From Loktanella salsilacus (lineage in GTDB: Bacteria > Pseudomonadota > Alphaproteobacteria > Rhodobacterales > Rhodobacteraceae), in the NCBI RefSeq assembly GCF_900114485.1, contig NZ_FOTF01000010.1, forward strand, positions 62,001 to 126,000: a stretch of DNA of 64,000 nt, read 5' to 3'. The stretch's first letter is position 1, and every line of letters begins with the position of its first letter. The position numbers were made by a program, and so were the translations under genes. The notes below the pieces were generated by a model, which was given only the letters and a program-made list of their open reading frames with translations, was not told the origin of the DNA and made no database searches. Shown in pieces: positions 1 through 64,000 of the stretch.

Positions 1-879
1 CTAAAAGCGGACGTCATCGTCTCTCATCTTACCTTAAACTGGCGCGGCATGCCGGGGCTGGCTGCGTTGCGCGCCGTCAATCTGCGCACCCCGATGATCC
101 ACGTCGAACACAGTTATACGGCTGGCTTTGTGACGCATAATGTTTCTTGCCCCGGGCGTTTCCTTGCGATGCTGCGCCTTGGGTTTGCCAACTTCGACAA
201 GGTCGTCGCTGTCAGCGCCGCGCAGGCGAAATGGATCGACGAAAATGCCCTGTGCCCCGCTGACAAAATCACGGTCATTCCATCCTGCGTTGATCTGCAG
301 GCCTTTCGCGCCGTCCCTGGTCACGCTGGCCCGGTTCGGGTGTTTGGCGCGATCGGGCGCCTTGATCGGCAAAAAGGGTTCGACACCCTCATCGCTGCAT
401 TCCGCACGCTATCAAGTCCAGAAATGGCCCTGCACATCTACGGTCAAGGTGATGAAGAGGCGTCACTGCGCCGTCTTGCGTCAGATGATCCGCGCATACA
501 TTTCAAAGGCTTCTCTGCCGCGCCGACCCTTGCTTTCGCGGCCGTCGATGCGGTGATCATGCCGTCCCGCTGGGAGGCTTACGGCCTTGTGGCCATCGAA
601 GCGCTGAGCGCGGGCAGATCTGTGATTTGCGCCGATGTGGACGGGTTGAACGATCACGCCGCCCACGGTGGAATGGTCGTGCCGCTTGGCACAAAGAGCG
701 AGATTTGCCACGCGCTGTCGCGTGTTATGACGCGGGGGACGGGCCTTGTGGCGCAAAACCGGTCTGTGCGTGTGCTCGAGGATGCATTCCTTCAATCTTG
801 GAGCGACCTGATAGCGCATCAAGGCGCGTCACACCGGTGGTCCGCAAGGGGCACGGGGCTACAGCCGTCTCAAAGCTGA
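1..879 (+). CDS. Glycosyltransferase family 4 protein, 5'-truncated by the window edge
   Basis: The reading frame is open from base 1, so the N-terminus lies upstream; 292 residues are visible. It shows the C-terminal Rossmann half of a GT-B glycosyltransferase: the donor-site stretch GAIGRLDRQKGFDTLI and then the E-x7-E signature in PSRWEAYGLVAIEA, followed by the AGRSVICADVDG loop. Such enzymes transfer a sugar from a nucleotide-sugar donor during glycan, LPS or exopolysaccharide synthesis. The acceptor cannot be read from sequence. The neighbouring gene is convergent, so any glycan operon must lie upstream of the window. The first in-frame ATG (base 49) is internal, because conserved GT-B sequence is already being read before it. 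Confidence 0.88.
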   Translation, partial: LKADVIVSHLTLNWRGMPGLAALRAVNLRTPMIHVEHSYTAGFVTHNVSCPGRFLAMLRLGFANFDKVVAVSAAQAKWIDENALCPADKITVIPSCVDLQAFRAVPGHAGPVRVFGAIGRLDRQKGFDTLIAAFRTLSSPEMALHIYGQGDEEASLRRLASDDPRIHFKGFSAAPTLAFAAVDAVIMPSRWEAYGLVAIEALSAGRSVICADVDGLNDHAAHGGMVVPLGTKSEICHALSRVMTRGTGLVAQNRSVRVLEDAFLQSWSDLIAHQGASHRWSARGTGLQPSQS

Positions 880-961
880 CTTCGGTGGCAAGCTGAGTGA
901 GAGTCTGCTGTGCGGACATAGCGACACCTATGCCGCCCAACATTCAGCCTCTCAATCACCT

Positions 962-2152
962 TCAGCCCTCGAAGTGGCGTGACCAGATTTCTGTGCGTTT
1001 CGCGTCGCGCACTTCGTATTCGCGTATCGCGCGGGTAAGGTCGCCAACTTCGTCTGTTTCTTTGTCAGCCGCTATGTCTGTTAGCCGCATAGTATACCAA
1101 GCAGTTATCCCGCCCTCTGGCGCATCCGAAAATCTTGGAAAGGATGGTTCTGGCATCTGGTTTTCCATCCACAGATTGGGAAGGCTCGGCGCAAGAACAA
1201 GCTCACGGGCGAGACCCACGACATCAACCACACCGCTCCTCACTGCGTCTTCTGCTTGCGCTCGTGTTTTGAAACCGCCGGTCAGCATAAGAGGCTTGGA
1301 GGTTTTGGTTCTTGCACGTTTGGCAAACTCGATAAAATACGGCCCGCGCCCCGCTCCATCTGAGGCAGCTTTCGCGCCGGGAAAGTAGGTCCCACCGCTG
1401 ATGTCGATAAGGTCCACGGAGGATGCGTCTAAAGCTGCGACAACCTCAAGAGCATCATCTTCATCAAGTCCGCCGACCAATTGATCCGAGGAGTTGAGTT
1501 TTACCGCAATAGGAAAGTCGGGACCGACTTCCTTACGCACTGCTTCAATGGATTGAAGCAACATTTTCATACGGTTGGCGATTGTCCCGCCGTATTCATC
1601 ACTGCGTTTGTTAAATAACGGCGACAGGAATTGACTGAGGAGAAAACCATGTGCCGCATGGATTTGCACGCCACCAAACCCTGCTTGTTGCGCCAACTTT
1701 GCTGTCTTGGCGAAGTCCAAAGGAAGTTGTTGAATTTCGTCCAGCGACATCCCTTCACATTGCAGGTCGGGCAAGTCGAGTTCGCTTGGCCCTTTCGGAT
1801 TGCTGATTGGGCGATACGCAAGCGCACCAGCATGTCCAAGTTGCAGCCATAACAGCGCGCCGTTTCTGCTGCCGTGTTCTGCAAGAGACTCGAATTTTGA
1901 CATATCAGAGTTCACGTCCAACACAAGATTTCCGGGCTTTTCGGCAAAGTTGGGCGAGGGTTGCACCTCCCCGATAATCGACACGGCCACACCACCTTCG
2001 GCCCAGCGTTGGTAGAGTCGATTTTGTTCAGCGGTGGGGATGCCTGTGCCTTCGCCCAATGAGTCAGACATTGCAGATTTGGCAATCCGGTTTTTCAAGA
2101 TCACACCGCAAGGCAGTTCCAACGAACTAAACAGAACATCATCTTGTTGCAT
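962..2152 (-). CDS. NADH:flavin oxidoreductase, old yellow enzyme family
   Basis: The 396-residue product is a single-domain FMN-binding TIM barrel. It carries the classical signature IHAAHGFLLSQFLSPLFN followed by KRSDEYGG (about residues 164-190), the QLGHAG strand near residue 105 and the phosphate-binding end LTGGFKTRAQAE with GLARELV. Members reduce activated C=C bonds with NAD(P)H; the substrate is not predictable. It is divergent from the ABC transporter operon across a 515-bp gap and convergent with the glycosyltransferase. Base composition is unusual: two 60-base lines counted by hand (1561-1620 and 1861-1920) have 26 and 28 G+C, against 44 of 60 in a sample line of the nearby operon. 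Recent acquisition is a reasonable inference. Confidence 0.9.
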   Translation of the reverse strand: MQQDDVLFSSLELPCGVILKNRIAKSAMSDSLGEGTGIPTAEQNRLYQRWAEGGVAVSIIGEVQPSPNFAEKPGNLVLDVNSDMSKFESLAEHGSRNGALLWLQLGHAGALAYRPISNPKGPSELDLPDLQCEGMSLDEIQQLPLDFAKTAKLAQQAGFGGVQIHAAHGFLLSQFLSPLFNKRSDEYGGTIANRMKMLLQSIEAVRKEVGPDFPIAVKLNSSDQLVGGLDEDDALEVVAALDASSVDLIDISGGTYFPGAKAASDGAGRGPYFIEFAKRARTKTSKPLMLTGGFKTRAQAEDAVRSGVVDVVGLARELVLAPSLPNLWMENQMPEPSFPRFSDAPEGGITAWYTMRLTDIAADKETDEVGDLTRAIREYEVRDAKRTEIWSRHFEG

Positions 2153-2667
2153 TAGAATGGCCCCTTCAAATTTTGGCTACTGACGACACTTTCATGAAAA
2201 AGCATGGCGGGGCAACCTTGTGTAGGTTCGGGCTCGAACCAGCCATTCGCTGCGGAGGTCATGACCGTCCTGCACAGGCCGCAGGTGACGCGCCGAGGGG
2301 GGTGCGCACCTCGATTATGTCTCGGGTCGTTTTAAAACAGCGGCATCAGTGGACCAATGACCGCGGGTTGAACTCACAAACAGCCTGCCCCGCACTACCG
2401 AAAACAGGTGCGGACAAATTTAGATCATCACAGGGCCATAGGTCAGGCTAGGGCACGCAGCACTCTGATGTGCCTCTATCCTTTCGAACTGACCTCAAAT
2501 CTATCATCGCACCCGCACAGGCGCTGCAAATTTAAGCATGGCAGAATCCCTGACTGATTTCGCGCAACCTTTTTGCGCGCCGGTTTGACAGGGCAGATGA
2601 TTAATCGCCGGTTGGTCCCCAGCGGCAGGGTTGCCTGTCACGCCACGCACATTCGGGGAACACACGT
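2153..2667. other. 515-bp divergent intergenic region, no convincing gene
   Basis: This separates the OYE gene (minus) from the ABC operon (plus). A 92-codon open frame (2173-2451) has no ribosome binding site, no recognisable domain and an arginine/serine-rich composition, so I do not call it. The region holds a near-palindrome at 2294-2313 centred on GGTGCGCACC and a perfect 7-bp hairpin at 2561-2579. A TTGACA at 2585-2590 has no matching -10 at the usual spacing. No regulator gene is present. Confidence 0.6.
2561..2579. promoter_or_regulatory. Inverted repeat upstream of the ABC operon, candidate operator
   Basis: CGCGCAA, a 5-nt spacer and TTGCGCG form a perfect inverted repeat 89 bp before the substrate-binding protein gene. 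TTGACA begins six bases after it. Position and symmetry suit a repressor or activator site for the catabolic operon; no cognate regulator is visible. It could instead be an RNA hairpin in a leader transcript. Confidence 0.35.
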
Positions 2668-4266
2668 ATGATACATCGGATCAAAACCAGACTTCTCAGC
2701 TCGGCCGTCGGACTTGCGCTTATGGCGCTTCCGGCTTGGGCCGACGGCACCTTGCGGATCGGCATGACGGCCTCTGACATTCCGCTCACGACCGGCCAGA
2801 CCGACCAAGGGGGCGAGGGGATGCGCTTCATGGGGTATACGGTGTATGACGCGCTGATTAACTGGGACCTGACCTCTGCCGACAAACCGTCGGGTTTGAT
2901 CCCGGGCCTTGCGACGGAATGGACCGTTGGCGAGGATCAGCTGACATGGACCTTCAAGATCCGTGAAGGTGTTAAATTTCACGACGGCTCTGACTTTACG
3001 GCAGACGATGTCGTGTGGAACTTTGACAAGCTGCTGGATGATACATCCGAACAATACGACCCGCGCCAGTCCGCGCAGGGTAAATCGCGTATTCCGGCTG
3101 TCGCCAGCTACCGCGCTGTTGATCCGCAAACGCTAGAAATCGTCACCAACGTGCCTGACGCAACGCTGCCTTACCAGTTGGCGTGGATCCTGATGTCGTC
3201 CCCTGCCCAGTGGCAAGCGCTTGGCAAAAGCTGGGACGCCTTTGCCGAAGACCCCTCTGGCACTGGACCTTGGATCATGGACAGCTTTGTGCCGCGCGAA
3301 CGGGCAGAGCTGCTGCCGAACGCGGCCTATTGGGACGACACCCGCGTGCCGCAACTGGACAAGATGATCCTGATCCCGCTGCCCGAACCCAACGCCCGGT
3401 CTGCCGCGCTGATGTCCGGTCAGGTCGACTGGATCGAGGCACCGGCCCCCGACATGATCCCCGCCTTGCAAGGCAACGGGTTCGAGATCGTGTCCAACAC
3501 CCTGCCGCATAACTGGACGTGGCACCTGTCCCGCGTGGAAGGCTCGCCTTGGAATGACATCAACGTGCGCAAGGCGGCCAACCTGGCCATCGACCGCGAA
3601 GGCATGTCGGTGCTGCTGGGCGGCATGATGGTCCCGGCAGAAGGCTTCTTGCCGCCCGGCTCGCAATGGTTCGGCACGCCGGATTTCAAGGTCACCTATG
3701 ACATCGAGGCCGCCAAGGCGCTGATGGAGGAATCCGGCTATGGCCCCGACAACCGCCTGACGGTCAAGGCGCTGATCTCTCCGTCCGGGTCTGGTCAGAT
3801 GCTGCCGCTGCCGATGAACGAGTTCATTCAGCAAAACCTTGCAGAGGTCTGGATCGACGTGGAATTCGAGGTCGTCGAGTGGAACACGATGATCAACATC
3901 TGGCGTGCTGGCGCAGCTGACGACAGCAGCCAAGGTGCCCAGTCGATCAACTTTACCTACTTCATTCAGGACCCGTTCACCGGTCTGATCCGGCACCTGT
4001 CTTGCGACCTGATTGCACCCAATGGCACCAACTGGGGCCACTACTGCGATCCAGAAATGGAAGAGCTGATCAAGCAGATCCGCACCACCTTTGATCCCGA
4101 AGAGCAGACTAAAGTCCTGCAAAAGACGCATGAGAAGTACGTCAATGACGCGCTGTTCCTGATGGTCACGCACGACGTGGCACCGCGTGCGATGAACGCA
4201 AATGTCAAAGGCTTCGTGCAGGCGCAGAACTGGTACCAGAACTTCAGCTCGATCACGATGGAGTAG
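2668..4266 (+). CDS. ABC transporter substrate-binding protein, family 5 (peptide/opine/nickel type)
   Basis: The 532-residue periplasmic binding protein has a classic signal peptide (basic MIHRIKTR, hydrophobic core, cleavage probably after ALPAWA near residue 25). The SBP_bac_5 signature is LTWTFKIREGVKFHDGSDFT followed by ADDVVWNFDKLLD at about residues 92-125. It is first in an operon with two permeases and two ATPases, so it should deliver a di/oligopeptide-like or amino-acid-derivative ligand to the importer. The enzymes encoded downstream point to an N-carbamoyl, acyl or amide derivative of an amino acid. A GGGGAA ribosome binding site precedes the ATG. A 22-nt GC hairpin lies between this gene and the next, as is common after binding-protein genes, which are usually made in excess. 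Confidence 0.95.
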   Translation: MIHRIKTRLLSSAVGLALMALPAWADGTLRIGMTASDIPLTTGQTDQGGEGMRFMGYTVYDALINWDLTSADKPSGLIPGLATEWTVGEDQLTWTFKIREGVKFHDGSDFTADDVVWNFDKLLDDTSEQYDPRQSAQGKSRIPAVASYRAVDPQTLEIVTNVPDATLPYQLAWILMSSPAQWQALGKSWDAFAEDPSGTGPWIMDSFVPRERAELLPNAAYWDDTRVPQLDKMILIPLPEPNARSAALMSGQVDWIEAPAPDMIPALQGNGFEIVSNTLPHNWTWHLSRVEGSPWNDINVRKAANLAIDREGMSVLLGGMMVPAEGFLPPGSQWFGTPDFKVTYDIEAAKALMEESGYGPDNRLTVKALISPSGSGQMLPLPMNEFIQQNLAEVWIDVEFEVVEWNTMINIWRAGAADDSSQGAQSINFTYFIQDPFTGLIRHLSCDLIAPNGTNWGHYCDPEMEELIKQIRTTFDPEEQTKVLQKTHEKYVNDALFLMVTHDVAPRAMNANVKGFVQAQNWYQNFSSITME

Positions 4267-4274
4267 AAAGGGCA

Positions 4275-4296
4275 GGGGCGGCCACAGCGCCGCCCC
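4275..4296 (+). promoter_or_regulatory. Intercistronic GC hairpin after the binding-protein gene
   Basis: GGGGCGGC, a 6-nt loop and GCCGCCCC give an 8-bp stem just after the stop codon at 4266, without a T-run. It probably protects the upstream message or partly attenuates transcription, raising the ratio of binding protein to permease. The role is inferred from position. Confidence 0.55.
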
Positions 4297-4308
4297 GTCC
4301 GATATATC

Positions 4309-5262
4309 ATGTTTACATATCTCCTGCGCCGCCTCGTTTACGTGATCCCTGTCGCCCTTGGCGTCAGCCTGATCTGTTTTCTTCTTGTTCACATTGCCCC
4401 GGGCGATCCGCTGGTCGCGGTCATGCCCATCGACGCCACAGCCGAGCAAGAGGCTGAAATGCGCGCCGTCTACGGCTTTGATAAACCGCTGCCTGTGCAG
4501 TTCGGTATCTGGCTGGGAAATGCGGTGCAGGGTGATCTGGGCCGATCCATCGCCACCGGTCGCGCCGTCGCGCCAGAGGTAACGCGCGCTGTCGGCAACA
4601 CACTGCTATTGGCCGCCGCCGCCAGCGTGATCGGCTTTCCGCTGGGTATCTTCTTTGGTTTCATGGCGGGCTATCTGCGCGATACGGTCTGGGACCGGAT
4701 CATCACCGCCACCGCCATCGCTGGCGTATCGACGCCGAATTATTGGCTGGGGATGGTGCTGGTCATCATCTTTTCAATCACCTTGCCGTGGCTGCCGTCT
4801 ATGGGTGCGGGGCCGGGTGGATCGTCTGATTGGACATGGGATTGGCTGCATATGCGCCATCTTGTCCTGCCCGCGATCACGTTGGCCGTGGTGCCAATGG
4901 GGATCGTCATGCGCACGACGCGGGCGCTGGTGTCTGACATTCTGGATCAGGATTTCGTGCAGGCGCTTTATGCCAAAGGCATGACGAATAGCGGCGTGCT
5001 GCGCCATGTTGCCCGCAACGCCGCCCCAACGGCGCTGTCCGTCATCGGCCTGCAACTGGGCTATCTGCTGGGCGGGTCTATCCTGATCGAGACTGTCTTT
5101 AACTGGCCCGGCTCCGGCTATCTGCTATCGGTCGCCATCCTGCAGCGGGATCTGCCGATGCTGCAAGGCACGATCCTTGTGCTGGCGATGTTCTTTGTCA
5201 CGCTGAACCTGCTGGTGGATATCGCCCAATCCATGATTGACCCAAGGATTTCGCGCGCATGA
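4309..5262 (+). CDS. ABC transporter permease, DppB type
   Basis: The 317-residue inner-membrane protein has about six transmembrane segments. The N-terminus MFTYLLRRLVYVIPVALGVS is typical of DppB/OppB/GsiC permeases. The cytoplasmic EAA-type coupling loop lies around DQDFVQALYAKGMTNSGVLR (residues about 215-235), and the C-terminal DPRISRA ending is characteristic of the family. It is the first of two permease subunits for the family-5 importer and overlaps the second permease by 4 bp (ATGA), implying translational coupling. Confidence 0.95.
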   Translation: MFTYLLRRLVYVIPVALGVSLICFLLVHIAPGDPLVAVMPIDATAEQEAEMRAVYGFDKPLPVQFGIWLGNAVQGDLGRSIATGRAVAPEVTRAVGNTLLLAAAASVIGFPLGIFFGFMAGYLRDTVWDRIITATAIAGVSTPNYWLGMVLVIIFSITLPWLPSMGAGPGGSSDWTWDWLHMRHLVLPAITLAVVPMGIVMRTTRALVSDILDQDFVQALYAKGMTNSGVLRHVARNAAPTALSVIGLQLGYLLGGSILIETVFNWPGSGYLLSVAILQRDLPMLQGTILVLAMFFVTLNLLVDIAQSMIDPRISRA

Positions 5263-6152
5263 CCTATACCGCAACCTCCACATCCACAGCGCTAGAGGTG
5301 CCAGCCGCCCCCACTGTCGGGTATTGGGCCGGGGTCTGGCGCCGTTTGCGCCGCGATCCTGTGTCGCTGATCTGTGCGGCGATCCTGCTGGCGCTGATCT
5401 TTTGCGCCATCTTTGCGCCTTGGCTGGGCTTTGCTGATCCATACACCGGATCAATGATCGCGCGCCTGAAACCCATCGGGACGCCGGGGCATATCCTTGG
5501 CACGGACGAGCTTGGCCGCGATATGCTGGCCCGGCTGATCTATGGCGGACGGCTGACTCTGTTCCTTGGCATCACGCCTGTCGTTGCAGCCTTTGTGATT
5601 GGCACCTCGCTTGGTCTGATCGCGGGCTATGTCGGCGGCTGGGTCAATTCGATGATCATGCGCGTGACGGATATCTTCTTTGCCTTCCCGTCTGTGCTGC
5701 TGGCCATCGCGATCTCTGGCGCGCTGGGGGCGGGGGTGGTGAATTCGCTTGTGTCGCTGACCATCGTCTTCATCCCGCCGATCACCCGCGTCGCCGAAAG
5801 CGTCACCGCATCCGTGCGCAAGCTGGACTATGTCGATGCGGCGCGCGCCAGCGGGGCGGGCAACTTTACCATCGTGCGGGTGCAGGTGCTGGGCAATGTG
5901 CTGGGGCCGATCTTTGTCTACGCCACCAGCCTGACCAGCGTGTGCATGATCATTTCCGCCGGCCTGTCGTTCCTTGGCCTTGGCGTCAAACCGCCAGAGC
6001 CAGAGTGGGGTCTGATGCTGAACACCCTGCGCACGGCAATCTACATCAATCCATGGGTGGCGGCGCTGCCGGGCATGATGATCTTCATCACGTCCCTTTG
6101 CCTGAACCTGCTCAGCGACGGTCTAAGGAGCGCGATGAATGTCCGCCAATAA
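5259..6152 (+). CDS. ABC transporter permease, DppC type
   Basis: The 297-residue inner-membrane permease starts inside the stop codon of the DppB-type gene. It has the DppC N-terminal arrangement: a short cytoplasmic segment, WRRLRRDPVSLICAAILLAL as first transmembrane helix, then the periplasmic LGTDELGRDMLARLIYGGR motif at about residues 80-98. The EAA coupling loop is DYVDAARASGAGNF near residue 190. It pairs with the upstream permease to form the translocation pore. Its 3' end overlaps the next ATPase gene by 14 bp. Confidence 0.95.
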   Translation: MTYTATSTSTALEVPAAPTVGYWAGVWRRLRRDPVSLICAAILLALIFCAIFAPWLGFADPYTGSMIARLKPIGTPGHILGTDELGRDMLARLIYGGRLTLFLGITPVVAAFVIGTSLGLIAGYVGGWVNSMIMRVTDIFFAFPSVLLAIAISGALGAGVVNSLVSLTIVFIPPITRVAESVTASVRKLDYVDAARASGAGNFTIVRVQVLGNVLGPIFVYATSLTSVCMIISAGLSFLGLGVKPPEPEWGLMLNTLRTAIYINPWVAALPGMMIFITSLCLNLLSDGLRSAMNVRQ

Positions 6153-7182
6153 AACCATCACGACAGCCCCGTCATTGGCGGACATCGGCGGCCCCCGTCA
6201 GCCCTTGATCACCGCCAAGGACCTGACCTGCCACTTTCCGGTCCGCGCCGGAATACTGGCCCCGAAAAAGGTGGTCCGCGCCGTCGATGGCATCGATTTT
6301 ACCATCGCAAAAGGAGAGACCCTTGGCGTCGTCGGCGAGTCCGGTTGCGGCAAGTCGACAACCGCCCGCTTGCTGATCGGTCTGGTCCCGATCACGGGCG
6401 GCAAGATCATCTATGACGGGCAAGAGCTGAACGCGGACCTTAGCCTGCGCGATCTGCGGCGCGGCGTGCAGATGGTGTTTCAGGACAGCTTTGCATCCCT
6501 TAACCCGCGCATGACGATCGAGGAAACGATTGCCTTCGGCCCCAAGGTGAACGGCGTGCCGCAGGCCGAGGCCTTGGCGATTGCCCGCGATCTGCTGGAC
6601 CGGATCGGCCTTGATCCCGCGCGGTTCGCGGGCCGTTACCCGCACGAGCTGTCCGGCGGCCAGCGGCAGCGGGTCAATATCGGGCGCGCCCTTGCGATGC
6701 GGCCCCGGCTGCTGATCCTAGATGAAGCCGTGTCCGCGCTGGATAAATCGGTCGAAGCGCAGGTACTGAACCTGCTTGAAGACCTGCGGCGCGATTTTGA
6801 TCTGACCTATATGTTCATCAGCCACGACCTGAATGTGGTCCGCTTCATCTCTGACCGGCTGATGGTGATGTATCTGGGCGAGGTGGTCGAGGTTGGCCCC
6901 GCAGAGGCGCTGTATCACAAGCAGGCGCATCCCTATACGGCAGCGCTGTTTTCCGCGATGCCGTCAATGGACCCGGACGCGCGCACGCAGGTGCCGCCCT
7001 TGGCTGGTGATCCGCCCAATCCCATCGATCCGCCCTCTGGCTGCCGGTTTCACACCCGCTGCCCGCTGGCCAAATCGGTGTGCAGCAGTCTAAAGCCCCG
7101 CGCCATCACGCTGAATGAGGGGCATCAGGTGGCTTGCCACCTCCATGATCCCGCGTCCGGATATGAAGAGGTGGCAGCATGA
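6139..7182 (+). CDS. ABC transporter ATP-binding protein, DppF/OppF type
   Basis: The 347-residue ATPase has Walker A GESGCGKST (66-74), the signature LSGGQRQRVNIGRAL near residue 172 and Walker B LLILDEAVSALD near 193. The C-terminal oligopeptide-ABC extension contains PPSGCRFHTRCPLA, whose cysteines in some relatives bind an Fe-S cluster. It energises uptake together with the following ATPase. The second ATG (6139) sits four bases after one in the permease frame, giving a 14-bp overlap. Walker B reads DEAVSALD rather than the common DEPVSALD; this should be tolerated because the catalytic Asp-Glu pair is kept. Confidence 0.95.
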   Translation: MSANKTITTAPSLADIGGPRQPLITAKDLTCHFPVRAGILAPKKVVRAVDGIDFTIAKGETLGVVGESGCGKSTTARLLIGLVPITGGKIIYDGQELNADLSLRDLRRGVQMVFQDSFASLNPRMTIEETIAFGPKVNGVPQAEALAIARDLLDRIGLDPARFAGRYPHELSGGQRQRVNIGRALAMRPRLLILDEAVSALDKSVEAQVLNLLEDLRRDFDLTYMFISHDLNVVRFISDRLMVMYLGEVVEVGPAEALYHKQAHPYTAALFSAMPSMDPDARTQVPPLAGDPPNPIDPPSGCRFHTRCPLAKSVCSSLKPRAITLNEGHQVACHLHDPASGYEEVAA

Positions 7183-8150
7183 GCGCGCTTGTCGAAATCG
7201 AAGACCTGACCGTCCGCTTTAGCGGCGAACGTACAGTCCATGCGCTGAACGGCGTCAGCCTGTCGGTGGAAAAGGGCGAAGTCGTCGCCCTGCTGGGGGA
7301 AAGCGGATCGGGCAAAAGCGTCACGCTAAAATCCTTGATGCAGCTTTTGCCCGGCAAGCGCACCAAGATTGGCGGCAAGATCGCCTTTGACGGCCGCGAT
7401 GTGCTGAAACTCAAGGGCCGAGAGCTGGCGAACTTTCGCGGGCCAGAGGTCGCGATGATCTTTCAGGATCCGTCGCTGGCGCTGGACCCGGTCTATGCCA
7501 TCGGCACCCAGATCGCCGAAACCGTTATGCGCCATGAGGGGCTATCCCGCCCCGACGCCAACGCGCGCGCCCTTGATATGCTGAAGCGGGTGCGCATTCC
7601 CTCGCCGGAGCGGCGGCTGTCGAACTACCCGCACGAGATGTCGGGCGGCATGCGGCAGCGGGCGATGATCGCGCTAGCGCTGGCCTGCGGCCCGCGCCTG
7701 CTGTTGGCGGACGAGCCGACGACCGCGCTGGATGCCACGGTGCAGATGCAGGTGCTGCTGCTCCTGCGAGAGTTGCAGCAGGAAATGGGCATGTCGGTGA
7801 TTTTCGTCACCCATGACATTGGCGTCGCGGTTGAAATCGCGGACCGGGTGGCGGTGATGTATGCGGGCACCATTGTTGAAACCGGCACCATCGCCGAAAT
7901 CATCAAAGATCCCCGTCATCCCTACACAAAGGGGCTTTTGGCCGCGAACCTGCACGGCGCGGTCAAGGGCGCGCGCCTTGATGCCATCCCCGGCGCGCCG
8001 CCCACACTCGAAGAACCACCAACAAGCTGCCCCTTTGCCCCCCGGTGTCCGGTGGCCATGGCGGCTTGTCACGCTGCCCGCCCGCCGCTGATCAGCAAAG
8101 GACCGGGCCGCGCCGTCGCATGTATATTAGAGGCAGAGAGCGTCCTATGA
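7179..8150 (+). CDS. ABC transporter ATP-binding protein, DppD/OppD type
   Basis: The 323-residue second ATPase has Walker A GESGSGKS (40-47), the signature MSGGMRQRAMIALAL near residue 154, Walker B LLLADEPTTALD near 173 and a C-terminal oligopeptide extension with CPFAPRCPVAMAAC. It forms the heterodimeric motor with the preceding ATPase. It overlaps that gene and the following RidA gene by 4 bp each (ATGA), so transporter and enzymes are translationally linked. Confidence 0.95.
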   Translation: MSALVEIEDLTVRFSGERTVHALNGVSLSVEKGEVVALLGESGSGKSVTLKSLMQLLPGKRTKIGGKIAFDGRDVLKLKGRELANFRGPEVAMIFQDPSLALDPVYAIGTQIAETVMRHEGLSRPDANARALDMLKRVRIPSPERRLSNYPHEMSGGMRQRAMIALALACGPRLLLADEPTTALDATVQMQVLLLLRELQQEMGMSVIFVTHDIGVAVEIADRVAVMYAGTIVETGTIAEIIKDPRHPYTKGLLAANLHGAVKGARLDAIPGAPPTLEEPPTSCPFAPRCPVAMAACHAARPPLISKGPGRAVACILEAESVL

Positions 8151-8608
8151 GTGAGATTGAAAAGAAACTGGCAGACATGGGTCTGGAACTGCCGCCCGAT
8201 TGCCCGTCGCGGGCCAGCTATCTGAAATACCGCACGTGGAACGGTCTGTTGTTCCTGTCGGGGCAGATTTGCGAATGGAACGGCACGCCCAAATGGCTGG
8301 GCCCGATCACGCCCGAAACCGCGATGGAGGAAAGCCGCAAAGCCGCGCAACTGTGTGCCCTGAACCTGCTGTTCTGCACCAAAGAGGCGCTGGGATCGCT
8401 GGACCGCGTCAGCGCCGTGCTGCGCGTCGGCGGCTTTGTGAATGCGGGGCCGACCTATAAAACCGGACCTGCGGTCATCGACGGCGCATCGCGGCTGTTC
8501 ATTGACCTGTTCGGGGATGCCGGCCAGCATGCCCGCACGGCTGTCTGCGTATCAAGCCTGCCCGAAAACGCCGCGGTCGAGGTGGACGCCGTGCTGGCCT
8601 ATACATGA
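8147..8608 (+). CDS. RidA (YjgF/YER057c/UK114) family protein
   Basis: The 153-residue protein has the trimeric RidA fold signature at its C-terminus, HARTAVCVSSLPENAAVEVD (128-147). R130 is at the position of the arginine that binds the substrate carboxylate. RidA enzymes hydrolyse reactive enamine/imine products of PLP enzymes, such as 2-aminoacrylate, to 2-oxoacids and ammonia. The following gene encodes a PLP ammonia-lyase expected to release aminoacrylate, so the pairing makes chemical sense. The ATG at 8147 is chosen because it overlaps the ATPase stop codon (ATGA) and begins the family homology; an upstream in-frame start at 8045 would extend deep into the ATPase gene. Confidence 0.92.
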   Translation: MSEIEKKLADMGLELPPDCPSRASYLKYRTWNGLLFLSGQICEWNGTPKWLGPITPETAMEESRKAAQLCALNLLFCTKEALGSLDRVSAVLRVGGFVNAGPTYKTGPAVIDGASRLFIDLFGDAGQHARTAVCVSSLPENAAVEVDAVLAYT

Positions 8609-9723
8609 GGCTGGTGCCCAACGCGCTGGCGCAGCGCAGCGCGCCTTGGACGCAGGTGCAAGACGCGATCCTGTCCGATGCCGCGCTAAGGGCGGCGCAT
8701 CAGGTTGTGTCATCATGGGATGGCTATGCGCCCACGCCGCTGCACGCTTTGCCGGGGTTGGCCGCGCAGGCGGGGATTGCGTCGCTGCACATCAAGGATG
8801 AAAGCGGCCGCTTTGGCATTGGCAGCTTTAAGGCGCTGGGCGGGGCCTATGCCGTGGCGCAGGTGCTCGCGCAGCACCCCAGCCCGGCTGACATCGTCGT
8901 GACCTGCGCCACCGACGGCAACCACGGCCGGTCCGTGGCATGGAGCGCGCAGCGCTTTGGCTGCCGCGCTGTGATCTTCATCCACGAAACAGTGTCGCAG
9001 GGCCGGGCCAATGCGATCGCCAGTTTCGGGGCCGAGGTCCGGCGCGTGCCAGGGGGCTATGACGACAGCGTGCGCATCGCCGCCGATGTCGCAGCGCGCG
9101 AGGGTTGGCACGTTGTGTCCGACACCTCTTGGCCCGGCTATACCGACGTGCCGCGCAACGTCATGCAAGGCTACGAAATCATGGCCGCCGAGGCCTTTGA
9201 CGCGCTGCCCGCGCCGCCGACCCATATCTTTATCCAGACGGGCGTTGGCGGCGTTGCGGCTGCGGTCGCCGGTTTGGCAAAACGTCGCTGGGGCGATGCG
9301 CGGCCTTGTATCATCCTTGCCGATCCAACCGGCGCAGCGTGCTGGGCCGACAGCTTTTTCGCAGGAAAGCCGACTGTTGCGCAGGGCACTGTCGACACCC
9401 TGCAGGCCGGACTGGCGTGTGGAGAGGTCTCTGAGCTGGCTTGGGACATCCTGAAGGACCACGGGGATTTCGCCATCACCGTGCCCGATCATTTGGTCGG
9501 GCCGATGATGCGCCAACTGGCCGCCCCCGCGAACGGCGATCCCGCGATAGAGGCGGGGGAATCTGCCGTGGCCGGCTTGGTCGCCTGTCTGTCTGCAGAC
9601 GGCGCAATGCGGCATGCGATCGGCCTTGGCCCCGCGTCGCGTGTGCTGACCTTTGCGACCGAGGGCGCGACTGATCCGGCGCTGTACCGCTCCATCATCG
9701 CGGGGGATGATTTGCATGCGTAA
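8605..9723 (+). CDS. Diaminopropionate ammonia-lyase-like PLP enzyme
   Basis: The 372-residue fold-type II PLP enzyme closely resembles 2,3-diaminopropionate ammonia-lyase (E. coli YgeX type), which converts D- or L-2,3-diaminopropionate to pyruvate and two ammonia. The PLP lysine is K76 in DESGRFGIGSFKALGG. The family blocks TDGNHGRSVAW (D104), GYDDSVR and DTSWPGYTDVPRNVMQGYE (D173) follow in order; the two aspartates match catalytic positions of the Salmonella enzyme. A glycine-rich phosphate loop GVGGVAAAVAG lies near residue 214. It is slightly shorter than the usual near-400 residues because an insertion between the lysine and the first aspartate is missing. The gene is coupled to RidA by ATGA. 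A related threonine/serine dehydratase activity remains possible. Confidence 0.88.
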   Translation: MRLVPNALAQRSAPWTQVQDAILSDAALRAAHQVVSSWDGYAPTPLHALPGLAAQAGIASLHIKDESGRFGIGSFKALGGAYAVAQVLAQHPSPADIVVTCATDGNHGRSVAWSAQRFGCRAVIFIHETVSQGRANAIASFGAEVRRVPGGYDDSVRIAADVAAREGWHVVSDTSWPGYTDVPRNVMQGYEIMAAEAFDALPAPPTHIFIQTGVGGVAAAVAGLAKRRWGDARPCIILADPTGAACWADSFFAGKPTVAQGTVDTLQAGLACGEVSELAWDILKDHGDFAITVPDHLVGPMMRQLAAPANGDPAIEAGESAVAGLVACLSADGAMRHAIGLGPASRVLTFATEGATDPALYRSIIAGDDLHA

Positions 9724-10621
9724 CCTGATCGCCGCCGTCGCCCAGATGGGGCCAATCGCACGGGACGCGCCGCGCAGCAGCGCGGTCGCGCGCATGTGTA
9801 CAATGATGACCGACGCGGCGGACCGCGGTGCATCGCTGGTCGTCTTTCCCGAATTGGCGCTGACAACCTTCTTTCCGCGCTGGCATCTGGAAGGTGCCGA
9901 TTTGGATCAGTGGTTTGAAACAGCGATGCCGAACGCGGCCACGCAGCCGCTGTTCGATTTGTCGGCCAAGCTGAACATAGCCTTCCACCTTGGCTATGCC
10001 GAACTGACGCCGCAGGGGCAGCGATTTAATACGGCAATCATGGTCGAGGCGGGCCAGATCGTCGGAAAATACCGCAAAATCCACCTGCCGGGTCATCAAG
10101 AGCCAGAGCCCTGGCGTCCGTTTCAGCACCTTGAAAAGCGGTATTTTGAAACCGGCGATCTGGGCTTTTCAGTCTTTGACGCACTTGGCGGCAAGGCGGG
10201 GATGTGTATTTGCAACGACCGGCGTTGGCCGGAAACATGGCGTATGCTGGGCCTGCAGGGTGCGGAACTGGTGGCGCTTGGTTACAACACGCCGCTGCAT
10301 TATCCGCCCGCGCCGGAACATGATCACCTGCAGTATTTCCACAACGCCCTGTCGATACAGGCGGGCTGCTATCAAAACGGCCTTTGGGCGCTGGCGGCGG
10401 CCAAGGCCGGGCACGAAGAAGGCTGCGATCTGATCGGCGGCAGCATGATTGTCGCCCCAACCGGCGAAATCGTGGCGCAGGCCCTTGGGGTCGGGGACGA
10501 GGTGATCACCGCCCGCATCGACCTTGATCGCTGCGCCGAGATACGCCGCAATATCTTTGATCTGGCCAAGCACCGAGAGCCGCAGACCTATGGCCTTCTG
10601 ACTGCGCCCAAGGCGGGGTGA
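9716..10621 (+). CDS. N-carbamoyl-D-amino-acid hydrolase (nitrilase superfamily)
   Basis: The 301-residue carbon-nitrogen hydrolase resembles the Agrobacterium D-carbamoylase along its whole length (about 304 residues in that enzyme). The triad is E45 (VVFPELALTTFFPRW), K120 (GKYRKIHLPGH) and C165 (MCICNDRRWPE). The downstream blocks FQHLEKRYFE, GYNTP and SIQAGCYQNG also match that enzyme. It would hydrolyse an N-carbamoyl amino acid to amino acid, CO2 and ammonia. The ATG at 9716 overlaps the preceding gene by 8 bp and starts exactly at family homology. No hydantoinase lies in the cluster, so the carbamoyl substrate is probably imported rather than made from a hydantoin. Confidence 0.9.
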   Translation: MRNLIAAVAQMGPIARDAPRSSAVARMCTMMTDAADRGASLVVFPELALTTFFPRWHLEGADLDQWFETAMPNAATQPLFDLSAKLNIAFHLGYAELTPQGQRFNTAIMVEAGQIVGKYRKIHLPGHQEPEPWRPFQHLEKRYFETGDLGFSVFDALGGKAGMCICNDRRWPETWRMLGLQGAELVALGYNTPLHYPPAPEHDHLQYFHNALSIQAGCYQNGLWALAAAKAGHEEGCDLIGGSMIVAPTGEIVAQALGVGDEVITARIDLDRCAEIRRNIFDLAKHREPQTYGLLTAPKAG

Positions 10622-10628
10622 GCGGGCC

Positions 10629-11981
10629 TTGGACGATTTAGAACATGCCGATGTCACCGCACTTCTGGCGCAGTTCGCCGCAGGCATGGCCACGCCGAAT
10701 GATGCCGCGGCGCTGGTGCTGGACCGGATTGCGCGGATTGACCCCAAGCTGAATGCCTATTCCACCCTTTCCCAAACCCTGCTGGCCGAGGCGCAGGCTG
10801 CGACGGACCGCTGGGCGCGGGGCGTGCCGCAAGGGCTGCTGGACGGTGTGCCGATCGTCGTGAAGGATAATCTGGTGTCGCGCGGCTTGCCCGCGTCATG
10901 GGGCAACGCCGCGCTGTCCACCCGCATGGCCGCGCATGATGAGGTGCCGGTCGCGCGGCTCCGCGCCGCTGGTGCGCTGGTCATCGGTAAGGGCAATACG
11001 CCCGAATTTGCCGTCGACGGCTACACGGAAAACCTGACCTTTGGCGTGACCCGCAACCCCTTTGACACCGCTCTGACGCCGGGTGGATCATCCGGCGGGG
11101 TGGTGGCGGCGGTGGCCTCTGGCATGGCCTTTGCGGGGCTGGCGACAGACGGCGGCGGGTCGATCCGCAGACCGGCAGGATATACCGGGCTGGTGGGGCT
11201 AAAGCCGGGGATTGGCCGCGTCGCCCGGGGCGGCGGCTTGCCGCAACTTTTGCTGGATTTCGAGGTTGCCGGACCCATCGCCCGGTCACTGCGCGATCTG
11301 CGGCTGCTGAATGCTGTGCTGTCAGGCCAAGCGGGTCGTGCGCAGGGGCGGGCACAGGGTCGTATTCTTGCAATCCCTGTCATGGGCGATGCGCCGTGTG
11401 ACCCTGTCATCCTGCAGGCATTCGCGGACATGTGCGAGGCGCTACGCGGGCGGGGACACAGGGTGATCACGGGTGATCTGCCATATGACCTGTCGGACCT
11501 GAACGCCGGATGGGGCCATATCGCAGAGGTTGGTTTGGCCGCCTATTTCCAGCAGGACCCTGCTGTTGCTGCTGCAGCGGCGCAGAAATATCAGGCGATG
11601 GCAGCGCGGGGCCGTGCCTTTCCCGCCAGCGAATTTCAGGCCATTCAGCACGCTGTAACGGATCTGCGCCGCGCGGCGCAGGGGCTGTGGGGCTATGATG
11701 CGATCCTGACGCCGACCTCTGCCGCGCAGCCTTGGCCCGCCCATGAAAGCCACCCGGCGATGATCGCAGGCAAGCCTGCCGGGCCGCGCGGGCATGCGGT
11801 CTATACCGGTTGGGTCAATGCCGCAGGCCTGCCCGCCATCGCCTTTCCCGCGACGATTGCGGCGGGATTGCCGATTGGTCTGCAACTGATTGGACCCGCC
11901 CAAAGCGAAGGCTGGCTGATGGACGCGGTAGAGCAGATTATTAGTCCGTTTCGCTGGCCGAATTTGCCGCCTGCAGGTTGA
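10629..11981 (+). CDS. Amidase signature family enzyme
   Basis: The 450-residue hydrolase has the Ser-cisSer-Lys triad: K79 in GVPIVVKDN, S155 in PGGSSGG and S178 in TDGGGSIRRPA. Spacings of 76 and 23 residues are those of the family (GatA, acetamidase, allophanate hydrolase amidase domain). It hydrolyses an amide of unknown identity; an amino-acid amide, acylated amine or acylurea would fit the cluster. The start is uncertain: TTG at 10629, seven bases after the carbamoylase stop, is preferred because an ATG at 10686 would remove 19 residues that look like the normal N-terminal helix. The 3' end overlaps the convergent hydratase-type gene by 41 bp. Confidence 0.9.
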   Translation: MDDLEHADVTALLAQFAAGMATPNDAAALVLDRIARIDPKLNAYSTLSQTLLAEAQAATDRWARGVPQGLLDGVPIVVKDNLVSRGLPASWGNAALSTRMAAHDEVPVARLRAAGALVIGKGNTPEFAVDGYTENLTFGVTRNPFDTALTPGGSSGGVVAAVASGMAFAGLATDGGGSIRRPAGYTGLVGLKPGIGRVARGGGLPQLLLDFEVAGPIARSLRDLRLLNAVLSGQAGRAQGRAQGRILAIPVMGDAPCDPVILQAFADMCEALRGRGHRVITGDLPYDLSDLNAGWGHIAEVGLAAYFQQDPAVAAAAAQKYQAMAARGRAFPASEFQAIQHAVTDLRRAAQGLWGYDAILTPTSAAQPWPAHESHPAMIAGKPAGPRGHAVYTGWVNAAGLPAIAFPATIAAGLPIGLQLIGPAQSEGWLMDAVEQIISPFRWPNLPPAG

Positions 11982-12693
11982 TCGACACCTCACCAAAGCC
12001 CGCGATCCATCCGGTGACGATAGCGTCCGGCGTGAACCAAGGCAGCCCGCATAAGGACCCCGTTATCACCGTCTGACCCACCTGAAGCCCGCCGCAATGG
12101 TCCCCAAGATGGGCCAGCAACAAGGCAAGGTTCGCCAGCGCCGACCCGCCCGGCACGGTCGCGGGACCATCAAGGGTGACTTGCGCCTCTGTCCCAAGCC
12201 GCGCGTCCTGCGTTCCGAAATCCGACCCGTCCCATGCGGGCAACGCGGGGCCCAGCACCAGACCGGCGTTGATCTGGAAATCGGCAAATTTCAAATCTGC
12301 CCGTGTGGCCGCGTCGCCGGTCAGGCGGGTGTCCACCAATTCCAGCGCGATGCAGGGCACGAAATAATCCTGCGGCCGCAGCGGAAGGGTGGCAGCGGGC
12401 AGCGGTTGGGTCAGGGTAAAGCCGATCTCAAGCTCGACCCCTAAACGATCCGCGACGATCCGCGTGCCGCCGCCCGCGACGTCATACCGCGACTGGATTG
12501 GCGCAATAATCGGCGGGCCTCCATCGGCCGCATGACCGACCTTGAACCCGGTCACAGGCCCAAGCGCCGCACTGACGCGCGATTGGATCGCCAAGACTTG
12601 CGCACGCGTCAGCACGTCCCAATCTGGCGTGATACGGGTGCCGTTTTCGTGGGCGTCAATCAGGGCCTGCGCAATGTCAGTCGTGTTAGGCAT
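11941..12693 (-). CDS. 2-keto-4-pentenoate hydratase / fumarylacetoacetate hydrolase superfamily protein
   Basis: The 250-residue protein resembles MhpD/HpcG-type 2-hydroxypentadienoate and 2-oxohept-3-enedioate hydratases and decarboxylases. It keeps GFKVGH near residue 49, the acidic metal-ligand segment LGVELEIGFTL, the AxELVDTR block (IALELVDTR) and the C-terminal GSLCGLPWF. These are Mg2+ enzymes acting on 2-oxo or 2-hydroxy dicarboxylic or aromatic-cleavage products. No aromatic pathway genes are near; it is translationally coupled (8-bp overlap) to the racemase-family gene and faces the amidase gene tail to tail. In this setting it may act on an acylpyruvate-like or 2-oxo intermediate, but this is only a guess. 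Confidence 0.85.
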   Translation of the reverse strand: MPNTTDIAQALIDAHENGTRITPDWDVLTRAQVLAIQSRVSAALGPVTGFKVGHAADGGPPIIAPIQSRYDVAGGGTRIVADRLGVELEIGFTLTQPLPAATLPLRPQDYFVPCIALELVDTRLTGDAATRADLKFADFQINAGLVLGPALPAWDGSDFGTQDARLGTEAQVTLDGPATVPGGSALANLALLLAHLGDHCGGLQVGQTVITGSLCGLPWFTPDAIVTGWIAGFGEVSINLQAANSASETD

Positions 12694-13330
12694 GTTCGCT
12701 TTCGATCAATAGGCGCAATGCACGCGCGGCGCTTAGGATGGGATTAATCAATGGCACGGGGGACGCGGCGCGAAGCCGTTCCGCCGCTGTTCCAAGGGGC
12801 CCGCCGCCGATGATGACACAGGCCGCGCCAGCCGCATAGGCCCGGTTGATCTGCGCGAGCAGGGCTGCGTCCAACGCCCCTTGGTTCGACATCAGCGCCG
12901 CAGGGTCGGCATCAGCGCAAAAGCATCCAACATAGGTGGCATTGCCCGCGTGGGCCATCATCAGTGCATCAATAGGGGCGGCCAGCGCCGGAGTCGTGGT
13001 GGCGACCGCAAAGGGTTGCCCGGCCTGCGCCGCCTGACGCGCGGCGGCTGCACCAATGCCGATCACCGGGCAAGGCGCGCGCTGGGCAAGGCGGGCCGCC
13101 CCCGGATCACCGAAGGCAGACACGATGATCCCATCGGGCCACAGGGGTAGGGCGGCACTGGCAATCAGGTCTGCCGCATCAGCAAGCGCCGCTGGGTCGG
13201 TAATCAGATCCGGACCCGACGGCGCGGTCCAAGGTGTCGGGGGGGGCCCAAGGCCAACCGCCGCGATCTGGCACATCGCCATGGTGGTGGCCGGATTGTG
13301 GTTCGGGTTCATCAACAGGACGTGCGCCAA
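12686..13330 (-). CDS. Asp/Glu/hydantoin racemase family protein lacking both catalytic cysteines
   Basis: The 214-residue protein has the family strand HVLLMNPNHNPATT at its N-terminus, then IIVSAFGDPG and VIIGGGPLG blocks. In hydantoin and Asp/Glu racemases these blocks contain the two catalytic cysteines (ACFGDPG and LGCAG); here they are A72 and G176. Cysteine-based racemisation is therefore unlikely, and the protein may have another activity or serve as a binding protein. A TTG start at 13330 is chosen because GAGG lies seven bases upstream and it restores the complete first strand; the first ATG (13312) would cut that strand. It heads a two-gene minus-strand operon with the hydratase-type gene. 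Confidence 0.82.
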   Translation of the reverse strand: MAHVLLMNPNHNPATTMAMCQIAAVGLGPPPTPWTAPSGPDLITDPAALADAADLIASAALPLWPDGIIVSAFGDPGAARLAQRAPCPVIGIGAAAARQAAQAGQPFAVATTTPALAAPIDALMMAHAGNATYVGCFCADADPAALMSNQGALDAALLAQINRAYAAGAACVIIGGGPLGTAAERLRAASPVPLINPILSAARALRLLIESEHA

Positions 13331-13629
13331 CGTAAAGCCTCGCTTTGATCTGGCTGAGATGGCCCAGCCTACGATGGGAGGGGCTGCTAGAAAAAGTGGG
13401 CGCGTTGTCTGTGCGGGATAGGTCGCGCCGCAGGGCGACGGCTGGCATGACATCGCTGAAAGAAACGGCAAAGGTGCTATATTCAGTGCGCCATCTGAAT
13501 GTGCTTTGCCCTCATCTGCCGCGCATGCGCTGCGATTGCCTGTCAGGCGTTGTTGGACGGTCGCCACTCTCGGCCGTCATTATCAGACGCTTAGGATAGA
13601 CTACCAAGACCGCCGAAATGCTTTGCGCA
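13331..13629. other. 299-bp intergenic region upstream of the racemase-family gene
   Basis: This lies between the M23 peptidase stop (minus) and the racemase-family start (minus). A GAGG ribosome binding site sits at its left end. I see no convincing promoter pair, no hairpin with a T-run and no coding sequence with codon bias like the neighbours. Confidence 0.5.
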
Positions 13630-14919
13630 TTAACCCCTTATCGCAAGCAAACGATCAAGTTTGCTTTTCACGCTGCTTAAGCGCGTGACAGAGCCTGCGG
13701 TGGCGGCACCAGTGCCCAAATCGCGCAACCGCGTGTCAGCAAGCGGCGATACTGCTTTGCCACCCACACGGATTTCGTAATGCAGATGCGGCGCGGTCGA
13801 CGTGCCCGTTGATCCGGCGCGGCCCAGTTCGGTGCCAGCGGTTATGCGGTCGCCGACTTTGATCGCGTCATTCAAGGCGCTCAGGTGGGCATATAGGGTT
13901 TGAACGCCGCTCCCGTGGTCAACCTCGACAACCGTTCCGTAACCGCTGCGCTCGCCCATGAAGGCCACTTTGCCTGCTTGGGTCGCTTCCACGGGCGCGC
14001 CTTGTTCGGCGGCAAAGTCCAGACCGCTGTGCATCCGCTTTGTCTTGTGGATCGGGTGCATGCGCAGCCCAAACGCGGAACTAAGCCTTGCGCCACGGAT
14101 TGGTTGCTCGAAGGTCTGCAGCAGCTCGCCGTCTTTCATGATCTGGGTGCGGCGGGAATTGTCGTCCGGCCATAAAATCTCATAGCGGCCGTCGTTCAGA
14201 TCCAGTTGTGCGAAATCGATGGTCGGTTCCCCCACGACACGGTCGCCCGCGCGGTACTCGCGCCACATCACGCGCATATGCTCGCCGCCGCTCAGCTGCG
14301 TGCGCAGATCGAAGGTTTCGTCTAGGATTAGTTCAAGGTCTGTCGCAAAGCGTGTGGGAATCCCGGCGGCCTCTAACGCGCCAAAGATCGAGGTTTTCAC
14401 AATGGCCTCGCCAGCGCGCGGAACACTGACAAGGTCAGGCGCAAGCCGTTCGACCGAAGGCGCAGGTGCGAAACGCGCCAAAATACGCGAGCCATCTTCG
14501 AGTTCGAGCGTCGCCGTGTAAGGCGTGCCCGCGGGGGATGTTTTCAAAGACAGGAGTTGCCCCGGCTTTAGTTGACGTAGGTCAAATTCGGACCCGATCG
14601 CGGCGGTCACATCACGGCTGGCGTCTGTGTCGAGTCCCGCCTCGGCCAGAAGTCCTGAAAGGCTGCCACCTGCGTCGACGACGCGCGACCAGCTGACGGT
14701 GTCGGCTGCCTGTTCGGGCAAATCGGCCACGGGCGTTGTCACGGCAAAATCGTCGTCACCGGACGTGTCTTGCGCCGTACCACCTGCGGGGGATGGAAGG
14801 GCGGCGGCTTCTTTGGCTGGGCCGGGCAGATTGGCCGGTTCGTCAAGCAGCTGCGATACGCTAAACGCAATGCCGCCGGTCACCAGCAGCGCTGTCCAGT
14901 ATCGTAGTCTTATTAACAT
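13630..14919 (-). CDS. M23 family metallopeptidase, membrane-anchored murein endopeptidase
   Basis: The 429-residue protein has an N-terminal signal anchor (LRYWTALLVTGGIAFSVSQL), a low-complexity Ala/Pro/Asp linker, a central OapA/LysM-like region (residues about 75-150) and a C-terminal LytM domain. The zinc-site motifs are HSGLDFA (near residue 293) and HLHYEIRVGG (near 380), with the intervening YAHLS strand, so the enzyme looks catalytically complete. It should cleave peptidoglycan cross-bridges in the periplasm during growth or division. It is divergent from the RluD-type gene and upstream of, but probably not co-transcribed with, the racemase-family operon. Confidence 0.92.
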   Translation of the reverse strand: MLIRLRYWTALLVTGGIAFSVSQLLDEPANLPGPAKEAAALPSPAGGTAQDTSGDDDFAVTTPVADLPEQAADTVSWSRVVDAGGSLSGLLAEAGLDTDASRDVTAAIGSEFDLRQLKPGQLLSLKTSPAGTPYTATLELEDGSRILARFAPAPSVERLAPDLVSVPRAGEAIVKTSIFGALEAAGIPTRFATDLELILDETFDLRTQLSGGEHMRVMWREYRAGDRVVGEPTIDFAQLDLNDGRYEILWPDDNSRRTQIMKDGELLQTFEQPIRGARLSSAFGLRMHPIHKTKRMHSGLDFAAEQGAPVEATQAGKVAFMGERSGYGTVVEVDHGSGVQTLYAHLSALNDAIKVGDRITAGTELGRAGSTGTSTAPHLHYEIRVGGKAVSPLADTRLRDLGTGAATAGSVTRLSSVKSKLDRLLAIRG

Positions 14920-15224
14920 TGCATGTCCCGCACCGCCTCGTGCCTCTACGCAGTTTGCGCGAAATACTTTTTAGGGGTTAGTGAAGTGCTCTGCATGATT
15001 TTGCAATGAAGGGTGGGCACAACCGGCGGGACCTTGCCTTCACGCTTTGGTGTCTGGCTTTGGCACCTTAGCGTGGTGCCGTCTTGTCCATCTTGCTAGG
15101 TGTCTGATGTGCTGGCGCAGATCAGAGCCTTCGGCAAAGGTATTTAAGACCACAAGAAGCCACTGCGTGCTGCGTGACAAGGGCATGCGGGCAGGGTAGG
15201 AGGCGCGTTCAAGGAGAGACTGCC
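14920..15224. other. 305-bp divergent intergenic region, M23 peptidase / rluD
   Basis: It must hold promoters for both flanking genes; I cannot place them securely. A 6-bp hairpin (GGCACC, 7-nt loop, GGTGCC) lies at 15062-15080. A strong AAGGAGAG ribosome binding site for the plus-strand gene ends the region. No small gene or RNA is recognised. Confidence 0.5.
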
Positions 15225-16256
15225 ATGCCCCAGACCACCGTCGAATTCACCATCCAAGCCAATCCGCTGCCGCGGCTTGATAAAGTTCTGGCGCGCGATG
15301 TGCCGGAGGATGCGACGCTCTCACGCTCGCGTCTGGGCAAGCTGATTGCGGACGGTGCGGTGCAGGTGGACGGCGTCGTTGTGACGGACCCGCGCGCGCG
15401 GGTGGCCGAAGGGGCGCAGGTCGCGATTACCGTAGAAGAGGCGCAGGAAAGTCACATCGTAGCGCAGGATATTGCGCTGGATATCATCTATGAAGACGAC
15501 GACCTGATCGTGCTGAACAAGCCTGCGGGCATGGTTGTGCATCCTGCGCCGGGCACGCCGGACGGTACTTTGGTCAATGCGCTGATCCACCATTGCGGCG
15601 ACGACCTGAGCGGCGTTGGCGGCATGAAGCGGCCGGGGATCGTGCACCGGATCGACAAGGAAACCTCTGGCCTGTTGGTCGTGGCGAAATCCGACGCCGC
15701 CCATCAGGGGTTAGCTGCACAGTTCGCGGCCCATACGGTCGAACGGCGCTATCTGGCGGTGTGCTTTGGCATGCCCGACGCGAATGACCCGCGACTGCGC
15801 GGCGTAAAGGGCACGAGTTTCGACCCTGGCAATATCCTGAAGGTGCAGACTTTCCTTGGACGGCACAAAAGCGACCGGCAAAAGCAGGCGGTTTCGTTTC
15901 AAACCGGGCGCCATGCTGTGACGCGCGTGCGCATTATTGAAACATTGGGTACGCCGGCTGTCGCGACCTTGGTGGAATGCTGGCTAGAGACGGGCCGCAC
16001 CCATCAAATCCGCGTGCATATGGCCCACTGCGGTCATGGCTTGATCGGTGACCCGGTGTATGGCGGCCGTCAGAAGCTGGCGGAAAAGGCTGTAGGACCA
16101 GCAGGCGTGGCCGCTGCGCGTACCTTCCCGCGTCAGGCGCTGCATGCTGCAACCCTTGGCTTTAAGCACCCGATTAGCGGCGAATTCATGGAATTTGCTG
16201 CGGAATTACCCGCGGATATGTTACAACTCTTGCAAGATTTGCAGTATAAGGGCTGA
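15225..16256 (+). CDS. rluD: RluA-family 23S rRNA pseudouridine synthase, RluD type
   Basis: The 343-residue protein has an N-terminal S4 RNA-binding domain (PRLDKVLARDVPEDATLSRS, residues about 13-32) followed by the RluA catalytic domain. The catalytic aspartate is in HRIDKETSGLLVVAKSD near residue 145. The LNKPAGMVVHPAPG strand and the GRTHQIRVHMAHCGHGLIGD block are typical. RluD modifies helix 69 of 23S rRNA at the subunit interface; RluC-like specificity cannot be fully excluded. The ATG at 15225 has AAGGAGAG upstream; an earlier in-frame start would add 17 non-homologous residues. Confidence 0.92.
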   Translation: MPQTTVEFTIQANPLPRLDKVLARDVPEDATLSRSRLGKLIADGAVQVDGVVVTDPRARVAEGAQVAITVEEAQESHIVAQDIALDIIYEDDDLIVLNKPAGMVVHPAPGTPDGTLVNALIHHCGDDLSGVGGMKRPGIVHRIDKETSGLLVVAKSDAAHQGLAAQFAAHTVERRYLAVCFGMPDANDPRLRGVKGTSFDPGNILKVQTFLGRHKSDRQKQAVSFQTGRHAVTRVRIIETLGTPAVATLVECWLETGRTHQIRVHMAHCGHGLIGDPVYGGRQKLAEKAVGPAGVAAARTFPRQALHAATLGFKHPISGEFMEFAAELPADMLQLLQDLQYKG

Positions 16257-16351
16257 AAATCGCTGCTTGATGTGCATTTATGCGCAGACTTTGGTGGTGC
16301 GCGACGGAACGCACAGGTTCATACGTTGTTAAACCATTGCACCGAGGATGA

Positions 16352-16379
16352 TTGAAAGACCGCCCTTGGACACCCATAT
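16352..16379 (+). promoter_or_regulatory. Candidate sigma-32 (heat-shock) promoter of rpoH
   Basis: TTGAAA (16352-16357) and CCCATAT (16373-16379) are separated by 15 bp, close to the RpoH consensus CTTGAAA - 13-15 bp - CCCCATNT. Transcription would begin about 33 bp before the rpoH ATG. If real, rpoH is autoregulated. Confidence 0.5.
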
Positions 16380-16419
16380 CCATGTTAAGCCCATAAACAT
16401 TGGGCAGAGGGGAACCGAC

Positions 16420-17316
16420 ATGAGCGATTATAAGAATCTTCCGGCGCCGTCACCTGAACAGGGGCTGAACCGCTACATGCAGGCGATCCGCAAGTTTCCG
16501 ATGCTGGAGCCTGAGAACGAATACATGCTGGCGAAGCGTTGGACCGAAAACGAAGACACCGACGCCGCGCACCAGTTGGTGACGTCCCACCTGCGTTTGG
16601 CCGCCAAGATCGCGATGGGCTATCGCGGTTACGGTCTGCCGCAGGCCGAGGTGATTTCCGAAGCGAACGTCGGTCTGATGCAGGCCGTAAAAAAGTTCGA
16701 CCCTGAAAAAGGCTTCCGTCTGGCGACCTATGCGATGTGGTGGATCCGCGCTGCGATTCAGGAATACGTCCTGCGGTCGTGGTCGATGGTGAAACTGGGC
16801 ACCACCTCTGCCCAGAAGAAATTGTTCTTTAACCTGCGCAAGGCGAAAAACCGCATCGGCGCGCTGGAAGAAGGCGATCTGCGTCCCGAGAACGTGCAGC
16901 GGATTGCGACCGATCTGGGCGTGACCGAAGCCGAAGTCGTGTCGATGAACCGGCGTCTGTCGGGCGGTGATGCGTCGCTGAACGCGACCGTCGGGTCCGA
17001 AGGCGAAGGCACGATGCAATGGCAGGATTGGCTGGAAGACGAAGACGCCGATCAGGCTGGCGATTATGAAGAGCGTGACGAGCTGGAAAACCGCCGCGCC
17101 ATGCTGGCCGAGGCAATGGGCGTTCTGAATGACCGGGAAAAAGACATCCTGATGCAGCGCCGCCTGAACGACGAAACGATCACGCTGGAAGACTTGTCAT
17201 CGCAATATGACGTCAGCCGCGAGCGGATTCGCCAGATCGAAGTGCGCGCGTTTGAAAAGCTGCAAAAGCGCATGCGCGAATTGGCGGCTGAGAAGGGGAT
17301 GCTTGAGAGCGTCTAA
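16420..17316 (+). CDS. rpoH: RNA polymerase sigma factor RpoH (sigma-32)
   Basis: The 298-residue heat-shock sigma factor has the region 2 core FRLATYAMWWIRAAIQEYVL (99-118), the RpoH box QKKLFFNLRKAKNRIG (132-147) that sets sigma-32 apart from RpoD, and the region 4 helix-turn-helix LEDLSSQYDVSRERIRQIEV near the C-terminus. It directs core RNA polymerase to chaperone and protease genes. The ATG at 16420 follows AGAGGGGA and matches the usual N-terminus; an open frame extends 24 codons upstream without support. A strong intrinsic terminator follows. Alphaproteobacteria often have two RpoH proteins, so this may be one paralogue. Confidence 0.96.
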   Translation: MSDYKNLPAPSPEQGLNRYMQAIRKFPMLEPENEYMLAKRWTENEDTDAAHQLVTSHLRLAAKIAMGYRGYGLPQAEVISEANVGLMQAVKKFDPEKGFRLATYAMWWIRAAIQEYVLRSWSMVKLGTTSAQKKLFFNLRKAKNRIGALEEGDLRPENVQRIATDLGVTEAEVVSMNRRLSGGDASLNATVGSEGEGTMQWQDWLEDEDADQAGDYEERDELENRRAMLAEAMGVLNDREKDILMQRRLNDETITLEDLSSQYDVSRERIRQIEVRAFEKLQKRMRELAAEKGMLESV

Positions 17317-17342
17317 TCCTTTCGCTAGGCTTGTTCTAAATG

Positions 17343-17374
17343 CTCCCGCCGGTACCTCCGGTGGGAGTTTTCTT
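17343..17374 (+). terminator. Intrinsic terminator of rpoH
   Basis: A 10-bp stem (CTCCCGCCGG with CCGGTGGGAG, one G-U pair) closes a 5-nt loop and is followed by TTTTCTTT. It lies 27 bp after the rpoH stop and ends 23 bp before the next gene, so that gene needs read-through or a promoter that overlaps this element. Confidence 0.88.
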
Positions 17375-17396
17375 TGCCAGATGAAAAGGACACGCG

Positions 17397-18353
17397 ATGC
17401 GTTGGGGAATACTCGGGGCGGCGAACTTTGCGCGCCAGCATATGGGGCCGGCGATTCATGCGGCCAAGGGCGCGGAACTGGTGGCGCTTGCAACATCCGA
17501 TCCGGTCAAGGCGACTGGCTTTAGCGACTTTGCGCCGGGCCTGCGGGTGCACAGCGACTATGATGCGCTGCTGGCGGATGATGGGATTGATGCGGTTTAT
17601 ATCCCGCTGCCGAACCACCTGCATGTGGACTGGACGATCAAGGCGCTGGAAGCTGGCAAACATGTGCTGTGCGAAAAGCCGATTGCGCTGAAAGCCGAAG
17701 ACATTGACCGGGTGATTGCCGCGCGGGATGCCAGCGGCAAATTCGCGGCAGAGGCGTTTATGATCACGCACCATCCGCAATTCGCCCGCGCCCGTGAATT
17801 GGTGCAGGGCGGCAAGATTGGCCAGTTGCGCCACGTCGATGCGCTGTTCAGCTTTAATAACCCCGACGCGGGCAATATCCGCAATAAGCCGGACACAGGC
17901 GGCGGGGCGCTGCCTGATATTGGCGTCTATGTCTTGGGGGCCGCGCGGTTCGTGACGGGGGCAGAGCCGGTCGCGGTCACCCATGCGCGGGTCGATTTCG
18001 AAGGCGGCGTGGATGTGTTCGCTCAGTTCGCGGCGGAGTTTGAGGGTTTCACCTATTCCGGCCTTGTGTCGACCCGGATGCAGCCCGCGCAGCGCATCAC
18101 GTTTCACGGTGACAAAGGGATCCTGACCATGACCGCGCCCTTTAATGCGGGCGTTTATGATCAAGCAGAGTTGGTGATTGAGACGCAGAACGGCAGCCGC
18201 ACGGTCGAACGCTGGCCCGGCGTGAACCAATATGTGTTACAGGTCGAAGCCTTTGCCGCAGCGGCGCTGCACGGCGCGGATTACGCTTGCCCGCTGGAAT
18301 TCAGCCGCGGCACGCAGGCGATGATGGATATGGTCTACGCCGCCGGCCGCTGA
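17397..18353 (+). CDS. Gfo/Idh/MocA family oxidoreductase
   Basis: The 318-residue NAD(P)-dependent dehydrogenase has the N-terminal Rossmann motif WGILGAANFARQH (3-15), the family motif AGKHVLCEKPIALKAEDI (about 86-103) with the conserved EKP lysine, and the C-terminal domain block GGGALPDIGVYVLGAARF with its catalytic Asp/Tyr region. Members oxidise or reduce sugars, inositols or related polyols; substrate unknown. It sits directly behind the rpoH terminator with an AAAAGGA ribosome binding site and is convergent with pepF. Confidence 0.9.
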   Translation: MRWGILGAANFARQHMGPAIHAAKGAELVALATSDPVKATGFSDFAPGLRVHSDYDALLADDGIDAVYIPLPNHLHVDWTIKALEAGKHVLCEKPIALKAEDIDRVIAARDASGKFAAEAFMITHHPQFARARELVQGGKIGQLRHVDALFSFNNPDAGNIRNKPDTGGGALPDIGVYVLGAARFVTGAEPVAVTHARVDFEGGVDVFAQFAAEFEGFTYSGLVSTRMQPAQRITFHGDKGILTMTAPFNAGVYDQAELVIETQNGSRTVERWPGVNQYVLQVEAFAAAALHGADYACPLEFSRGTQAMMDMVYAAGR

Positions 18354-18359
18354 ATGAAT

Positions 18360-18386
18360 AAGGCCCCGGCGCAGCGCCGGGGCCTT
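18360..18386. terminator. Bidirectional terminator between convergent genes
   Basis: AAGGCCCCGGC, a 5-nt loop and GCCGGGGCCTT give a perfect 11-bp stem. It lies 6 bp after the Gfo/Idh/MocA stop and 8 bp before the pepF stop, so it can serve both strands. Confidence 0.88.
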
Positions 18387-18394
18387 ATGATCGT

Positions 18395-20215
18395 TTAATC
18401 TTCTTCCATCGCCTCTAGCTCGTCGATCATCCCCTCGATCATCGACAGGCCTTTGTCCCAGAATGCCGGGTCAGACGCGTCAAGGCCGAAGGGGGCCAGC
18501 AGTTCGGTGTGGTGCTTGGACCCGCCCGCTTTGAGCATATCGAAATACTTGGTTTTAAAGTCGGGATCGCCTTCGGCGTAGACCGCGTAAAGCGCGTTCA
18601 CCAACCCGTCGCCAAAGGCATAGGCGTAGACGTAGAACGGCGAGTGGACGAAGTGAGGGATGTAGGACCAGAAGGTCTCGTATCCGTCTTGAAAGTCGAA
18701 CACTGGCCCAAGGCTTTCGGCCTGCACCGACATCCACAGCGCGTTGATATCGTCGGGCGTCAACTCTCCTTGGGCGCGGGCGGCGTGCAGTTTGCATTCG
18801 AAATCGTAAAACGCGATCTGGCGCACGACCGTGTTGATCATGTCCTCGACCTTGCCCGCCAGCAGGACCTTGCGTTCTTCTTTGGTCTTTGCCCCTTCGA
18901 GCAGTTTTTGGAACGTCAGCATTTCGCCGAACACGGATGCGGTTTCAGCCAGTGTCAGCGGTGTCGACGACAGCAATTCGCCCTGACCCGCGGCAAGGCG
19001 CTGGTGGACGCCGTGGCCAAGTTCATGCGCCAAGGTCATCACGTCGCGCGGTTTGCCAAGGTAGTTCAGCATCACATAGGGGTGCACGGTGCTGACGGTG
19101 GGGTGGGCAAAGGCACCTGGCGCTTTGCCGGGCTTTACGCCCGCGTCGATCCAGCCGTCGGTAAAGAAGGGCTTGGCCAGTTCTGCCATTTCAGGGGCAA
19201 AGTCGGCGTAGGCGTCCATGACGATCTTTTCCGCCTCGGGCCAAGTCACGATGCGGTCAGCGTCCATCGGCAGCGGTGCGTTGCGGTCCCATGTTTCCAT
19301 CCGCTCTAGTCCCAGCCATTTGGCTTTTAGCGCGTAATAGCGGTGCGACAGGCGGGGGTAGGCGGCGACGACGGCATTGCGCAGCGCCTCGACGACCTCT
19401 GGCTCGACATGGTTGGACAGGTGGCGACCGTATTGCGGGGTCGGCATTTTCCGCCAGCGATCCTCGATCTCTTTTTCCTTGGCCAACGTGTTGTGGACGC
19501 GGGCAAAGAGTTTGACGTTCTTTGCAAAGACATCGGACAGCGCGCGGCTACCGGCTTCGCGCTTGGTGCGGTCGCGGTCGGTCAGCAAGTTGAGAGTGGA
19601 TTCAAGGTTCAGCTGTTCGCCGTCCACATCGAACATCAGCGCGGCCATGGTTTCGTCAAACAGCCGGTTCCACGCGGCCGCGCCGACAGTGGATTGGTCG
19701 TGCAGGAACTTTTCCATCTCGTCCGACAGCTGATGCGGCTTCATGGCGCGCATGCGGTCAAAGATCGGCTTGTAGCGGCGCAGTTCAGCGTTTTGCGCCA
19801 GCAAGTCTGCCAGATGCGCGTCCTCTAGGCGGTTGAATTCCAGACTGTAGAACACCAGCGGCGTTGTGTAGGTGGTCATGCGGTCTTGCGCGTCGGCCAT
19901 AAACTTGCCGCGCTCGTCATCGGTGGTGATCTGGTAGTAGCGCAGGCCCGCGTAGGACATGATGCGCCCGGCGATGATGTCGATATTCTCGTAGCGCTTG
20001 ACTGCGTCCAGCAGGCCAGCGGCGTCAAGATCGGCCAGCTTACCTTCGTAGTCGGTCGCGAAATCGGCGCAGGCGGCTTCGAGCCAGTCCATGTCGCGCT
20101 TAATCTCGGCGCTGTCGGGGGACGGATAAAGGTCGGTCAGGTCCCATTCGGGCAGATCGCCAAAGGCGGCGGCGCCAGCATCTTGCGGGGCGTCATAGGC
20201 GATGGATCGGGTCAT
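18395..20215 (-). CDS. pepF: M3 family oligoendopeptidase F
   Basis: The 606-residue cytoplasmic zinc metallopeptidase has the M3 active-site motif HELGHGVHQ near residue 396 and the downstream glutamate region (ETASVFGEMLTFQKLL). The N-terminal oligoendopeptidase domain and the C-terminal SPFYVYAYAFGDGLVNALY block fit the roughly 600-residue PepF group. It degrades oligopeptides of about 7-17 residues. The ATG at 20215 starts the homologous region; 36 codons of upstream open frame are not supported. It lies 55 bp after the endonuclease/phosphatase-fold gene on the same strand. Confidence 0.93.
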   Translation of the reverse strand: MTRSIAYDAPQDAGAAAFGDLPEWDLTDLYPSPDSAEIKRDMDWLEAACADFATDYEGKLADLDAAGLLDAVKRYENIDIIAGRIMSYAGLRYYQITTDDERGKFMADAQDRMTTYTTPLVFYSLEFNRLEDAHLADLLAQNAELRRYKPIFDRMRAMKPHQLSDEMEKFLHDQSTVGAAAWNRLFDETMAALMFDVDGEQLNLESTLNLLTDRDRTKREAGSRALSDVFAKNVKLFARVHNTLAKEKEIEDRWRKMPTPQYGRHLSNHVEPEVVEALRNAVVAAYPRLSHRYYALKAKWLGLERMETWDRNAPLPMDADRIVTWPEAEKIVMDAYADFAPEMAELAKPFFTDGWIDAGVKPGKAPGAFAHPTVSTVHPYVMLNYLGKPRDVMTLAHELGHGVHQRLAAGQGELLSSTPLTLAETASVFGEMLTFQKLLEGAKTKEERKVLLAGKVEDMINTVVRQIAFYDFECKLHAARAQGELTPDDINALWMSVQAESLGPVFDFQDGYETFWSYIPHFVHSPFYVYAYAFGDGLVNALYAVYAEGDPDFKTKYFDMLKAGGSKHHTELLAPFGLDASDPAFWDKGLSMIEGMIDELEAMEED

Positions 20216-20270
20216 GCGGTCATCCTGTCTGATGGTGTTACTTTTGACATAGGTCTTGCGGTGGGTCCTC

Positions 20271-21320
20271 TCAACCCTTTGCCGCCGCGTCAAAGATGGC
20301 TTGCACCGCCCCAGCGTCGCCATCGCGGGGGGCAGCGGGGGTGCCTTCGGCGCTGGTGGTCAGGCACAAATCGGCCTGCACGGGGTAATGATCTGACCCG
20401 ACGGCGGGCAGGATGGTAAAGTCCAGCAGCCCCGGCCCGCCTTGCCACAGGACCTGATCCAGCGGCCATTTCATCCAGCGACTTTCGGCATCAAAGCTGA
20501 CCATCGGTCCACGCCCTTGGCGCGGGTCCAGCAAGCCGCCTGTGCGCAGGGCCAGCCGCGAGGTATCGCTCCAACTGGTGGCATTGAAATCACCGGCGAC
20601 AATGCTGACAGCGTCGCTGTCTTGCGCAAGCTTGGCCGCGGTCAGCACAGCAGCGTCGCGCATGGTGCTGGACTGGCCGATTTGCGGCGGGCGCGGGTGG
20701 ACGCCGATGAATTGCACGGTTTGGCGCGGGTGTTCGACATCGCCGACAAACAGCGGCGTATCGCTGTCAAAAGGGTATTCAAAACGCGCGTCGGCCAGTG
20801 GATAGCGTGAATAGACCTGCATCCCGTAATAGCGGGCATCGATGGGCTGCGCCTGCATGACGTGTTCATAGGTCTGGTTCAGGGGGGCAAGGTCGCGATC
20901 CCAGCGGTCGTTGGTTTCCATCACCAGCACGATATCGGCGTTGCTGTCCGTGATCATAGCCAGCACTTGGCCCGCGTCCTGATTGCCCAGTTGCACATTC
21001 GTCGACAGCACCCGCAGGCGGCCATCATCGGCGCAGCGCGGGGTGTGGGCGACCATCTTGGCGGCGATGGGCTGATAGGGCCACAGCGTCCAGACCTGCA
21101 CGCTAAGTGCCCCGAGCGCGGCGGCGGTCACGATGAAACCGCGCCAGCCGGCGATCAGCGCATACAGCGCAGTCAGCGCGGCTAGCCCCGCTGCAATTTG
21201 CAGACGCGGAAAGTCTAAGGCGCGCACCCACCATTGGTCGGTGTTCAGCTGCCCGATAATCGTGGCGATGATCAGGACCAGCAGCGGTAAAGCAATGATC
21301 CGGGTGATCCAACGACGCAT
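20271..21320 (-). CDS. Membrane-anchored endonuclease/exonuclease/phosphatase family protein
   Basis: The 349-residue protein has three N-terminal transmembrane helices (residues about 5-90) and then a DNase I-like EEP domain. Recognisable blocks are STNVQLGN (near 109), the metal-binding glutamate in DIVLVMETND, the IVAGDFNATSWS Asp-Asn pair (about 241-252) and the terminal VGSDHYPV histidine. These residues serve Mg2+-dependent phosphodiester or phosphoester hydrolysis; relatives act on nucleic acids, phosphoinositides or sphingomyelin. The membrane anchor puts the catalytic domain outside the cytoplasmic face or near the membrane. It lies 12 bp from the DNA ligase gene on the same strand, though a repair role is unproven. 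Confidence 0.88.
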   Translation of the reverse strand: MRRWITRIIALPLLVLIIATIIGQLNTDQWWVRALDFPRLQIAAGLAALTALYALIAGWRGFIVTAAALGALSVQVWTLWPYQPIAAKMVAHTPRCADDGRLRVLSTNVQLGNQDAGQVLAMITDSNADIVLVMETNDRWDRDLAPLNQTYEHVMQAQPIDARYYGMQVYSRYPLADARFEYPFDSDTPLFVGDVEHPRQTVQFIGVHPRPPQIGQSSTMRDAAVLTAAKLAQDSDAVSIVAGDFNATSWSDTSRLALRTGGLLDPRQGRGPMVSFDAESRWMKWPLDQVLWQGGPGLLDFTILPAVGSDHYPVQADLCLTTSAEGTPAAPRDGDAGAVQAIFDAAAKG

Positions 21321-21332
21321 CGGCGCCTCCTG

Positions 21333-22922
21333 TTATCCGTATTGTGCCAACATCCCCTTCAGGTCTGCTAGCGTATTCGCCTCGCGCAGCGGTTTATCGT
21401 GGCGCCAGCGCAGCATCCGAGGGAACCGCAGGGCGACGCCGGATTTATGGCGCGGGCTGGCTTGAATGCCCTCGAACGCAAGCTCGAAGACATGTTCTGC
21501 CGTGACTTGCCGCACTGGGCCGAATTTCTGCAAGGTGTTCTTGCGTACCCAAGCGGTGATTTGCCGGAATTCCGCATCCGTTAGGCCGGAATACGCCTTT
21601 GCAAAGGGGACAAGGTCGTCGCCGTCCCACACTGCAAAGGTATAATCGGTAAATAGATTGGCGCGGCGGCCTGATCCTTGCTGCGCGTAAATCATCACGG
21701 CGTCAATCGTCAGCGGATCAACTTTCCATTTCCACCAGTCGCCCTTTTTGCGTCCCGCAAGGTAAGGGCTGTCGCGCCGTTTTAGCATCACGCCCTCGGC
21801 CAGACGGTCCCTGCTGGTGTCGCGCTGGGCGGCAAGGCTGTCCCAATCGGTGAAATCCACGGCAGGCGATAGGCGCAGCGGGGCGCTGTTTGGCGCGGCA
21901 CCGATGATCTGCGCCAATCGGGCGCGGCGGTCGGCGAAGGGATGGTCGCGGATATCGGTGCCAGCGTCCTCTAGCAGATCATAGGCCATCAGGATCACGG
22001 GCGCTTCGGTCAGCAGCTTTTTCGGCACGGTTTTGCGGCCGATGCGGGCTTGCAGGGTGTTGAACGACAAAGGCGCGCCGTCGCGGTAGCCAAGGACTTC
22101 GCCGTCGATCACCGTGCCGTCCGGCAGATAGTCGCGCAGCTGCGCCAATTCGGGAAAGCGGTCGGTCATCAGGTCTTCGCCGCGCGACCACAGGTGATGC
22201 TCGCCGCCGCGCATGATGAACTGGCCGCGAATGCCGTCCCATTTCCACTCTGCCGACCAATCGCTGGCGGGGCCAAGATCGGCAAGATCCTCTAGCCCGT
22301 AAGCAAGGTAGAACGGGTAAGGGCGTGACAGATCAGTGCTGGGATCGGTGGTTTCGATCAGCGCAGCCCACGTCGTTGTATCAAGCGTCCAGTTGCCCAT
22401 CAGGCGGTGGGTCAGGTTCGCCTCGTCCCCGTTCGTTGCCTGCGCCAGCGCGCGGGTCATCAGTTTGCGGCTGACGCCGACGCGGAATGATCCGGTCAGC
22501 AGTTTGGTGAAAAGATAGCGTTGCGGGCCGGGCAGGCTGTCCCATGCGGCAAGGATGCCAGCCTTGCGCGTGTCATCGTCGGTGGCGGACAGGCGGGCAA
22601 TCTCACCGATCCAATAGGTCAGCGAGCGGTCGTCGGTGCCTGTGGCGTCGGGCAGGATCAGGCTGATGGTTTCCGCCAAATCGCCAACGATGCCGTAGGA
22701 TTCCTCGAACAGCCATAGCGGGATGCCGCCCCGTTCTGCCGCCCATTCCCGCAGCCGCGTGGCGGTGATGGTGCGTTTGGGGCGGCGGCCGGAAAAGAGG
22801 GCGACGGTCCATAACTTGTCGTCATCCGGCGCGGTGCGAAAATAGTCGGCCAAGGCGGCGACCTTGACCGTGGTCTTGGTGGATTCGTCGATGCGGGCGT
22901 AAAGGGCGGCAAACTCTTTCAT
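21333..22922 (-). CDS. ATP-dependent DNA ligase (PP_1105-type, LigB of the exonuclease-associated group)
   Basis: The 529-residue ATP-dependent ligase has the adenylation lysine K227 in motif I (EWKWDGIRGQF), an N-terminal ligase domain (about 1-195), further nucleotidyltransferase motifs (VIDGEVLGY, EGVMLKRRDSPY, WWKWKVDP) and a C-terminal OB-fold domain. It seals nicked duplex DNA. It overlaps the upstream exonuclease gene by 4 bp (ATGA), which is the diagnostic pairing of the ligase/exonuclease/DEXH helicase/metallophosphoesterase cassette described in Pseudomonas and rhizobia. The helicase and phosphoesterase genes are not adjacent here. Confidence 0.93.
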   Translation of the reverse strand: MKEFAALYARIDESTKTTVKVAALADYFRTAPDDDKLWTVALFSGRRPKRTITATRLREWAAERGGIPLWLFEESYGIVGDLAETISLILPDATGTDDRSLTYWIGEIARLSATDDDTRKAGILAAWDSLPGPQRYLFTKLLTGSFRVGVSRKLMTRALAQATNGDEANLTHRLMGNWTLDTTTWAALIETTDPSTDLSRPYPFYLAYGLEDLADLGPASDWSAEWKWDGIRGQFIMRGGEHHLWSRGEDLMTDRFPELAQLRDYLPDGTVIDGEVLGYRDGAPLSFNTLQARIGRKTVPKKLLTEAPVILMAYDLLEDAGTDIRDHPFADRRARLAQIIGAAPNSAPLRLSPAVDFTDWDSLAAQRDTSRDRLAEGVMLKRRDSPYLAGRKKGDWWKWKVDPLTIDAVMIYAQQGSGRRANLFTDYTFAVWDGDDLVPFAKAYSGLTDAEFRQITAWVRKNTLQKFGPVRQVTAEHVFELAFEGIQASPRHKSGVALRFPRMLRWRHDKPLREANTLADLKGMLAQYG

Positions 22923-23941
22923 GACTGCTCTGCCGGTGTGTCGTCAGCCTCGTCTACCTGCTCTCCACTATATTCGGTGCTGACGATATGGGCGTCATAG
23001 CCTTCCTCTGCCAGCCAGCGCTGAAAGGCAGCGGTGTAGCCGTGGGTGGCGAAAATCTTGGTCGCGCCAGTTTCGCGGATTGCGGTGTTCAGCCCGTCCC
23101 AGTCGGCGTGATCGCTGACGACAAAACCCCGGTCCGCCGCCCTGCGTCGCCGCACCCCGCGTAAGGCCATCCAGCCAGAGGCAAAGGCCGTGGACGACGG
23201 CCCGAACCTGCGCCCCCAGGACGTGCCAAGCGCGCTGGGCGTGGCGATCACCAGCGCGCCGGGGTGATCGGCACCTTTGGTTTCCGGCGTCACGCGGATG
23301 GTATCCGGCAGCTTGACACCCTGCGCCCGCAGCACGGCGTTGGTGTTTTCCACTGCGCCATGCGTCAGGATTGGGCCGATGGCGGGATCAACGCAGGTCA
23401 GCAGGCGCTGCGCCTTGCCAAGGGCATAGGCCCCGATGATCGACGTGCGTCCCTCTGCCGCGTTGGCGGCCCACCAGGCGTTGATCTGGGCGGTCAGAGT
23501 GGCTTCTTCGAGCCATTTAAAGATCGGCAGGCCAAAGGTGCATTCGGTAATGAAAGCATGGCATTGGACCGGCTCGAACGGTTCCGACAGCCCGTCAGCC
23601 ACGGTTTTATAATCGCCCGAGGCGACCCAGACCTCGCCCGCGACCTCGACCCGGATCTGGGCCGATCCGGGGACATGGCCAGCGGGGTGGAACGATACCT
23701 TGGCCCCGCCGATCTGGCGGGTTTCGCTGTAGCGGATGGTGTCGATCGACACATCGCCAAGGCGGTGCCGCATCACAGGGGCGGCGGCCTGCGTTGCCAG
23801 ATAGCTTTTCATCCCCCAACGCGAGTGATCGGCGTGGCCATGGGTGATCAGCGCACGGTCTACGGGCCGCCAAGGGTCGATATAAAAATCGCCTGCTGGG
23901 CAGTAAATGCCGCTGTCGGTGAAGGTGAGTACATCTGCCAT
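22919..23941 (-). CDS. Ligase-associated DNA exonuclease (metallo-beta-lactamase/beta-CASP fold)
   Basis: The 340-residue protein has the metallo-beta-lactamase motif HGHADH (34-39) and the later block RFGPSSTAFASGWMALRG with a beta-CASP-like VVSDHADWDGL. It belongs to the DNA ligase-associated putative exonuclease family, related to SNM1/Artemis-type nucleases. It starts 4 bp inside the region shared with the downstream ligase gene, so the two products are translationally coupled. The expected role is trimming DNA ends before ligation. The two metal-site histidine clusters look intact. Confidence 0.92.
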   Translation of the reverse strand: MADVLTFTDSGIYCPAGDFYIDPWRPVDRALITHGHADHSRWGMKSYLATQAAAPVMRHRLGDVSIDTIRYSETRQIGGAKVSFHPAGHVPGSAQIRVEVAGEVWVASGDYKTVADGLSEPFEPVQCHAFITECTFGLPIFKWLEEATLTAQINAWWAANAAEGRTSIIGAYALGKAQRLLTCVDPAIGPILTHGAVENTNAVLRAQGVKLPDTIRVTPETKGADHPGALVIATPSALGTSWGRRFGPSSTAFASGWMALRGVRRRRAADRGFVVSDHADWDGLNTAIRETGATKIFATHGYTAAFQRWLAEEGYDAHIVSTEYSGEQVDEADDTPAEQS

Positions 23942-24028
23942 GAAGCGGATTTAGGGCAGGGGGGCGGTTTGGCGAGGGGGATTTACGGCGCGGGCGGATT
24001 GCCTTTGCGGGGATCGAGCCTCCGGCGG

Positions 24029-24048
24029 GAGTATTTGGGGCAAGATGA
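24029..24048 (+). repeat. Dispersed 20-bp intergenic repeat, copy B
   Basis: The sequence GAGTATTTGGGGCAAGATGA is 18/20 identical to the copy at 63072-63091 and related to copies near 38702 and 59414. It is preceded by CCTCCGGCGG. It lies in the non-coding gap between the alpha/beta hydrolase and exonuclease genes (23942-24138), where nothing else is recognised. Confidence 0.65.
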
Positions 24049-24138
24049 TGGGGGTGAACTGAAATTTTTTGCGATCTGAGCGCTAAGGGTGCCGTAGGCG
24101 GGCGGATTTGGGGGGAAACGAAAGCTTGGGGACTTGGC

Positions 24139-25074
24139 CTAAGTATGTGCGGTGAAGAGGGCGGCGGCGGTGTCGAAAAAACGGCTGCGCACCTCTGGCC
24201 CTTCCATCATGGTTTCGTGCTTGCCGCCTTCGACGATTTCCAATGTGCCGCCGGGCCAGCGGGCCATGCGGTCGTGGATGCGGGCGGGGTCGACGATGGA
24301 TTCGGCGGTGCCAAGAAAGGTTGTCGCGGGCACGCGGGGGGATGCGAGGCGGGACATGCGGCGCATATCAATCAGCGATTCGTTCAGCCAGCGGAGCGAT
24401 GGGCCGCCCAAGGCGAGATCAGGGTAGGTCGCGAGCTGACGCTGCATATGGGCGAACATCTCTGGATCAGAGGTGAGGGTGTTTTCACCCATTGCGATGC
24501 GGTTCAGGTAGGTTTCACGCTCTTGCCCCGGGGCCATGCGGGAATCGAGGCCGACGCGGCGGGCGATGGATGAGATGCCCCAAGCGAAAGGACGCAGGGC
24601 GGCGGCCATTTGGATGCCCCACATCGGGGCAGAGAAGACAGCGGCGCGTACCGGCAGGCCTTCGATCAAGGCCCGCAGGCCGATGGCACCGCCCATGGAG
24701 TGCGCGATCATATAAAATGGTTTGGGCAGGCCCAGATCGCGGGCATGGGTGAGCATGGCGGCGACGTCTTTTTGGAAATCACCAAAGTCGGCAACGTGGC
24801 CCGTCGCGCGGTCGGGTGCGGCGCGATCTGACAGGCCTTGGCCGCGCCAGTCGATCGTGATTGTGGCATAGCCGCGTGCGCGCAGATCAGCGGCTGCGCG
24901 GCCATATTTTTCGATATATTCGGTGCGGCCGGGCAGCAGCAGGACTGTGCCGCGATCCGCGTCCGAAACCCAGTGACCGACGCGGATTTTCGCGTTGTCA
25001 GTGGTTTGCAGCCAATGCGCCGCCCCTGCATCCGGGCCATCCGCGACGTCCGCATGCAGGGGGGCGTACCGCAT
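24139..25074 (-). CDS. Alpha/beta hydrolase, lysophospholipase/monoacylglycerol-lipase type
   Basis: The 311-residue serine hydrolase has the nucleophile elbow AHSMGG with S126. The acid residue lies in TAESIVDPARI (near 257) and the histidine in EGGKHETMME (near 283). The N-terminal block ITIDWRGQGLSDR is the typical lysophospholipase L2/PldB motif. The likely substrate is a lysophospholipid or monoacylglycerol. Its start overlaps the stop of the upstream SCP2 gene by one base, implying co-translation with a lipid-binding protein, which fits a lipid-related role. Confidence 0.9.
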   Translation of the reverse strand: MRYAPLHADVADGPDAGAAHWLQTTDNAKIRVGHWVSDADRGTVLLLPGRTEYIEKYGRAAADLRARGYATITIDWRGQGLSDRAAPDRATGHVADFGDFQKDVAAMLTHARDLGLPKPFYMIAHSMGGAIGLRALIEGLPVRAAVFSAPMWGIQMAAALRPFAWGISSIARRVGLDSRMAPGQERETYLNRIAMGENTLTSDPEMFAHMQRQLATYPDLALGGPSLRWLNESLIDMRRMSRLASPRVPATTFLGTAESIVDPARIHDRMARWPGGTLEIVEGGKHETMMEGPEVRSRFFDTAAALFTAHT

Positions 25075-25361
25075 TAGGCCAGCACGGCGGCGAGCTGCAT
25101 CGCCTTGCCCATGTCGCCGTCGATGGTCAGCTTGCCGGTCATAAAGGCGGCGGTCGCGTTTTCTTCGCCGTTCAGGATGCCCTCGAATGTGTCGCGGGAT
25201 GCAGTCAGGGTCACGTCTGCGTCGTCGTCGCCCGCGCGTGCACCGTCCTGATCGATCATGATCGCGCCTTCGCCTTCGACAACGAACTTGGCCGTGCCGT
25301 CAAAGCCGCCGTCCATTTTTTCGTTCAACTGGGCCACGGCCTGGGTGATGACATCGCTCAT
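25074..25361 (-). CDS. SCP2 sterol-binding domain protein
   Basis: The 95-residue protein is a single SCP-2-like lipid-binding domain (GTAKFVVEGEGAIMIDQDG, DVTLTASRDTFEGILNGEEN, TAAFMTGKLTIDGDMGKAMQ). Such stand-alone domains bind fatty acyl or sterol-like ligands in the cytoplasm. The protein is acidic, and it is the first gene of the minus-strand run that continues into the lysophospholipase-like gene. Confidence 0.92.
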   Translation of the reverse strand: MSDVITQAVAQLNEKMDGGFDGTAKFVVEGEGAIMIDQDGARAGDDDADVTLTASRDTFEGILNGEENATAAFMTGKLTIDGDMGKAMQLAAVLA

Positions 25362-25433
25362 GTGATTAATCCTTTGTCGCGGTTGTGAGGGAGCGCCACT
25401 GGTATCGGGCGCTGGTTACGTTACATTGGATGT

Positions 25434-25994
25434 ATGGCCAAGGTTAGAAAAGTCATCAATCGTGCCGCTGCGGCATTTGTGCTGGGGATCCTCAGCACCG
25501 CGCCTGCGTTTGCGCAAACCGCAGAGCTGGACGCGCTGTTTGACCGGTTGGTTCAGGCGGACCCCGAGGAGACATCGCAGATCCAAGGGCAAATCGCGGC
25601 GCAATGGTCGCGCAGCGGGTCTGCTGCGATGGATTTGCTGCTACGCCGGGGGCAGGATGCGATCACTGCGGGCGATCTTCCACTAGCGATCCAGCACTAT
25701 AGCGCGCTGATCGATCATGCCCCTCAGTTTGCCGAAGGCTATAACGGCCGCGCCACGGCGTTTTATCTGTCTGGCCAAATTGGTCCAGCACTGGCCGATA
25801 TTCAGGACACGCTGGCGCTGAACCCGCGCCATTTTGGTGCCATGAGCGGTCTGGCCGTCATTTTGGAAGAACTGGACCGGCCGCAAGACGCGCTTGAGGT
25901 CTATGCGCGAATCCTAAAGATTGCGCCCAACGCGGAAGGTGTGCAGGACGCTGCCGACCGTCTGACTGTCGAAATGGACGGCGTGACCCTGTAA
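25434..25994 (+). CDS. Secreted tetratricopeptide repeat protein
   Basis: The 186-residue protein has an N-terminal signal peptide (MAKVRKVINRAAAAFVLG, cleavage probably after APAFA near residue 26) and three TPR-like helix pairs. The best are AITAGDLPLAIQHYSALIDH, AEGYNGRATAFYLSGQIGPA and LDRPQDALEVYARILKIAPN. It is probably a periplasmic scaffold; no partner is evident. An ATG four bases upstream is in another frame. It is followed 28 bp later by the Suv3-like helicase gene. Confidence 0.85.
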   Translation: MAKVRKVINRAAAAFVLGILSTAPAFAQTAELDALFDRLVQADPEETSQIQGQIAAQWSRSGSAAMDLLLRRGQDAITAGDLPLAIQHYSALIDHAPQFAEGYNGRATAFYLSGQIGPALADIQDTLALNPRHFGAMSGLAVILEELDRPQDALEVYARILKIAPNAEGVQDAADRLTVEMDGVTL

Positions 25995-26022
25995 GGTCAG
26001 TGCCGTTCCTGCGGGGACCGAT

Positions 26023-28860
26023 ATGCAACCATCCCGCGTGACGGCCGTTTTGGGGCCGACAAACACCGGCAAGACTCACTATGCGATCGAGCGGATGCTG
26101 GGGCACCGCACGGGGGTCATCGGCTTGCCGCTGCGGCTGCTTGCGCGCGAGGTGTATGACCGCATCGTCAAGGCGCGGGGTCCAGGGGTGGTCGCGCTGG
26201 TGACGGGCGAAGAACGCATCGTGCCGCCGCGTACTGCCTATTGGGTCTGCACTGTCGAGGCGATGCCAGAGGGGCTGGGATGCGATTTTCTGGCGGTGGA
26301 TGAAATCCAGCTTTGCGCCGATGACGCGCGGGGCCATGTCTTTACCGACCGGCTGCTGCATGCACGGGGCCTGCACGAGACGCTGTTCATGGGCGCTGAC
26401 ACCATGCGGCAGGCGATCATCGCGATGATCCCAGAGGTCACGATCATGCGCCGAGAGCGGTTTTCGGAGCTGACCTACGCAGGTTCGAAAAAGCTAAGCC
26501 GGATGCCGCCAAGGGCCGCGATTGTCGGGTTTTCGGTTGAAAACTGCTATGCCATCGCCGAATTGATCCGCCGCCAAAAGGGCGGCGCTGCGGTTGTCAT
26601 GGGCGCGCTATCCCCGCGGACCCGCAATGCGCAGGTCGAGATGTATCAAAACGGCGATGTCGATTATCTGGTCGCCACCGATGCCATCGGCATGGGGCTG
26701 AACCTTGATATTAAGCATGTCGCCTTTTCGGCCACGACGAAATTCGACGGCCACCGGATGCGCGAGTTGCGCCCCGACGAGCTGGCGCAGATCGCGGGCC
26801 GGGCCGGGCGGCACCTTGCCCCCGGCACCTTTGGCGTGACGGGAGAGGCGCAAGAGCTGGACGAGGGGGTGATCAATCAGATCACCAATCACCAGTTCCA
26901 ACCGATCAAAAAACTGCACTGGCGCAACTCATCCTTGCAATTCGGCTCTATCAAGCGGCTTTTGCAAACGCTCGAAGAGCGGACTGACAACGACTGGCTG
27001 ACCCGCGTGCGCGAAAGCGACGATCTGGCAGCCCTGCGCGCGCTGGGCAATGACGAGATTATCGCAGCCCGCGCCAAGGACGGCCCTTCGGTGCGCCTTT
27101 TGTGGGATGTGTGCCGCGTGCCGGACTTTCGCGGCATCAGTAAAGGGGAACACGCGGGCCTACTTACGCGTATATTCACTGACTTGCACCAGATCGGTCA
27201 TATCGACGAAAACTGGTTTGCATTGCAGGTTGCGCGGATTGACCGGGATGACGGCGATATCGACACATTGTCGAAACGATTGGCATATATCCGCACTTGG
27301 ACCTATGTGGCACAGCGCAAAGGCTGGCTGCGGGACGAAAACCATTGGCGTGACCAGACCCGCGCTGTAGAAGACCGCCTATCGGATGCACTACATGGTG
27401 CATTGGCGCAAAGATTTGTGGACCGGCGGACATCCGTATTGCTTCGCCGGCTCAAACAGAAGGAGAGCCTCTTGGCTGACGTAAACGACAAGGGCGAAGT
27501 GACGATCGAGGGTGAATTCATCGGTCGTCTTGAAGGTTTCCGGTTCCGTATGGACAAAGCAGGAAGCCCGGACGAGGCCAAGACGCTGCGGCAAGCAAGC
27601 GCGCAAGCGCTGGTGCCGCATTTCCATCTGCGGGCGGACCGTTTCTACAACGCCCCCGACACGGAAATGGATTTTACCGAACAGGGTGGCCTGATGTGGG
27701 GCGATCAAGCCGTGGGCAAACTGGCCCAAGGCGATGATCCCATGAAGCCCAAGGTCGTCGCTTTTGTTGATGACGAGGCTGGCACGGATGTTGCTGCTAA
27801 GGTGCAGCGCCGCCTGCAGCATTTCATCGACCGCAAGGTTGCGACAGCGATGGAGCCGCTGCTGGCGCTGAAAAATGACGACACGCTAACCGGTCTGGCC
27901 AAGGGCTTTGCCTTTCGCATGGCCGAACACTTTGGCATCATCCCCCGCGGCGACGTCGCCGACGAGGTGAAGGCGCTGGACCAAGAAGCCCGCGGCGCAT
28001 TGCGCAAGCATGGTATCCGCTTTGGTCAGTTCACTGTCTTTCTGCCGCTGCTGCTGAAGCCCGCGCCGACACGGCTGCGGCTGGTGCTCTGGTCCCTGCA
28101 GAACAACCTGCAGGAATTCCCCGAAAGCCCGCCCCCCGGTCTGGTAACAGTGCCTGCAAGCACGGATGCCCACGCCGGTTATTACGCCATGGCCGGTTAC
28201 CGCGCCGCTGGCACACGTGCGATTCGCATCGACATGCTGGAACGTCTGGCCGACCTGCTGCGCGACAAAAACAGCAAAACCGGGTTCGAGGCTGTTCCTG
28301 ACATGCTGTCGATCACGGGCACCACGCTGGACCAATTTGCCGACCTGATGGGCGGCCTTGGTTATGCCGCCGAAAAGGGCGAGCGGGCGAAGGTGAAAGC
28401 CGCTGCCGCACCGGCAAAGGCTGAAATCGTCACGCAGCTGGACGCAATCGGCGATTCGACGACTGGTATGGTCGAAGAAGGCAATGCGCCAGAGGTTGAG
28501 GCCGCGCCTGCGGTCGAACCCGCCGCTGATGCCGCACCTGCCCCAGAGGCAGAAGCAGACGCTGTGGCACAGGCTGATGCGACTGCTGCAGAGATGGAGG
28601 TGTTCTACACCTTCACTTGGGGTGGCCGCGCCGCACGTCAGACGGGTCGTCCCGCTGGTCGCGGTGGTGATGCGCAGCGCAAGCAGGGCGGCGACAAGCC
28701 CGCTGGCGACAAGCCGCGCCGGGGCAAGCCGCAAGGCAAGCGCGGGCCAAAGCCTGACGACAAGCCGCAAAACTTTGCCGCGAAGCCGCAGCGGACTGAG
28801 AAGAAAATCGACCCGGACAACCCCTTTGCGGCCGCCTTGCAAGGCTTCAAGCCAAGTTGA
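26023..28860 (+). CDS. Suv3-like DEAD/DEAH-box RNA helicase with charged C-terminal tail
   Basis: The 945-residue helicase resembles mitochondrial degradosome Suv3. Walker A is GPTNTGKTH (11-19), motif II is AVDEIQLCADDARGH (near 91), and the second RecA domain has VATDAIGMGLNLDIKHVAFS and AGRAGRHLAPGTFG. A Suv3 C-terminal core and further domains follow. The last 150 residues are low complexity: first Ala/Glu/Val-rich, then Gly/Lys/Arg/Gln-rich, probably for RNA binding. The expected role is 3'-to-5' RNA unwinding in decay or structured-RNA processing. It overlaps the S4-domain gene by 4 bp (TTGA). Confidence 0.92.
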   Translation: MQPSRVTAVLGPTNTGKTHYAIERMLGHRTGVIGLPLRLLAREVYDRIVKARGPGVVALVTGEERIVPPRTAYWVCTVEAMPEGLGCDFLAVDEIQLCADDARGHVFTDRLLHARGLHETLFMGADTMRQAIIAMIPEVTIMRRERFSELTYAGSKKLSRMPPRAAIVGFSVENCYAIAELIRRQKGGAAVVMGALSPRTRNAQVEMYQNGDVDYLVATDAIGMGLNLDIKHVAFSATTKFDGHRMRELRPDELAQIAGRAGRHLAPGTFGVTGEAQELDEGVINQITNHQFQPIKKLHWRNSSLQFGSIKRLLQTLEERTDNDWLTRVRESDDLAALRALGNDEIIAARAKDGPSVRLLWDVCRVPDFRGISKGEHAGLLTRIFTDLHQIGHIDENWFALQVARIDRDDGDIDTLSKRLAYIRTWTYVAQRKGWLRDENHWRDQTRAVEDRLSDALHGALAQRFVDRRTSVLLRRLKQKESLLADVNDKGEVTIEGEFIGRLEGFRFRMDKAGSPDEAKTLRQASAQALVPHFHLRADRFYNAPDTEMDFTEQGGLMWGDQAVGKLAQGDDPMKPKVVAFVDDEAGTDVAAKVQRRLQHFIDRKVATAMEPLLALKNDDTLTGLAKGFAFRMAEHFGIIPRGDVADEVKALDQEARGALRKHGIRFGQFTVFLPLLLKPAPTRLRLVLWSLQNNLQEFPESPPPGLVTVPASTDAHAGYYAMAGYRAAGTRAIRIDMLERLADLLRDKNSKTGFEAVPDMLSITGTTLDQFADLMGGLGYAAEKGERAKVKAAAAPAKAEIVTQLDAIGDSTTGMVEEGNAPEVEAAPAVEPAADAAPAPEAEADAVAQADATAAEMEVFYTFTWGGRAARQTGRPAGRGGDAQRKQGGDKPAGDKPRRGKPQGKRGPKPDDKPQNFAAKPQRTEKKIDPDNPFAAALQGFKPS

Positions 28861-29243
28861 CCGAAGAGCGCGACACGGTCCGGCTGGACAAATGGCTTTG
28901 GCATGCGCGGTTCTTTAAATCGCGCAGCATCAGCGCCGGTGTCATCAGCGCGGGCCATGTCCGTGTAAACGGCGCGCCTGCCCCTAAACCCGCAAGGGCT
29001 GTGGGGCAGGGCGACGTTTTGACCTTTCCCCAAGAACGCCAAGTGCGTGTGGTCAAGATCATCGCCTGCGGCACCCGCCGGGGCCCCGCGCCAGAGGCGC
29101 AAGCGCTGTACGAAGACATGTCACCGCCTGTGGAAAAGACCCCCGCCAATCCGCGATTCGACGGCGGCGGTCGTCCGACAGGTAAAGATCGCCGAGACTT
29201 GATGGCTGCCAAGGGCCGGGGCGATCCATTCGCGCTTGAATGA
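28857..29243 (+). CDS. S4 domain RNA-binding protein, Hsp15-like
   Basis: The 128-residue basic protein has an N-terminal S4 domain (VRLDKWLWHARFFKSRSISA, then AGHVRVNGAPAPKPARAV). This is the Hsp15/HslR pattern; E. coli Hsp15 binds stalled 50S-nascent-chain complexes. The C-terminus is basic and disordered. The TTG start at 28857 overlaps the helicase stop codon (TTGA), and no in-frame ATG precedes the S4 domain, so translation probably depends on the helicase gene. Confidence 0.88.
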   Translation: MTEERDTVRLDKWLWHARFFKSRSISAGVISAGHVRVNGAPAPKPARAVGQGDVLTFPQERQVRVVKIIACGTRRGPAPEAQALYEDMSPPVEKTPANPRFDGGGRPTGKDRRDLMAAKGRGDPFALE

Positions 29244-29294
29244 TCCCGCCCGCTGGCCTAGCAAGTCCCCCAAACCAGAGCCGGAACAACGCCC

Positions 29295-29630
29295 ATGACC
29301 TATATCGTCAACGACAACTGCATTGCCTGCAAATTTACCGACTGCGTCGAAGTCTGCCCCGTGGACTGCTTCTACGAAGGCGAAAACATGCTGGTGATCC
29401 ATCCTGACGAATGCATCGACTGCGGCGTGTGCGAACCTGAATGCCCTGCTGACGCGATCCGCCCTGATACAGAGCCGGACATGGAAAAGTGGGTCGAATT
29501 TAACCGTAAGTATTCGGAAAAATGGCCGGTCATCATCACCAAGAAAGATCCTTTGCCAAATGCAGAGGAAATGGACGGTAAGCCGGGCAAGATGGACCTG
29601 TTCAGCGAAGCCCCCGGCGAAGGCGGCTGA
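29295..29630 (+). CDS. fdxA: Ferredoxin FdxA (3Fe-4S/4Fe-4S)
   Basis: The 111-residue seven-iron-type ferredoxin begins [20 protein letters not shown]. The cysteines are arranged C-x6-C-x3-CP (first cluster) and C-x2-C-x3-C-x3-CP ([14 protein letters not shown]), with a C-terminal extension of about 50 residues typical of Azotobacter FdI and alphaproteobacterial FdxA. It is a low-potential cytoplasmic electron carrier. It stands 51 bp after the S4 gene and is followed by a hairpin. Confidence 0.94.
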
Positions 29631-29638
29631 TTCGGCAC

Positions 29639-29678
29639 AAAGCTGCTGCGCAAGCCTTTGGTTTTGCGCAGCTTTGAT
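29639..29678 (+). terminator. Probable terminator of fdxA
   Basis: CTGCGCAA (29646-29653) pairs with TTGCGCAG (29664-29671). A 4-bp outer helix (AAAG/CTTT) is separated by a 3-nt bulge on the 5' side. No long T-run follows, so efficiency is uncertain. Confidence 0.55.
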
Positions 29679-29679
29679 C

Positions 29680-29724
29680 TACCATACACGACCCTTTCGC
29701 GGGGGTGAATTTTGTGGTATGGTA
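29680..29724. promoter_or_regulatory. Inverted repeat upstream of carD
   Basis: TACCATAC (29680-29687) and GTATGGTA (29717-29724) are perfect 8-bp complements 29 bp apart, about 110 bp before the carD start. This could be a regulator site or a leader RNA stem. Function unknown. Confidence 0.3.
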
Positions 29725-29831
29725 AGCGCAATGCTGCCAATGACCTGACCCAATTTCGGCGCCACCAGCCCTGACGATGACGACTGTCACCGCCGGGGTC
29801 TTTTGCCGTTCGGGTCACAGAAAGGATTGCC

Positions 29832-30341
29832 ATGAGCAAGTCAAAGAAAAAAGAGTTCCAACCAAACGAATTCGTTGTCTACCCCGCCCATGGCGTCGGT
29901 AAAATCGTCTCGGTCGAGACGCAGGAAGTGGCGGGATTCGAGCTGGAAATGTTCGTCATCGCCTTTGAAAAAGACAAGATGACGCTGCGGGTGCCGACAC
30001 ATAAGGCCACCGAAGTCGGCATGCGCGCTTTGTCCACGCCTGACGTCGTCAGCCACGCCATGAAAACGCTGCGCGGTAAGGCCAAGGTCAAGAAAGCCAT
30101 GTGGTCACGCCGCGCGCAAGAATATGAGCAAAAGATCAACTCTGGCGATCTAATTGCTATTGCAGAAGTCGTTCGGGACCTGCATCGTGCAGATGACCAG
30201 CGCGAACAAAGCTACTCTGAGCGTCAGCTGTATGAGGCCGCTTTGGAGCGTCTGACACGCGAGATTGCTGCCGTGGCCGGCAACGACGAGAAGGCCGCAG
30301 CAGAAGAGATCGGTTCGGTTCTGGTGGGTCGCGCGGCGTAA
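29832..30341 (+). CDS. carD: CarD family transcriptional regulator
   Basis: The 169-residue protein has an N-terminal CarD/TRCF RNA-polymerase-interacting domain (NEFVVYPAHGVGKIVSVETQ, then FVIAFEKDKMTLRVPTHKA) and a helical C-terminal DNA-binding domain (AQEYEQKINSGDLIAIAEVV and RQLYEAALERLTREIAAVAG). CarD binds the polymerase beta subunit and stabilises open complexes, notably at rRNA promoters. An AAAGGA ribosome binding site precedes the ATG and a strong terminator follows, so the gene is probably monocistronic. Confidence 0.95.
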   Translation: MSKSKKKEFQPNEFVVYPAHGVGKIVSVETQEVAGFELEMFVIAFEKDKMTLRVPTHKATEVGMRALSTPDVVSHAMKTLRGKAKVKKAMWSRRAQEYEQKINSGDLIAIAEVVRDLHRADDQREQSYSERQLYEAALERLTREIAAVAGNDEKAAAEEIGSVLVGRAA

Positions 30342-30364
30342 GCCCGATCTATCAGGGAGGAGGG

Positions 30365-30396
30365 AAGGCCGCACTTGGGAGGGTGCGGCCTTTCTT
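30365..30396 (+). terminator. Intrinsic terminator of carD
   Basis: AAGGCCGCAC and GTGCGGCCTT form a perfect 10-bp stem with an 8-nt loop, followed by TCTT. It begins 24 bp after the carD stop. Confidence 0.85.
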
Positions 30397-30457
30397 CGTG
30401 TTGGGGCTTATTTTTTTAATGAAACGAGGCGCTTAGGCGAAATGCCCGCGCCTGACC

Positions 30458-30489
30458 GCTGCCGATTTTCCGTCCGAAAAATCGGCAGC
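30458..30489 (-). terminator. Probable terminator of purD
   Basis: GCTGCCGATTTT and AAAATCGGCAGC form a perfect 12-bp stem with an 8-nt loop, 5 bp beyond the purD stop on the minus strand. There is no T-run after the stem, but the A/T-rich upper helix and stability suit 3' end formation. Confidence 0.6.
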
Positions 30490-30494
30490 TAGCC

Positions 30495-31763
30495 TTAGCT
30501 AAGTGCGCGCCAGCCGATGTCACGGCGGCAGAACCCTTCGGGCCAATCAATCGCATCGACCATGGCATAGGCCCGCGCGTGGGCCTGCTCCAGCGTGTCG
30601 CCGCGCGCGGTGATTCCCAGCACGCGCCCACCGTTCGCGATGATCTGACCTTCGTTCGATTCGGCCGTGCCCGCGTGAAAGGTCATGTGAAAGCTGTCCT
30701 CTGGCAGATCGCCAAGGCCGTGGATCGCGGTGCCCTTTTCATAGGTGCCCGGATAGCCGTTGGCGGCCATCACGACCGTCAGCGCATGATCGTCTGCCCA
30801 ATGCACCTGCTCGCCGTCCAGCCGCCCTTCGGCGCAGGCTTGCAGCAGATCCAAGACCTGACCGCCAAGGCGCATCATCAGCCCCTGACATTCCGGATCG
30901 CCAAAGCGGACGTTGTATTCCACCAGACGCGGCTGGCCGTCCTTGATCATCAGCCCGACAAACAGAACGCCGGTAAACGGCGTGCCGCGCGCGGCCATTG
31001 CAGCCATCGTCGGGCGCACGATCTGGTCCAGCGCCTTTTGCGTCACGGCGTCCGTCATCACCGGGGCAGGGGTGTAGGCCCCCATGCCGCCCGTGTTCGG
31101 GCCGGTGTCGCCGTCATAGGCGCGTTTGTGGTCCTGCGCTGTGCCGATCGGCAGCACGGTCTTGCCGTCGCACAGCACAAAGAAAGACGCCTCTTCGCCG
31201 TCCATGAACTCTTCGACCACAACCTCGGCCCCGGCGTCGCCGAATTGGCCGCCCATCATGTCGTCGATGGCGGCCAGCGCCTCTTCCATTGTCATGGCGA
31301 CGACGACGCCTTTGCCTGCGGCAAGGCCGTCAGCCTTAATCACGATGGGCGCGCCTTGGGTCTGCACGTAGTCCCGCGCGTCATCGCGGTGGGTAAAGTG
31401 GCCATAAGCGGCTGTCGGTGCGTCGCAGGCATCGCAGATCGCTTTTGTGAAAGATTTCGACGATTCTAGGGCCGCTGCGGCAGCAGAAGGTCCGAAAACT
31501 GAAAACCCTGCGGCGCGGCATGTGTCGGCAACACCGGCAGCAAGGGGGGCCTCTGGCCCGACGATGATGAAATCAATCGCATTCTGCGCGGCGAAATCGA
31601 CCACCGCTGCCCCGTCCAGAATGTCCAGCGCGGCGCATTCGGCAACCTGCGCGATGCCCGCATTGCCGGGCGCGACGATCAGGCGATCGCACTTTGGGTT
31701 CTGCTTGATGGCCCAGGCCAGCGCATGTTCGCGTCCGCCGTTGCCCAGGATCAGGATGTTCAT
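30495..31763 (-). CDS. purD: Phosphoribosylamine-glycine ligase
   Basis: The 422-residue enzyme converts 5-phosphoribosylamine, glycine and ATP to GAR in de novo purine synthesis. It starts with MNILILGNGGREHALAWAI and contains the GPEAPLAAGVAD block, the ATP-grasp segments VIKADGLAAGKGVVVA and EEFMDGEEASFFVLCDGKT, the GARS signature RFGDPECQG and GVLFVGLMI. Length and all core motifs are normal. It is divergent from xseA with a 72-bp gap. Confidence 0.97.
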   Translation of the reverse strand: MNILILGNGGREHALAWAIKQNPKCDRLIVAPGNAGIAQVAECAALDILDGAAVVDFAAQNAIDFIIVGPEAPLAAGVADTCRAAGFSVFGPSAAAAALESSKSFTKAICDACDAPTAAYGHFTHRDDARDYVQTQGAPIVIKADGLAAGKGVVVAMTMEEALAAIDDMMGGQFGDAGAEVVVEEFMDGEEASFFVLCDGKTVLPIGTAQDHKRAYDGDTGPNTGGMGAYTPAPVMTDAVTQKALDQIVRPTMAAMAARGTPFTGVLFVGLMIKDGQPRLVEYNVRFGDPECQGLMMRLGGQVLDLLQACAEGRLDGEQVHWADDHALTVVMAANGYPGTYEKGTAIHGLGDLPEDSFHMTFHAGTAESNEGQIIANGGRVLGITARGDTLEQAHARAYAMVDAIDWPEGFCRRDIGWRALS

Positions 31764-31835
31764 GGGGGTCTCTCCGCTTGGCCTTGGTTGGGATGCGTTC
31801 TAAGGTCAGCGCCGACACACCACAAGGGCGCACCG

Positions 31836-33293
31836 ATGGACCTTTTTGAACACGCCACCCCCGCCAGCAATGCACCCGAATTTACGGTCAGTGAAATTTC
31901 TGGCGCCGTGAAGACGATGATCGAGGGTGAATTTGGCCATGTCCGCATCCGCGGCGAGGTCGGGCGCGTGTCGCGGCCCCGGTCGGGGCATATGTATCTG
32001 GACCTAAAGGACGACCGTTCGGTTATTTCTGGCATCATCTGGAAAGGCCGCGCTGATGCGCTGCCGCAACTGCCAGAAGAAGGCATGGAAGTCGTCGCCA
32101 CCGGCAAGCTGACGACCTTCCCCGGTCAGTCTAAGTATCAGATAATCATCGAAGATATCGCCCCCGCCGGGGCCGGTGCCCTGATGGCGATGCTGGAAAA
32201 GCGCAAAGCGTTGCTGCAGGCCGAGGGGTTGTTCGAAGCCACGCACAAGCAGCCACTGCCGTTCCTGCCGGACATCATCGGCGTCGTCACATCCCCCTCT
32301 GGCGCGGTGATCCGCGATATTTTGCACCGTCTGCGGGATCGTTTTCCGCGCAAGGTCTTGGTGTGGCCCGTGGCCGTGCAAGGCGCGAAATGCGCGGCAG
32401 AGGTCGCGGCGGCGATTCGCGGATTTAACGCGCTAACCCCCGGCGGGGCCTTGCCGCGCCCTGATTTGTTGATCGTCGCGCGCGGCGGTGGCTCGCTCGA
32501 GGATCTTTGGGGCTTTAACGAAGAAATCGTCGCCCGCGCCGCATTCGACAGCAACATCCCGCTGATTTCTGCCGTGGGGCACGAAACGGACACGACGCTG
32601 ATCGATTTCGTGTCGGACCGCCGCGCGCCGACCCCAACGGCAGCGGCCGAAATGGCTGTGCCGGTGCGGATGGATCTGTTCGCGGCGCTGGACAACCAAG
32701 GCGCGCGCATCAGCCGGGCCGTGACCCAAGGTCTGGGCCTGCGCCAGCAGCGAGTACGCGATTTGGCCCGCGCCTTGCCGCAGTCCGACGCCTTGTTGCA
32801 GGGGCCGCGCCAGCGGCTGGATTATCTGGGTGAACGCCTGCCTGCAGCCTTGAATGCGGCGGCGGCGAAAAAGCGGGTGCAGCTGGCGAATGCTGCCCTG
32901 CGCCCTGCGGTCTTGCAGCGCGGCATCGCAGAGCAGCGGCGCAGGCTTGATACCCTTGGCGCGCGGCTGGACCCGGCCTTGCAGCGCCGCGTGGCGGACG
33001 CCGGGGCGAAACTGGCTGGGCAACGGCTGATCCCGCCTGACCTAACCCGCAAGCGCGAGCGGCTGGACGATTGGCTGCAACGCCTGTCTGACCGCGCCGC
33101 CCGCCAGCAAGATCAGCGCCGCGCCCGTCTGGCGCAGCTTGACCGCGTCCGTGAAACGCTGGGGTATAAGGAAACGCTCAAGCGTGGCTATGCCGTGGTG
33201 CGCGCGGTTGGTGCGGTCGTGACGACGGCGCAGGGTGTCAAAGATGCGGCGCAGGTCGAGATTGAATTCGCCGATGGCCGCGTGACGGTCTAG
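31836..33293 (+). CDS. xseA: Exodeoxyribonuclease VII large subunit
   Basis: The 485-residue protein has an N-terminal OB-fold (ISGAVKTMIEGEFGHVRIRG, GHMYLDLKDDRSVISGIIWK), the catalytic ExoVII domain (IGVVTSPSGAVIRDILHRL, RGGGSLEDLWGFNEEIVARA, ISAVGHETDTTLIDFVSDRR, APTPTAAAEMA) and a long coiled-coil C-terminus. With XseB it degrades single-stranded DNA in both directions. The ATG at 31836 starts the standard N-terminus; an in-frame extension into the purD region is unsupported. Its stop overlaps the convergent small secreted protein gene by 4 bp. Confidence 0.96.
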   Translation: MDLFEHATPASNAPEFTVSEISGAVKTMIEGEFGHVRIRGEVGRVSRPRSGHMYLDLKDDRSVISGIIWKGRADALPQLPEEGMEVVATGKLTTFPGQSKYQIIIEDIAPAGAGALMAMLEKRKALLQAEGLFEATHKQPLPFLPDIIGVVTSPSGAVIRDILHRLRDRFPRKVLVWPVAVQGAKCAAEVAAAIRGFNALTPGGALPRPDLLIVARGGGSLEDLWGFNEEIVARAAFDSNIPLISAVGHETDTTLIDFVSDRRAPTPTAAAEMAVPVRMDLFAALDNQGARISRAVTQGLGLRQQRVRDLARALPQSDALLQGPRQRLDYLGERLPAALNAAAAKKRVQLANAALRPAVLQRGIAEQRRRLDTLGARLDPALQRRVADAGAKLAGQRLIPPDLTRKRERLDDWLQRLSDRAARQQDQRRARLAQLDRVRETLGYKETLKRGYAVVRAVGAVVTTAQGVKDAAQVEIEFADGRVTV

Positions 33294-33673
33294 GACAGCA
33301 GCTCTGGCCCCGGGCAGACCAGCGGGATAGGGGCCTCTGTCGCCTCGAACAGCACGGTGCCGGTGGTGGATTGCGCCCGCAGGCCCCGTTCAGTGCGGGT
33401 CACGGTCCAGCATTTCGGGGCCGGATCAGTGCCGTAGGTAAAGCAGATCAGCTCGCCCCGGCTGAACCAGCGGCCCGTCTGGCACAGGCCCGGCGCGGCG
33501 GACCATGTCACGCTGCGGTCCGCGCCATAAGCCTCTACCCCAAAGGGTGTGCCGTCGGGCTGGGCAAAGGTCAGGGTTTTGCCGCTGACATAGGCGTCAA
33601 AGCCGTCCCCATCCAGCACCTGAGCCGCTGCAGGCGTGGCGAAGCATATCGCCAATGCCAGCGCTCGAATCAT
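33290..33673 (-). CDS. Small secreted protein of unknown function
   Basis: The 127-residue protein has a signal peptide (MIRALALAICFATPAAAQ, cleavage after AAA near residue 17) and no family I recognise. The mature part has four cysteines (CQTGRWFS, ELICFTYG, PKCWTVTR, PLVCPGPE), suggesting two periplasmic disulphides. The pattern of a short beta-rich protein with YVSGKTLTF resembles many uncharacterised Rhodobacterales exported proteins. The start overlaps the stop of the upstream AlkB-like gene (ATGA), so it is co-translated with it. Confidence 0.8.
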   Translation of the reverse strand: MIRALALAICFATPAAAQVLDGDGFDAYVSGKTLTFAQPDGTPFGVEAYGADRSVTWSAAPGLCQTGRWFSRGELICFTYGTDPAPKCWTVTRTERGLRAQSTTGTVLFEATEAPIPLVCPGPELLS

Positions 33674-34689
33674 GCCTGCGTCCAGCGCCGCACGCGGCGG
33701 TCCATGACGCGCCGCCACAGCGGTGGGATCAGCGCCAGCGATGCCATTGCGGGCAGGGACCTTGGCAGGGTGGGGCTTGCCGTGTCGATATTCAGCGCCG
33801 GAAACGGGCGCGCGGGATGCGCATGGTGATCGGCATGGCGCGGCGCGTTCAGCATCAGCGCGGCGGAAAACCAATGCGGTGCGTTCCAGCTATGGCGGGC
33901 ACCGACCGGCTCTAGCTTGCCGTCGGGGCCAGTTTTGCGCATTAAACCATAATGTTGCACATAATCAGACAGCAGCAGTTGCACCTGCGCATAGGCGACC
34001 AGCGCCAGATATCCGGCGAACCCGCGCGCGCCGCCAAGGGCAATGGCCGCGATCAGCATCGCCGCGCCGCCGCCCAGATAGACAACATAAGGATGATGCC
34101 ACGTGCTGCGGCCGACACGGTCCAGCCGCGCCGTTTCGGCCTGCATCCCTGCGCGAAAGGCCCCGATCCAAGCGCGGGGGGCATAGGCCCAAAACCCTTC
34201 GCCAAGGCGCGCGGTCGCGGGGTCATCAGGCGTGGCGACAAGGCGGTGATGGATCAGCACATGCGCCGAGGTGTGGTGCCCGTAAAGCATTGAGATATAG
34301 ACCCATTGCCCCAGCCGGTGCAGTCCGCGCCCGCCCTTGTGAATCAGCTCGTGCGCGTTCGAATTGCTCACCTGTCCGAAATAAAGCCCCGCCGCTGCAA
34401 CCAGCCCGATCGTACTGGGCAGCCCAAGGGGACGCTGCCCGATGGTCCAGACGATCAACGCCAGCAGTGCCAGATGGCCAATGCCAAGCACGACGCATAG
34501 TGCGTCAGCGGCGGGAAATTCAGCAGCGGGATCAGCGGCTCGCGGCTGCGCGGTGACAACAAGCTGGTCCAGTAGATAGGTAAAAACCGTCATGTAAAGC
34601 AGCGCCGCCAGCACCCAGACCCCGCCCTGCAAGGCAGCGAGCGCCAGCAGGGGCAGCGGTAAAAGCGTGGCGAAGGCGAACAGGAACAT
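33670..34689 (-). CDS. AlkB/XylM-type membrane non-heme diiron monooxygenase (alkane 1-monooxygenase family)
   Basis: The 339-residue membrane protein has about six transmembrane segments and the three histidine boxes of the family: HELIH (113-117), HHTSAHVLIHH (138-148) and HADHH (285-289). A further histidine lies in SDYVQHYGL near 246, the AlkB/XylM diagnostic block. The diiron centre hydroxylates alkyl or fatty chains using O2 and rubredoxin or ferredoxin electrons. It is shorter than classical AlkB (about 400) and no rubredoxin gene is adjacent, so the natural substrate may be another lipid-like chain. The ATG at 34689 is chosen because it begins the first helix; 32 upstream codons are not hydrophobic. 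Confidence 0.88.
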   Translation of the reverse strand: MFLFAFATLLPLPLLALAALQGGVWVLAALLYMTVFTYLLDQLVVTAQPRAADPAAEFPAADALCVVLGIGHLALLALIVWTIGQRPLGLPSTIGLVAAAGLYFGQVSNSNAHELIHKGGRGLHRLGQWVYISMLYGHHTSAHVLIHHRLVATPDDPATARLGEGFWAYAPRAWIGAFRAGMQAETARLDRVGRSTWHHPYVVYLGGGAAMLIAAIALGGARGFAGYLALVAYAQVQLLLSDYVQHYGLMRKTGPDGKLEPVGARHSWNAPHWFSAALMLNAPRHADHHAHPARPFPALNIDTASPTLPRSLPAMASLALIPPLWRRVMDRRVRRWTQA

Positions 34690-34871
34690 GGGGAATCGGC
34701 AGGTCAGAGTTGGATTCGCCTTTGCTATACCATCATCCGCACGGCGTTTGGCGGCAAATGGCGCAGGCATGATCATTGGTCGCACCGCAGGTGTGGCGCA
34801 AGGTGTCGCTTTTCCATCGCCCCGCGCGCGCCACCCCCTTATGCTGACCGAACAAAAGGCGAGGGGCAGTC

Positions 34872-36557
34872 ATGGCGCTGGATCAAAAGGACGGGGTCTG
34901 GAAATCGGGCCGTGGTAAGGGACGGCGCACGCCAAAGGGGCGGCAGCTGGTTGACGCGGCATGGGCCGAGGTGCGCGCGCTGATCGGCGACGGGCCGCAC
35001 CCACGCGATATGCTGATCGAATATCTGCACCTTGTGCAGGATCGCTATGGCCACTTGTCCGCCGCCCACATGCGCGCCTTGGCCGAGGAAATGCGCCTGT
35101 CGCAGGCCGAAGTTTACGAAGTCGCAACCTTCTACGCCCACTTTGACGTGGTCAAAGAAGAGGAAACACCGCCCCCCGCCCTGACCATTCGCGTCTGCGA
35201 TTCGCTGTCTTGCGAACTTGCCGGTGCGCAGGCGCTGAAACAGGCGCTGACAGATGGGCTCGACCCCGCGCAGGTCCGCGTGCTGCGCGCACCTTGCATG
35301 GGCCGCTGCGATACTGCGCCGGCCGTGCATCTGGGGCACTACTCGATCGATCACGCCACGCTGGATAAGGTGAAAACCGCCATCGCTGCGGGCCACATTC
35401 ATGCAGATATGCCCGAATACCAAGGCTTTGATGCCTACCGCGCCGATGGCGGCTATATCAAACTGGCAGAGCTGCGCGATCACGGCGATTGGGACGCGGT
35501 GCAGGACAGCATCGCATCATCCGGCCTGCGCGGTCTTGGCGGCGCAGGTTTCCCATCAGGCAAAAAGTGGAGCTTTGTGCGATCCGAAGAGGCCCCCCGC
35601 CTGATGGCCGTCAACGGGGACGAGGGCGAACCGGGCACGTTTAAAGACCGCAAATACCTCGAAGACGCGCCGCATGTGTTTCTAGAAGGGATGCTGATCG
35701 CCGCCGCCGCCGTCGATGCGGCGCGGATCTATATCTATATGCGCGACGAATACCCCGCCGCGATCCAGATCTTGCGCCAGGAAATTGCCGCGCTGGAAGC
35801 CGCCGGCATCATCGCTGCAGGCTACGTCGTGCTGCGGCGCGGCGCGGGCGCCTATATCTGCGGCGAAGAGTCCGCGATGATCGAAAGCATTGAGGGCAAG
35901 CGCGGCATCCCGCGCCACCGCCCGCCTTATGTCGCGCAAACCGGTGTCTTTGGCCGCCCGACGCTGGTGCATAACGTGGAAACGCTGGTCTGGGTCGCGC
36001 GCATCTGCCGCGAGGGGCCGCAGATTCTGTCGGATGTGGTGAAAAATGGACGCAAGGGTCTGCGCAACTATTCGGTCTCTGGCCGGGTGGCACAGCCGGG
36101 CGTTTATCTGCTGCCGGCCGGATCAACGATTTTGGATGTGATTGATGCGGCGGGCGGCATGGCCCCCGGCCACACCTTCAAGGCCTACCAGCCGGGCGGG
36201 CCGTCCTCTGGCCTGCTGCCCGCCAGCATCAATGACGTGCCGCTCGATTTCGACACACTCGCCGACTACGGCACCTTCATCGGCTCTGCCGCGGTGGTTG
36301 TGCTGGGACATACGGACAGCGCGCGCGGCGCAGCGCTGAATATGCTGGACTTTTTCGCCAGCGAATCCTGCGGTCAGTGCACCCCGTGCCGGGTGGGCTG
36401 CGAAAAGGCGGTCGGCCTGATGGCCGCGCCTAAATGGGACGCCGATCTGCTGACCGACCTGTGCCAAGTCATGACGGACGCCAGTATCTGCGGCCTTGGC
36501 CAAGCTGCGCCGAACCCGATAAAATCGGTGCTAAATCACTTTAAGGACGAGGTGTAA
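34872..36557 (+). CDS. NuoE-NuoF fusion, NADH-dehydrogenase (diaphorase) subunit of a soluble NAD-linked oxidoreductase
   Basis: The 561-residue fusion has a thioredoxin-like 2Fe-2S NuoE domain (about 15-165; cysteines in CDSLSCEL and APCMGRCDTAP). A NuoF domain follows (about 195-560) with GLGGAGFPSGKKW (FMN/NADH site), NGDEGEPGTFKDR, CGEESAMIESIEG, an SLBB region and the 4Fe-4S motif SCGQCTPCRVGC. Such fusions are the diaphorase part of NAD-dependent formate dehydrogenases in Rhodobacterales and related enzymes. The molybdenum catalytic subunit normally follows; here the next gene is a convergent lytic transglycosylase only 9 bp away. Confidence 0.9.
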   Translation: MALDQKDGVWKSGRGKGRRTPKGRQLVDAAWAEVRALIGDGPHPRDMLIEYLHLVQDRYGHLSAAHMRALAEEMRLSQAEVYEVATFYAHFDVVKEEETPPPALTIRVCDSLSCELAGAQALKQALTDGLDPAQVRVLRAPCMGRCDTAPAVHLGHYSIDHATLDKVKTAIAAGHIHADMPEYQGFDAYRADGGYIKLAELRDHGDWDAVQDSIASSGLRGLGGAGFPSGKKWSFVRSEEAPRLMAVNGDEGEPGTFKDRKYLEDAPHVFLEGMLIAAAAVDAARIYIYMRDEYPAAIQILRQEIAALEAAGIIAAGYVVLRRGAGAYICGEESAMIESIEGKRGIPRHRPPYVAQTGVFGRPTLVHNVETLVWVARICREGPQILSDVVKNGRKGLRNYSVSGRVAQPGVYLLPAGSTILDVIDAAGGMAPGHTFKAYQPGGPSSGLLPASINDVPLDFDTLADYGTFIGSAAVVVLGHTDSARGAALNMLDFFASESCGQCTPCRVGCEKAVGLMAAPKWDADLLTDLCQVMTDASICGLGQAAPNPIKSVLNHFKDEV

Positions 36558-36566
36558 GGCGCTGAC

Positions 36567-37448
36567 TTAGTTGCGATAAACGGCGCAGGTGCAGCCCTGA
36601 CGCCGGATGTCGTTACACAGCTTGTTCGCCTCGCGAGAGGACTGCGCACCAACGCGGGCCATGTAATAGCCTTGCCGCCCCGACACCCGATTGCGGGTGA
36701 AAATCAGATCGACGGGCTTGCCCGACAGCGTCCCGCGGCACGCCTGCGCCCGCCGATCAAAGGCAGCGCGGGCTTGGCTTTCCGATTTACCAAAGGCCAA
36801 CTGCACACCCCACGGCGCATACGAAGGCGCGGGTGGTTTGAACTGCGTATAGGTCCGGTTGCGCGCCATATCGTGACAGGCGGCGCGAAACGGCATGTCA
36901 CCCTGCAAGCGGAAATCAGGTACCTCTGGCGGGGCGTCGCGCCAAGTTTCTGCCGTCAGCCCGGTGATGATCTGGACGTAATCGACGGTTTCCCGGGCCA
37001 ATCCACCGCTTTTTGCAATCAACCCCGTGGCGCGGGACTCTCCACCATTATAGGCGACAGCCGCCAGCCCCGGATTGCCAAAGCGGTCGATCAGATCGCC
37101 TAGATACTGCGCTGAAAATTCAAGCGCTTCGGCCGGGTTATAAGGGTCGCGCAGACCCCGCATTTCAGCGGTGCTGTCGATAAACTGGGCAATGCCGCGC
37201 GCCCGCGCAGGCGATAACGCGTTGGGATCAAAGCGGCTTTCCTGCCAGATCAGCCGCGCGAAAAACGCGGGGTCCATGGCGTTTTCCTGCGCAAAGGCGT
37301 CGATGGCCTGACAGGTGTCGGCCACGAAATGCGCGGGGCGAATGCACTGCACTGCGCCAAACTGCCCGGTGCTACACAGCGTGCCGCCTTCGGCGCGGGC
37401 AAGGCCCGGCAAGAACAGCAAAAGGACAAGGCTTATCAGGCGCAACAT
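36567..37448 (-). CDS. Lytic transglycosylase with C-terminal SPOR-like domain
   Basis: The 293-residue exported protein has a signal peptide (LRLISLVLLLFLPGLARA). Its SLT domain carries the catalytic glutamate in LIWQESRFDP (near residue 69), then RARGIAQFI and VAYNGGESRATG. The C-terminal third (VQLAFGKSESQARAAFDRRA to the end) looks like a SPOR fold binding denuded glycan. It cleaves peptidoglycan non-hydrolytically to anhydromuropeptides. Several cysteines near the C-terminus (CNDIRRQGCTC) may form disulphides. Confidence 0.9.
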   Translation of the reverse strand: MLRLISLVLLLFLPGLARAEGGTLCSTGQFGAVQCIRPAHFVADTCQAIDAFAQENAMDPAFFARLIWQESRFDPNALSPARARGIAQFIDSTAEMRGLRDPYNPAEALEFSAQYLGDLIDRFGNPGLAAVAYNGGESRATGLIAKSGGLARETVDYVQIITGLTAETWRDAPPEVPDFRLQGDMPFRAACHDMARNRTYTQFKPPAPSYAPWGVQLAFGKSESQARAAFDRRAQACRGTLSGKPVDLIFTRNRVSGRQGYYMARVGAQSSREANKLCNDIRRQGCTCAVYRN

Positions 37449-37562
37449 GGCACCAGCTTAGACGCGGGCAGTGCCGTGCCGTCAACTGGCAGGGCGCGCA
37501 CTCTTTCCTTTGCCCCGGCTTGGCACTAGCTAAAGCCAACACTTATCCGCGAGGCAGCGCTC

Positions 37563-38696
37563 ATGGCATTTTTCAAGAAGCTGAAGGACCGCATGTTCCG
37601 GTCGTCGGACAAGCTGGACGAAGGCTTGGACGCGATTGTCAGTGCAGGGGGCACCGGACCTGAACCGACTGCGCCCCAACCTGTCGCCCCTGAACCTGTC
37701 GCCCCCCAACCGGTCGCGCCCGAACCTGCCGCGCCGCCGCCTGTTCCGCAACCGCCCGCGCCGACCCCAACCCCAACCCCAGAACCTGCACCCACGCCGC
37801 CCGCCGCCAAACCCGCAGGCATCCTTGGCCGCATGTTCGGCACCGAGCAAAAAGAGGTTGTGCGCCGCACACTTGACGACGCCATGGTCGAACAGCTCGA
37901 AGAGTTGCTGATCGCCGCCGATATGGGCGTGGATACTGCCCTGCGCGTGACCGCTAATATGGCCGAAGGCCGCATGGGTCGCCGCCTGTCCGTGGACGAA
38001 ATTAAACAACTGCTGGCCGACGAAGTCACCCGCATCATGGAACCCGTCGCCCGGCCCATGCCGCTTTATAACCAAAAACCGCAGGTCGTGCTGGTCGTGG
38101 GCGTGAACGGCTCTGGCAAGACCACGACCATCGGCAAGCTGGCCAGTCAGTTTAAGGCAGCGGGCAAATCCGTTGTCATCGCTGCTGGTGACACCTTTCG
38201 CGCGGCGGCTGTTGAACAGTTGCAGGTCTGGGGCGACCGCGCTGGCGTGCCCGTTCTGACTGCACCCGAAGGGTCTGACCCTGCCTCGCTCGCCTTTGAC
38301 GCCATGACCAAGGCGCAGGCGGACGGAGCTGATCTGCTGATGATCGACACCGCTGGCCGCTTGCAAAACCGCGCCGATCTGATGGAGGAGCTGTCCAAAA
38401 TCGTTCGCGTGATCCGCAAGAAAGACCCTGACGCGCCGCACAACACTTTGCTGGTGCTTGATGCCACGACGGGTCAAAATGCCCTGCAACAGGTCAAAGT
38501 GTTTCAGGAACTCGCCGACGTCTCTGGCCTTGTGATGACCAAACTGGACGGCACCGCCAAAGGCGGCGTGCTGGTCGCGCTGGCGGACAAGTTCGGCCTG
38601 CCGATCCACGCCATCGGCGTCGGAGAGCAGATCGACGACCTTGCCCCCTTCGATCCCGAGGATTTCGCCCGCGCTTTGGTCGGGCTCGACGCATGA
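37563..38696 (+). CDS. ftsY: Signal recognition particle receptor FtsY
   Basis: The 377-residue SRP-type GTPase has Walker [16 protein letters not shown] (near 179), [16 protein letters not shown] (near 261), [10 protein letters not shown] and the C-terminal [20 protein letters not shown]. It docks SRP-ribosome complexes at the inner membrane. The N-terminal segment holds a basic amphipathic start ([14 protein letters not shown]) and a Pro/Ala-rich linker with imperfect repeats of [10 protein letters not shown] (about residues 35-80) instead of the acidic A domain of E. coli. The ATG has GAGG nine bases upstream. Confidence 0.96.
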
Positions 38697-38701
38697 TCCC
38701 T

Positions 38702-38760
38702 TCATCTGGCCCGGAAAACTCCGGGGGGCGGCGACAGCCGGGGGGCTGGCCCCCCTGCGC
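38702..38760 (-). repeat. Dispersed intergenic repeat, copy D, with GC-rich flank
   Basis: Read on the minus strand, 38702-38721 is GAGTTTTCCGGGCCAGATGA, 15/20 identical to the copy at 63072. It is followed on the plus strand by a G-run and a hairpin-forming stretch (GGGGGGCTGGCCCCCC) up to 38757. It fills the gap between ftsY and the DMT transporter gene and may end the ftsY transcript. Confidence 0.55.
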
Positions 38761-38769
38761 GGTGCGGTA

Positions 38770-39672
38770 ATGGGCGACTGGCTCGTGCAAATCGCCGGCA
38801 CGCCAGAGGGCGCGCGGCTTGCGACACTCCTCGCGCTGATGTCCGCTGTCGCGCACGCCGCATTTGGCGCGCTGCAAAAAGGGCGGCATGATCCGTGGCT
38901 GTCGCGCGGCGCGATTGACGGCTGGCTGGTGGTCATTTCGGCCCCCGTCGCGCTGTTTATCGTGCCTTGGCCGACGGGGCAGGTGGCGTTCCTGCTCGCG
39001 GGCGCATTGGTGATCCATTTCGCTTACAAAGTCACAATGGCGCTATCGTATGAACGCGCGGCCTATACGGTTGTCTATCCAGTCGTGCGCGGAACGGGGC
39101 CGCTGGTCACGGTATTGGCCGCGAGCGTGATTTTCCACGAACATTTTACGCTGGTGCAATGGCTCGGCGTCATGTGCCTGTCGGGCGGTATTCTGATGCT
39201 GGCTTTCGTCAACCTGCGCGAAAATAAGCTGGACTTGCGGGCCATGCAAATCGGCCTGCTTTGGGCATTGGCGGCAGGTATTATCGTTGCGATTTATACC
39301 ACCTACGATGCCTACGGCATCCGGCAAGCTGCTGATCCGTTTACGTTTTTAGCGTGGTTCTTCTTTATCACCGCACTTGATTTCCCCATACTTGCCACGA
39401 TCCGCTATCGCCGCATGGCCAACCCGCCCGCCCTTGGGCCGCTGATGCTGCGCGGCTTTTTCGGGTCTTTCATCGCGTGGCTGTCCTTTGGCGGCGTCAT
39501 GCTCGCCACTCGCCTTGATAAAGTCGGAGAGGCCGCCGTGCTGCGCGAAACATCTACCGTGTTTGCGGCGCTGATCGGCTATTTCATTCTGGGCGAGACG
39601 GTGGGTAAACGCCGCGCCGCGCTGATGGCGCTGGTTGCCTTGGGCGCGGTAATCGTGGAAATGGGCGGCTAG
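38770..39672 (+). CDS. EamA/DMT family transporter
   Basis: The 300-residue protein has about ten transmembrane helices arranged as two EamA repeats. Typical ends of the repeats are YTVVYPVVRGTGPLVTVLAA with LVQWLGVMCLSGGILMLA, and VLRETSTVFAALIGYFILGE with ALMALVALGAVIVEMG. It exports or imports a small metabolite of unknown identity. The ATG at 38770 is chosen; upstream in-frame sequence encodes a non-hydrophobic, repeat-derived segment. The yciB gene follows after 12 bp. Confidence 0.88.
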   Translation: MGDWLVQIAGTPEGARLATLLALMSAVAHAAFGALQKGRHDPWLSRGAIDGWLVVISAPVALFIVPWPTGQVAFLLAGALVIHFAYKVTMALSYERAAYTVVYPVVRGTGPLVTVLAASVIFHEHFTLVQWLGVMCLSGGILMLAFVNLRENKLDLRAMQIGLLWALAAGIIVAIYTTYDAYGIRQAADPFTFLAWFFFITALDFPILATIRYRRMANPPALGPLMLRGFFGSFIAWLSFGGVMLATRLDKVGEAAVLRETSTVFAALIGYFILGETVGKRRAALMALVALGAVIVEMGG

Positions 39673-39684
39673 AGGGAGACCAAC

Positions 39685-40296
39685 ATGGCCACGCAACCGA
39701 TCAATCCGTTTCTGAAACAGGTGCTGGAACTTGGCCCGACGGTCATGTTCTTTATCGTCTACACCCGGATCAAGGACGACGTTTTTACTATCGGCGGGAC
39801 GGAATATTCCGGCTTTATCCTATCCACGCTGATCTTTATCCCGATTCTGTTGGCCGCAATGGGTCTGCTGTGGGCGCTGACCAAAGAACTAAGCCGCATG
39901 CAGATTTTCACCGCGTTTATGGTGATTTTCTTTGGCGGGCTGACGGCTTATTTCAATGACGAGCGGTTTTTCAAAATGAAAACCTCTATCGTGTATGCCG
40001 TCATCGCGGCCGTGTTGGGCATTGGCCTGCTGCGCGGCAAATCCTATATGGAATGGGCGATGGGTGCGGCCTTGCCGATGGAACATAAGGGCTGGATGAT
40101 CCTGACCCTGCGCGTTGCGCTGTTCTGTGTCGCCTTGGCGCTGTTCAACGAATGGCTGTGGCGCACGCAATCGACAGACCTGTGGGTCAAGATTGAAACC
40201 TTTGCCTTTCCAGTGATCAGCATGATCTTTCTTGGTTGGCAGTTCTATGCAGTGCGCGACTATATGATCGAAGAAGACGCCGGGCCTAAAGCCTAA
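39685..40296 (+). CDS. yciB: Inner-membrane septation protein YciB (IspZ)
   Basis: The 203-residue protein has five or six transmembrane helices and the family blocks FLKQVLELGPTVMFFIVYTR, GGLTAYFNDERFFKMKTSIV, and RVALFCVALALFNEWLWRTQ with WVKIETFAFPV. YciB proteins influence cell envelope integrity and septation; the molecular role is unknown. It is downstream of the DMT transporter with an AGGGAGA ribosome binding site and converges on the PilZ gene. Confidence 0.94.
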   Translation: MATQPINPFLKQVLELGPTVMFFIVYTRIKDDVFTIGGTEYSGFILSTLIFIPILLAAMGLLWALTKELSRMQIFTAFMVIFFGGLTAYFNDERFFKMKTSIVYAVIAAVLGIGLLRGKSYMEWAMGAALPMEHKGWMILTLRVALFCVALALFNEWLWRTQSTDLWVKIETFAFPVISMIFLGWQFYAVRDYMIEEDAGPKA

Positions 40297-40308
40297 CCGC
40301 CCTTTATC

Positions 40309-40638
40309 TTATCGCATTTCGCGCAGCGCCATAGAGTTGAAGCGCGCTGCAGGACTGCTGCGCACGCCTTGGCGCAGCAGATCCACAAGCGCGGGGCGCG
40401 CAGGCATTGTAAAGGCGACCCCGATACGGTGCGCGGTGACCCAGCGCACGGTGCCGGTGACCTTTTCGGACATCACCTCTAGCGCGACACGTTCGCCGCT
40501 TACGACATTTTCCACACCTTCCAGACGCGCGCCGCCCTGATTGACGTCAATCAAGGTGGCCCGTTGTCGGTCGCGCGGCGTTGTCACCGTCAGGACAAAG
40601 GCCGTCGGATAGCGGTGTTTGCGGAATTTCTGGTTCAT
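40309..40638 (-). CDS. PilZ domain protein
   Basis: The 109-residue protein is a stand-alone PilZ-like domain: basic start KFRKHRYPT, then TLIDVNQGGARLEGVE (the D/N-x-S-x-x-G-like motif), and GTVRWVTAHRIGVAFTMP. PilZ domains bind cyclic-di-GMP through an RxxxR motif; here the N-terminal RKHRYP may serve, although spacing differs slightly from consensus, so binding should not be assumed. The ATG at 40638 has AGGGGAA upstream; a TTG two codons earlier is the alternative. Confidence 0.85.
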   Translation of the reverse strand: MNQKFRKHRYPTAFVLTVTTPRDRQRATLIDVNQGGARLEGVENVVSGERVALEVMSEKVTGTVRWVTAHRIGVAFTMPARPALVDLLRQGVRSSPAARFNSMALREMR

Positions 40639-40693
40639 GTTCAATTCCCCTACGATAGCAAACCAGTGCTAGCGCAGGGATATGAACATTCGG

Positions 40694-41401
40694 TTAGGAC
40701 GGTTTAGAGAACAGCTGATCCTGCGCGCCGCGATCCTTGGCAAAATCCCCGCGCAGTTCTGCATGCAGGGCGCGGCCGCGCAGCACGGCGGGGCGGGTGC
40801 CGACTTGGTCCAGCCAGCGCGCAAGGTGGGGTTTGTCGTCCAGCGTCTGCTGTTGGCCTTCCCAGAGGGACGCCCAGCCCCAGCAGGCCATATCGGCGAT
40901 GGAATAATCGCTGCCCGCGATATACTCGTGTCGCGCCAACTGCTTGTCCATCACGCCGTACAGGCGCGCGACCTCGGTGCGGTAGCGGTTCTTGGCGTAG
41001 GGCAGATCGTTGGGCGGATCCATTGCGGGGGCATATTTCAGGAAATGATGCGCTTGGCCCGCCATGGGGCCAAGCCCGCCCATCTGCCACATCAGCCACT
41101 GATCGACGGCAATCCGGTCCCGCTCTGTCGCGCCGCCAAATTTACCGGTTTTGCGCGCCAGGTATTGCAAGATCGCCCCGGATTCAAAGATCGAGATCGG
41201 CGCACCATCCGGCCCGTCTGGGTCGGTGATCGCAGGCATGCGGTTGTTGGGGGAAATCGCCAGAAAATCCGGCTTGAACTGGTCACCTTTGCCGATGTTC
41301 ACCAGATGCGTGGTATAGGGTAGGCCGAACTCTTCCAGCGCGATGGACACCTTCCAACCATTTGGAGTGGGCCAGAAATACAGATCAATCGGGGCGGACA
41401 T
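40694..41401 (-). CDS. Glutathione S-transferase family protein (YghU/Ure2p-like)
   Basis: The 235-residue protein has an N-terminal thioredoxin-like domain (DLYFWPTPNGWKVSIALEEF, then NRMPAITDPD and SIFESGAILQYLARK, the glutathione gamma-glutamyl site) and an all-alpha C-terminal domain with YSIADMACWGW. It lacks a clear catalytic Tyr or Ser start, and TPN at residues 12-14 resembles YghU-type disulphide-bond oxidoreductases. The ATG at 41401 begins the fold; an in-frame extension of 34 codons is unsupported. Confidence 0.9.
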   Translation of the reverse strand: MSAPIDLYFWPTPNGWKVSIALEEFGLPYTTHLVNIGKGDQFKPDFLAISPNNRMPAITDPDGPDGAPISIFESGAILQYLARKTGKFGGATERDRIAVDQWLMWQMGGLGPMAGQAHHFLKYAPAMDPPNDLPYAKNRYRTEVARLYGVMDKQLARHEYIAGSDYSIADMACWGWASLWEGQQQTLDDKPHLARWLDQVGTRPAVLRGRALHAELRGDFAKDRGAQDQLFSKPS

Positions 41402-41430
41402 AGCAGGCCTTTCGCAGCAGGCGGCCAGAT

Positions 41431-41754
41431 TTAGCCGCGTCTGCGATGGTAGTTCCTCAGCGCCGTTGCGCAATGGCAGACTTCGGCCCGCATGATCTGG
41501 CAATATAGGTCAATGCCGCCCCGCACGATCCGCCAGATCGCGCAGCCTTTGCCGCCACGGTCACAGGCCAGCGCGGTGCGGGCGGAAAAGGTCATGTCGG
41601 CGGGGCCAAAGGTGGCCCGGTTAAGCACCAGCGACATGCGAAACAGCGTGATTTCGGTGATTTCGTCGTCCAGCACGTCGGGTGGCAAGGCAAAGGCGTC
41701 TTGCAAACGCGTGCGAAATGGACGGCGGCGGTCTTCGGTTGTCTGGTAGGTCAT
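41431..41754 (-). CDS. Conserved-looking small protein of unknown function
   Basis: The 107-residue protein has no signal peptide and no domain I recognise. The N-terminal half is acidic (DVLDDEITEITLF); the C-terminal half has five cysteines (LACDRGGKGCAIWRI, DLYCQIM, EVCHCATALR) and a basic end. The cysteine spacing could bind a metal, but no standard motif fits. It lies 29 bp before the GST gene on the same strand and is divergent from metZ. The ATG at 41754 is the first plausible start. Confidence 0.7.
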   Translation of the reverse strand: MTYQTTEDRRRPFRTRLQDAFALPPDVLDDEITEITLFRMSLVLNRATFGPADMTFSARTALACDRGGKGCAIWRIVRGGIDLYCQIMRAEVCHCATALRNYHRRRG

Positions 41755-41831
41755 GGGCAAACCCGCGCTACATCTTGTGTGCCGTTGTCGTAGCCCGATT
41801 TCGTAACCAGCCCGTGACACCTGCGCCCGCC

Positions 41832-41860
41832 TTGACGCAGTTTTGCGCGCCGCCTATAGC
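41832..41860 (+). promoter_or_regulatory. Sigma-70-type promoter of metZ
   Basis: TTGACG (41832-41837) and TATAGC (41855-41860) are separated by exactly 17 bp. The expected start of transcription near 41867 coincides with the first base-paired residue of the riboswitch, which strengthens both calls. Confidence 0.75.
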
Positions 41861-41865
41861 GGACC

Positions 41866-41918
41866 CGTGGTGATTTGATGCCAGATTGCGGGCCACGTTA
41901 AACAATTCGCTAAAAGGG
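41866..41918 (+). promoter_or_regulatory. SAM-II (SAM-alpha) riboswitch
   Basis: CGTGG (41866-41870) pairs with CCACG (41893-41897) around the conserved loop start TGATTTG. The 3' part ends in the signature GCTAAAAGGG (41909-41918). Arrangement, loop and tail match the compact pseudoknotted SAM-II class of alphaproteobacteria, which represses methionine genes when S-adenosylmethionine binds. It stands between a well-spaced promoter and a terminator before metZ, exactly the gene it would be expected to control. Confidence 0.88.
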
Positions 41919-41929
41919 TAAGGGGTTTG

Positions 41930-41962
41930 CCCCGATACCTGTCGGTGTCGGGGTTTTTCTTT
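41930..41962 (+). terminator. Intrinsic terminator/attenuator between SAM-II riboswitch and metZ
   Basis: CCCCGATACC and GGTGTCGGGG form a 10-bp stem (one G-U) with a TGTC loop, followed by TTTTTCTTT. The 5' arm can also pair as GGGGTTTGCCCC (41922-41933), a competing hairpin. This suggests SAM-dependent premature termination rather than only translational control. Confidence 0.82.
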
Positions 41963-41979
41963 GCCGGAAAGGGCACGCC

Positions 41980-43155
41980 ATGACCGAATGGAACAAGCGC
42001 ACCAAAGCCGTTCACGCAGGCACGCGCCGCAGTCAGTATAACGAAGTCTCAGAGGCGATCTTCCTCACGCAGGGGTTTGTCTATGACACAGCAGAGGACG
42101 CGCAGCAGCGGTTCCTGAAGGCGGGCGAGGATGAGTTCATCTATGCCCGCTATGGCAACCCGACGACCGCGATGTTCGAAGACCGCATCGCCGCGATTGA
42201 AGGGGCCGAAGACGCCTTTGCCACAGCATCTGGCATGGCCGCCGTGTCTGGCGCTTTGATGTCTGTCCTGAAGGCCGGCGATCACGTCGTCAGCGCCCGC
42301 GCGCTGTTCGGGTCCTGCCTATATGTGCTGGAAGAGGTGCTGACCCGCTACGGCGTCGAAGTCACATTCGTTGATGGCACCGATCTGGCCCAGTGGAAGG
42401 CCGCCCTGCGCCCGGACACCAAGATCGCGTTTTTCGAATCCATCTCGAACCCCGCGCTCGAAGTCGCTGACCTGCCGGGCATTGCTAAGCTGGCGCACGA
42501 CGTCGGCGCGATGGTCATGGTCGACAACGTCTTTGCCACGCCGGTTTATTCCCGCGCGCTGGAACTGGGCGCAGACGCCGTGATCTATTCCGCGACCAAG
42601 CATATCGATGGGCAAGGCCGGGCCCTGGCGGGGGTGATCCTGGGCAGCAAAGAATTCATTCGCGGCACGGTCGAACCCTATATGAAGCATACCGGCGGCT
42701 CCATGTCGCCCTTCACCGCGTGGATGCTGGTTAAGGGATTAGAGCACATGGACCTGCGCGTGCGCGCACAGACGGCCAGCGCGCTTCACATCGCCAAAGG
42801 GCTAGAAGGCCACCCCAAGCTGACCCGCGTGATCTATCCCGGGCTGGAAAGCCATCCGCAGTATCAACTGTGCATGGATCAGATCGGCGCGGGCGGCACG
42901 GTGCTGGCGATTGACGCTGGATCACAAGAGGCGTCGTTCAAGCTGCTGAATGCGCTTGGTATTTTCCTGATCTCGAACAACCTTGGTGATGCGAAATCCA
43001 TCGCAACGCCGCCTGCATCCACCACGCACCAGCGTCTGCCCGCCGATCAAAAGGCACATCTGGGCATCACCCCCGGTCTGATCCGCCTGTCGGTCGGCCT
43101 TGAAGACCCGGATGATCTGCTGCGCGATCTGCTTGCAGCGCTTGACGCGGTCTAA
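41980..43155 (+). CDS. metZ: O-succinylhomoserine sulfhydrylase
   Basis: The 391-residue Cys/Met-metabolism PLP enzyme has the PLP lysine K207 in YSATKHIDGQGR, the N-terminal YARYGNPTTAMFEDRIAAIE block, and SISNPALEVADLPGIAKLAH. It makes homocysteine from O-succinyl- or O-acetylhomoserine and sulfide. The HIDGQGR loop is typical of MetZ rather than MetB or MetY. An AAAGGG ribosome binding site lies just after the terminator. Regulation by the upstream SAM-II riboswitch fits its role in methionine synthesis. Confidence 0.95.
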   Translation: MTEWNKRTKAVHAGTRRSQYNEVSEAIFLTQGFVYDTAEDAQQRFLKAGEDEFIYARYGNPTTAMFEDRIAAIEGAEDAFATASGMAAVSGALMSVLKAGDHVVSARALFGSCLYVLEEVLTRYGVEVTFVDGTDLAQWKAALRPDTKIAFFESISNPALEVADLPGIAKLAHDVGAMVMVDNVFATPVYSRALELGADAVIYSATKHIDGQGRALAGVILGSKEFIRGTVEPYMKHTGGSMSPFTAWMLVKGLEHMDLRVRAQTASALHIAKGLEGHPKLTRVIYPGLESHPQYQLCMDQIGAGGTVLAIDAGSQEASFKLLNALGIFLISNNLGDAKSIATPPASTTHQRLPADQKAHLGITPGLIRLSVGLEDPDDLLRDLLAALDAV

Positions 43156-43159
43156 GGAG

Positions 43160-43184
43160 ATGTCGCACCCTTGTGGTGCGACAT
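43160..43184 (+). terminator. Probable terminator of metZ
   Basis: ATGTCGCACC and GGTGCGACAT form a perfect 10-bp stem with a 5-nt loop, starting 4 bp after the metZ stop. Only a weak T-stretch follows. Confidence 0.65.
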
Positions 43185-43269
43185 TATGCCAAACTGTCGC
43201 AATAAAGTTGGAAACTGGGCAGCGACGCCCCACTTAACGGGGTGAGAAACGCAAAAGGTGTGTGCTGCC

Positions 43270-44373
43270 ATGAACATTCAGTCCCGTGACCTTGACCGCC
43301 AGCCGAGCCGTGCCGAGGCAGAGGCCGCGCTGAGCCTGCTGCGGCGTTGGGCTGGCGATGCAAGCGCCGAGGAAATTGTGACCCTTGATCCCCAGATCGG
43401 CAGCCTTTTGCCCGGTCAGTCGGCGTCTGATTATCCGGCCATGGCGCGGGTCTACCCCGAGGATTTTGTGGTCGATGCCGCCTATAAAGCGACCTTGCCT
43501 GACCTGCAGAACGGCCCCACCAGCCTGATCCGGGGCGCCCAGCGTCAGATCCAACACGTCGGGATTTCCAACTTCCGCCTGCCGATCCGGTTCCACACTC
43601 GCGACGCGGGCGATCTGACGCTCGAAACCAGCGTCACGGGCACTGTGTCGCTTGAGGCTGAAAAGAAGGGCATCAACATGTCCCGCATCATGCGGACATT
43701 CTACAAGCACGCCGAGGAAACCTTTAGCTTTGAGGTGATTGAGCGCGCTTTGGACGCCTATAAAACAGACCTCGAAAGCTTTGATGCCCGCATCCAGATG
43801 CGGTTCAGCTTTCCGATGAAAGTTGAAAGCCTACGGTCCGGCCTGTCGGGCTATCAATATTACGATATCGCGCTGGAACTGGTGGAAACAGACGGCGTGC
43901 GCCGCAAGATCATCCACCTCGATTATGTTTATTCCAGCACCTGCCCATGCTCGCTGGAGCTGTCCGAACACGCCCGCCAGTTCCGCGGCCAGTTGGCCAC
44001 GCCGCATTCGCAGCGGTCGGTGGCGCGGGTGTCTGTGGTGCTGGAACCCGGCCAGCAGACCGCCTGGTTCGAAGACCTGATCGAGATGGCGCGCGCCGCT
44101 GTGCCGACGGAAACACAGGTCATGGTGAAACGCGAGGACGAGCAGGCCTTTGCCGAACTGAACGCCGCCAACCCGATCTTTGTCGAAGACGCGGCCCGTC
44201 TGTTTGCCGAACAGTTGCAAATGGACCCGCGCATCGGTGATTACCGCATCGTCGCCAGCCATCAGGAAAGCCTGCACAGCCATGACGCCGTGTCGGTCCT
44301 GACCGAAGGTCCGACCTTTGCTGCACAGTCCATCGACCCGCGCCTTTTTGCGTCACTTTTCCACGTCGGTTAG
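43270..44373 (+). CDS. folE2: GTP cyclohydrolase FolE2 (type IB)
   Basis: The 367-residue protein belongs to the zinc-independent GTP cyclohydrolase IB family (COG1469). It makes 7,8-dihydroneopterin triphosphate, the first step of folate synthesis. Visible blocks are RGAQRQIQHVGISNFRLPI, the SLEAEKKGINMSRIMRTFY segment, and DYVYSSTCPCSLELSEHARQ with the metal-site cysteine near residue 224. The ATG at 43270 is preferred over a GTG four codons earlier. The downstream steps folB and folP are encoded about 12 kb away in the same window. Confidence 0.93.
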   Translation: MNIQSRDLDRQPSRAEAEAALSLLRRWAGDASAEEIVTLDPQIGSLLPGQSASDYPAMARVYPEDFVVDAAYKATLPDLQNGPTSLIRGAQRQIQHVGISNFRLPIRFHTRDAGDLTLETSVTGTVSLEAEKKGINMSRIMRTFYKHAEETFSFEVIERALDAYKTDLESFDARIQMRFSFPMKVESLRSGLSGYQYYDIALELVETDGVRRKIIHLDYVYSSTCPCSLELSEHARQFRGQLATPHSQRSVARVSVVLEPGQQTAWFEDLIEMARAAVPTETQVMVKREDEQAFAELNAANPIFVEDAARLFAEQLQMDPRIGDYRIVASHQESLHSHDAVSVLTEGPTFAAQSIDPRLFASLFHVG

Positions 44374-44427
44374 GGCGGAACGCGCTGGACGCTTGACAGC
44401 GCGGCGGCGTCGATGCACCTCGGTTGA

Positions 44428-45876
44428 ATGATTGACCTACGCCCTGTTGGATATGTAATCGGCCTTCTGGTCGCCACGTTGGGGCTGACCATGCTGCCGT
44501 CATTTATGGCGGACCTGCTGGCAGGGAACGGGCATTGGCCGGTCTTTCTGGAATCCGCGATCATCACCAGCCTGACCGGCACGCTGCTGGCCATGTCCTG
44601 CGCCAATGGCGTGACCGCTGGCCTGACCGTGCGGCAGACGTTTTTGCTGACCTCGACGATCTGGATCACGCTGCCGCTGTTTGGCGCGATCCCGTTCATC
44701 ATCGGGGCGACGAACTGCGACTTTACCGATGCCTATTTCGAGGCGATGTCAGGCCTGACCACCACCGGGGCCACCGTGCTTGGCGGGCTAGAGGCGCTGC
44801 CAGAAGGCATCAAGCTATGGCGCGGCACGCTGCAGTGGCTGGGCGGCATTGGTATCATCGTTGTAGCCATGGTGTTCCTGCCGGAACTGCGCGTCGGCGG
44901 CATGCAGATTTTCCGGTCTGAATCCTTTGACACGATGGGCAAGATCCTACCCCGTGCCGGCCAGATCGCGTCGCGCATTTCGGTCATCTATGTCGGCCTG
45001 ACGCTGGCCTGCGCATTGACCTACAGCGCGCTGGGTATGCCAACCTTTGATGCGGTGGTTCATGCGATGACGACGCTATCGACGGGCGGCATGGCGAACA
45101 CTGACAGCTCTTTTGGGATCTACGGCGCGGGCATCCACTATGTCGGCGCCTTTTTCATGTTCAGCGCCGCGCTGCCCTTTGTGCGTTATGTGCAACTGCT
45201 TGGCGGCTCGGCCAAGCCGCTGATGCGCGACAGCCAGGTGCGCACGTTCTTTTGGATCATCATGGTCTGCGTGCTGATGATCACAGCCTGGGTCTGGGGC
45301 CGCGAAGGCCAAGTGACCGAACTGGCTTTCCGCGAGGCGCTGTTCAACGTCGTCTCGATCATTTCCGGCACGGGCTATGCCAGCGCGGATTACATGGCTT
45401 GGGGCACATTTCCGGTCGTGATGTTCTTTTTCATCGGCTTGATCGGCGGCTGCGCCGGATCGACGGCTTGTTCGATCAAGGTGTTCCGCTACCAGCTGCT
45501 CTTCGCCTCGCTCAAGGCGCAGATCCGACAAATCCACTCGCCCCACGGCGTGTTTATTCCCCGCTACGAAGGGCGTCCGGTGGGGCAGGACGTGCTCAAC
45601 TCTGTGATGGCGATGTTCGTTTTGTACATTTTGCTGGTCGGCATCTTTTCCGTGCTGCTGGGCCTGACGGGGCTGGATTTCATCACCTCTGTGTCTGGCG
45701 CGGCCACTGCGCTGGCCAATGTCGGCCCCGGTTTGGGGACGGAAATTGGCCCCGCTGGCAACTTTGTCGGTCTGAATGACACCGCCAAATGGCTGCTGGC
45801 CGCGGCGATGTGGATCGGCCGGCTGGAAATCATGGTGGTGCTTGTCATCATGACGCGGCGGTTCTGGCGCGAATAA
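44428..45876 (+). CDS. trkH: TrkH family potassium uptake protein
   Basis: The 482-residue inner-membrane protein has the four pore loops of TrkH/KtrB: GLTTTGATVLGGL (near 110), TLSTGGMANTDSSFG (near 215), SIISGTGYASADYM (near 310) and TALANVGPGLGTEIG (near 430). Each carries the selectivity glycine. It forms the K+-translocating subunit and works with the NAD-binding TrkA protein, not encoded here. No ribosome binding site is evident; the gene stands 54 bp after folE2. Confidence 0.94.
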   Translation: MIDLRPVGYVIGLLVATLGLTMLPSFMADLLAGNGHWPVFLESAIITSLTGTLLAMSCANGVTAGLTVRQTFLLTSTIWITLPLFGAIPFIIGATNCDFTDAYFEAMSGLTTTGATVLGGLEALPEGIKLWRGTLQWLGGIGIIVVAMVFLPELRVGGMQIFRSESFDTMGKILPRAGQIASRISVIYVGLTLACALTYSALGMPTFDAVVHAMTTLSTGGMANTDSSFGIYGAGIHYVGAFFMFSAALPFVRYVQLLGGSAKPLMRDSQVRTFFWIIMVCVLMITAWVWGREGQVTELAFREALFNVVSIISGTGYASADYMAWGTFPVVMFFFIGLIGGCAGSTACSIKVFRYQLLFASLKAQIRQIHSPHGVFIPRYEGRPVGQDVLNSVMAMFVLYILLVGIFSVLLGLTGLDFITSVSGAATALANVGPGLGTEIGPAGNFVGLNDTAKWLLAAAMWIGRLEIMVVLVIMTRRFWRE

Positions 45877-45879
45877 AGC

Positions 45880-45906
45880 GCCCTTCGACCAGATCGGCCG
45901 AAGGGC
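45880..45906. terminator. Hairpin between convergent trkH and a membrane-protein gene
   Basis: GCCCTTCG and CGAAGGGC form a perfect 8-bp stem with an 11-nt loop in the 36-bp convergent gap. No T-run is present on either strand. Confidence 0.5.
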
Positions 45907-45912
45907 TGGGGC

Positions 45913-46395
45913 CTAGGCCGTGGCAAGCCGCTTGGGTGCGCCTGTCAAAAAACGATCCATCAAATAGGACATCAGCAGCGTCATCCCGACATGGCCGACA
46001 AAGGATGACTGGGTGTAGGTGCCGAAATCCATCATAAAGCTGCGCCCGATAAAGGGGGCTAGCATACCTTGGGCGACGAACCATAGGATCAGTCCTGACA
46101 CGAGCCCGGTCAGGAAGACCCGCGCGGGCATCAGCAACCGGATCAGGTAGACAAACACGCCAAACCCGACAGAACCGATGGCAAAGTGGACCGGGAACGC
46201 GGTCAGATGCGAAATCTGCAAACCCGCCAGCTTTTCCGCAAGCGCGATGACAAGGTTCGAGGGTTGCAGCGTTGGGCCAAACAGCAGCGGCGATATAAGC
46301 CAAGCGTAAAGCTCGAACACGATCTCTCCAATCAGGCCGGCGAGGATGACAGATGCGGCGATCTGTATGCGAGGGGAGGCATGGGGGAGAAGCAT
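45913..46395 (-). CDS. Small polytopic membrane protein of unknown function
   Basis: The 160-residue protein has four probable transmembrane segments (IQIAASVILAGLIGEIVFEL, FPVHFAIGSVGFGVFVYLI, VFLTGLVSGLILWFVAQGML and HVGMTLLMSYLMDRFL). I do not recognise the family. It contains conserved-looking polar residues inside membranes (E near 24, H near 65 and 135), so it may be an enzyme or transporter rather than only a structural protein. It is convergent with trkH. Confidence 0.8.
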   Translation of the reverse strand: MLLPHASPRIQIAASVILAGLIGEIVFELYAWLISPLLFGPTLQPSNLVIALAEKLAGLQISHLTAFPVHFAIGSVGFGVFVYLIRLLMPARVFLTGLVSGLILWFVAQGMLAPFIGRSFMMDFGTYTQSSFVGHVGMTLLMSYLMDRFLTGAPKRLATA

Positions 46396-46550
46396 TGGTA
46401 TCGGGTCCTAACTGTTTGCTGCATCTGCAAGATGAACAGGTAGGTAGGAGGGGGGTGCAGGCGGGGCAACCAACGCTTTTCTGACGCGAATTCTCTTTTG
46501 CGCGACGTATGTTACCGTTTTTACGACCAGCAGTTGGTTGGGGCGGTGCG

Positions 46551-46988
46551 CTAGTCCTGCGCGGCGGCCTGCTTCCATTCTGCCAGCGGAAACATCCAGT
46601 CATAGGCCCAGTTAAACGCAAAGGCATAGGCCATGTAAAACAGCGCAAATGACACGTCCATGACAAAGGCCTGCGCCAGCGTAATGCTAAGATACCACGC
46701 GATAAAGGGCATCAGCGCGATCAGCAGGCCGCCCTCGAACAGCACCGCGTGCAGCACGCGCACCCGGCGCGATTTCAGCGTATTGCCTGTGGTCCGCTTC
46801 AGCCACAGATCGAACAGGAAGTTATAGGCGACATTCCACAGCATCGCGGTCGTCGCGCTGACGACGCTGATCACGCCAATGTCGTGCATCGGCTGGTGGA
46901 ATACGAAGGACGCGAGCGGAATAACCAGCATCAAGGCGATAACCTCAAAGCTGATGGCGTGACGGATACGGTCGGCTAAAGTGCGCAT
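46551..46988 (-). CDS. PACE family efflux transporter (bacterial transmembrane pair)
   Basis: The 145-residue protein has four transmembrane helices in two tandem pairs. The first has RIRHAISFEVIALMLVIPLA and the WNVAYNFLFDLWLKR end; the second has RVLHAVLFEGGLLIALMPFI and the AFNWAYDWMF end. This duplicated R-x-x-H-A-x-x-F-E pattern is diagnostic of the proteobacterial antimicrobial compound efflux family (AceI type, chlorhexidine and polyamine-like substrates). The membrane glutamates E15 and E86, which bind H+ or substrate in AceI, are kept. An AGAGGG ribosome binding site precedes the ATG. Confidence 0.92.
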   Translation of the reverse strand: MRTLADRIRHAISFEVIALMLVIPLASFVFHQPMHDIGVISVVSATTAMLWNVAYNFLFDLWLKRTTGNTLKSRRVRVLHAVLFEGGLLIALMPFIAWYLSITLAQAFVMDVSFALFYMAYAFAFNWAYDWMFPLAEWKQAAAQD

Positions 46989-47086
46989 GACACCCTCTGA
47001 TTAGGTGCTGGGTCGTCCCGGCTATGATCATGTCTCAGAGGTCGTCCTCGCCCTTTACATGGCCGTTTCCCCGCGCAACTTCAAGC

Positions 47087-48889
47087 CTACCAACAGCTGA
47101 CCAGCACCGTGCTTTCGGCGGCGCGCAGGGTCAGGGTTTCGGGGGGCATAAAGGCCAGCGTGTCCGTAGTGTCAGTCGCGATCCCGGCATCAGACAGGGC
47201 CGCGACAATCCGGTCAGCATCGATGATAAAGCTGACGTCAGGCGGCAGCAGCTGGCCGTCCTGCGCGACCTTTGGCAGCAGCATCCCCAGCACGGCGCCG
47301 CCGTTATCGAACACAGGGCCGCCCGCGTCGCCGTCACGGGCGGTCAGGGTCAGACGCTTCAGGTCTTCTTCGCCATTCAGGCCGCGAATATCGGCCAGGC
47401 GGCCAAAGGTCAGCGTCGGCGTCACCAGCACACCGCCGTACGGATAACCCGCGACGGCGATTTCGGTCTGCAAGCGCGGGACCTGCGTTTGGAACGCTGC
47501 GACAGATTGGGGCGACAGCGCCTCATCCGGGGTCAGCACGGCGATGCCAAGGTCTGTATCGGTCATGGTGACCGTGGCCGGGTGGCTGCCGTCGATGCTG
47601 ATTTCTTCGCAGGATTCCACAGCCATCGCATCGGTCAATACGCGGCCTTGCATGTCGATATAGAACCCGGTGCGCGACGTTTTTGGTTTGCGGATTTGCA
47701 GGCCAGCCACCAGATCAATTGCCTGATCCTCGTCCGGGCTGGCAATTGCGGGGTCCAGCACGCCGTCGATGGCATTAAAGCTGTTCTTCATCTCGTCCCG
47801 AATGCGGTCAAAGCGCGCAGAATCGCCTGCGGGCCAGACAAGGGCGAACCCTTTGATCTGCCCGTCCTCAAGCTGGGCCGAGACGTAGGATTGCACATCT
47901 GCGCTTGTGCCCGCGATTTCAAAGCTGGCGTCTTTGCGGCTACGCTCGCCCTCTGGCGGGAAAATCGCCAAAGTTTGCAGGATTTCATAAAGGCCAAAGA
48001 GGCGGTTCTGGTCGCCGCTTTGGCTGATCAGCAGCACCTGCGCGGGAATGTCGCCCTTGGAACCAAAACGGGCAAAGGGCGGCTCGTATTCGGTAAAGCT
48101 GACAGCGCCGGTGGGAATCAGGACCTCGACCCCGGCGGCAGTGTCGCGCACCAGTTGCAGGTTCATGCCGTCCAATACGCTGTTATATGCGCCGACCAGC
48201 TGCGCGCGCTGCGCCGTGGTCAGCACGCCTGTGGGGGCAAAGCCTTGCGCCAGCTGCCATGCCTCCATCGCGCCGCGGGTGCCGCGGCCAAAGGCACCGT
48301 CAACGGCGGCGTCATAGAAACCAGCCCAGCCAAGGGCGGTTTGCAGCAGCTCTTTTTCGTCTTGGGTCAACGCCTGTTCGGACACCCGGGCGTCTTGTAC
48401 GGATTCCTCTGGAATAGCCTCAACTTCAGGGGCGGGTTCCGGTGCGGCAGGGGTCGCATCAACGACTTGCGGTGCGGCATCTTCAACAGCCGGGGCGGTT
48501 TCGGCCTCTGCCTCTGCCGCGGGGGCAGGGGGTGCAAGGGGCGGGCGGGCATCGCCCGGCGCCGGCCAATACTGATCGCCAAAGCGCTCTCCGTTTGTCA
48601 GGAACGCATCGGACGGGGCCAGACCTGCTTGCCGCATTTCGCGCAGGGCAGCCGTGGCGGCCTCTCGGCTTGCGTAGGGGCCCATGACGACGGCAAACCA
48701 GCTACGGCCAAGCCGGTAGCCAAAGACATTTTCCGTCTGGCTGGCATAGACCCGCACCCGCGTATCAGCGGCGGTCTGGGTCGGTTGCGCTTCTAGCTGA
48801 ATATAGGTGCCGCTCGCGGCCTGTGCGAAAGCGATTTGGGACGTCAGGCTAAAGCTTGCGGCTGCAATCCAGATTGCCAATGGTTTCAT
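47087..48889 (-). CDS. Exported SPOR and peptidoglycan-binding protein with a degenerate trypsin-like domain
   Basis: The 600-residue exported protein has a signal peptide (KPLAIWIAAASFSLTSQIAFA), a SPOR-like domain (about 28-100), a Pro/Ala/Glu-rich linker (about 110-170), a PG_binding_1 domain (GWAGFYDAAVDGAFGRGTRG, about 185-215), a middle domain, and a C-terminal trypsin-like fold. In that fold the catalytic positions read GRVLTDAMAV (M422 for histidine), DTDLGIAVL (D446 kept) and ARDGDAGGPVFD (A522 for serine), so it should be proteolytically inactive. The start at 48889 is preferred because AAGGA precedes it; 48907 is an in-frame alternative. Confidence 0.88.
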   Translation of the reverse strand: MKPLAIWIAAASFSLTSQIAFAQAASGTYIQLEAQPTQTAADTRVRVYASQTENVFGYRLGRSWFAVVMGPYASREAATAALREMRQAGLAPSDAFLTNGERFGDQYWPAPGDARPPLAPPAPAAEAEAETAPAVEDAAPQVVDATPAAPEPAPEVEAIPEESVQDARVSEQALTQDEKELLQTALGWAGFYDAAVDGAFGRGTRGAMEAWQLAQGFAPTGVLTTAQRAQLVGAYNSVLDGMNLQLVRDTAAGVEVLIPTGAVSFTEYEPPFARFGSKGDIPAQVLLISQSGDQNRLFGLYEILQTLAIFPPEGERSRKDASFEIAGTSADVQSYVSAQLEDGQIKGFALVWPAGDSARFDRIRDEMKNSFNAIDGVLDPAIASPDEDQAIDLVAGLQIRKPKTSRTGFYIDMQGRVLTDAMAVESCEEISIDGSHPATVTMTDTDLGIAVLTPDEALSPQSVAAFQTQVPRLQTEIAVAGYPYGGVLVTPTLTFGRLADIRGLNGEEDLKRLTLTARDGDAGGPVFDNGGAVLGMLLPKVAQDGQLLPPDVSFIIDADRIVAALSDAGIATDTTDTLAFMPPETLTLRAAESTVLVSCW

Positions 48890-49058
48890 CTGCTTACAGT
48901 CCTTCATAACTTCGCACAGATCACTCGCGCGCTTTTACCAGACCCGCCCCTGCTTGCAGCACAATTCGGCGTGTTCCCGCGCAAATTAAGGCGCTGTGGC
49001 ACGATTGACCCTGTGGCCTGCGCGGCCTATGCAACACCGACTTTGCAAAGAGGGCGAG

Positions 49059-49979
49059 ATGTCAGGCCAACCGCGCAGTTTTCAAGAGATCATCCTACGG
49101 CTTCAGTCCTACTGGGCCGCGCAGGGCTGCGCCATGCTGCAGCCTTACGACATGGAGGTCGGTGCAGGCACCTTCCACCCCGCCACGACCCTGCGGGCGC
49201 TGGGATCAAAGCCGTGGGCCGCGGCCTATGTGCAGCCATCGCGCCGCCCCACCGACGGGCGCTATGGCGAAAACCCGAACCGGTTGCAGCACTATTACCA
49301 GTATCAGGTCATCATCAAACCAAGCCCGCCGAACCTGCAGGATCTGTACCTTGGCTCTCTCAAGGCGATTGGAATCGACGCATCGGTGCACGATGTGCGC
49401 TTTGTCGAAGACGACTGGGAATCCCCGACGCTGGGCGCTTGGGGCCTTGGCTGGGAGGTCTGGTGCGACGGCATGGAAGTGTCGCAGTTCACCTATTTCC
49501 AACAGGTCGGGGGCCATGATTGCAGCCCCGTGTCGGGCGAATTGACCTACGGGTTAGAGCGTTTGGCGATGTATGTCCTTGGCGTCGATCACGTCATGGA
49601 TATGCCGTTCAACGACCCGGACGCGCCGACACCGCTGACCTATGGCGACATCTTTTTGCAGACCGAACAGGAATATGCCCGTTGGAACTTTGACGTGGCC
49701 GACACCGACACGCTGCTGCAGCACTTTAAGGATGCAGAGGCCGAATGCGCCCGTATCTTGGATCAGGACGCCGTCGATCCGAAGACCGGCAAGACCATTC
49801 GCATGGCGCATCCGGCCTATGACCAAGCGATCAAGGCCAGCCATCTGTTCAACCTGCTCGACGCGCGCGGCGTGATTTCGGTCACAGAACGCCAAGCCTA
49901 TATCGGCCGGGTGCGCAATCTGGCCAAGGCCTGCGCTGATGCCTTCGTGCAGACGCCCGCAGGCGGTGCCGCCGCATGA
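49059..49979 (+). CDS. glyQ: Glycine-tRNA ligase alpha subunit
   Basis: The 306-residue class II synthetase catalytic subunit begins with [20 protein letters not shown]. The diagnostic blocks [40 protein letters not shown] and [20 protein letters not shown] are intact. It forms an alpha2-beta2 enzyme with GlyS. The ATG at 49059 follows AAAGAGGG; an upstream in-frame start at 48996 is unsupported. The stop overlaps the start of the DUF6446-like gene by 4 bp. Confidence 0.97.
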
Positions 49980-50503
49980 TCGCGAAAATTTGGATTATCT
50001 TCATCATGTTGACAGCCCTGATCGCCGGTGCCGCCCTGTATTATCTGCAGGTCTATGCCTATTACGTCGAAATCGCACCGCAGGACGCAAATGTGCAACT
50101 TGTGTCCCTGACCAGCGGCGACGCAGAGCCGATTGCGTTCGGTAACTTCAAGGCGATCGACAGCGACAGCAGCCCGCTGCGCTACCGCGCCTGCTATGAC
50201 ATGCCCGCTAGCCTTGCGATGCTGACGGAAACTTACCAGATCGCCGACGACGCCGAACCCCGCGTCGCGCCGGGCTGGTTCGACTGCTTTGATGCGAACC
50301 AAATCGGTGACGATATCCAAGCGGGCGTTGCCGTCGGCTTTGTTGGCCAGAATGACGTGAAATACGGCATCGACCGCATCGTCGCCGTCTACCCCGATGG
50401 CCGGGCCTATGCTTGGCACCAAATCAACGCCTGCGGCGAGGTCGTCTTTGACGGTAACCCCGCCCCCGAAGGCTGCCCAACTCCGCCAGAAAGCACGCGC
50501 TGA
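49976..50503 (+). CDS. DUF6446-like membrane-anchored protein between glyQ and glyS
   Basis: The 175-residue protein has one N-terminal transmembrane anchor ([20 protein letters not shown]) and a periplasmic domain with four cysteines ([31 protein letters not shown]). It resembles an uncharacterised Rhodobacterales family that I associate with DUF6446. It overlaps glyQ by ATGA and glyS by one base (TGATG), so the three genes are translationally coupled. No link to tRNA charging is evident from its sequence. Confidence 0.8.
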
Positions 50504-52551
50504 TGCCTGATCTTCTGATTGAACTCTTCTCTGAAGAAATCCCCGCCCGCATGCAGGCGCAAGCCGCTGCCGATCTGCAAAAGCTGGTCACGAATGGTCT
50601 GGTCGAGGCTGGCCTGACCTACGCCGCCGCCGCCGCCTTTGCGACGCCGCGCCGTTTGGTGCTGTCTATCGAAGACCTGACCGCAGAAAGCCGCGCCGTG
50701 CGCGAAGAGCGTAAGGGCCCCAAGGTCGGCGCGCCGGAAAAGGCGCTTGAAGGGTTCCTGCGATCCACTGGTTTGACGATTGATCAGCTGGAACAGCAAG
50801 AAGACAAAAAAGGCGCGTTCTACGTCGCCGTGATCGATAAGCCGGGCCGCAAAGCCGCCGAGATTATCGCCGAAGTGCTGGAACAAACGATCCGCAACTT
50901 CCCCTGGCCCAAGTCGATGCGCTGGGGCAACGGCACGCTGCGCTGGGTCCGCCCATTGCATACGATCCTATGCATCCTTGTCGGTGACGACGGGGCAGAG
51001 GTCGTGCCGATGGATGTCGACGGCATCGCCGCTGGCAACACCACACGCGGCCACCGCTTTATGGGGCCGGACGCCTTTTCTGTAACCTCTTTCGAGGATT
51101 ACGAGGCGAAGCTAAAGCGCGCCAAGGTCATGCTGCGCGCCGAAGAGCGCGCCGATGCGATCTGGCAGGATGCCACATCGCAGGCTTTTGCGAACGGCCT
51201 CGACGTGGTCGAAGATCGCGGTCTGCTGGCCGAAGTCGCGGGTCTTGTCGAATGGCCCGTCGTGCTAATGGGCCGGATTGACGACCAGTTTCTGGACCTG
51301 CCGGCAGAGGTTTTGCAAACCTCGATGAAAGAGCATCAGAAGTTCTTCTCTGTCCGTGATGCGAAATCGGGCCGGATCGAACGCTTTATCACCGTGGCCA
51401 ATATCGAAACCGCCGACGATGGCGCGACGATTTTGAACGGCAACCAGCGCGTGCTGTCTGCCCGTTTGGCAGATGCAAAGTTCTTCTGGGACAATGACTT
51501 GCGGGTCGCTAAGGCTGGCATGCAGCCATGGCTGGACGGTCTGGCCAATGTTACTTTCCACAACAAACTGGGCAGCCAGCGTGACCGGATCGACCGGATC
51601 GCCGCCCTAGCGCGCGACATCGCGCCCGTTGTCGGGGCTGATGCGGATCAAGCATTTGAGGCCGCGCAGATCGCCAAGGCTGACCTGCGGTCTGAAATGG
51701 TTGGGGAATTCCCTGAACTTCAAGGGCTTATGGGCCGTTACTATGCGCTGGCCGCTGGCCGCGCCGAAGCCGTCGCCGCCGCATCCGAGGCGCATTGGAA
51801 GCCGCAAGGCCCGTCCGACATGGTCCCCACCGCGCCCGTGTCCGTCGCCGTCGCGCTGGCTGACAAGCTGGACACCTTGACCGGTTTCTGGACGATCGAC
51901 GAAAAGCCGACGGGTTCCAAGGACCCCTTTGCGCTGCGCCGTGCCGCCCTTGGCGTCATTCGCCTCGTGCTGGAAAACAACCTGCGCCTGACGCTGAACC
52001 GGATTTTCGGTGAAAACTCTTGGTCTCCGTCGCTGCTGGCCTTCTTCCACGACCGCCTGAAGGTCTATCTGAAAGACCTGAATATCCGCCACGACGTCAT
52101 CGACGCCTGCATCGCGATGCCGGGCAGCGACGACCTGACGCTGTTGGTCAAGCGCGCAAAGGCGTTGCAAGCGACGTTGGAGACTGACGACGGTGAAAAC
52201 CTGATCCAAGGCTTCAAACGCGCCAACAATATTCTGACGCAGGCCGAAGAAAAGGACGGCGTCGAATACTCTTATGGCGCGGACATCAAGTTCGCCGAAG
52301 ATCCGGCTGAAAAGGCGCTGTTCACAGCCCTTGATACCGCCGAAGCCCTGATCGCCCCAGCGATGGAGGCCGAGGATTTCGGCGCAGCGATGGCGGCGAT
52401 GGCTACATTGCGCGGCCCGATTGACCAGTTCTTTACCGATGTGCAGGTAAATGCCGAAAGCCAGATCTTGCGACGCAATCGCTTGAACATGCTGTCGCGC
52501 ATTCGCCAGATCTGTCTGTCAGTGGCCGATCTGACCAAAATCGAAGGCTAA
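50503..52551 (+). CDS. glyS: Glycine-tRNA ligase beta subunit
   Basis: The 682-residue beta subunit begins PDLLIELFSEEIPARMQAQA, the standard GlyS start. It contains FPWPKSMRWGNGTLRWVRPL, the HD-like region (about 390-480), and a C-terminal anticodon-binding domain (NRLNMLSRIRQICLSVADLT). It binds tRNA-Gly for the GlyQ catalytic subunit. Its start codon shares a base with the stop of the preceding small gene. Confidence 0.97.
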   Translation: MPDLLIELFSEEIPARMQAQAAADLQKLVTNGLVEAGLTYAAAAAFATPRRLVLSIEDLTAESRAVREERKGPKVGAPEKALEGFLRSTGLTIDQLEQQEDKKGAFYVAVIDKPGRKAAEIIAEVLEQTIRNFPWPKSMRWGNGTLRWVRPLHTILCILVGDDGAEVVPMDVDGIAAGNTTRGHRFMGPDAFSVTSFEDYEAKLKRAKVMLRAEERADAIWQDATSQAFANGLDVVEDRGLLAEVAGLVEWPVVLMGRIDDQFLDLPAEVLQTSMKEHQKFFSVRDAKSGRIERFITVANIETADDGATILNGNQRVLSARLADAKFFWDNDLRVAKAGMQPWLDGLANVTFHNKLGSQRDRIDRIAALARDIAPVVGADADQAFEAAQIAKADLRSEMVGEFPELQGLMGRYYALAAGRAEAVAAASEAHWKPQGPSDMVPTAPVSVAVALADKLDTLTGFWTIDEKPTGSKDPFALRRAALGVIRLVLENNLRLTLNRIFGENSWSPSLLAFFHDRLKVYLKDLNIRHDVIDACIAMPGSDDLTLLVKRAKALQATLETDDGENLIQGFKRANNILTQAEEKDGVEYSYGADIKFAEDPAEKALFTALDTAEALIAPAMEAEDFGAAMAAMATLRGPIDQFFTDVQVNAESQILRRNRLNMLSRIRQICLSVADLTKIEG

Positions 52552-52639
52552 CGCTGCGACGAAAGTCTAACGGCGTTACCTTTTCTTTACACACGCTCAT
52601 GCTGCACCCTATGCTGCGTGTGAACAAAGGATCGCCGCA

Positions 52640-55225
52640 GTGCAGCAAATCGACTTTCAGGACGTGACATTGATCACGCCAACCGCAGCCATGTCAGCGG
52701 CCGTACACGGGGGGCGCGCCAAATGTTTGCAGCGGCTCATTCGCCTTGGCATGCCAGTGCCGACAACGCTCGCGCTGTCATTCGATGCGGTCTTGCAGAT
52801 TGCCAAAGGGCATTTGCCAGATTTGGCTGCGATGCTGGACCCCTTTGGGCCAAGTCCCTTGCTATCCGTGCGGCCGTCTTCGCAAGACCCTGACTGGGGC
52901 GGGCCGGGGGCGATCCTGAATATCGGCATGAACGACGAAAGCCACGCCGCACTGTCCAAGCGCGTGGGCGAGGCAGCGGCAACGGCGCTTTATGTTCGAT
53001 TTGTGCAATCTTATGCAATCCACGTGGTCCGATTGGACCCTGATGTGTTCGATTTTCCCAACCTTTCGGATGCGAGCGTTCTGCGCGCCGCGCTTGAAAC
53101 CTTTGAAGCAGAGGCTGATGAGCCTTTTCCTCAGGATGTCTCGGTCCAGTTGTCCGAAGTCCTGCGGTCGATGGCGCGCGCTTGGGACGGCACCAGTGCC
53201 CGCCTGCTGCGCGAGGCGAAAGGCGCGCCCGTCGATGCGGGCCTAGGTTTGGTTGTGCAGGCGCTCGCGCTAGGGGTTGGCGCGGATGAAAGCGGCTCTG
53301 GCGTTATTCAGTTCGTCAGCTCTGCCACGGGGCAGCCACAGATTATTGGCCGTTACCTGAGTCAAAGTCAGGGCCGCGAGGCGCTGAATGACCGCGCAGG
53401 CGCGATTTACCTGACCTCTGACCCGCGCGGCCCCGCGCTAGAGGATATTAGTCCGGATAATTTCGCAGCCCTTGTTAGTTACGGCGCGATTGCCCGGACC
53501 CGTCTGCGCGAAGAGATGCAGATCGAATTTACGTTAGAAGACAACGTGTTGCACATCCTAGACGCGGTGCGCATCCAGCGGTCTAGCCGCGCATTGGTGC
53601 AAATTGCTGTGGCGCTTGCCACCGATGAAGTGATCCCGCGCGAAGAGGCCGTGATGCGCGTGCCGCCCAATGCGCTGTCGGAAATGCTGCACCGGCAAGT
53701 CGACCCCTCTGCCATCCGCGACATCATTGTGCGCGGCATCGGGGCTAGCCCCGGCGCCGCGACGGGCCGGATCGTATTGACCGCTGCCGAAGCGCAGGCC
53801 AGCGCCGCGCGCGGCGAGGCGTGTATTCTGGTCCGCCGAGAGACGACGCCAGAGGATATTCGCGGCATGCACGCGGCGCAGGCCGTGCTGACGATGCGCG
53901 GGGGAATCACCAGCCATGCCGCCGTGATCGGGCGCGGCCTTGGCGTGCCCTGCGTTGTGGGTGCGTCTGACCTGACGATCGACCGCAAGCGGCAGGAAAT
54001 CGTGGCCCCCGGCGGGCGCCGATTCGCGTCCGGCGACACAATTACGGTGGATGGCACAACCGGAACGGTCCTTGCTGGTGCGCCAGACATGCTAGAGGCG
54101 ACTTTGGACGATGCCTTTCAAACTTTGCTGGCTTGGGCCGATGATTTTCGTGACATTGGCGTGCGCGCCAACGCCGATACGCCCGCCGATGCGCAGACCG
54201 CCAGCAACTTTGCCGCCGAGGGAATCGGGCTGTGCCGGACGGAACATATGTTCTTTGAAGGTGACCGCCTTGGCGTGATGCGAGAGATGATTTTTGCCGA
54301 AACCGCCGATGATCGCCGGGTGGTTTTGGACCGTTTGATGCCGATGCAGCGCGCTGATTTCGTCAAGCTTTTCAGCATCATGGACGGGCAGCCCGTGACG
54401 ATTCGCCTCTTTGATATGCCGCTGCACGAATTCCTGCCCTACGATAAAGCAGGCCAGCGCGATCTGGCGGAACAATTGGCCATGCCGGTCAGCATCGTGA
54501 CCGATCGTGTGCAGGCGCTTTCGGAATATAACCCGATGCTGGGCATGCGCGGCGTGCGGCAAGGAATCGCTGTGCCCGAAATCTATGACATGCAGGCCCG
54601 CGCCATCTTTGAGGCGGTCGCTGATGTCGCTGGGCGCGGCCTTCCGGTGCAGCCAGAGATCATGATTCCCTTGATCAGCGCCATGCGCGAGGTCGAGCTG
54701 ATCAAGGGCCGCATCGACGCCATCGCAGCAGCCGTGCAGCGCGAGACGGGGGTCAGCTTTGCCTTCAAGCTTGGCGTTATGGTCGAAACACCCCGTGCCG
54801 CATTGCGGGCGCAGGATATCGTTAAGTATGCATCGTTTTTATCGTTTGGAACGAACGACTTGACGCAGATGACCTATGGTCTGTCCCGCGACGATGCGGG
54901 GCGTTTTATGTCTGCATATGTGCAGCAAGGCGTCTATGAAGAGGACCCTTTTCACACGCTGGACCTTGATGGCGTAGGAGAGCTTTTGGCGATTGGCGCG
55001 GCGCGGGGCCGGGCCGGGCGGCCTGATGTTGTGGTGTCGATTTGCGGCGAACATGGCGGTACGCGGGCCGCGATCGGATTCTGCAGGACTCAGAAATTCA
55101 ATTATGTCTCCTGTTCTCCGTTTCGGGTGCCGCTTGCGCGACTTTCCGCCGCCCAACTGGCGCTGGCAGAGCAGATGCCCGCAGGTGGGCGCCGTGCGAC
55201 GATGCCGCCAATCTCAATGAAATAA
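52640..55225 (+). CDS. Pyruvate phosphate dikinase homologue with an altered ATP-grasp domain
   Basis: The 861-residue protein has the PPDK domain order. The swivelling phosphohistidine domain (GGITSHAAVIGRGLGVPCVV, H426) and PEP/pyruvate TIM barrel (GIGLCRTEHMFFEGDRL; SICGEHGG, C802) look intact. The H-C spacing of 376 equals that of the Clostridium symbiosum enzyme (H455, C831). In the N-terminal ATP-grasp half the GGK lysine is arginine (GGRAK, R26), the E296 position is kept, and the glutamine 12 residues later is D308 (LDAV instead of LQTR). ATP use is therefore doubtful. It starts with GTG at 52640, 88 bp after glyS. Confidence 0.85.
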   Translation: MQQIDFQDVTLITPTAAMSAAVHGGRAKCLQRLIRLGMPVPTTLALSFDAVLQIAKGHLPDLAAMLDPFGPSPLLSVRPSSQDPDWGGPGAILNIGMNDESHAALSKRVGEAAATALYVRFVQSYAIHVVRLDPDVFDFPNLSDASVLRAALETFEAEADEPFPQDVSVQLSEVLRSMARAWDGTSARLLREAKGAPVDAGLGLVVQALALGVGADESGSGVIQFVSSATGQPQIIGRYLSQSQGREALNDRAGAIYLTSDPRGPALEDISPDNFAALVSYGAIARTRLREEMQIEFTLEDNVLHILDAVRIQRSSRALVQIAVALATDEVIPREEAVMRVPPNALSEMLHRQVDPSAIRDIIVRGIGASPGAATGRIVLTAAEAQASAARGEACILVRRETTPEDIRGMHAAQAVLTMRGGITSHAAVIGRGLGVPCVVGASDLTIDRKRQEIVAPGGRRFASGDTITVDGTTGTVLAGAPDMLEATLDDAFQTLLAWADDFRDIGVRANADTPADAQTASNFAAEGIGLCRTEHMFFEGDRLGVMREMIFAETADDRRVVLDRLMPMQRADFVKLFSIMDGQPVTIRLFDMPLHEFLPYDKAGQRDLAEQLAMPVSIVTDRVQALSEYNPMLGMRGVRQGIAVPEIYDMQARAIFEAVADVAGRGLPVQPEIMIPLISAMREVELIKGRIDAIAAAVQRETGVSFAFKLGVMVETPRAALRAQDIVKYASFLSFGTNDLTQMTYGLSRDDAGRFMSAYVQQGVYEEDPFHTLDLDGVGELLAIGAARGRAGRPDVVVSICGEHGGTRAAIGFCRTQKFNYVSCSPFRVPLARLSAAQLALAEQMPAGGRRATMPPISMK

Positions 55226-55348
55226 GGTGAATCGGGCGCGAATTTAGGGGCCAAGACAGGTACGGCAAGAATCTGCCAGCCCCAAAGGTGGACCATCAGA
55301 TAAATTTTCCCTATGACGGCGCGGCCTGTACGGGGCTGACCGTGCGGA

Positions 55349-56038
55349 ATGAAAGCCCGACTGATGACCATCACCCTGCGCCGCACGCTGATTGCAGCGA
55401 TTACCCTTGTCAGCGTTTCGATCGCCGTACCGGCGTCCGCTGAAGAAGTGATCTCTGCCCGGTTGGGTGCGGTTCTGGGTCAAGAACGTCAGGCCTTGCA
55501 AATTGTTCCCGATACCCGCCTGTCTGCGTTGACGGCCGTTCCCGAAAGCGCCCGGCGCAACGCGATGCCAACGGACGGTGATGCGGTCATGACGGAGTCG
55601 TTTTTGTCCACCATGACCACGCCCAAGGGTAATTCCGAATGGGAATGTCTGGCCGATGCCCTGTATTTCGAGGCACGCGGCGAATCGCTTCAGGGCATCT
55701 TTGCCGTGGGCGAGGTGATTATGAACCGCGTCGACAGCGCCGAATACCCCAACACGATCTGCGGTGTGGTGCATCAGGGGACGGGCCGGAAATTTGCCTG
55801 CCAGTTTACGTGGACTTGCGACAACAACTCTGACGCGATCGGCAATCCAGCCGCCTTTGGCCGCGTCGGCAAGGTTGCGAAACTGCTGGTCGACGGTCTG
55901 CCGCGCCGCCTGACGTCTGGCGCGACGCATTACCACACCAAAGCCGTGCACCCATCCTGGGCGAACCGCTTTCCGCGCACCGCCAGCATTGGCGCGCATT
56001 ACTTCTATAAGCAGCCCACGCGCAGCGCCTCGAACTAA
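55349..56038 (+). CDS. Cell wall hydrolase, SleB family
   Basis: The 229-residue exported protein has a signal peptide (LRRTLIAAITLVSVSIAVPA, cleavage after ASA near residue 31) and a SleB-type hydrolase domain. Diagnostic blocks are CLADALYFEARGESLQGIFA (with the catalytic-type glutamate), VGEVIMNRVDS, CQFTWTCDN, and GATHYHTKAVHPSWA. It cleaves peptidoglycan, probably in the periplasm; SleB proteins are spore cortex enzymes in firmicutes, but this family is widespread in non-sporing alphaproteobacteria. Two cysteine pairs may form disulphides. Confidence 0.9.
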   Translation: MKARLMTITLRRTLIAAITLVSVSIAVPASAEEVISARLGAVLGQERQALQIVPDTRLSALTAVPESARRNAMPTDGDAVMTESFLSTMTTPKGNSEWECLADALYFEARGESLQGIFAVGEVIMNRVDSAEYPNTICGVVHQGTGRKFACQFTWTCDNNSDAIGNPAAFGRVGKVAKLLVDGLPRRLTSGATHYHTKAVHPSWANRFPRTASIGAHYFYKQPTRSASN

Positions 56039-56101
56039 GGTTCCTTGCGGCCTTGCGGTGTCGGCGTTATGCCGACGCCATCACAAAACGCGGGGCAGGG
56101 C

Positions 56102-57025
56102 ATGACCGACGACATTCGACTGGCCTTTGCGCACCCGTCAGAGCGGGCCGCTGCCAGCACCGATATCCCCTATGACCGGATTTCCCTGCGGGATTATGTG
56201 GTCGAGGTCGAAATCGGTGCCTTTCAGCAGGAACGCGGCCACCTGCAGCGTGTGCGTTTTAACGTCGTGGTCGAGGTGTTGCCGCAGACTGGCCCCATCG
56301 ACGACGACGTCGACCGTATCCTGTCCTATGACCGCGTGACCGAAGCCATCGGCGAAGAGCTGAAGGCAGAGCGGATCAACCTTCTGGAAACCCTCGCAGC
56401 GCGTGTTGCGGAACGCATCTTGCTGGAACCGCAGGCCGAGCGCGTGTTCGTGCGCATCGAAAAGCTGGATCGTGGTCCGTTTTCGCTGGGCGTTGAAATC
56501 ATGCGCGCGCGCGGCGGTGATCGCCCAGCCGGGCAGGAACACGCCGTCGCCCCGCATCCGCGCGTGCTGTTCCTGTCGCAAGAGGCGGTGCATGCCGATC
56601 ACCTGACCGGCTGGCTGGATCAGGCGATCGCGATGGACGCCCCGCTGATCGTGTGCGTCGGCGCTGCTGACAGCCCCGCCCCGCAGGCCCGTCACGCCTT
56701 GGCCCAGCGGCGGATTGATCTGCTGGCGATTGAGCAAAACGCGTGGGTCTTGGCCGCCCGCGATCCGCGCTTGATCGTGGTTGGCAGCCGGACGGAACTG
56801 GATTGGGCGATGAAAAACGGCCAGACCTGTATCTGGGCCCCTTCTAAAATCGTGCTCGATGCTGTCGACGGGCCGTCAGCCGGATCACAGGACACGGCGG
56901 CCTTGGTCGCGTGGTTTGCTGGGCAGATGGACGCGGCAGAACTGGTCTTGATTGGCGCGGACACGCCGCAGGGTGCACCTGTGCCAGCACGGTCTTTGCC
57001 TGTCGATGCGCCGCGCCTGACATGA
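56102..57025 (+). CDS. folB: Dihydroneopterin aldolase fused to an additional C-terminal domain
   Basis: The 307-residue protein has an N-terminal FolB domain (about 20-135): YDRISLRDYVVEVEIGAFQQ, the LSYDRVTEAIGEEL helix and INLLETLAARVAERIL with the active-site glutamate. A C-terminal domain of about 165 residues (VLFLSQEAV to the end) has alternating hydrophobic strands. It weakly resembles the amino-acid-kinase fold (LLAIEQNAWVLA, CIWAPSKIV, DTAALVAWFAGQM). FolB converts dihydroneopterin to hydroxymethyl-dihydropterin. It overlaps folP by 4 bp. The ATG at 56102 is the first one close to homology. Confidence 0.87.
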   Translation: MTDDIRLAFAHPSERAAASTDIPYDRISLRDYVVEVEIGAFQQERGHLQRVRFNVVVEVLPQTGPIDDDVDRILSYDRVTEAIGEELKAERINLLETLAARVAERILLEPQAERVFVRIEKLDRGPFSLGVEIMRARGGDRPAGQEHAVAPHPRVLFLSQEAVHADHLTGWLDQAIAMDAPLIVCVGAADSPAPQARHALAQRRIDLLAIEQNAWVLAARDPRLIVVGSRTELDWAMKNGQTCIWAPSKIVLDAVDGPSAGSQDTAALVAWFAGQMDAAELVLIGADTPQGAPVPARSLPVDAPRLT

Positions 57026-58029
57026 GCCTTTATTACCGCCCGCTGCCGCAGCTAGACGCCGCGCGTCCGGCTGACGCGCTGACCCTTGCGGGGGGCTGGT
57101 GCTGGTTCGACAAGGTCGAGGTGTTGTCCCGCACCGCGCCGCCCCGGATTGTTCCAGCCGCTGACGTGCCCCAAGACGTGCTGCTGCGCCTGACCGCGCC
57201 GCGCGCGCCGGTCGCAGGGCTGGGCATGGGCCAAGTTCAGATCATGGGCATCCTGAACGTGACGCCGGACAGTTTTTCCGACGGGGGGGCCTTCATTGCG
57301 CCCGATGCGGCGCTGGCCCAAGCCTTTGCGATGCAGGCGGATGGCGCAAGTATCATCGACGTTGGCGGCGAAAGCACACGGCCCGGCGCAGCGCTCGTAC
57401 CCGACGCCGAAGAGCTTGCCCGCACCGCCCCGGTGATCGCCGCCCTGCGCGAACAAAGCGACATCGCGATCTCTATCGACACGCGCAAGGGCGGTGTTGC
57501 GCGCGCGGCGGTCGCTATGGGGGCGGGCCTGATCAACGATGTCTCTGCGATGACCTGGGACCCGCAGATGGCGCAGATTGCGGCGGATAGTGGCCAGCCG
57601 ATCTGCCTGATGCATGCCAAGGGTGATCCCGAAACGATGCAGTTGGGCCCGCAGTACGACGATGTGCTGCTGGATGTCTTTGACTATCTGGCAGACCGCA
57701 TTGCCGTGGCAGAGGCAGCAGGCATTCCCCGGGATCGCATCGTCGTCGATCCGGGCATCGGATTTGGCAAGACGCAAGAGCATAACCTTGCCCTATTGCG
57801 GCGTCTGTCGCTGTTCCACGCCTTTGGCTGCCCGATCTTGCTGGGCGCATCGCGCAAGCGGTTCATCGGCACGATCACAGGGGCGCAGGCGGCGGCGGGC
57901 CGGATGGCGGGCTCGCTTGCGGTGACATTGGCAGGCGTCGCGCAGGGGGTGCAAATCCACCGTGTGCACGATACAAAAGAGGCAAAAGCGGCCTGTGATA
58001 TGGCCCGCGCCCTACGAGGACAGGACTGA
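57022..58029 (+). CDS. folP: Dihydropteroate synthase
   Basis: The 335-residue TIM barrel has [15 protein letters not shown] (near 75), [47 protein letters not shown] and the C-terminal [13 protein letters not shown]. These are all core DHPS signatures. It joins hydroxymethyl-dihydropterin pyrophosphate with p-aminobenzoate and is the sulfonamide target. The N-terminus is about 70 residues longer than E. coli FolP. It overlaps folB (ATGA) and glmM (one base). FolK, which supplies the pyrophosphorylated substrate, is not in this cluster. Confidence 0.95.
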
Positions 58030-59372
58030 TGGCAGATAAGATTTTCGGAACCGATGGCATTCGCGGCAAGGCCAACGCCTATCCCATGACCGCCGATATG
58101 GCCCTGCGCATCGGGGCTGCTGCGGGTCGTTATTTCCGCAACGACGGGTCCAACGGGCACCGCGTTGTGATCGGTAAGGACACGCGCCTGTCGGGCTATA
58201 TGTTCGAAAACGCGCTGACGGCGGGTCTGACCAGCACGGGCATGAATGTGCTGCTGCTGGGACCTGTGCCAACGCCTGCGGTGGGGCTGCTGACCAGTTC
58301 GATGCGGGCGGATATGGGGATTATGATCTCTGCCAGCCACAACCCGCACCACGACAATGGGATCAAGTTCTTTGGCCCTGACGGGTTTAAACTGTCGGAC
58401 GCCGCAGAAGAGGAAATTACCCGTCTGGTTTTTGACGGGGTGGAGCCTGCGCAGGCGAACAATATCGGCCGCGCGAAGCGGATCGACGATGGCCGTTTTC
58501 GCTATGCGGAACGGCTCAAGGCGATTTTCCCGGCGGGTATGCGGCTGGATGGTCTGAAGGTCGTGATCGATTGCGCCAATGGCGCAGGCTACAAAGTCGC
58601 GCCAGAGGTGCTGTGGGAGCTGGGGGCCACGGTCATCCCTGTGGGCACCGCGCCGAACGGGTACAACATCAACGACGGCTGCGGCTCTACCAATACGTCG
58701 GCTGCGGCGAAGGCGATTATCAGTCACGGTGCGGATGTGGGCATCTGTCTGGACGGCGACGCGGACCGGGTGATGATCCTGGACGAGACAGGCCGCGTGG
58801 CTGACGGCGACCAGCTGATGGCGCTGATGGCGCATCGCTGGGCGCAGGCGGGCAAGCTGGCGAATGGCACGCTGGTTGCGACAGTGATGTCGAACCTGGG
58901 GCTAGAGCGCTATTTGGAGGCGCAGGGGCTGCGGCTGGAGCGCACGAACGTCGGTGACCGCTATGTGGTCGAGGCAATGCGCAAATCGGGCCACAATCTG
59001 GGCGGTGAACAGTCAGGTCACATCGTGATGACCGACTATGCCACCACGGGTGACGGCCTGCTGGCGGGCCTGCAATTTCTGGCCGCGATGATCGAGACGG
59101 GCCAGCCCGCATCAAGCCTGACCCATAGTTTTGAAACCGTGCCGCAAATGCTGAAAAACGTGCGCTACACCGCTGGCAGTGATCCTTTGGCCGCGCAGGC
59201 GGTGCAGGACTGTATTGCAGCCGCCGAGGTGCAGCTGGTCGGCAAAGGGCGGCTGCTGATCCGGAAATCTGGAACCGAGCCGCTTATTCGCGTCATGGCG
59301 GAATGCGAGGACCCGGATTTGCTGTTGCAGGTCGTGGACGGGATTGTCGACGAAGTTTCGCGGGCGGGGTGA
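58029..59372 (+). CDS. glmM: Phosphoglucosamine mutase
   Basis: The 447-residue enzyme interconverts glucosamine-6-phosphate and glucosamine-1-phosphate for UDP-GlcNAc synthesis. It begins [13 protein letters not shown]; the phosphoserine is S103 in [13 protein letters not shown]; the Mg2+ loop is [11 protein letters not shown] (near 240); the sugar-binding GGEQSGHI (near 325) and phosphate-binding [12 protein letters not shown] are present. It starts at the last base of the folP stop, reproducing the folP-glmM order common in bacteria. Confidence 0.97.
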
Positions 59373-59390
59373 GTTTAAGGCATTGGCGGA

Positions 59391-59433
59391 CTGGGGCTCT
59401 GCCCCAGACCCCGAGGTATTTCCGACCAGAAGA
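59391..59433 (+). repeat. Hairpin plus dispersed repeat copy C after glmM
   Basis: CTGGGGC, TCT and GCCCCAG form a 7-bp hairpin (59391-59407). It is followed at 59414-59433 by AGGTATTTCCGACCAGAAGA, 13/20 matching the copy at 63072. It fills the 74-bp convergent gap between glmM and the DMT transporter and may act as a terminator. Confidence 0.5.
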
Positions 59434-59446
59434 AGGGTGGCCCGGG

Positions 59447-60361
59447 TCAGGCGCGGGCGAAGAGTTTGCGCAGGCTGCCCCATTGGCTGATTGCGAGGCC
59501 GCAGAGGATCAGGGCAAGGGCTGCGAAAAAGCGGAGCGGCAGCGTTTCTGACAAGATCAGCGCACCGCACAGGACCGACCACAGCGGGACTTGATAGTTC
59601 ACCAGCGTCATAAAGACCGAACCTGCCGAGCGGATCACGATAACGCGCAGGAGTGTCGCAAGGGCTGTGGGAAACAGGCCGAGGAATACGATGGCGGCCA
59701 TGTGCAGCGGCGCGGCGGGGCCGGGGACCCCCTCGAACAGCAGCATGGCGGGGATCAGCACGGCAGAGCCGACGCCGAGGGTCAGCGCGCCCAGCACAAT
59801 CGGGTCGATTGGCGGACAGCGCCGCGTCATGATGCTGGCGATGGCGTAAGAGCCTGCGGCGGTCAGGCAGGCGAGTTGGCCCAGCGGCTCCATCCCCGAT
59901 CCGATGCGCAGCACGCCGGGGCCGATCAGGACTAGCGCGCCCAAGAAGCCGACGCAGACGCCGATCAGGCGGCGGGTGGAGAGCGGCTCGTCGCTGAAAA
60001 TATGCGCCAAGGGCAGAACGAAAAGCGGCAGCGCCGCCATCGAAATTCCGGCGAAGGCAGAAGGCACATATTGTTGCCCCCACGACAGCAGGGCAAAGGG
60101 CAGCGCGGTGTTCAGCACGCCAATGAAGGCAAGGTATTTGATCAGGCGCGGCGTGAACTCTGGCCAAGGGCGGCGCATGGCCGCTTGCAGTATAAAGAGC
60201 GCCAGCGCGCCAAGCGATGTGCGTGCGCAGGCGACAGTCAGCGGGCCGTAGCCCTGCAAAGCTACTGCGACGACCATGAATGTGCCGCCCCAGATGACGC
60301 CTAATAGCCCGATCGAGGCCCAATTGCTGGTGGTCGGGGCGGAGGCTTGGGCGGCTTGCAT
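59447..60361 (-). CDS. EamA/DMT family transporter
   Basis: The 304-residue protein has about ten transmembrane helices in two EamA repeats: SIGLLGVIWGGTFMVVAVAL at the start, ALPFALLSWGQQYVPSAFAG, and the second-repeat block FMTLVNYQVPLWSVLCGALI with LILCGLAISQWG. It is a metabolite exporter of RhaT/YedA-like architecture; substrate unknown. The ATG at 60361 is chosen; a TTG four codons upstream is the alternative. It is divergent from the aldehyde dehydrogenase gene. Confidence 0.9.
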   Translation of the reverse strand: MQAAQASAPTTSNWASIGLLGVIWGGTFMVVAVALQGYGPLTVACARTSLGALALFILQAAMRRPWPEFTPRLIKYLAFIGVLNTALPFALLSWGQQYVPSAFAGISMAALPLFVLPLAHIFSDEPLSTRRLIGVCVGFLGALVLIGPGVLRIGSGMEPLGQLACLTAAGSYAIASIMTRRCPPIDPIVLGALTLGVGSAVLIPAMLLFEGVPGPAAPLHMAAIVFLGLFPTALATLLRVIVIRSAGSVFMTLVNYQVPLWSVLCGALILSETLPLRFFAALALILCGLAISQWGSLRKLFARA

Positions 60362-60519
60362 GGGTATGGGCAACTTTGGATTGGGAACTGGCCCTGCCTA
60401 GCGCAGGATTGCGGGCATGGGAACGCGCAAAGGGGGCGCGCGTGCCAAAGTGTCGGGCTAGGCCGCGCCGTGACGACGCGTTAGACTTGATTGCTGCGCG
60501 CAAGCAGGGATCATGGGGC

Positions 60520-61926
60520 ATGACACAAACACATCAAGATCTTGCGGCCCTTTTTGCCGCGCATAAGGCGGCGGTTCCCGCGCGCCGCGTATCCTTCGAT
60601 CGGCATGCGCGGCTGGCAGCTTTGGCGAAGCTGCGCCAAGCGGTGCTGGACCGGCAAGACGATATCATCGCCGCACTGGCAGCCGATTTCGGCAAACACC
60701 CGGTAGAGGTGCGTCTGACAGAAATCCTGCCCATTTTGCAGGACATCAGCCATGCCCGCCGCCACTTGCGGCGCTGGATGCGGCCGCGGCGGGTGCTGCC
60801 GACGCTGATGATGATCGGCACCTCTGCCCGGATCGAGGCGCAGCCGCGCGGTGTCGCGCTGATTATCGCGCCGTGGAATTTTCCGTTTCAACTGGCGTTG
60901 GGGCCATTGGTGTCGGCGCTGGCCGCTGGGTGTAGCGCGATTATCAAGCCGTCAGAGATGACGCCTGCGACCTCTGCGCTGATTGCGGACATGGTCGCGG
61001 ACTGCTTTGCGCCGGATCTGGTGGCGGTGGTTCAAGGCGGGGTAGAGGCCTCGACGCAGCTGCTCGCGCTGCCGTTTGACCATATTTTCTTTACCGGCAG
61101 CCCGGCGGTGGGCAAGATCGTGATGGCGGCGGCGGCTAAGTCGCTGGCTTCGGTCACGTTAGAGCTGGGCGGAAAGTCCCCGGTGATTGTCGGGCCGGAT
61201 GCGAATATTGCGAAGGCTGCAAAGTGGATCGCTTGGGGGCGGTTCATCAATGCGGGGCAGACCTGCGTCGCGCCGGACCATGTGTTTGTGCACGCCAGCC
61301 AGCGCGCGGCGCTCACGGATGCGCTGCAGGGGCGGATTGCGGCGATGTACGGGGCTGATCCCGCGACGTCGCCCGCTTTGGCGCGGATTGTCGATGATCG
61401 CAATTTCGCGCGGGTGACCGGGCTGATCGCGGACGCGGTCAAGGCCGGGGCCAAGGTTGTCGCGGGCGGACAGGCCGACATGGGCGCGCGGCGGCTGGCA
61501 CCGGCATTGTTAGAACAGACCGCTGCGGACATGGACGTCAGCCGCGAGGAAATCTTTGGCCCTGTGCTGCCGCTCATTCCCTATGATGATCTGGATGTCG
61601 TGCTAGAGCGTATCAATGCTGGCCCGCATCCGCTGGCGCTTTATGTCTTTGGCAGCAAGGGGTTGGCGGGTGACGTTGTTGCGCGGACCACGTCGGGTTC
61701 TGTCGGGGTTAACCTGACGGTCATGCCTGTTATCCACGGTAATCTGCCGTTTGGCGGGGTGGGCACGTCGGGCATGGGGGCGGCGCATGGGCAGGCGGGC
61801 TTTGCCGCGTTCAGCCATATGCGGCCCGTGCTGCGGAACCGCTTTCTGCCGATGACGCTGCTGTTTCCGCCCTATACGGGGCGGGTGAAAAAGCTGGCCA
61901 AGCTGGTGCAGCGCCTTGTGCAATAA
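60520..61926 (+). CDS. Aldehyde dehydrogenase, coniferyl-aldehyde/ALDH3 type
   Basis: The 468-residue enzyme has APWNFPFQLALGPLVSALAA (cofactor region, 118-137), the catalytic glutamate E215 in TLELGGKSP, the nucleophile C249 in NAGQTCVAPD, and EEIFGPVLP. The short length and hydrophobic C-terminus (RNRFLPMTLLFPPYTG) place it with ALDH3 and coniferyl aldehyde dehydrogenases, which oxidise long-chain or aromatic aldehydes, rather than with the 490-residue class. The ATG at 60520 begins family homology; 48 earlier in-frame codons are arginine-rich and unsupported. Confidence 0.92.
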   Translation: MTQTHQDLAALFAAHKAAVPARRVSFDRHARLAALAKLRQAVLDRQDDIIAALAADFGKHPVEVRLTEILPILQDISHARRHLRRWMRPRRVLPTLMMIGTSARIEAQPRGVALIIAPWNFPFQLALGPLVSALAAGCSAIIKPSEMTPATSALIADMVADCFAPDLVAVVQGGVEASTQLLALPFDHIFFTGSPAVGKIVMAAAAKSLASVTLELGGKSPVIVGPDANIAKAAKWIAWGRFINAGQTCVAPDHVFVHASQRAALTDALQGRIAAMYGADPATSPALARIVDDRNFARVTGLIADAVKAGAKVVAGGQADMGARRLAPALLEQTAADMDVSREEIFGPVLPLIPYDDLDVVLERINAGPHPLALYVFGSKGLAGDVVARTTSGSVGVNLTVMPVIHGNLPFGGVGTSGMGAAHGQAGFAAFSHMRPVLRNRFLPMTLLFPPYTGRVKKLAKLVQRLVQ

Positions 61927-61955
61927 AAAAGGCCCGCCAGAGTGGCGGGCCTTTT
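61927..61955. terminator. Bidirectional terminator between aldehyde dehydrogenase and ilvC
   Basis: AAAAGGCCCGCCA, GAG and TGGCGGGCCTTTT give a perfect 13-bp stem with a 3-nt loop, A-rich on one side and T-rich on the other. It stands directly after the ALDH stop and 19 bp beyond the ilvC stop on the other strand. Confidence 0.92.
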
Positions 61956-61974
61956 CGTTACTTATCCGGTCGGA

Positions 61975-63585
<1,611 letters not shown>

Positions 63586-63586
<1 letters not shown>

Positions 63587-64000
63587 TGCTGGACGAGACG
63601 GACCGCGCCTTGCTGACCTTGCTGGTGGCGGACGCCGGGCAATCGGCTAGCGCGCTGGGGCGGCAGTTGGGGCTAAGCCAGCCTGCAACGTGGCGGCGCA
63701 TCAAACGGCTGCAAGAGGCGGGAATCCTGACCGGGCGGCGGCTGTTGCTGGACGCGGAAAAGCTGGGATTTGGCGTGACGGTTTTTCTTGGGATCAAGCT
63801 GGCGACCAAGGGCCGCGTCGGGATGGAGGATTTCGAGCGCGCCGTTGGCGGCATCCCAGAGGTGCAGGTCGTCACGCATGTTTTGGGCCTTTATGACTAT
63901 CGCTTGCGGGTTGTGGCGCGGGATCTGGCGGATTTTGAACGCGTGCTGCGGCGGCGGATCATGACGCTGCCCGGCGTCGGCAACGTCGAGGCGAATGTGA
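63586..64000 (+). CDS. Lrp/AsnC family transcriptional regulator, 3'-truncated by the window edge
   Basis: The visible 138 codons read MLDETDRALLTLLVADAGQS, the HTH LGRQLGLSQPATWRRIKRLQ and a RAM domain with HVLGLYDYRLRVVARDLADF. The frame is still open at base 64000, so about 10-20 residues are missing. The terminal TGA at 63998 is in another frame. It begins on the last base of the preceding stop (TGATG); a GTG one codon earlier is possible. It is a paralogue of the preceding gene, and the two could form hetero-oligomers. Confidence 0.9.

Follow-up and report, generated by a model that had tools for sequence, protein, structure and literature searches.

The pseudoprotease gene described here lies in the window, the whole stretch of 64,000 nucleotides of Loktanella salsilacus DNA that was analysed, and encodes a protein of 600 residues whose C-terminal HtrA-like domain is very probably non-catalytic and maintained by selection as a pseudoprotease. 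That the former cleft docks a protein partner is given an even chance of being right. The overall picture, a secreted, wall-tethered pseudo-HtrA with a cleft remodelled to dock a partner without cutting it, may equally well hold or fail.

The gene consists of a single open frame on the minus strand, from an ATG at 48889 to the stop at 47087 (600 amino acids plus stop), and a second ATG at 48907, six codons upstream, would give a product of 606 amino acids. The promoter scan of the gene returned 1 promoter-like site against 0.5 expected by chance, and the terminator scan of the gene found none. An antisense open frame of 590 amino acids (47024-48796, plus strand) overlaps it; a Pfam search of this frame gave 0 matches at E ≤ 0.01, and it is likely a codon-bias artefact. 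The domain order of the protein is a probable signal peptide, SPOR, a linker, PG_binding_1, a PsbP/Mog1-like domain and the pseudo-HtrA domain:

47087..48889, minus strand: pseudoprotease gene, 600 amino acids (alternative ATG at 48907), from the open frame and Pfam
48818..48889, minus strand: probable signal peptide, residues 1-24, read by eye, no lipobox Cys seen
48614..48814, minus strand: SPOR domain, residues 26-92 (PF05036, 31.9 bits, cut-off 21)
48401..48565, minus strand: Ala/Pro/Glu-rich linker, residues 109-163, of low pLDDT and the fastest evolving part
48197..48352, minus strand: PG_binding_1, residues 180-231 (PF01471, 37.1 bits, cut-off 23)
47762..48169, minus strand: PsbP/Mog1-like domain, residues 241-376, from the AlphaFold2 model and structure matches
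47090..47692, minus strand: pseudo-HtrA (S1C-like) domain, residues 400-600, from PF13365 and structure matches

The sequence-only reading had assigned SPOR, peptidoglycan-binding and trypsin-like domains, and Pfam recovered all three, the last as Trypsin_2 (PF13365) at residues 407-536 with 51.6 bits (curated cut-off 27.6); since each exceeds its curated cut-off, these assignments lie far beyond chance. Among 20 orthologues searched at E ≤ 0.01, Trypsin_2 and PG_binding_1 were present in 20/20 and SPOR in 16/20. The full-length AlphaFold2 model, built from 20 sequences, had a mean pLDDT of 83.2 and a pTM of 0.40, with confident folded parts between the low-confidence stretches 1-23, 116-150 and 383-398; within the linker, pLDDT fell below 50 at residues 116-150 and 154-157. 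The region between PG_binding_1 and the protease fold has no Pfam match. Modelled alone on 83 sequences, residues 238-384 reached a pLDDT of 95.6 and adopted a PsbP/Mog1 fold, the best match being cyanobacterial PsbP 2xb3 (Z 12.0, rmsd 3.5, 131/147 residues aligned; 37/1000 chains at Z ≥ 8; Foldseek E 2.4e-5), and this modelled fold at 241-376 is a fourth domain that the earlier reading had missed. Residues 394-571 resemble DegS, HtrA1, DegP and MarP (Z 18.4-20.5 among the best 50 matches), for instance DegS 3lgv_I with Z 20.2, rmsd 2.2 and 160 residues aligned, and a Foldseek E of 4.5e-10 places the domain in the chymotrypsin-like HtrA fold. PDZ was absent among the Pfam matches of the whole protein up to E 10, and LytM (peptidase M23) was absent among its Pfam matches.

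The positions of the HtrA domain on which the argument depends are the following:

47672..47674, minus strand: R406, a position with Arg or Lys in 195/244 distinct dead domains and Gly in 97% of intact relatives (alignment)
47624..47626, minus strand: M422, in the slot once held by the catalytic His, with Glu or Asp in 175/244 distinct domains (alignment)
47609..47611, minus strand: C427, an invariant Cys also found in intact relatives (alignment)
47546..47548, minus strand: G448, former catalytic Asp slot, Gly in 228/244 distinct domains (alignment)
47324..47326, minus strand: A522, within GDAGGP, in the slot once held by the catalytic Ser, with Ala in 185/244 (alignment)
47273..47293, minus strand: former substrate-binding strand VLGMLLP, residues 533-539 (entropy comparison)
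47093..47095, minus strand: C599, within the C-terminal TVLVSCW motif (alignment)

Alignment to intact relatives confirmed that Met422 occupies the slot of the catalytic histidine and Ala522 that of the serine, and that the glycines around the former active site are retained, all as read earlier from the sequence. The claim that the catalytic aspartate had been kept was mistaken, as its slot is held by Gly448. Intact relatives have D-x-x-x-D-L-A-L-L, or nearly so, at this motif and the window protein has D444-T-D446-L-G448-I-A-V-L, in which D444 aligns with a non-catalytic upstream Asp of the intact relatives; the residue named in the sequence-only reading must be D444 or D446, both upstream of the true slot. 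A disulfide between C427 and C599 is possible.

The loss extends to the whole set of orthologous domains. The 139 dead loci yielded 134 distinct domains and 113 further loci added 110 new ones, and among these 244 none has the triad and none has two of its residues together, in an audit from which 12 loci known as copies had been removed beforehand and in which loci with an intact triad were assigned by rule to a separate set of 30. Single triad residues occur in a few outlying members: Asp in 4 (L150, L153, L155 and L368), Ser in 3 (L152, L328 and L347) and His in 1 (L095, from Primorskyibacter sedentarius, with Gly and Ala in the other two slots). Triads were examined at the roughly 150 listed places matched by the family profile, and weakly matching genomes were searched a second time. 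The intact set comprises L156, L157, L158, L160, L021-L023 and L173-L197, without L191, which duplicates L021, and L192, where the match stops short of the Ser loop. The distant, intact HtrA-type loci L026, L027 and L030 were excluded from both the dead and the intact sets.

In a tree computed with the triad columns excluded, 45 dead domains (from the 139 loci) and the 30 intact ones were split by one branch with support 100/98, which was also present in 100% of 200 bootstrap trees; because those columns took no part, the prior placing of intact-triad loci in a set of their own is justified. The triad is present in all intact loci examined outside the family that span the three slots, only the best matches outside the family having been taken as loci in the class-wide search. 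Given the one-branch split and the triad in every such locus outside the family, the sequences are most simply explained by one ancient loss of His, Asp and Ser, early in the family and at the root of the dead clade. The check proposed earlier, whether the residues had been lost once and stably, came out in favour of one loss as the best fit. The reading would have fallen if orthologues of the same fold were active: active-looking proteins of this fold do exist (30/30 of those compared and 10/10 further ones carry the triad), but the tree sets the 30 apart from the dead clade. Several fast-evolving members (L142, L146, L147 and L152-L155) have long branches, so their exact place in the tree is unsure, and the resolution of a GlyS tree was too poor for dating the loss.

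One locus, L156 (L228:4569-6809 in genome G185), has an intact triad and a similar domain order and lies away from glyQ. It was considered as a reversion inside the dead clade and rejected, its protease domain grouping with the intact set; in a tree rooted on L160 alone, whose bootstrap is unsettled, the N-terminal half is placed outside the dead clade (99/94). Pfam gave no SPOR match for it, a SPOR-like start being seen only with the family profile. On the basis of both placements and of its position away from glyQ it is taken as a paralogue, known from one genome.

The dead domain is under purifying selection similar to that on the neighbouring domains. Median dN/dS values (Nei-Gojobori), from 20 hand-picked, non-independent pairs, many with dS > 1 and with saturated-dS pairs removed, were 0.077 for the dead domain (20/20 pairs), 0.076 for the PsbP-like domain (20), 0.048 for SPOR (17), 0.089 for PG_binding_1 (16) and 0.178 for the linker (16/20). 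Among 120 distinct core members, 28% of the dead-domain columns are at least 90% identical, and the cleft segments are more conserved than the rest of the domain (1.10 vs 1.64 bits, permutation p 0.0019, a value partly post hoc because the segments were picked by homology once conserved positions were known). The contrast between cleft and remainder is larger still in the intact relatives (0.99 vs 2.05 bits). Residues 533-539, which by homology with the S1 fold we take to be the substrate strand, are the most conserved of the cleft segments in the dead set, with 0.53 bits in dead and 1.29 in intact domains, and differ in sequence from the intact relatives. Only this strand and the C-terminal motif are better conserved in the dead than in the intact set; the His loop (1.64 vs 1.22 bits), the Ser loop (0.93 vs 0.56) and the S1 wall (0.98 vs 0.76) are less so. 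Four residues that the intact relatives do not share are near-fixed across 125 core loci, namely R512 (99%), G448 (98%), D521 (98%) and M536 (97%). The sequence-only reading had argued from preservation to a binding or regulatory role; such a role fits a domain that is non-catalytic by sequence and kept by selection, but the preserved aspartate on which it partly relied is lost.

The former His slot covaries with position 406. In 160 of the 244 rows the ex-His slot is acidic and position 406 basic; in 35 only 406 is basic, in 15 only the slot is acidic, and 34 have neither. Of the 175 rows with an acidic slot, 160 thus carry the basic partner (Fisher p 1e-11, with no correction for kinship). 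No position is coupled to this slot more strongly than 406 (z 5.5), although six other pairs within the domain show stronger coupling. Independent pairs on a FastTree tree gave modest support, with 5.8 concordant and 0.3 discordant pairs (median p 0.039), or 6.1 and 0.6 when the traits are swapped (median p 0.0625), and none of 58 control columns showed a link as strong in this test. From this covariation the pair is read as a putative salt bridge that in most members would take up the site of the lost catalytic His; with Met422, the window protein cannot form it.

To describe the distribution, a family profile was matched to 257/295 genomes of the family sample at E ≤ 1e-20, or 252/295 after removal of five in which the best match had an intact triad (G012, G046, G113, G185 and G286); the remaining 38/295 gave no match at this threshold. 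One of the 252, G312, has a match that carries one TGA and in which the HtrA domain was not found. The class-wide sample gave matches at E ≤ 1e-15 in 58/385 genomes, of which five belong to the family; outside the family none of the matches listed had full-length coverage and most consisted of the protease part alone. Intact-triad relatives with open frames of 422-611 amino acids (L252-L261) were seen in ten genomes of the family.

The chromosomal place of the gene is marked by a divergent neighbour outside the proposed mechanism:

49059..49979, plus strand: glyQ, conserved divergent neighbour (PF02091)

It adjoins the pseudoprotease gene divergently in 76/80 named loci, which are the best 80 of 552 places and for that reason lean to close relatives. 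Of the four exceptions, L071 and L093 are long enough to be real, and the remaining two are short contigs (3.7 and 5.1 kb). A DUF6446 gene and glyS come after glyQ in 74/80 named loci; in the window the DUF6446 gene lies between them (49976-50503, plus strand, 196.9 bits). A chlorhexidine efflux (BTP) transporter gene is located just downstream of the pseudoprotease gene (46551-46988, minus strand); tblastn at E ≤ 1e-8 did not detect it in any of the 80 named loci. Eight of the family genomes that lack the gene at glyQ were examined: trkH adjoins glyQ in five (G185, G286, G009, G052 and G097), another gene does so in G012 and G113, and in G024 glyQ was not found on the stretch fetched. The neighbours glyQ, DUF6446, glyS, trkH and folE2 point to no wall function, and the search for a partner in the gene neighbourhood was set aside, the shared neighbours being housekeeping or unnamed genes.

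In the mechanism proposed, the protein would be secreted to the periplasm and anchored to peptidoglycan by PG_binding_1 and by SPOR, whose predicted preference is for septal glycan free of stem peptides, and the PsbP/Mog1-like and dead HtrA domains would be presented from this wall anchor. After His, Asp and Ser had been lost, most simply once and early in the family, the cleft would have turned into a fixed groove in which a partner, most likely an envelope or wall-remodelling protein, is bound and left uncut; the septal site, suggested by the SPOR domain, the identity of the partner and the effect on it are what we infer. The window also encodes a SLT transglycosylase-SPOR protein of 293 amino acids (36567-37448, minus strand; SLT 73.2 bits followed by SPOR 25.7 bits), about 10 kb from the pseudoprotease gene, which is a partner candidate by type only. 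A more specific version, in which the protein is a Rhodobacterales HtrA-based counterpart of LytM factors, its dead cleft docking and controlling peptidoglycan-remodelling enzymes at denuded glycan and perhaps this transglycosylase among them, is speculative and rather unlikely to be right; if true, it would represent a new class of wall-enzyme regulator.

Other readings of the dead domain share part of this evidence. It might regulate an active protease, pairing or competing with a periplasmic HtrA as MamO does with MamE, a precedent in which activity is promoted without an own triad according to the excerpted text of PMC4794232. The genome of the window has five Trypsin_2 places, two of them (C38 and C22) HtrA-type with intact triads, and the dead protein occurs together with a closer intact relative in G075 and G157. 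Against this, no member of the closer intact group was found at E ≤ 1e-25 in the genome of the window (6/21 first-look candidates scored), a place at least 45% identical to an intact query was found in 14/195 genomes (10 examined, all intact), and no protease gene is linked among the neighbours common to at least 8 of the 80 named loci, so that regulation of a protease is considered unlikely. It is likewise doubtful that the domain is a wall-anchored, chaperone-like peptide sensor, with unfolded or C-terminal peptides from envelope proteins bound uncut in its cleft: the fold is retained and the substrate strand strongly conserved, as such a sensor would have it, but PDZ is missing from the Pfam matches and the pocket residues are unlike those of active relatives. 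Metal binding on a repurposed HtrA surface has its Alphaproteobacterial precedent in MamO, where two surface histidines are used according to the part of PMC4794232 consulted, and is hardly credible for a protein with one His.

That single histidine also bears on whether enzymatic activity persists through a shifted or alternative active site, which the retained GDxGGP oxyanion loop would favour. Its 600 residues include only H436, in a column that is His in 40/125 core loci (every other His column of the domain in at most 25), and this one poorly conserved histidine excludes a shifted His-based triad, the outcome that would have refuted the sequence-only reading, both in the window protein and across the family taken together; two triad residues occur together in 0/244 distinct domains, and enzymatic activity is regarded as very improbable. 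The remaining view takes the HtrA domain as a drifting remnant in a protein in which only SPOR, PG_binding_1 and the PsbP-like domain matter. It draws on several fast-evolving members and on the positional orthologues of G046 and G312, in which SPOR, PG_binding_1 and the PsbP-like part are retained and the HtrA domain was not found by tblastn at E ≤ 1e-4; the domain is thus kept by most of these bacteria yet dispensable. The orthologue of G046 (L229:5246-6886) has two SPOR-like stretches, PG_binding and the PsbP-like part, and an intact-triad PG_binding-trypsin protein is encoded elsewhere in that genome. Although these two orthologues count for decay, passive decay is disfavoured by a dN/dS equal to that of the PsbP-like domain and by the share of near-invariant columns, and we judge it improbable. 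Of the readings weighed, a selected pseudoprotease whose former cleft may dock a partner is the one preferred.

Pseudo-HtrA proteins are already a known kind, and what is new here is the wall-targeted, family-wide form. A survey of 2008 counted 966 prokaryotic serine proteases, 42 of them catalytically inactive homologues, and the excerpted text of that survey contains no SPOR-trypsin protein (PMC2605481). No published description of this protein was found by title or abstract start, in a search to which subscription journals were mostly external. Another protein weighed as a possible orthologue, the SPOR protein Dshi_0924 that is plentiful in vesicles of Dinoroseobacter shibae, was set aside, since the part of PMC7901474 consulted lists it as an outer-membrane lipoprotein and the window protein has no visible lipobox Cys. 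The sections consulted of the Rhodobacter sphaeroides DalA and CenKR papers hold nothing tied to this gene (PMC10470522, PMC9275681).

Pseudoproteases have mostly been described singly, and here one is found in most of the family genomes sampled, at a fixed chromosomal place and with the dead domain under selection, which provides a large natural data set on a protease turning into a binding protein. Should the groove hold a wall enzyme or another protease, it would offer a handle on how wall growth and division are steered.

With regard to known systems, the intact S1C-type proteases of Alphaproteobacteria (for example L156, L160 and L173-L190) also have a Cys after the His loop and mostly a C-terminal ECW-like motif, but their triad is complete in 30/30 compared; L156 further shares PG_binding_1 and the SPOR-like start. 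MarP (Rv3671c), an active protease, has the same HtrA-like fold (3k6z_A, Z 18.9, rmsd 2.4, 158 residues aligned, 28% identity), and the window protein scored 36.9 bits against the MarP family model NCBIfam NF033740, whose cut-off is 250. FtsN, DamX and RlpA are SPOR proteins, and none of them is known to have an HtrA-like domain.

MamO, the inactive, metal-binding HtrA homologue through which magnetotactic bacteria promote MamE-dependent cleavage, resembles the window protein in being an HtrA-type fold of Alphaproteobacteria repurposed after loss of catalysis, and differs in keeping His and Asp, with Thr for Ser, and in having a TauE transporter domain and a two-histidine metal site (PMC4794232, in the portion consulted). 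In the window protein all three residues are gone, the partner domains are of wall-binding types and a di-histidine site is lacking. In DipM of Caulobacter, autolysins dock in the degenerate groove of a dead LytM domain carried by wall-binding domains. Peptidoglycan-binding domains joined to an inactive peptidase domain, in which a degenerate groove is conserved, are common to DipM, other dead-LytM regulators and the window protein; DipM differs in its LytM metallopeptidase fold, its LysM domains and its known partners, in place of the HtrA and SPOR domains found here (PMC10336132, in the portion consulted). Having no LytM domain and no second histidine, the window protein belongs to neither kind; by analogy, DipM would be the closest working model and MamO the closest by fold.
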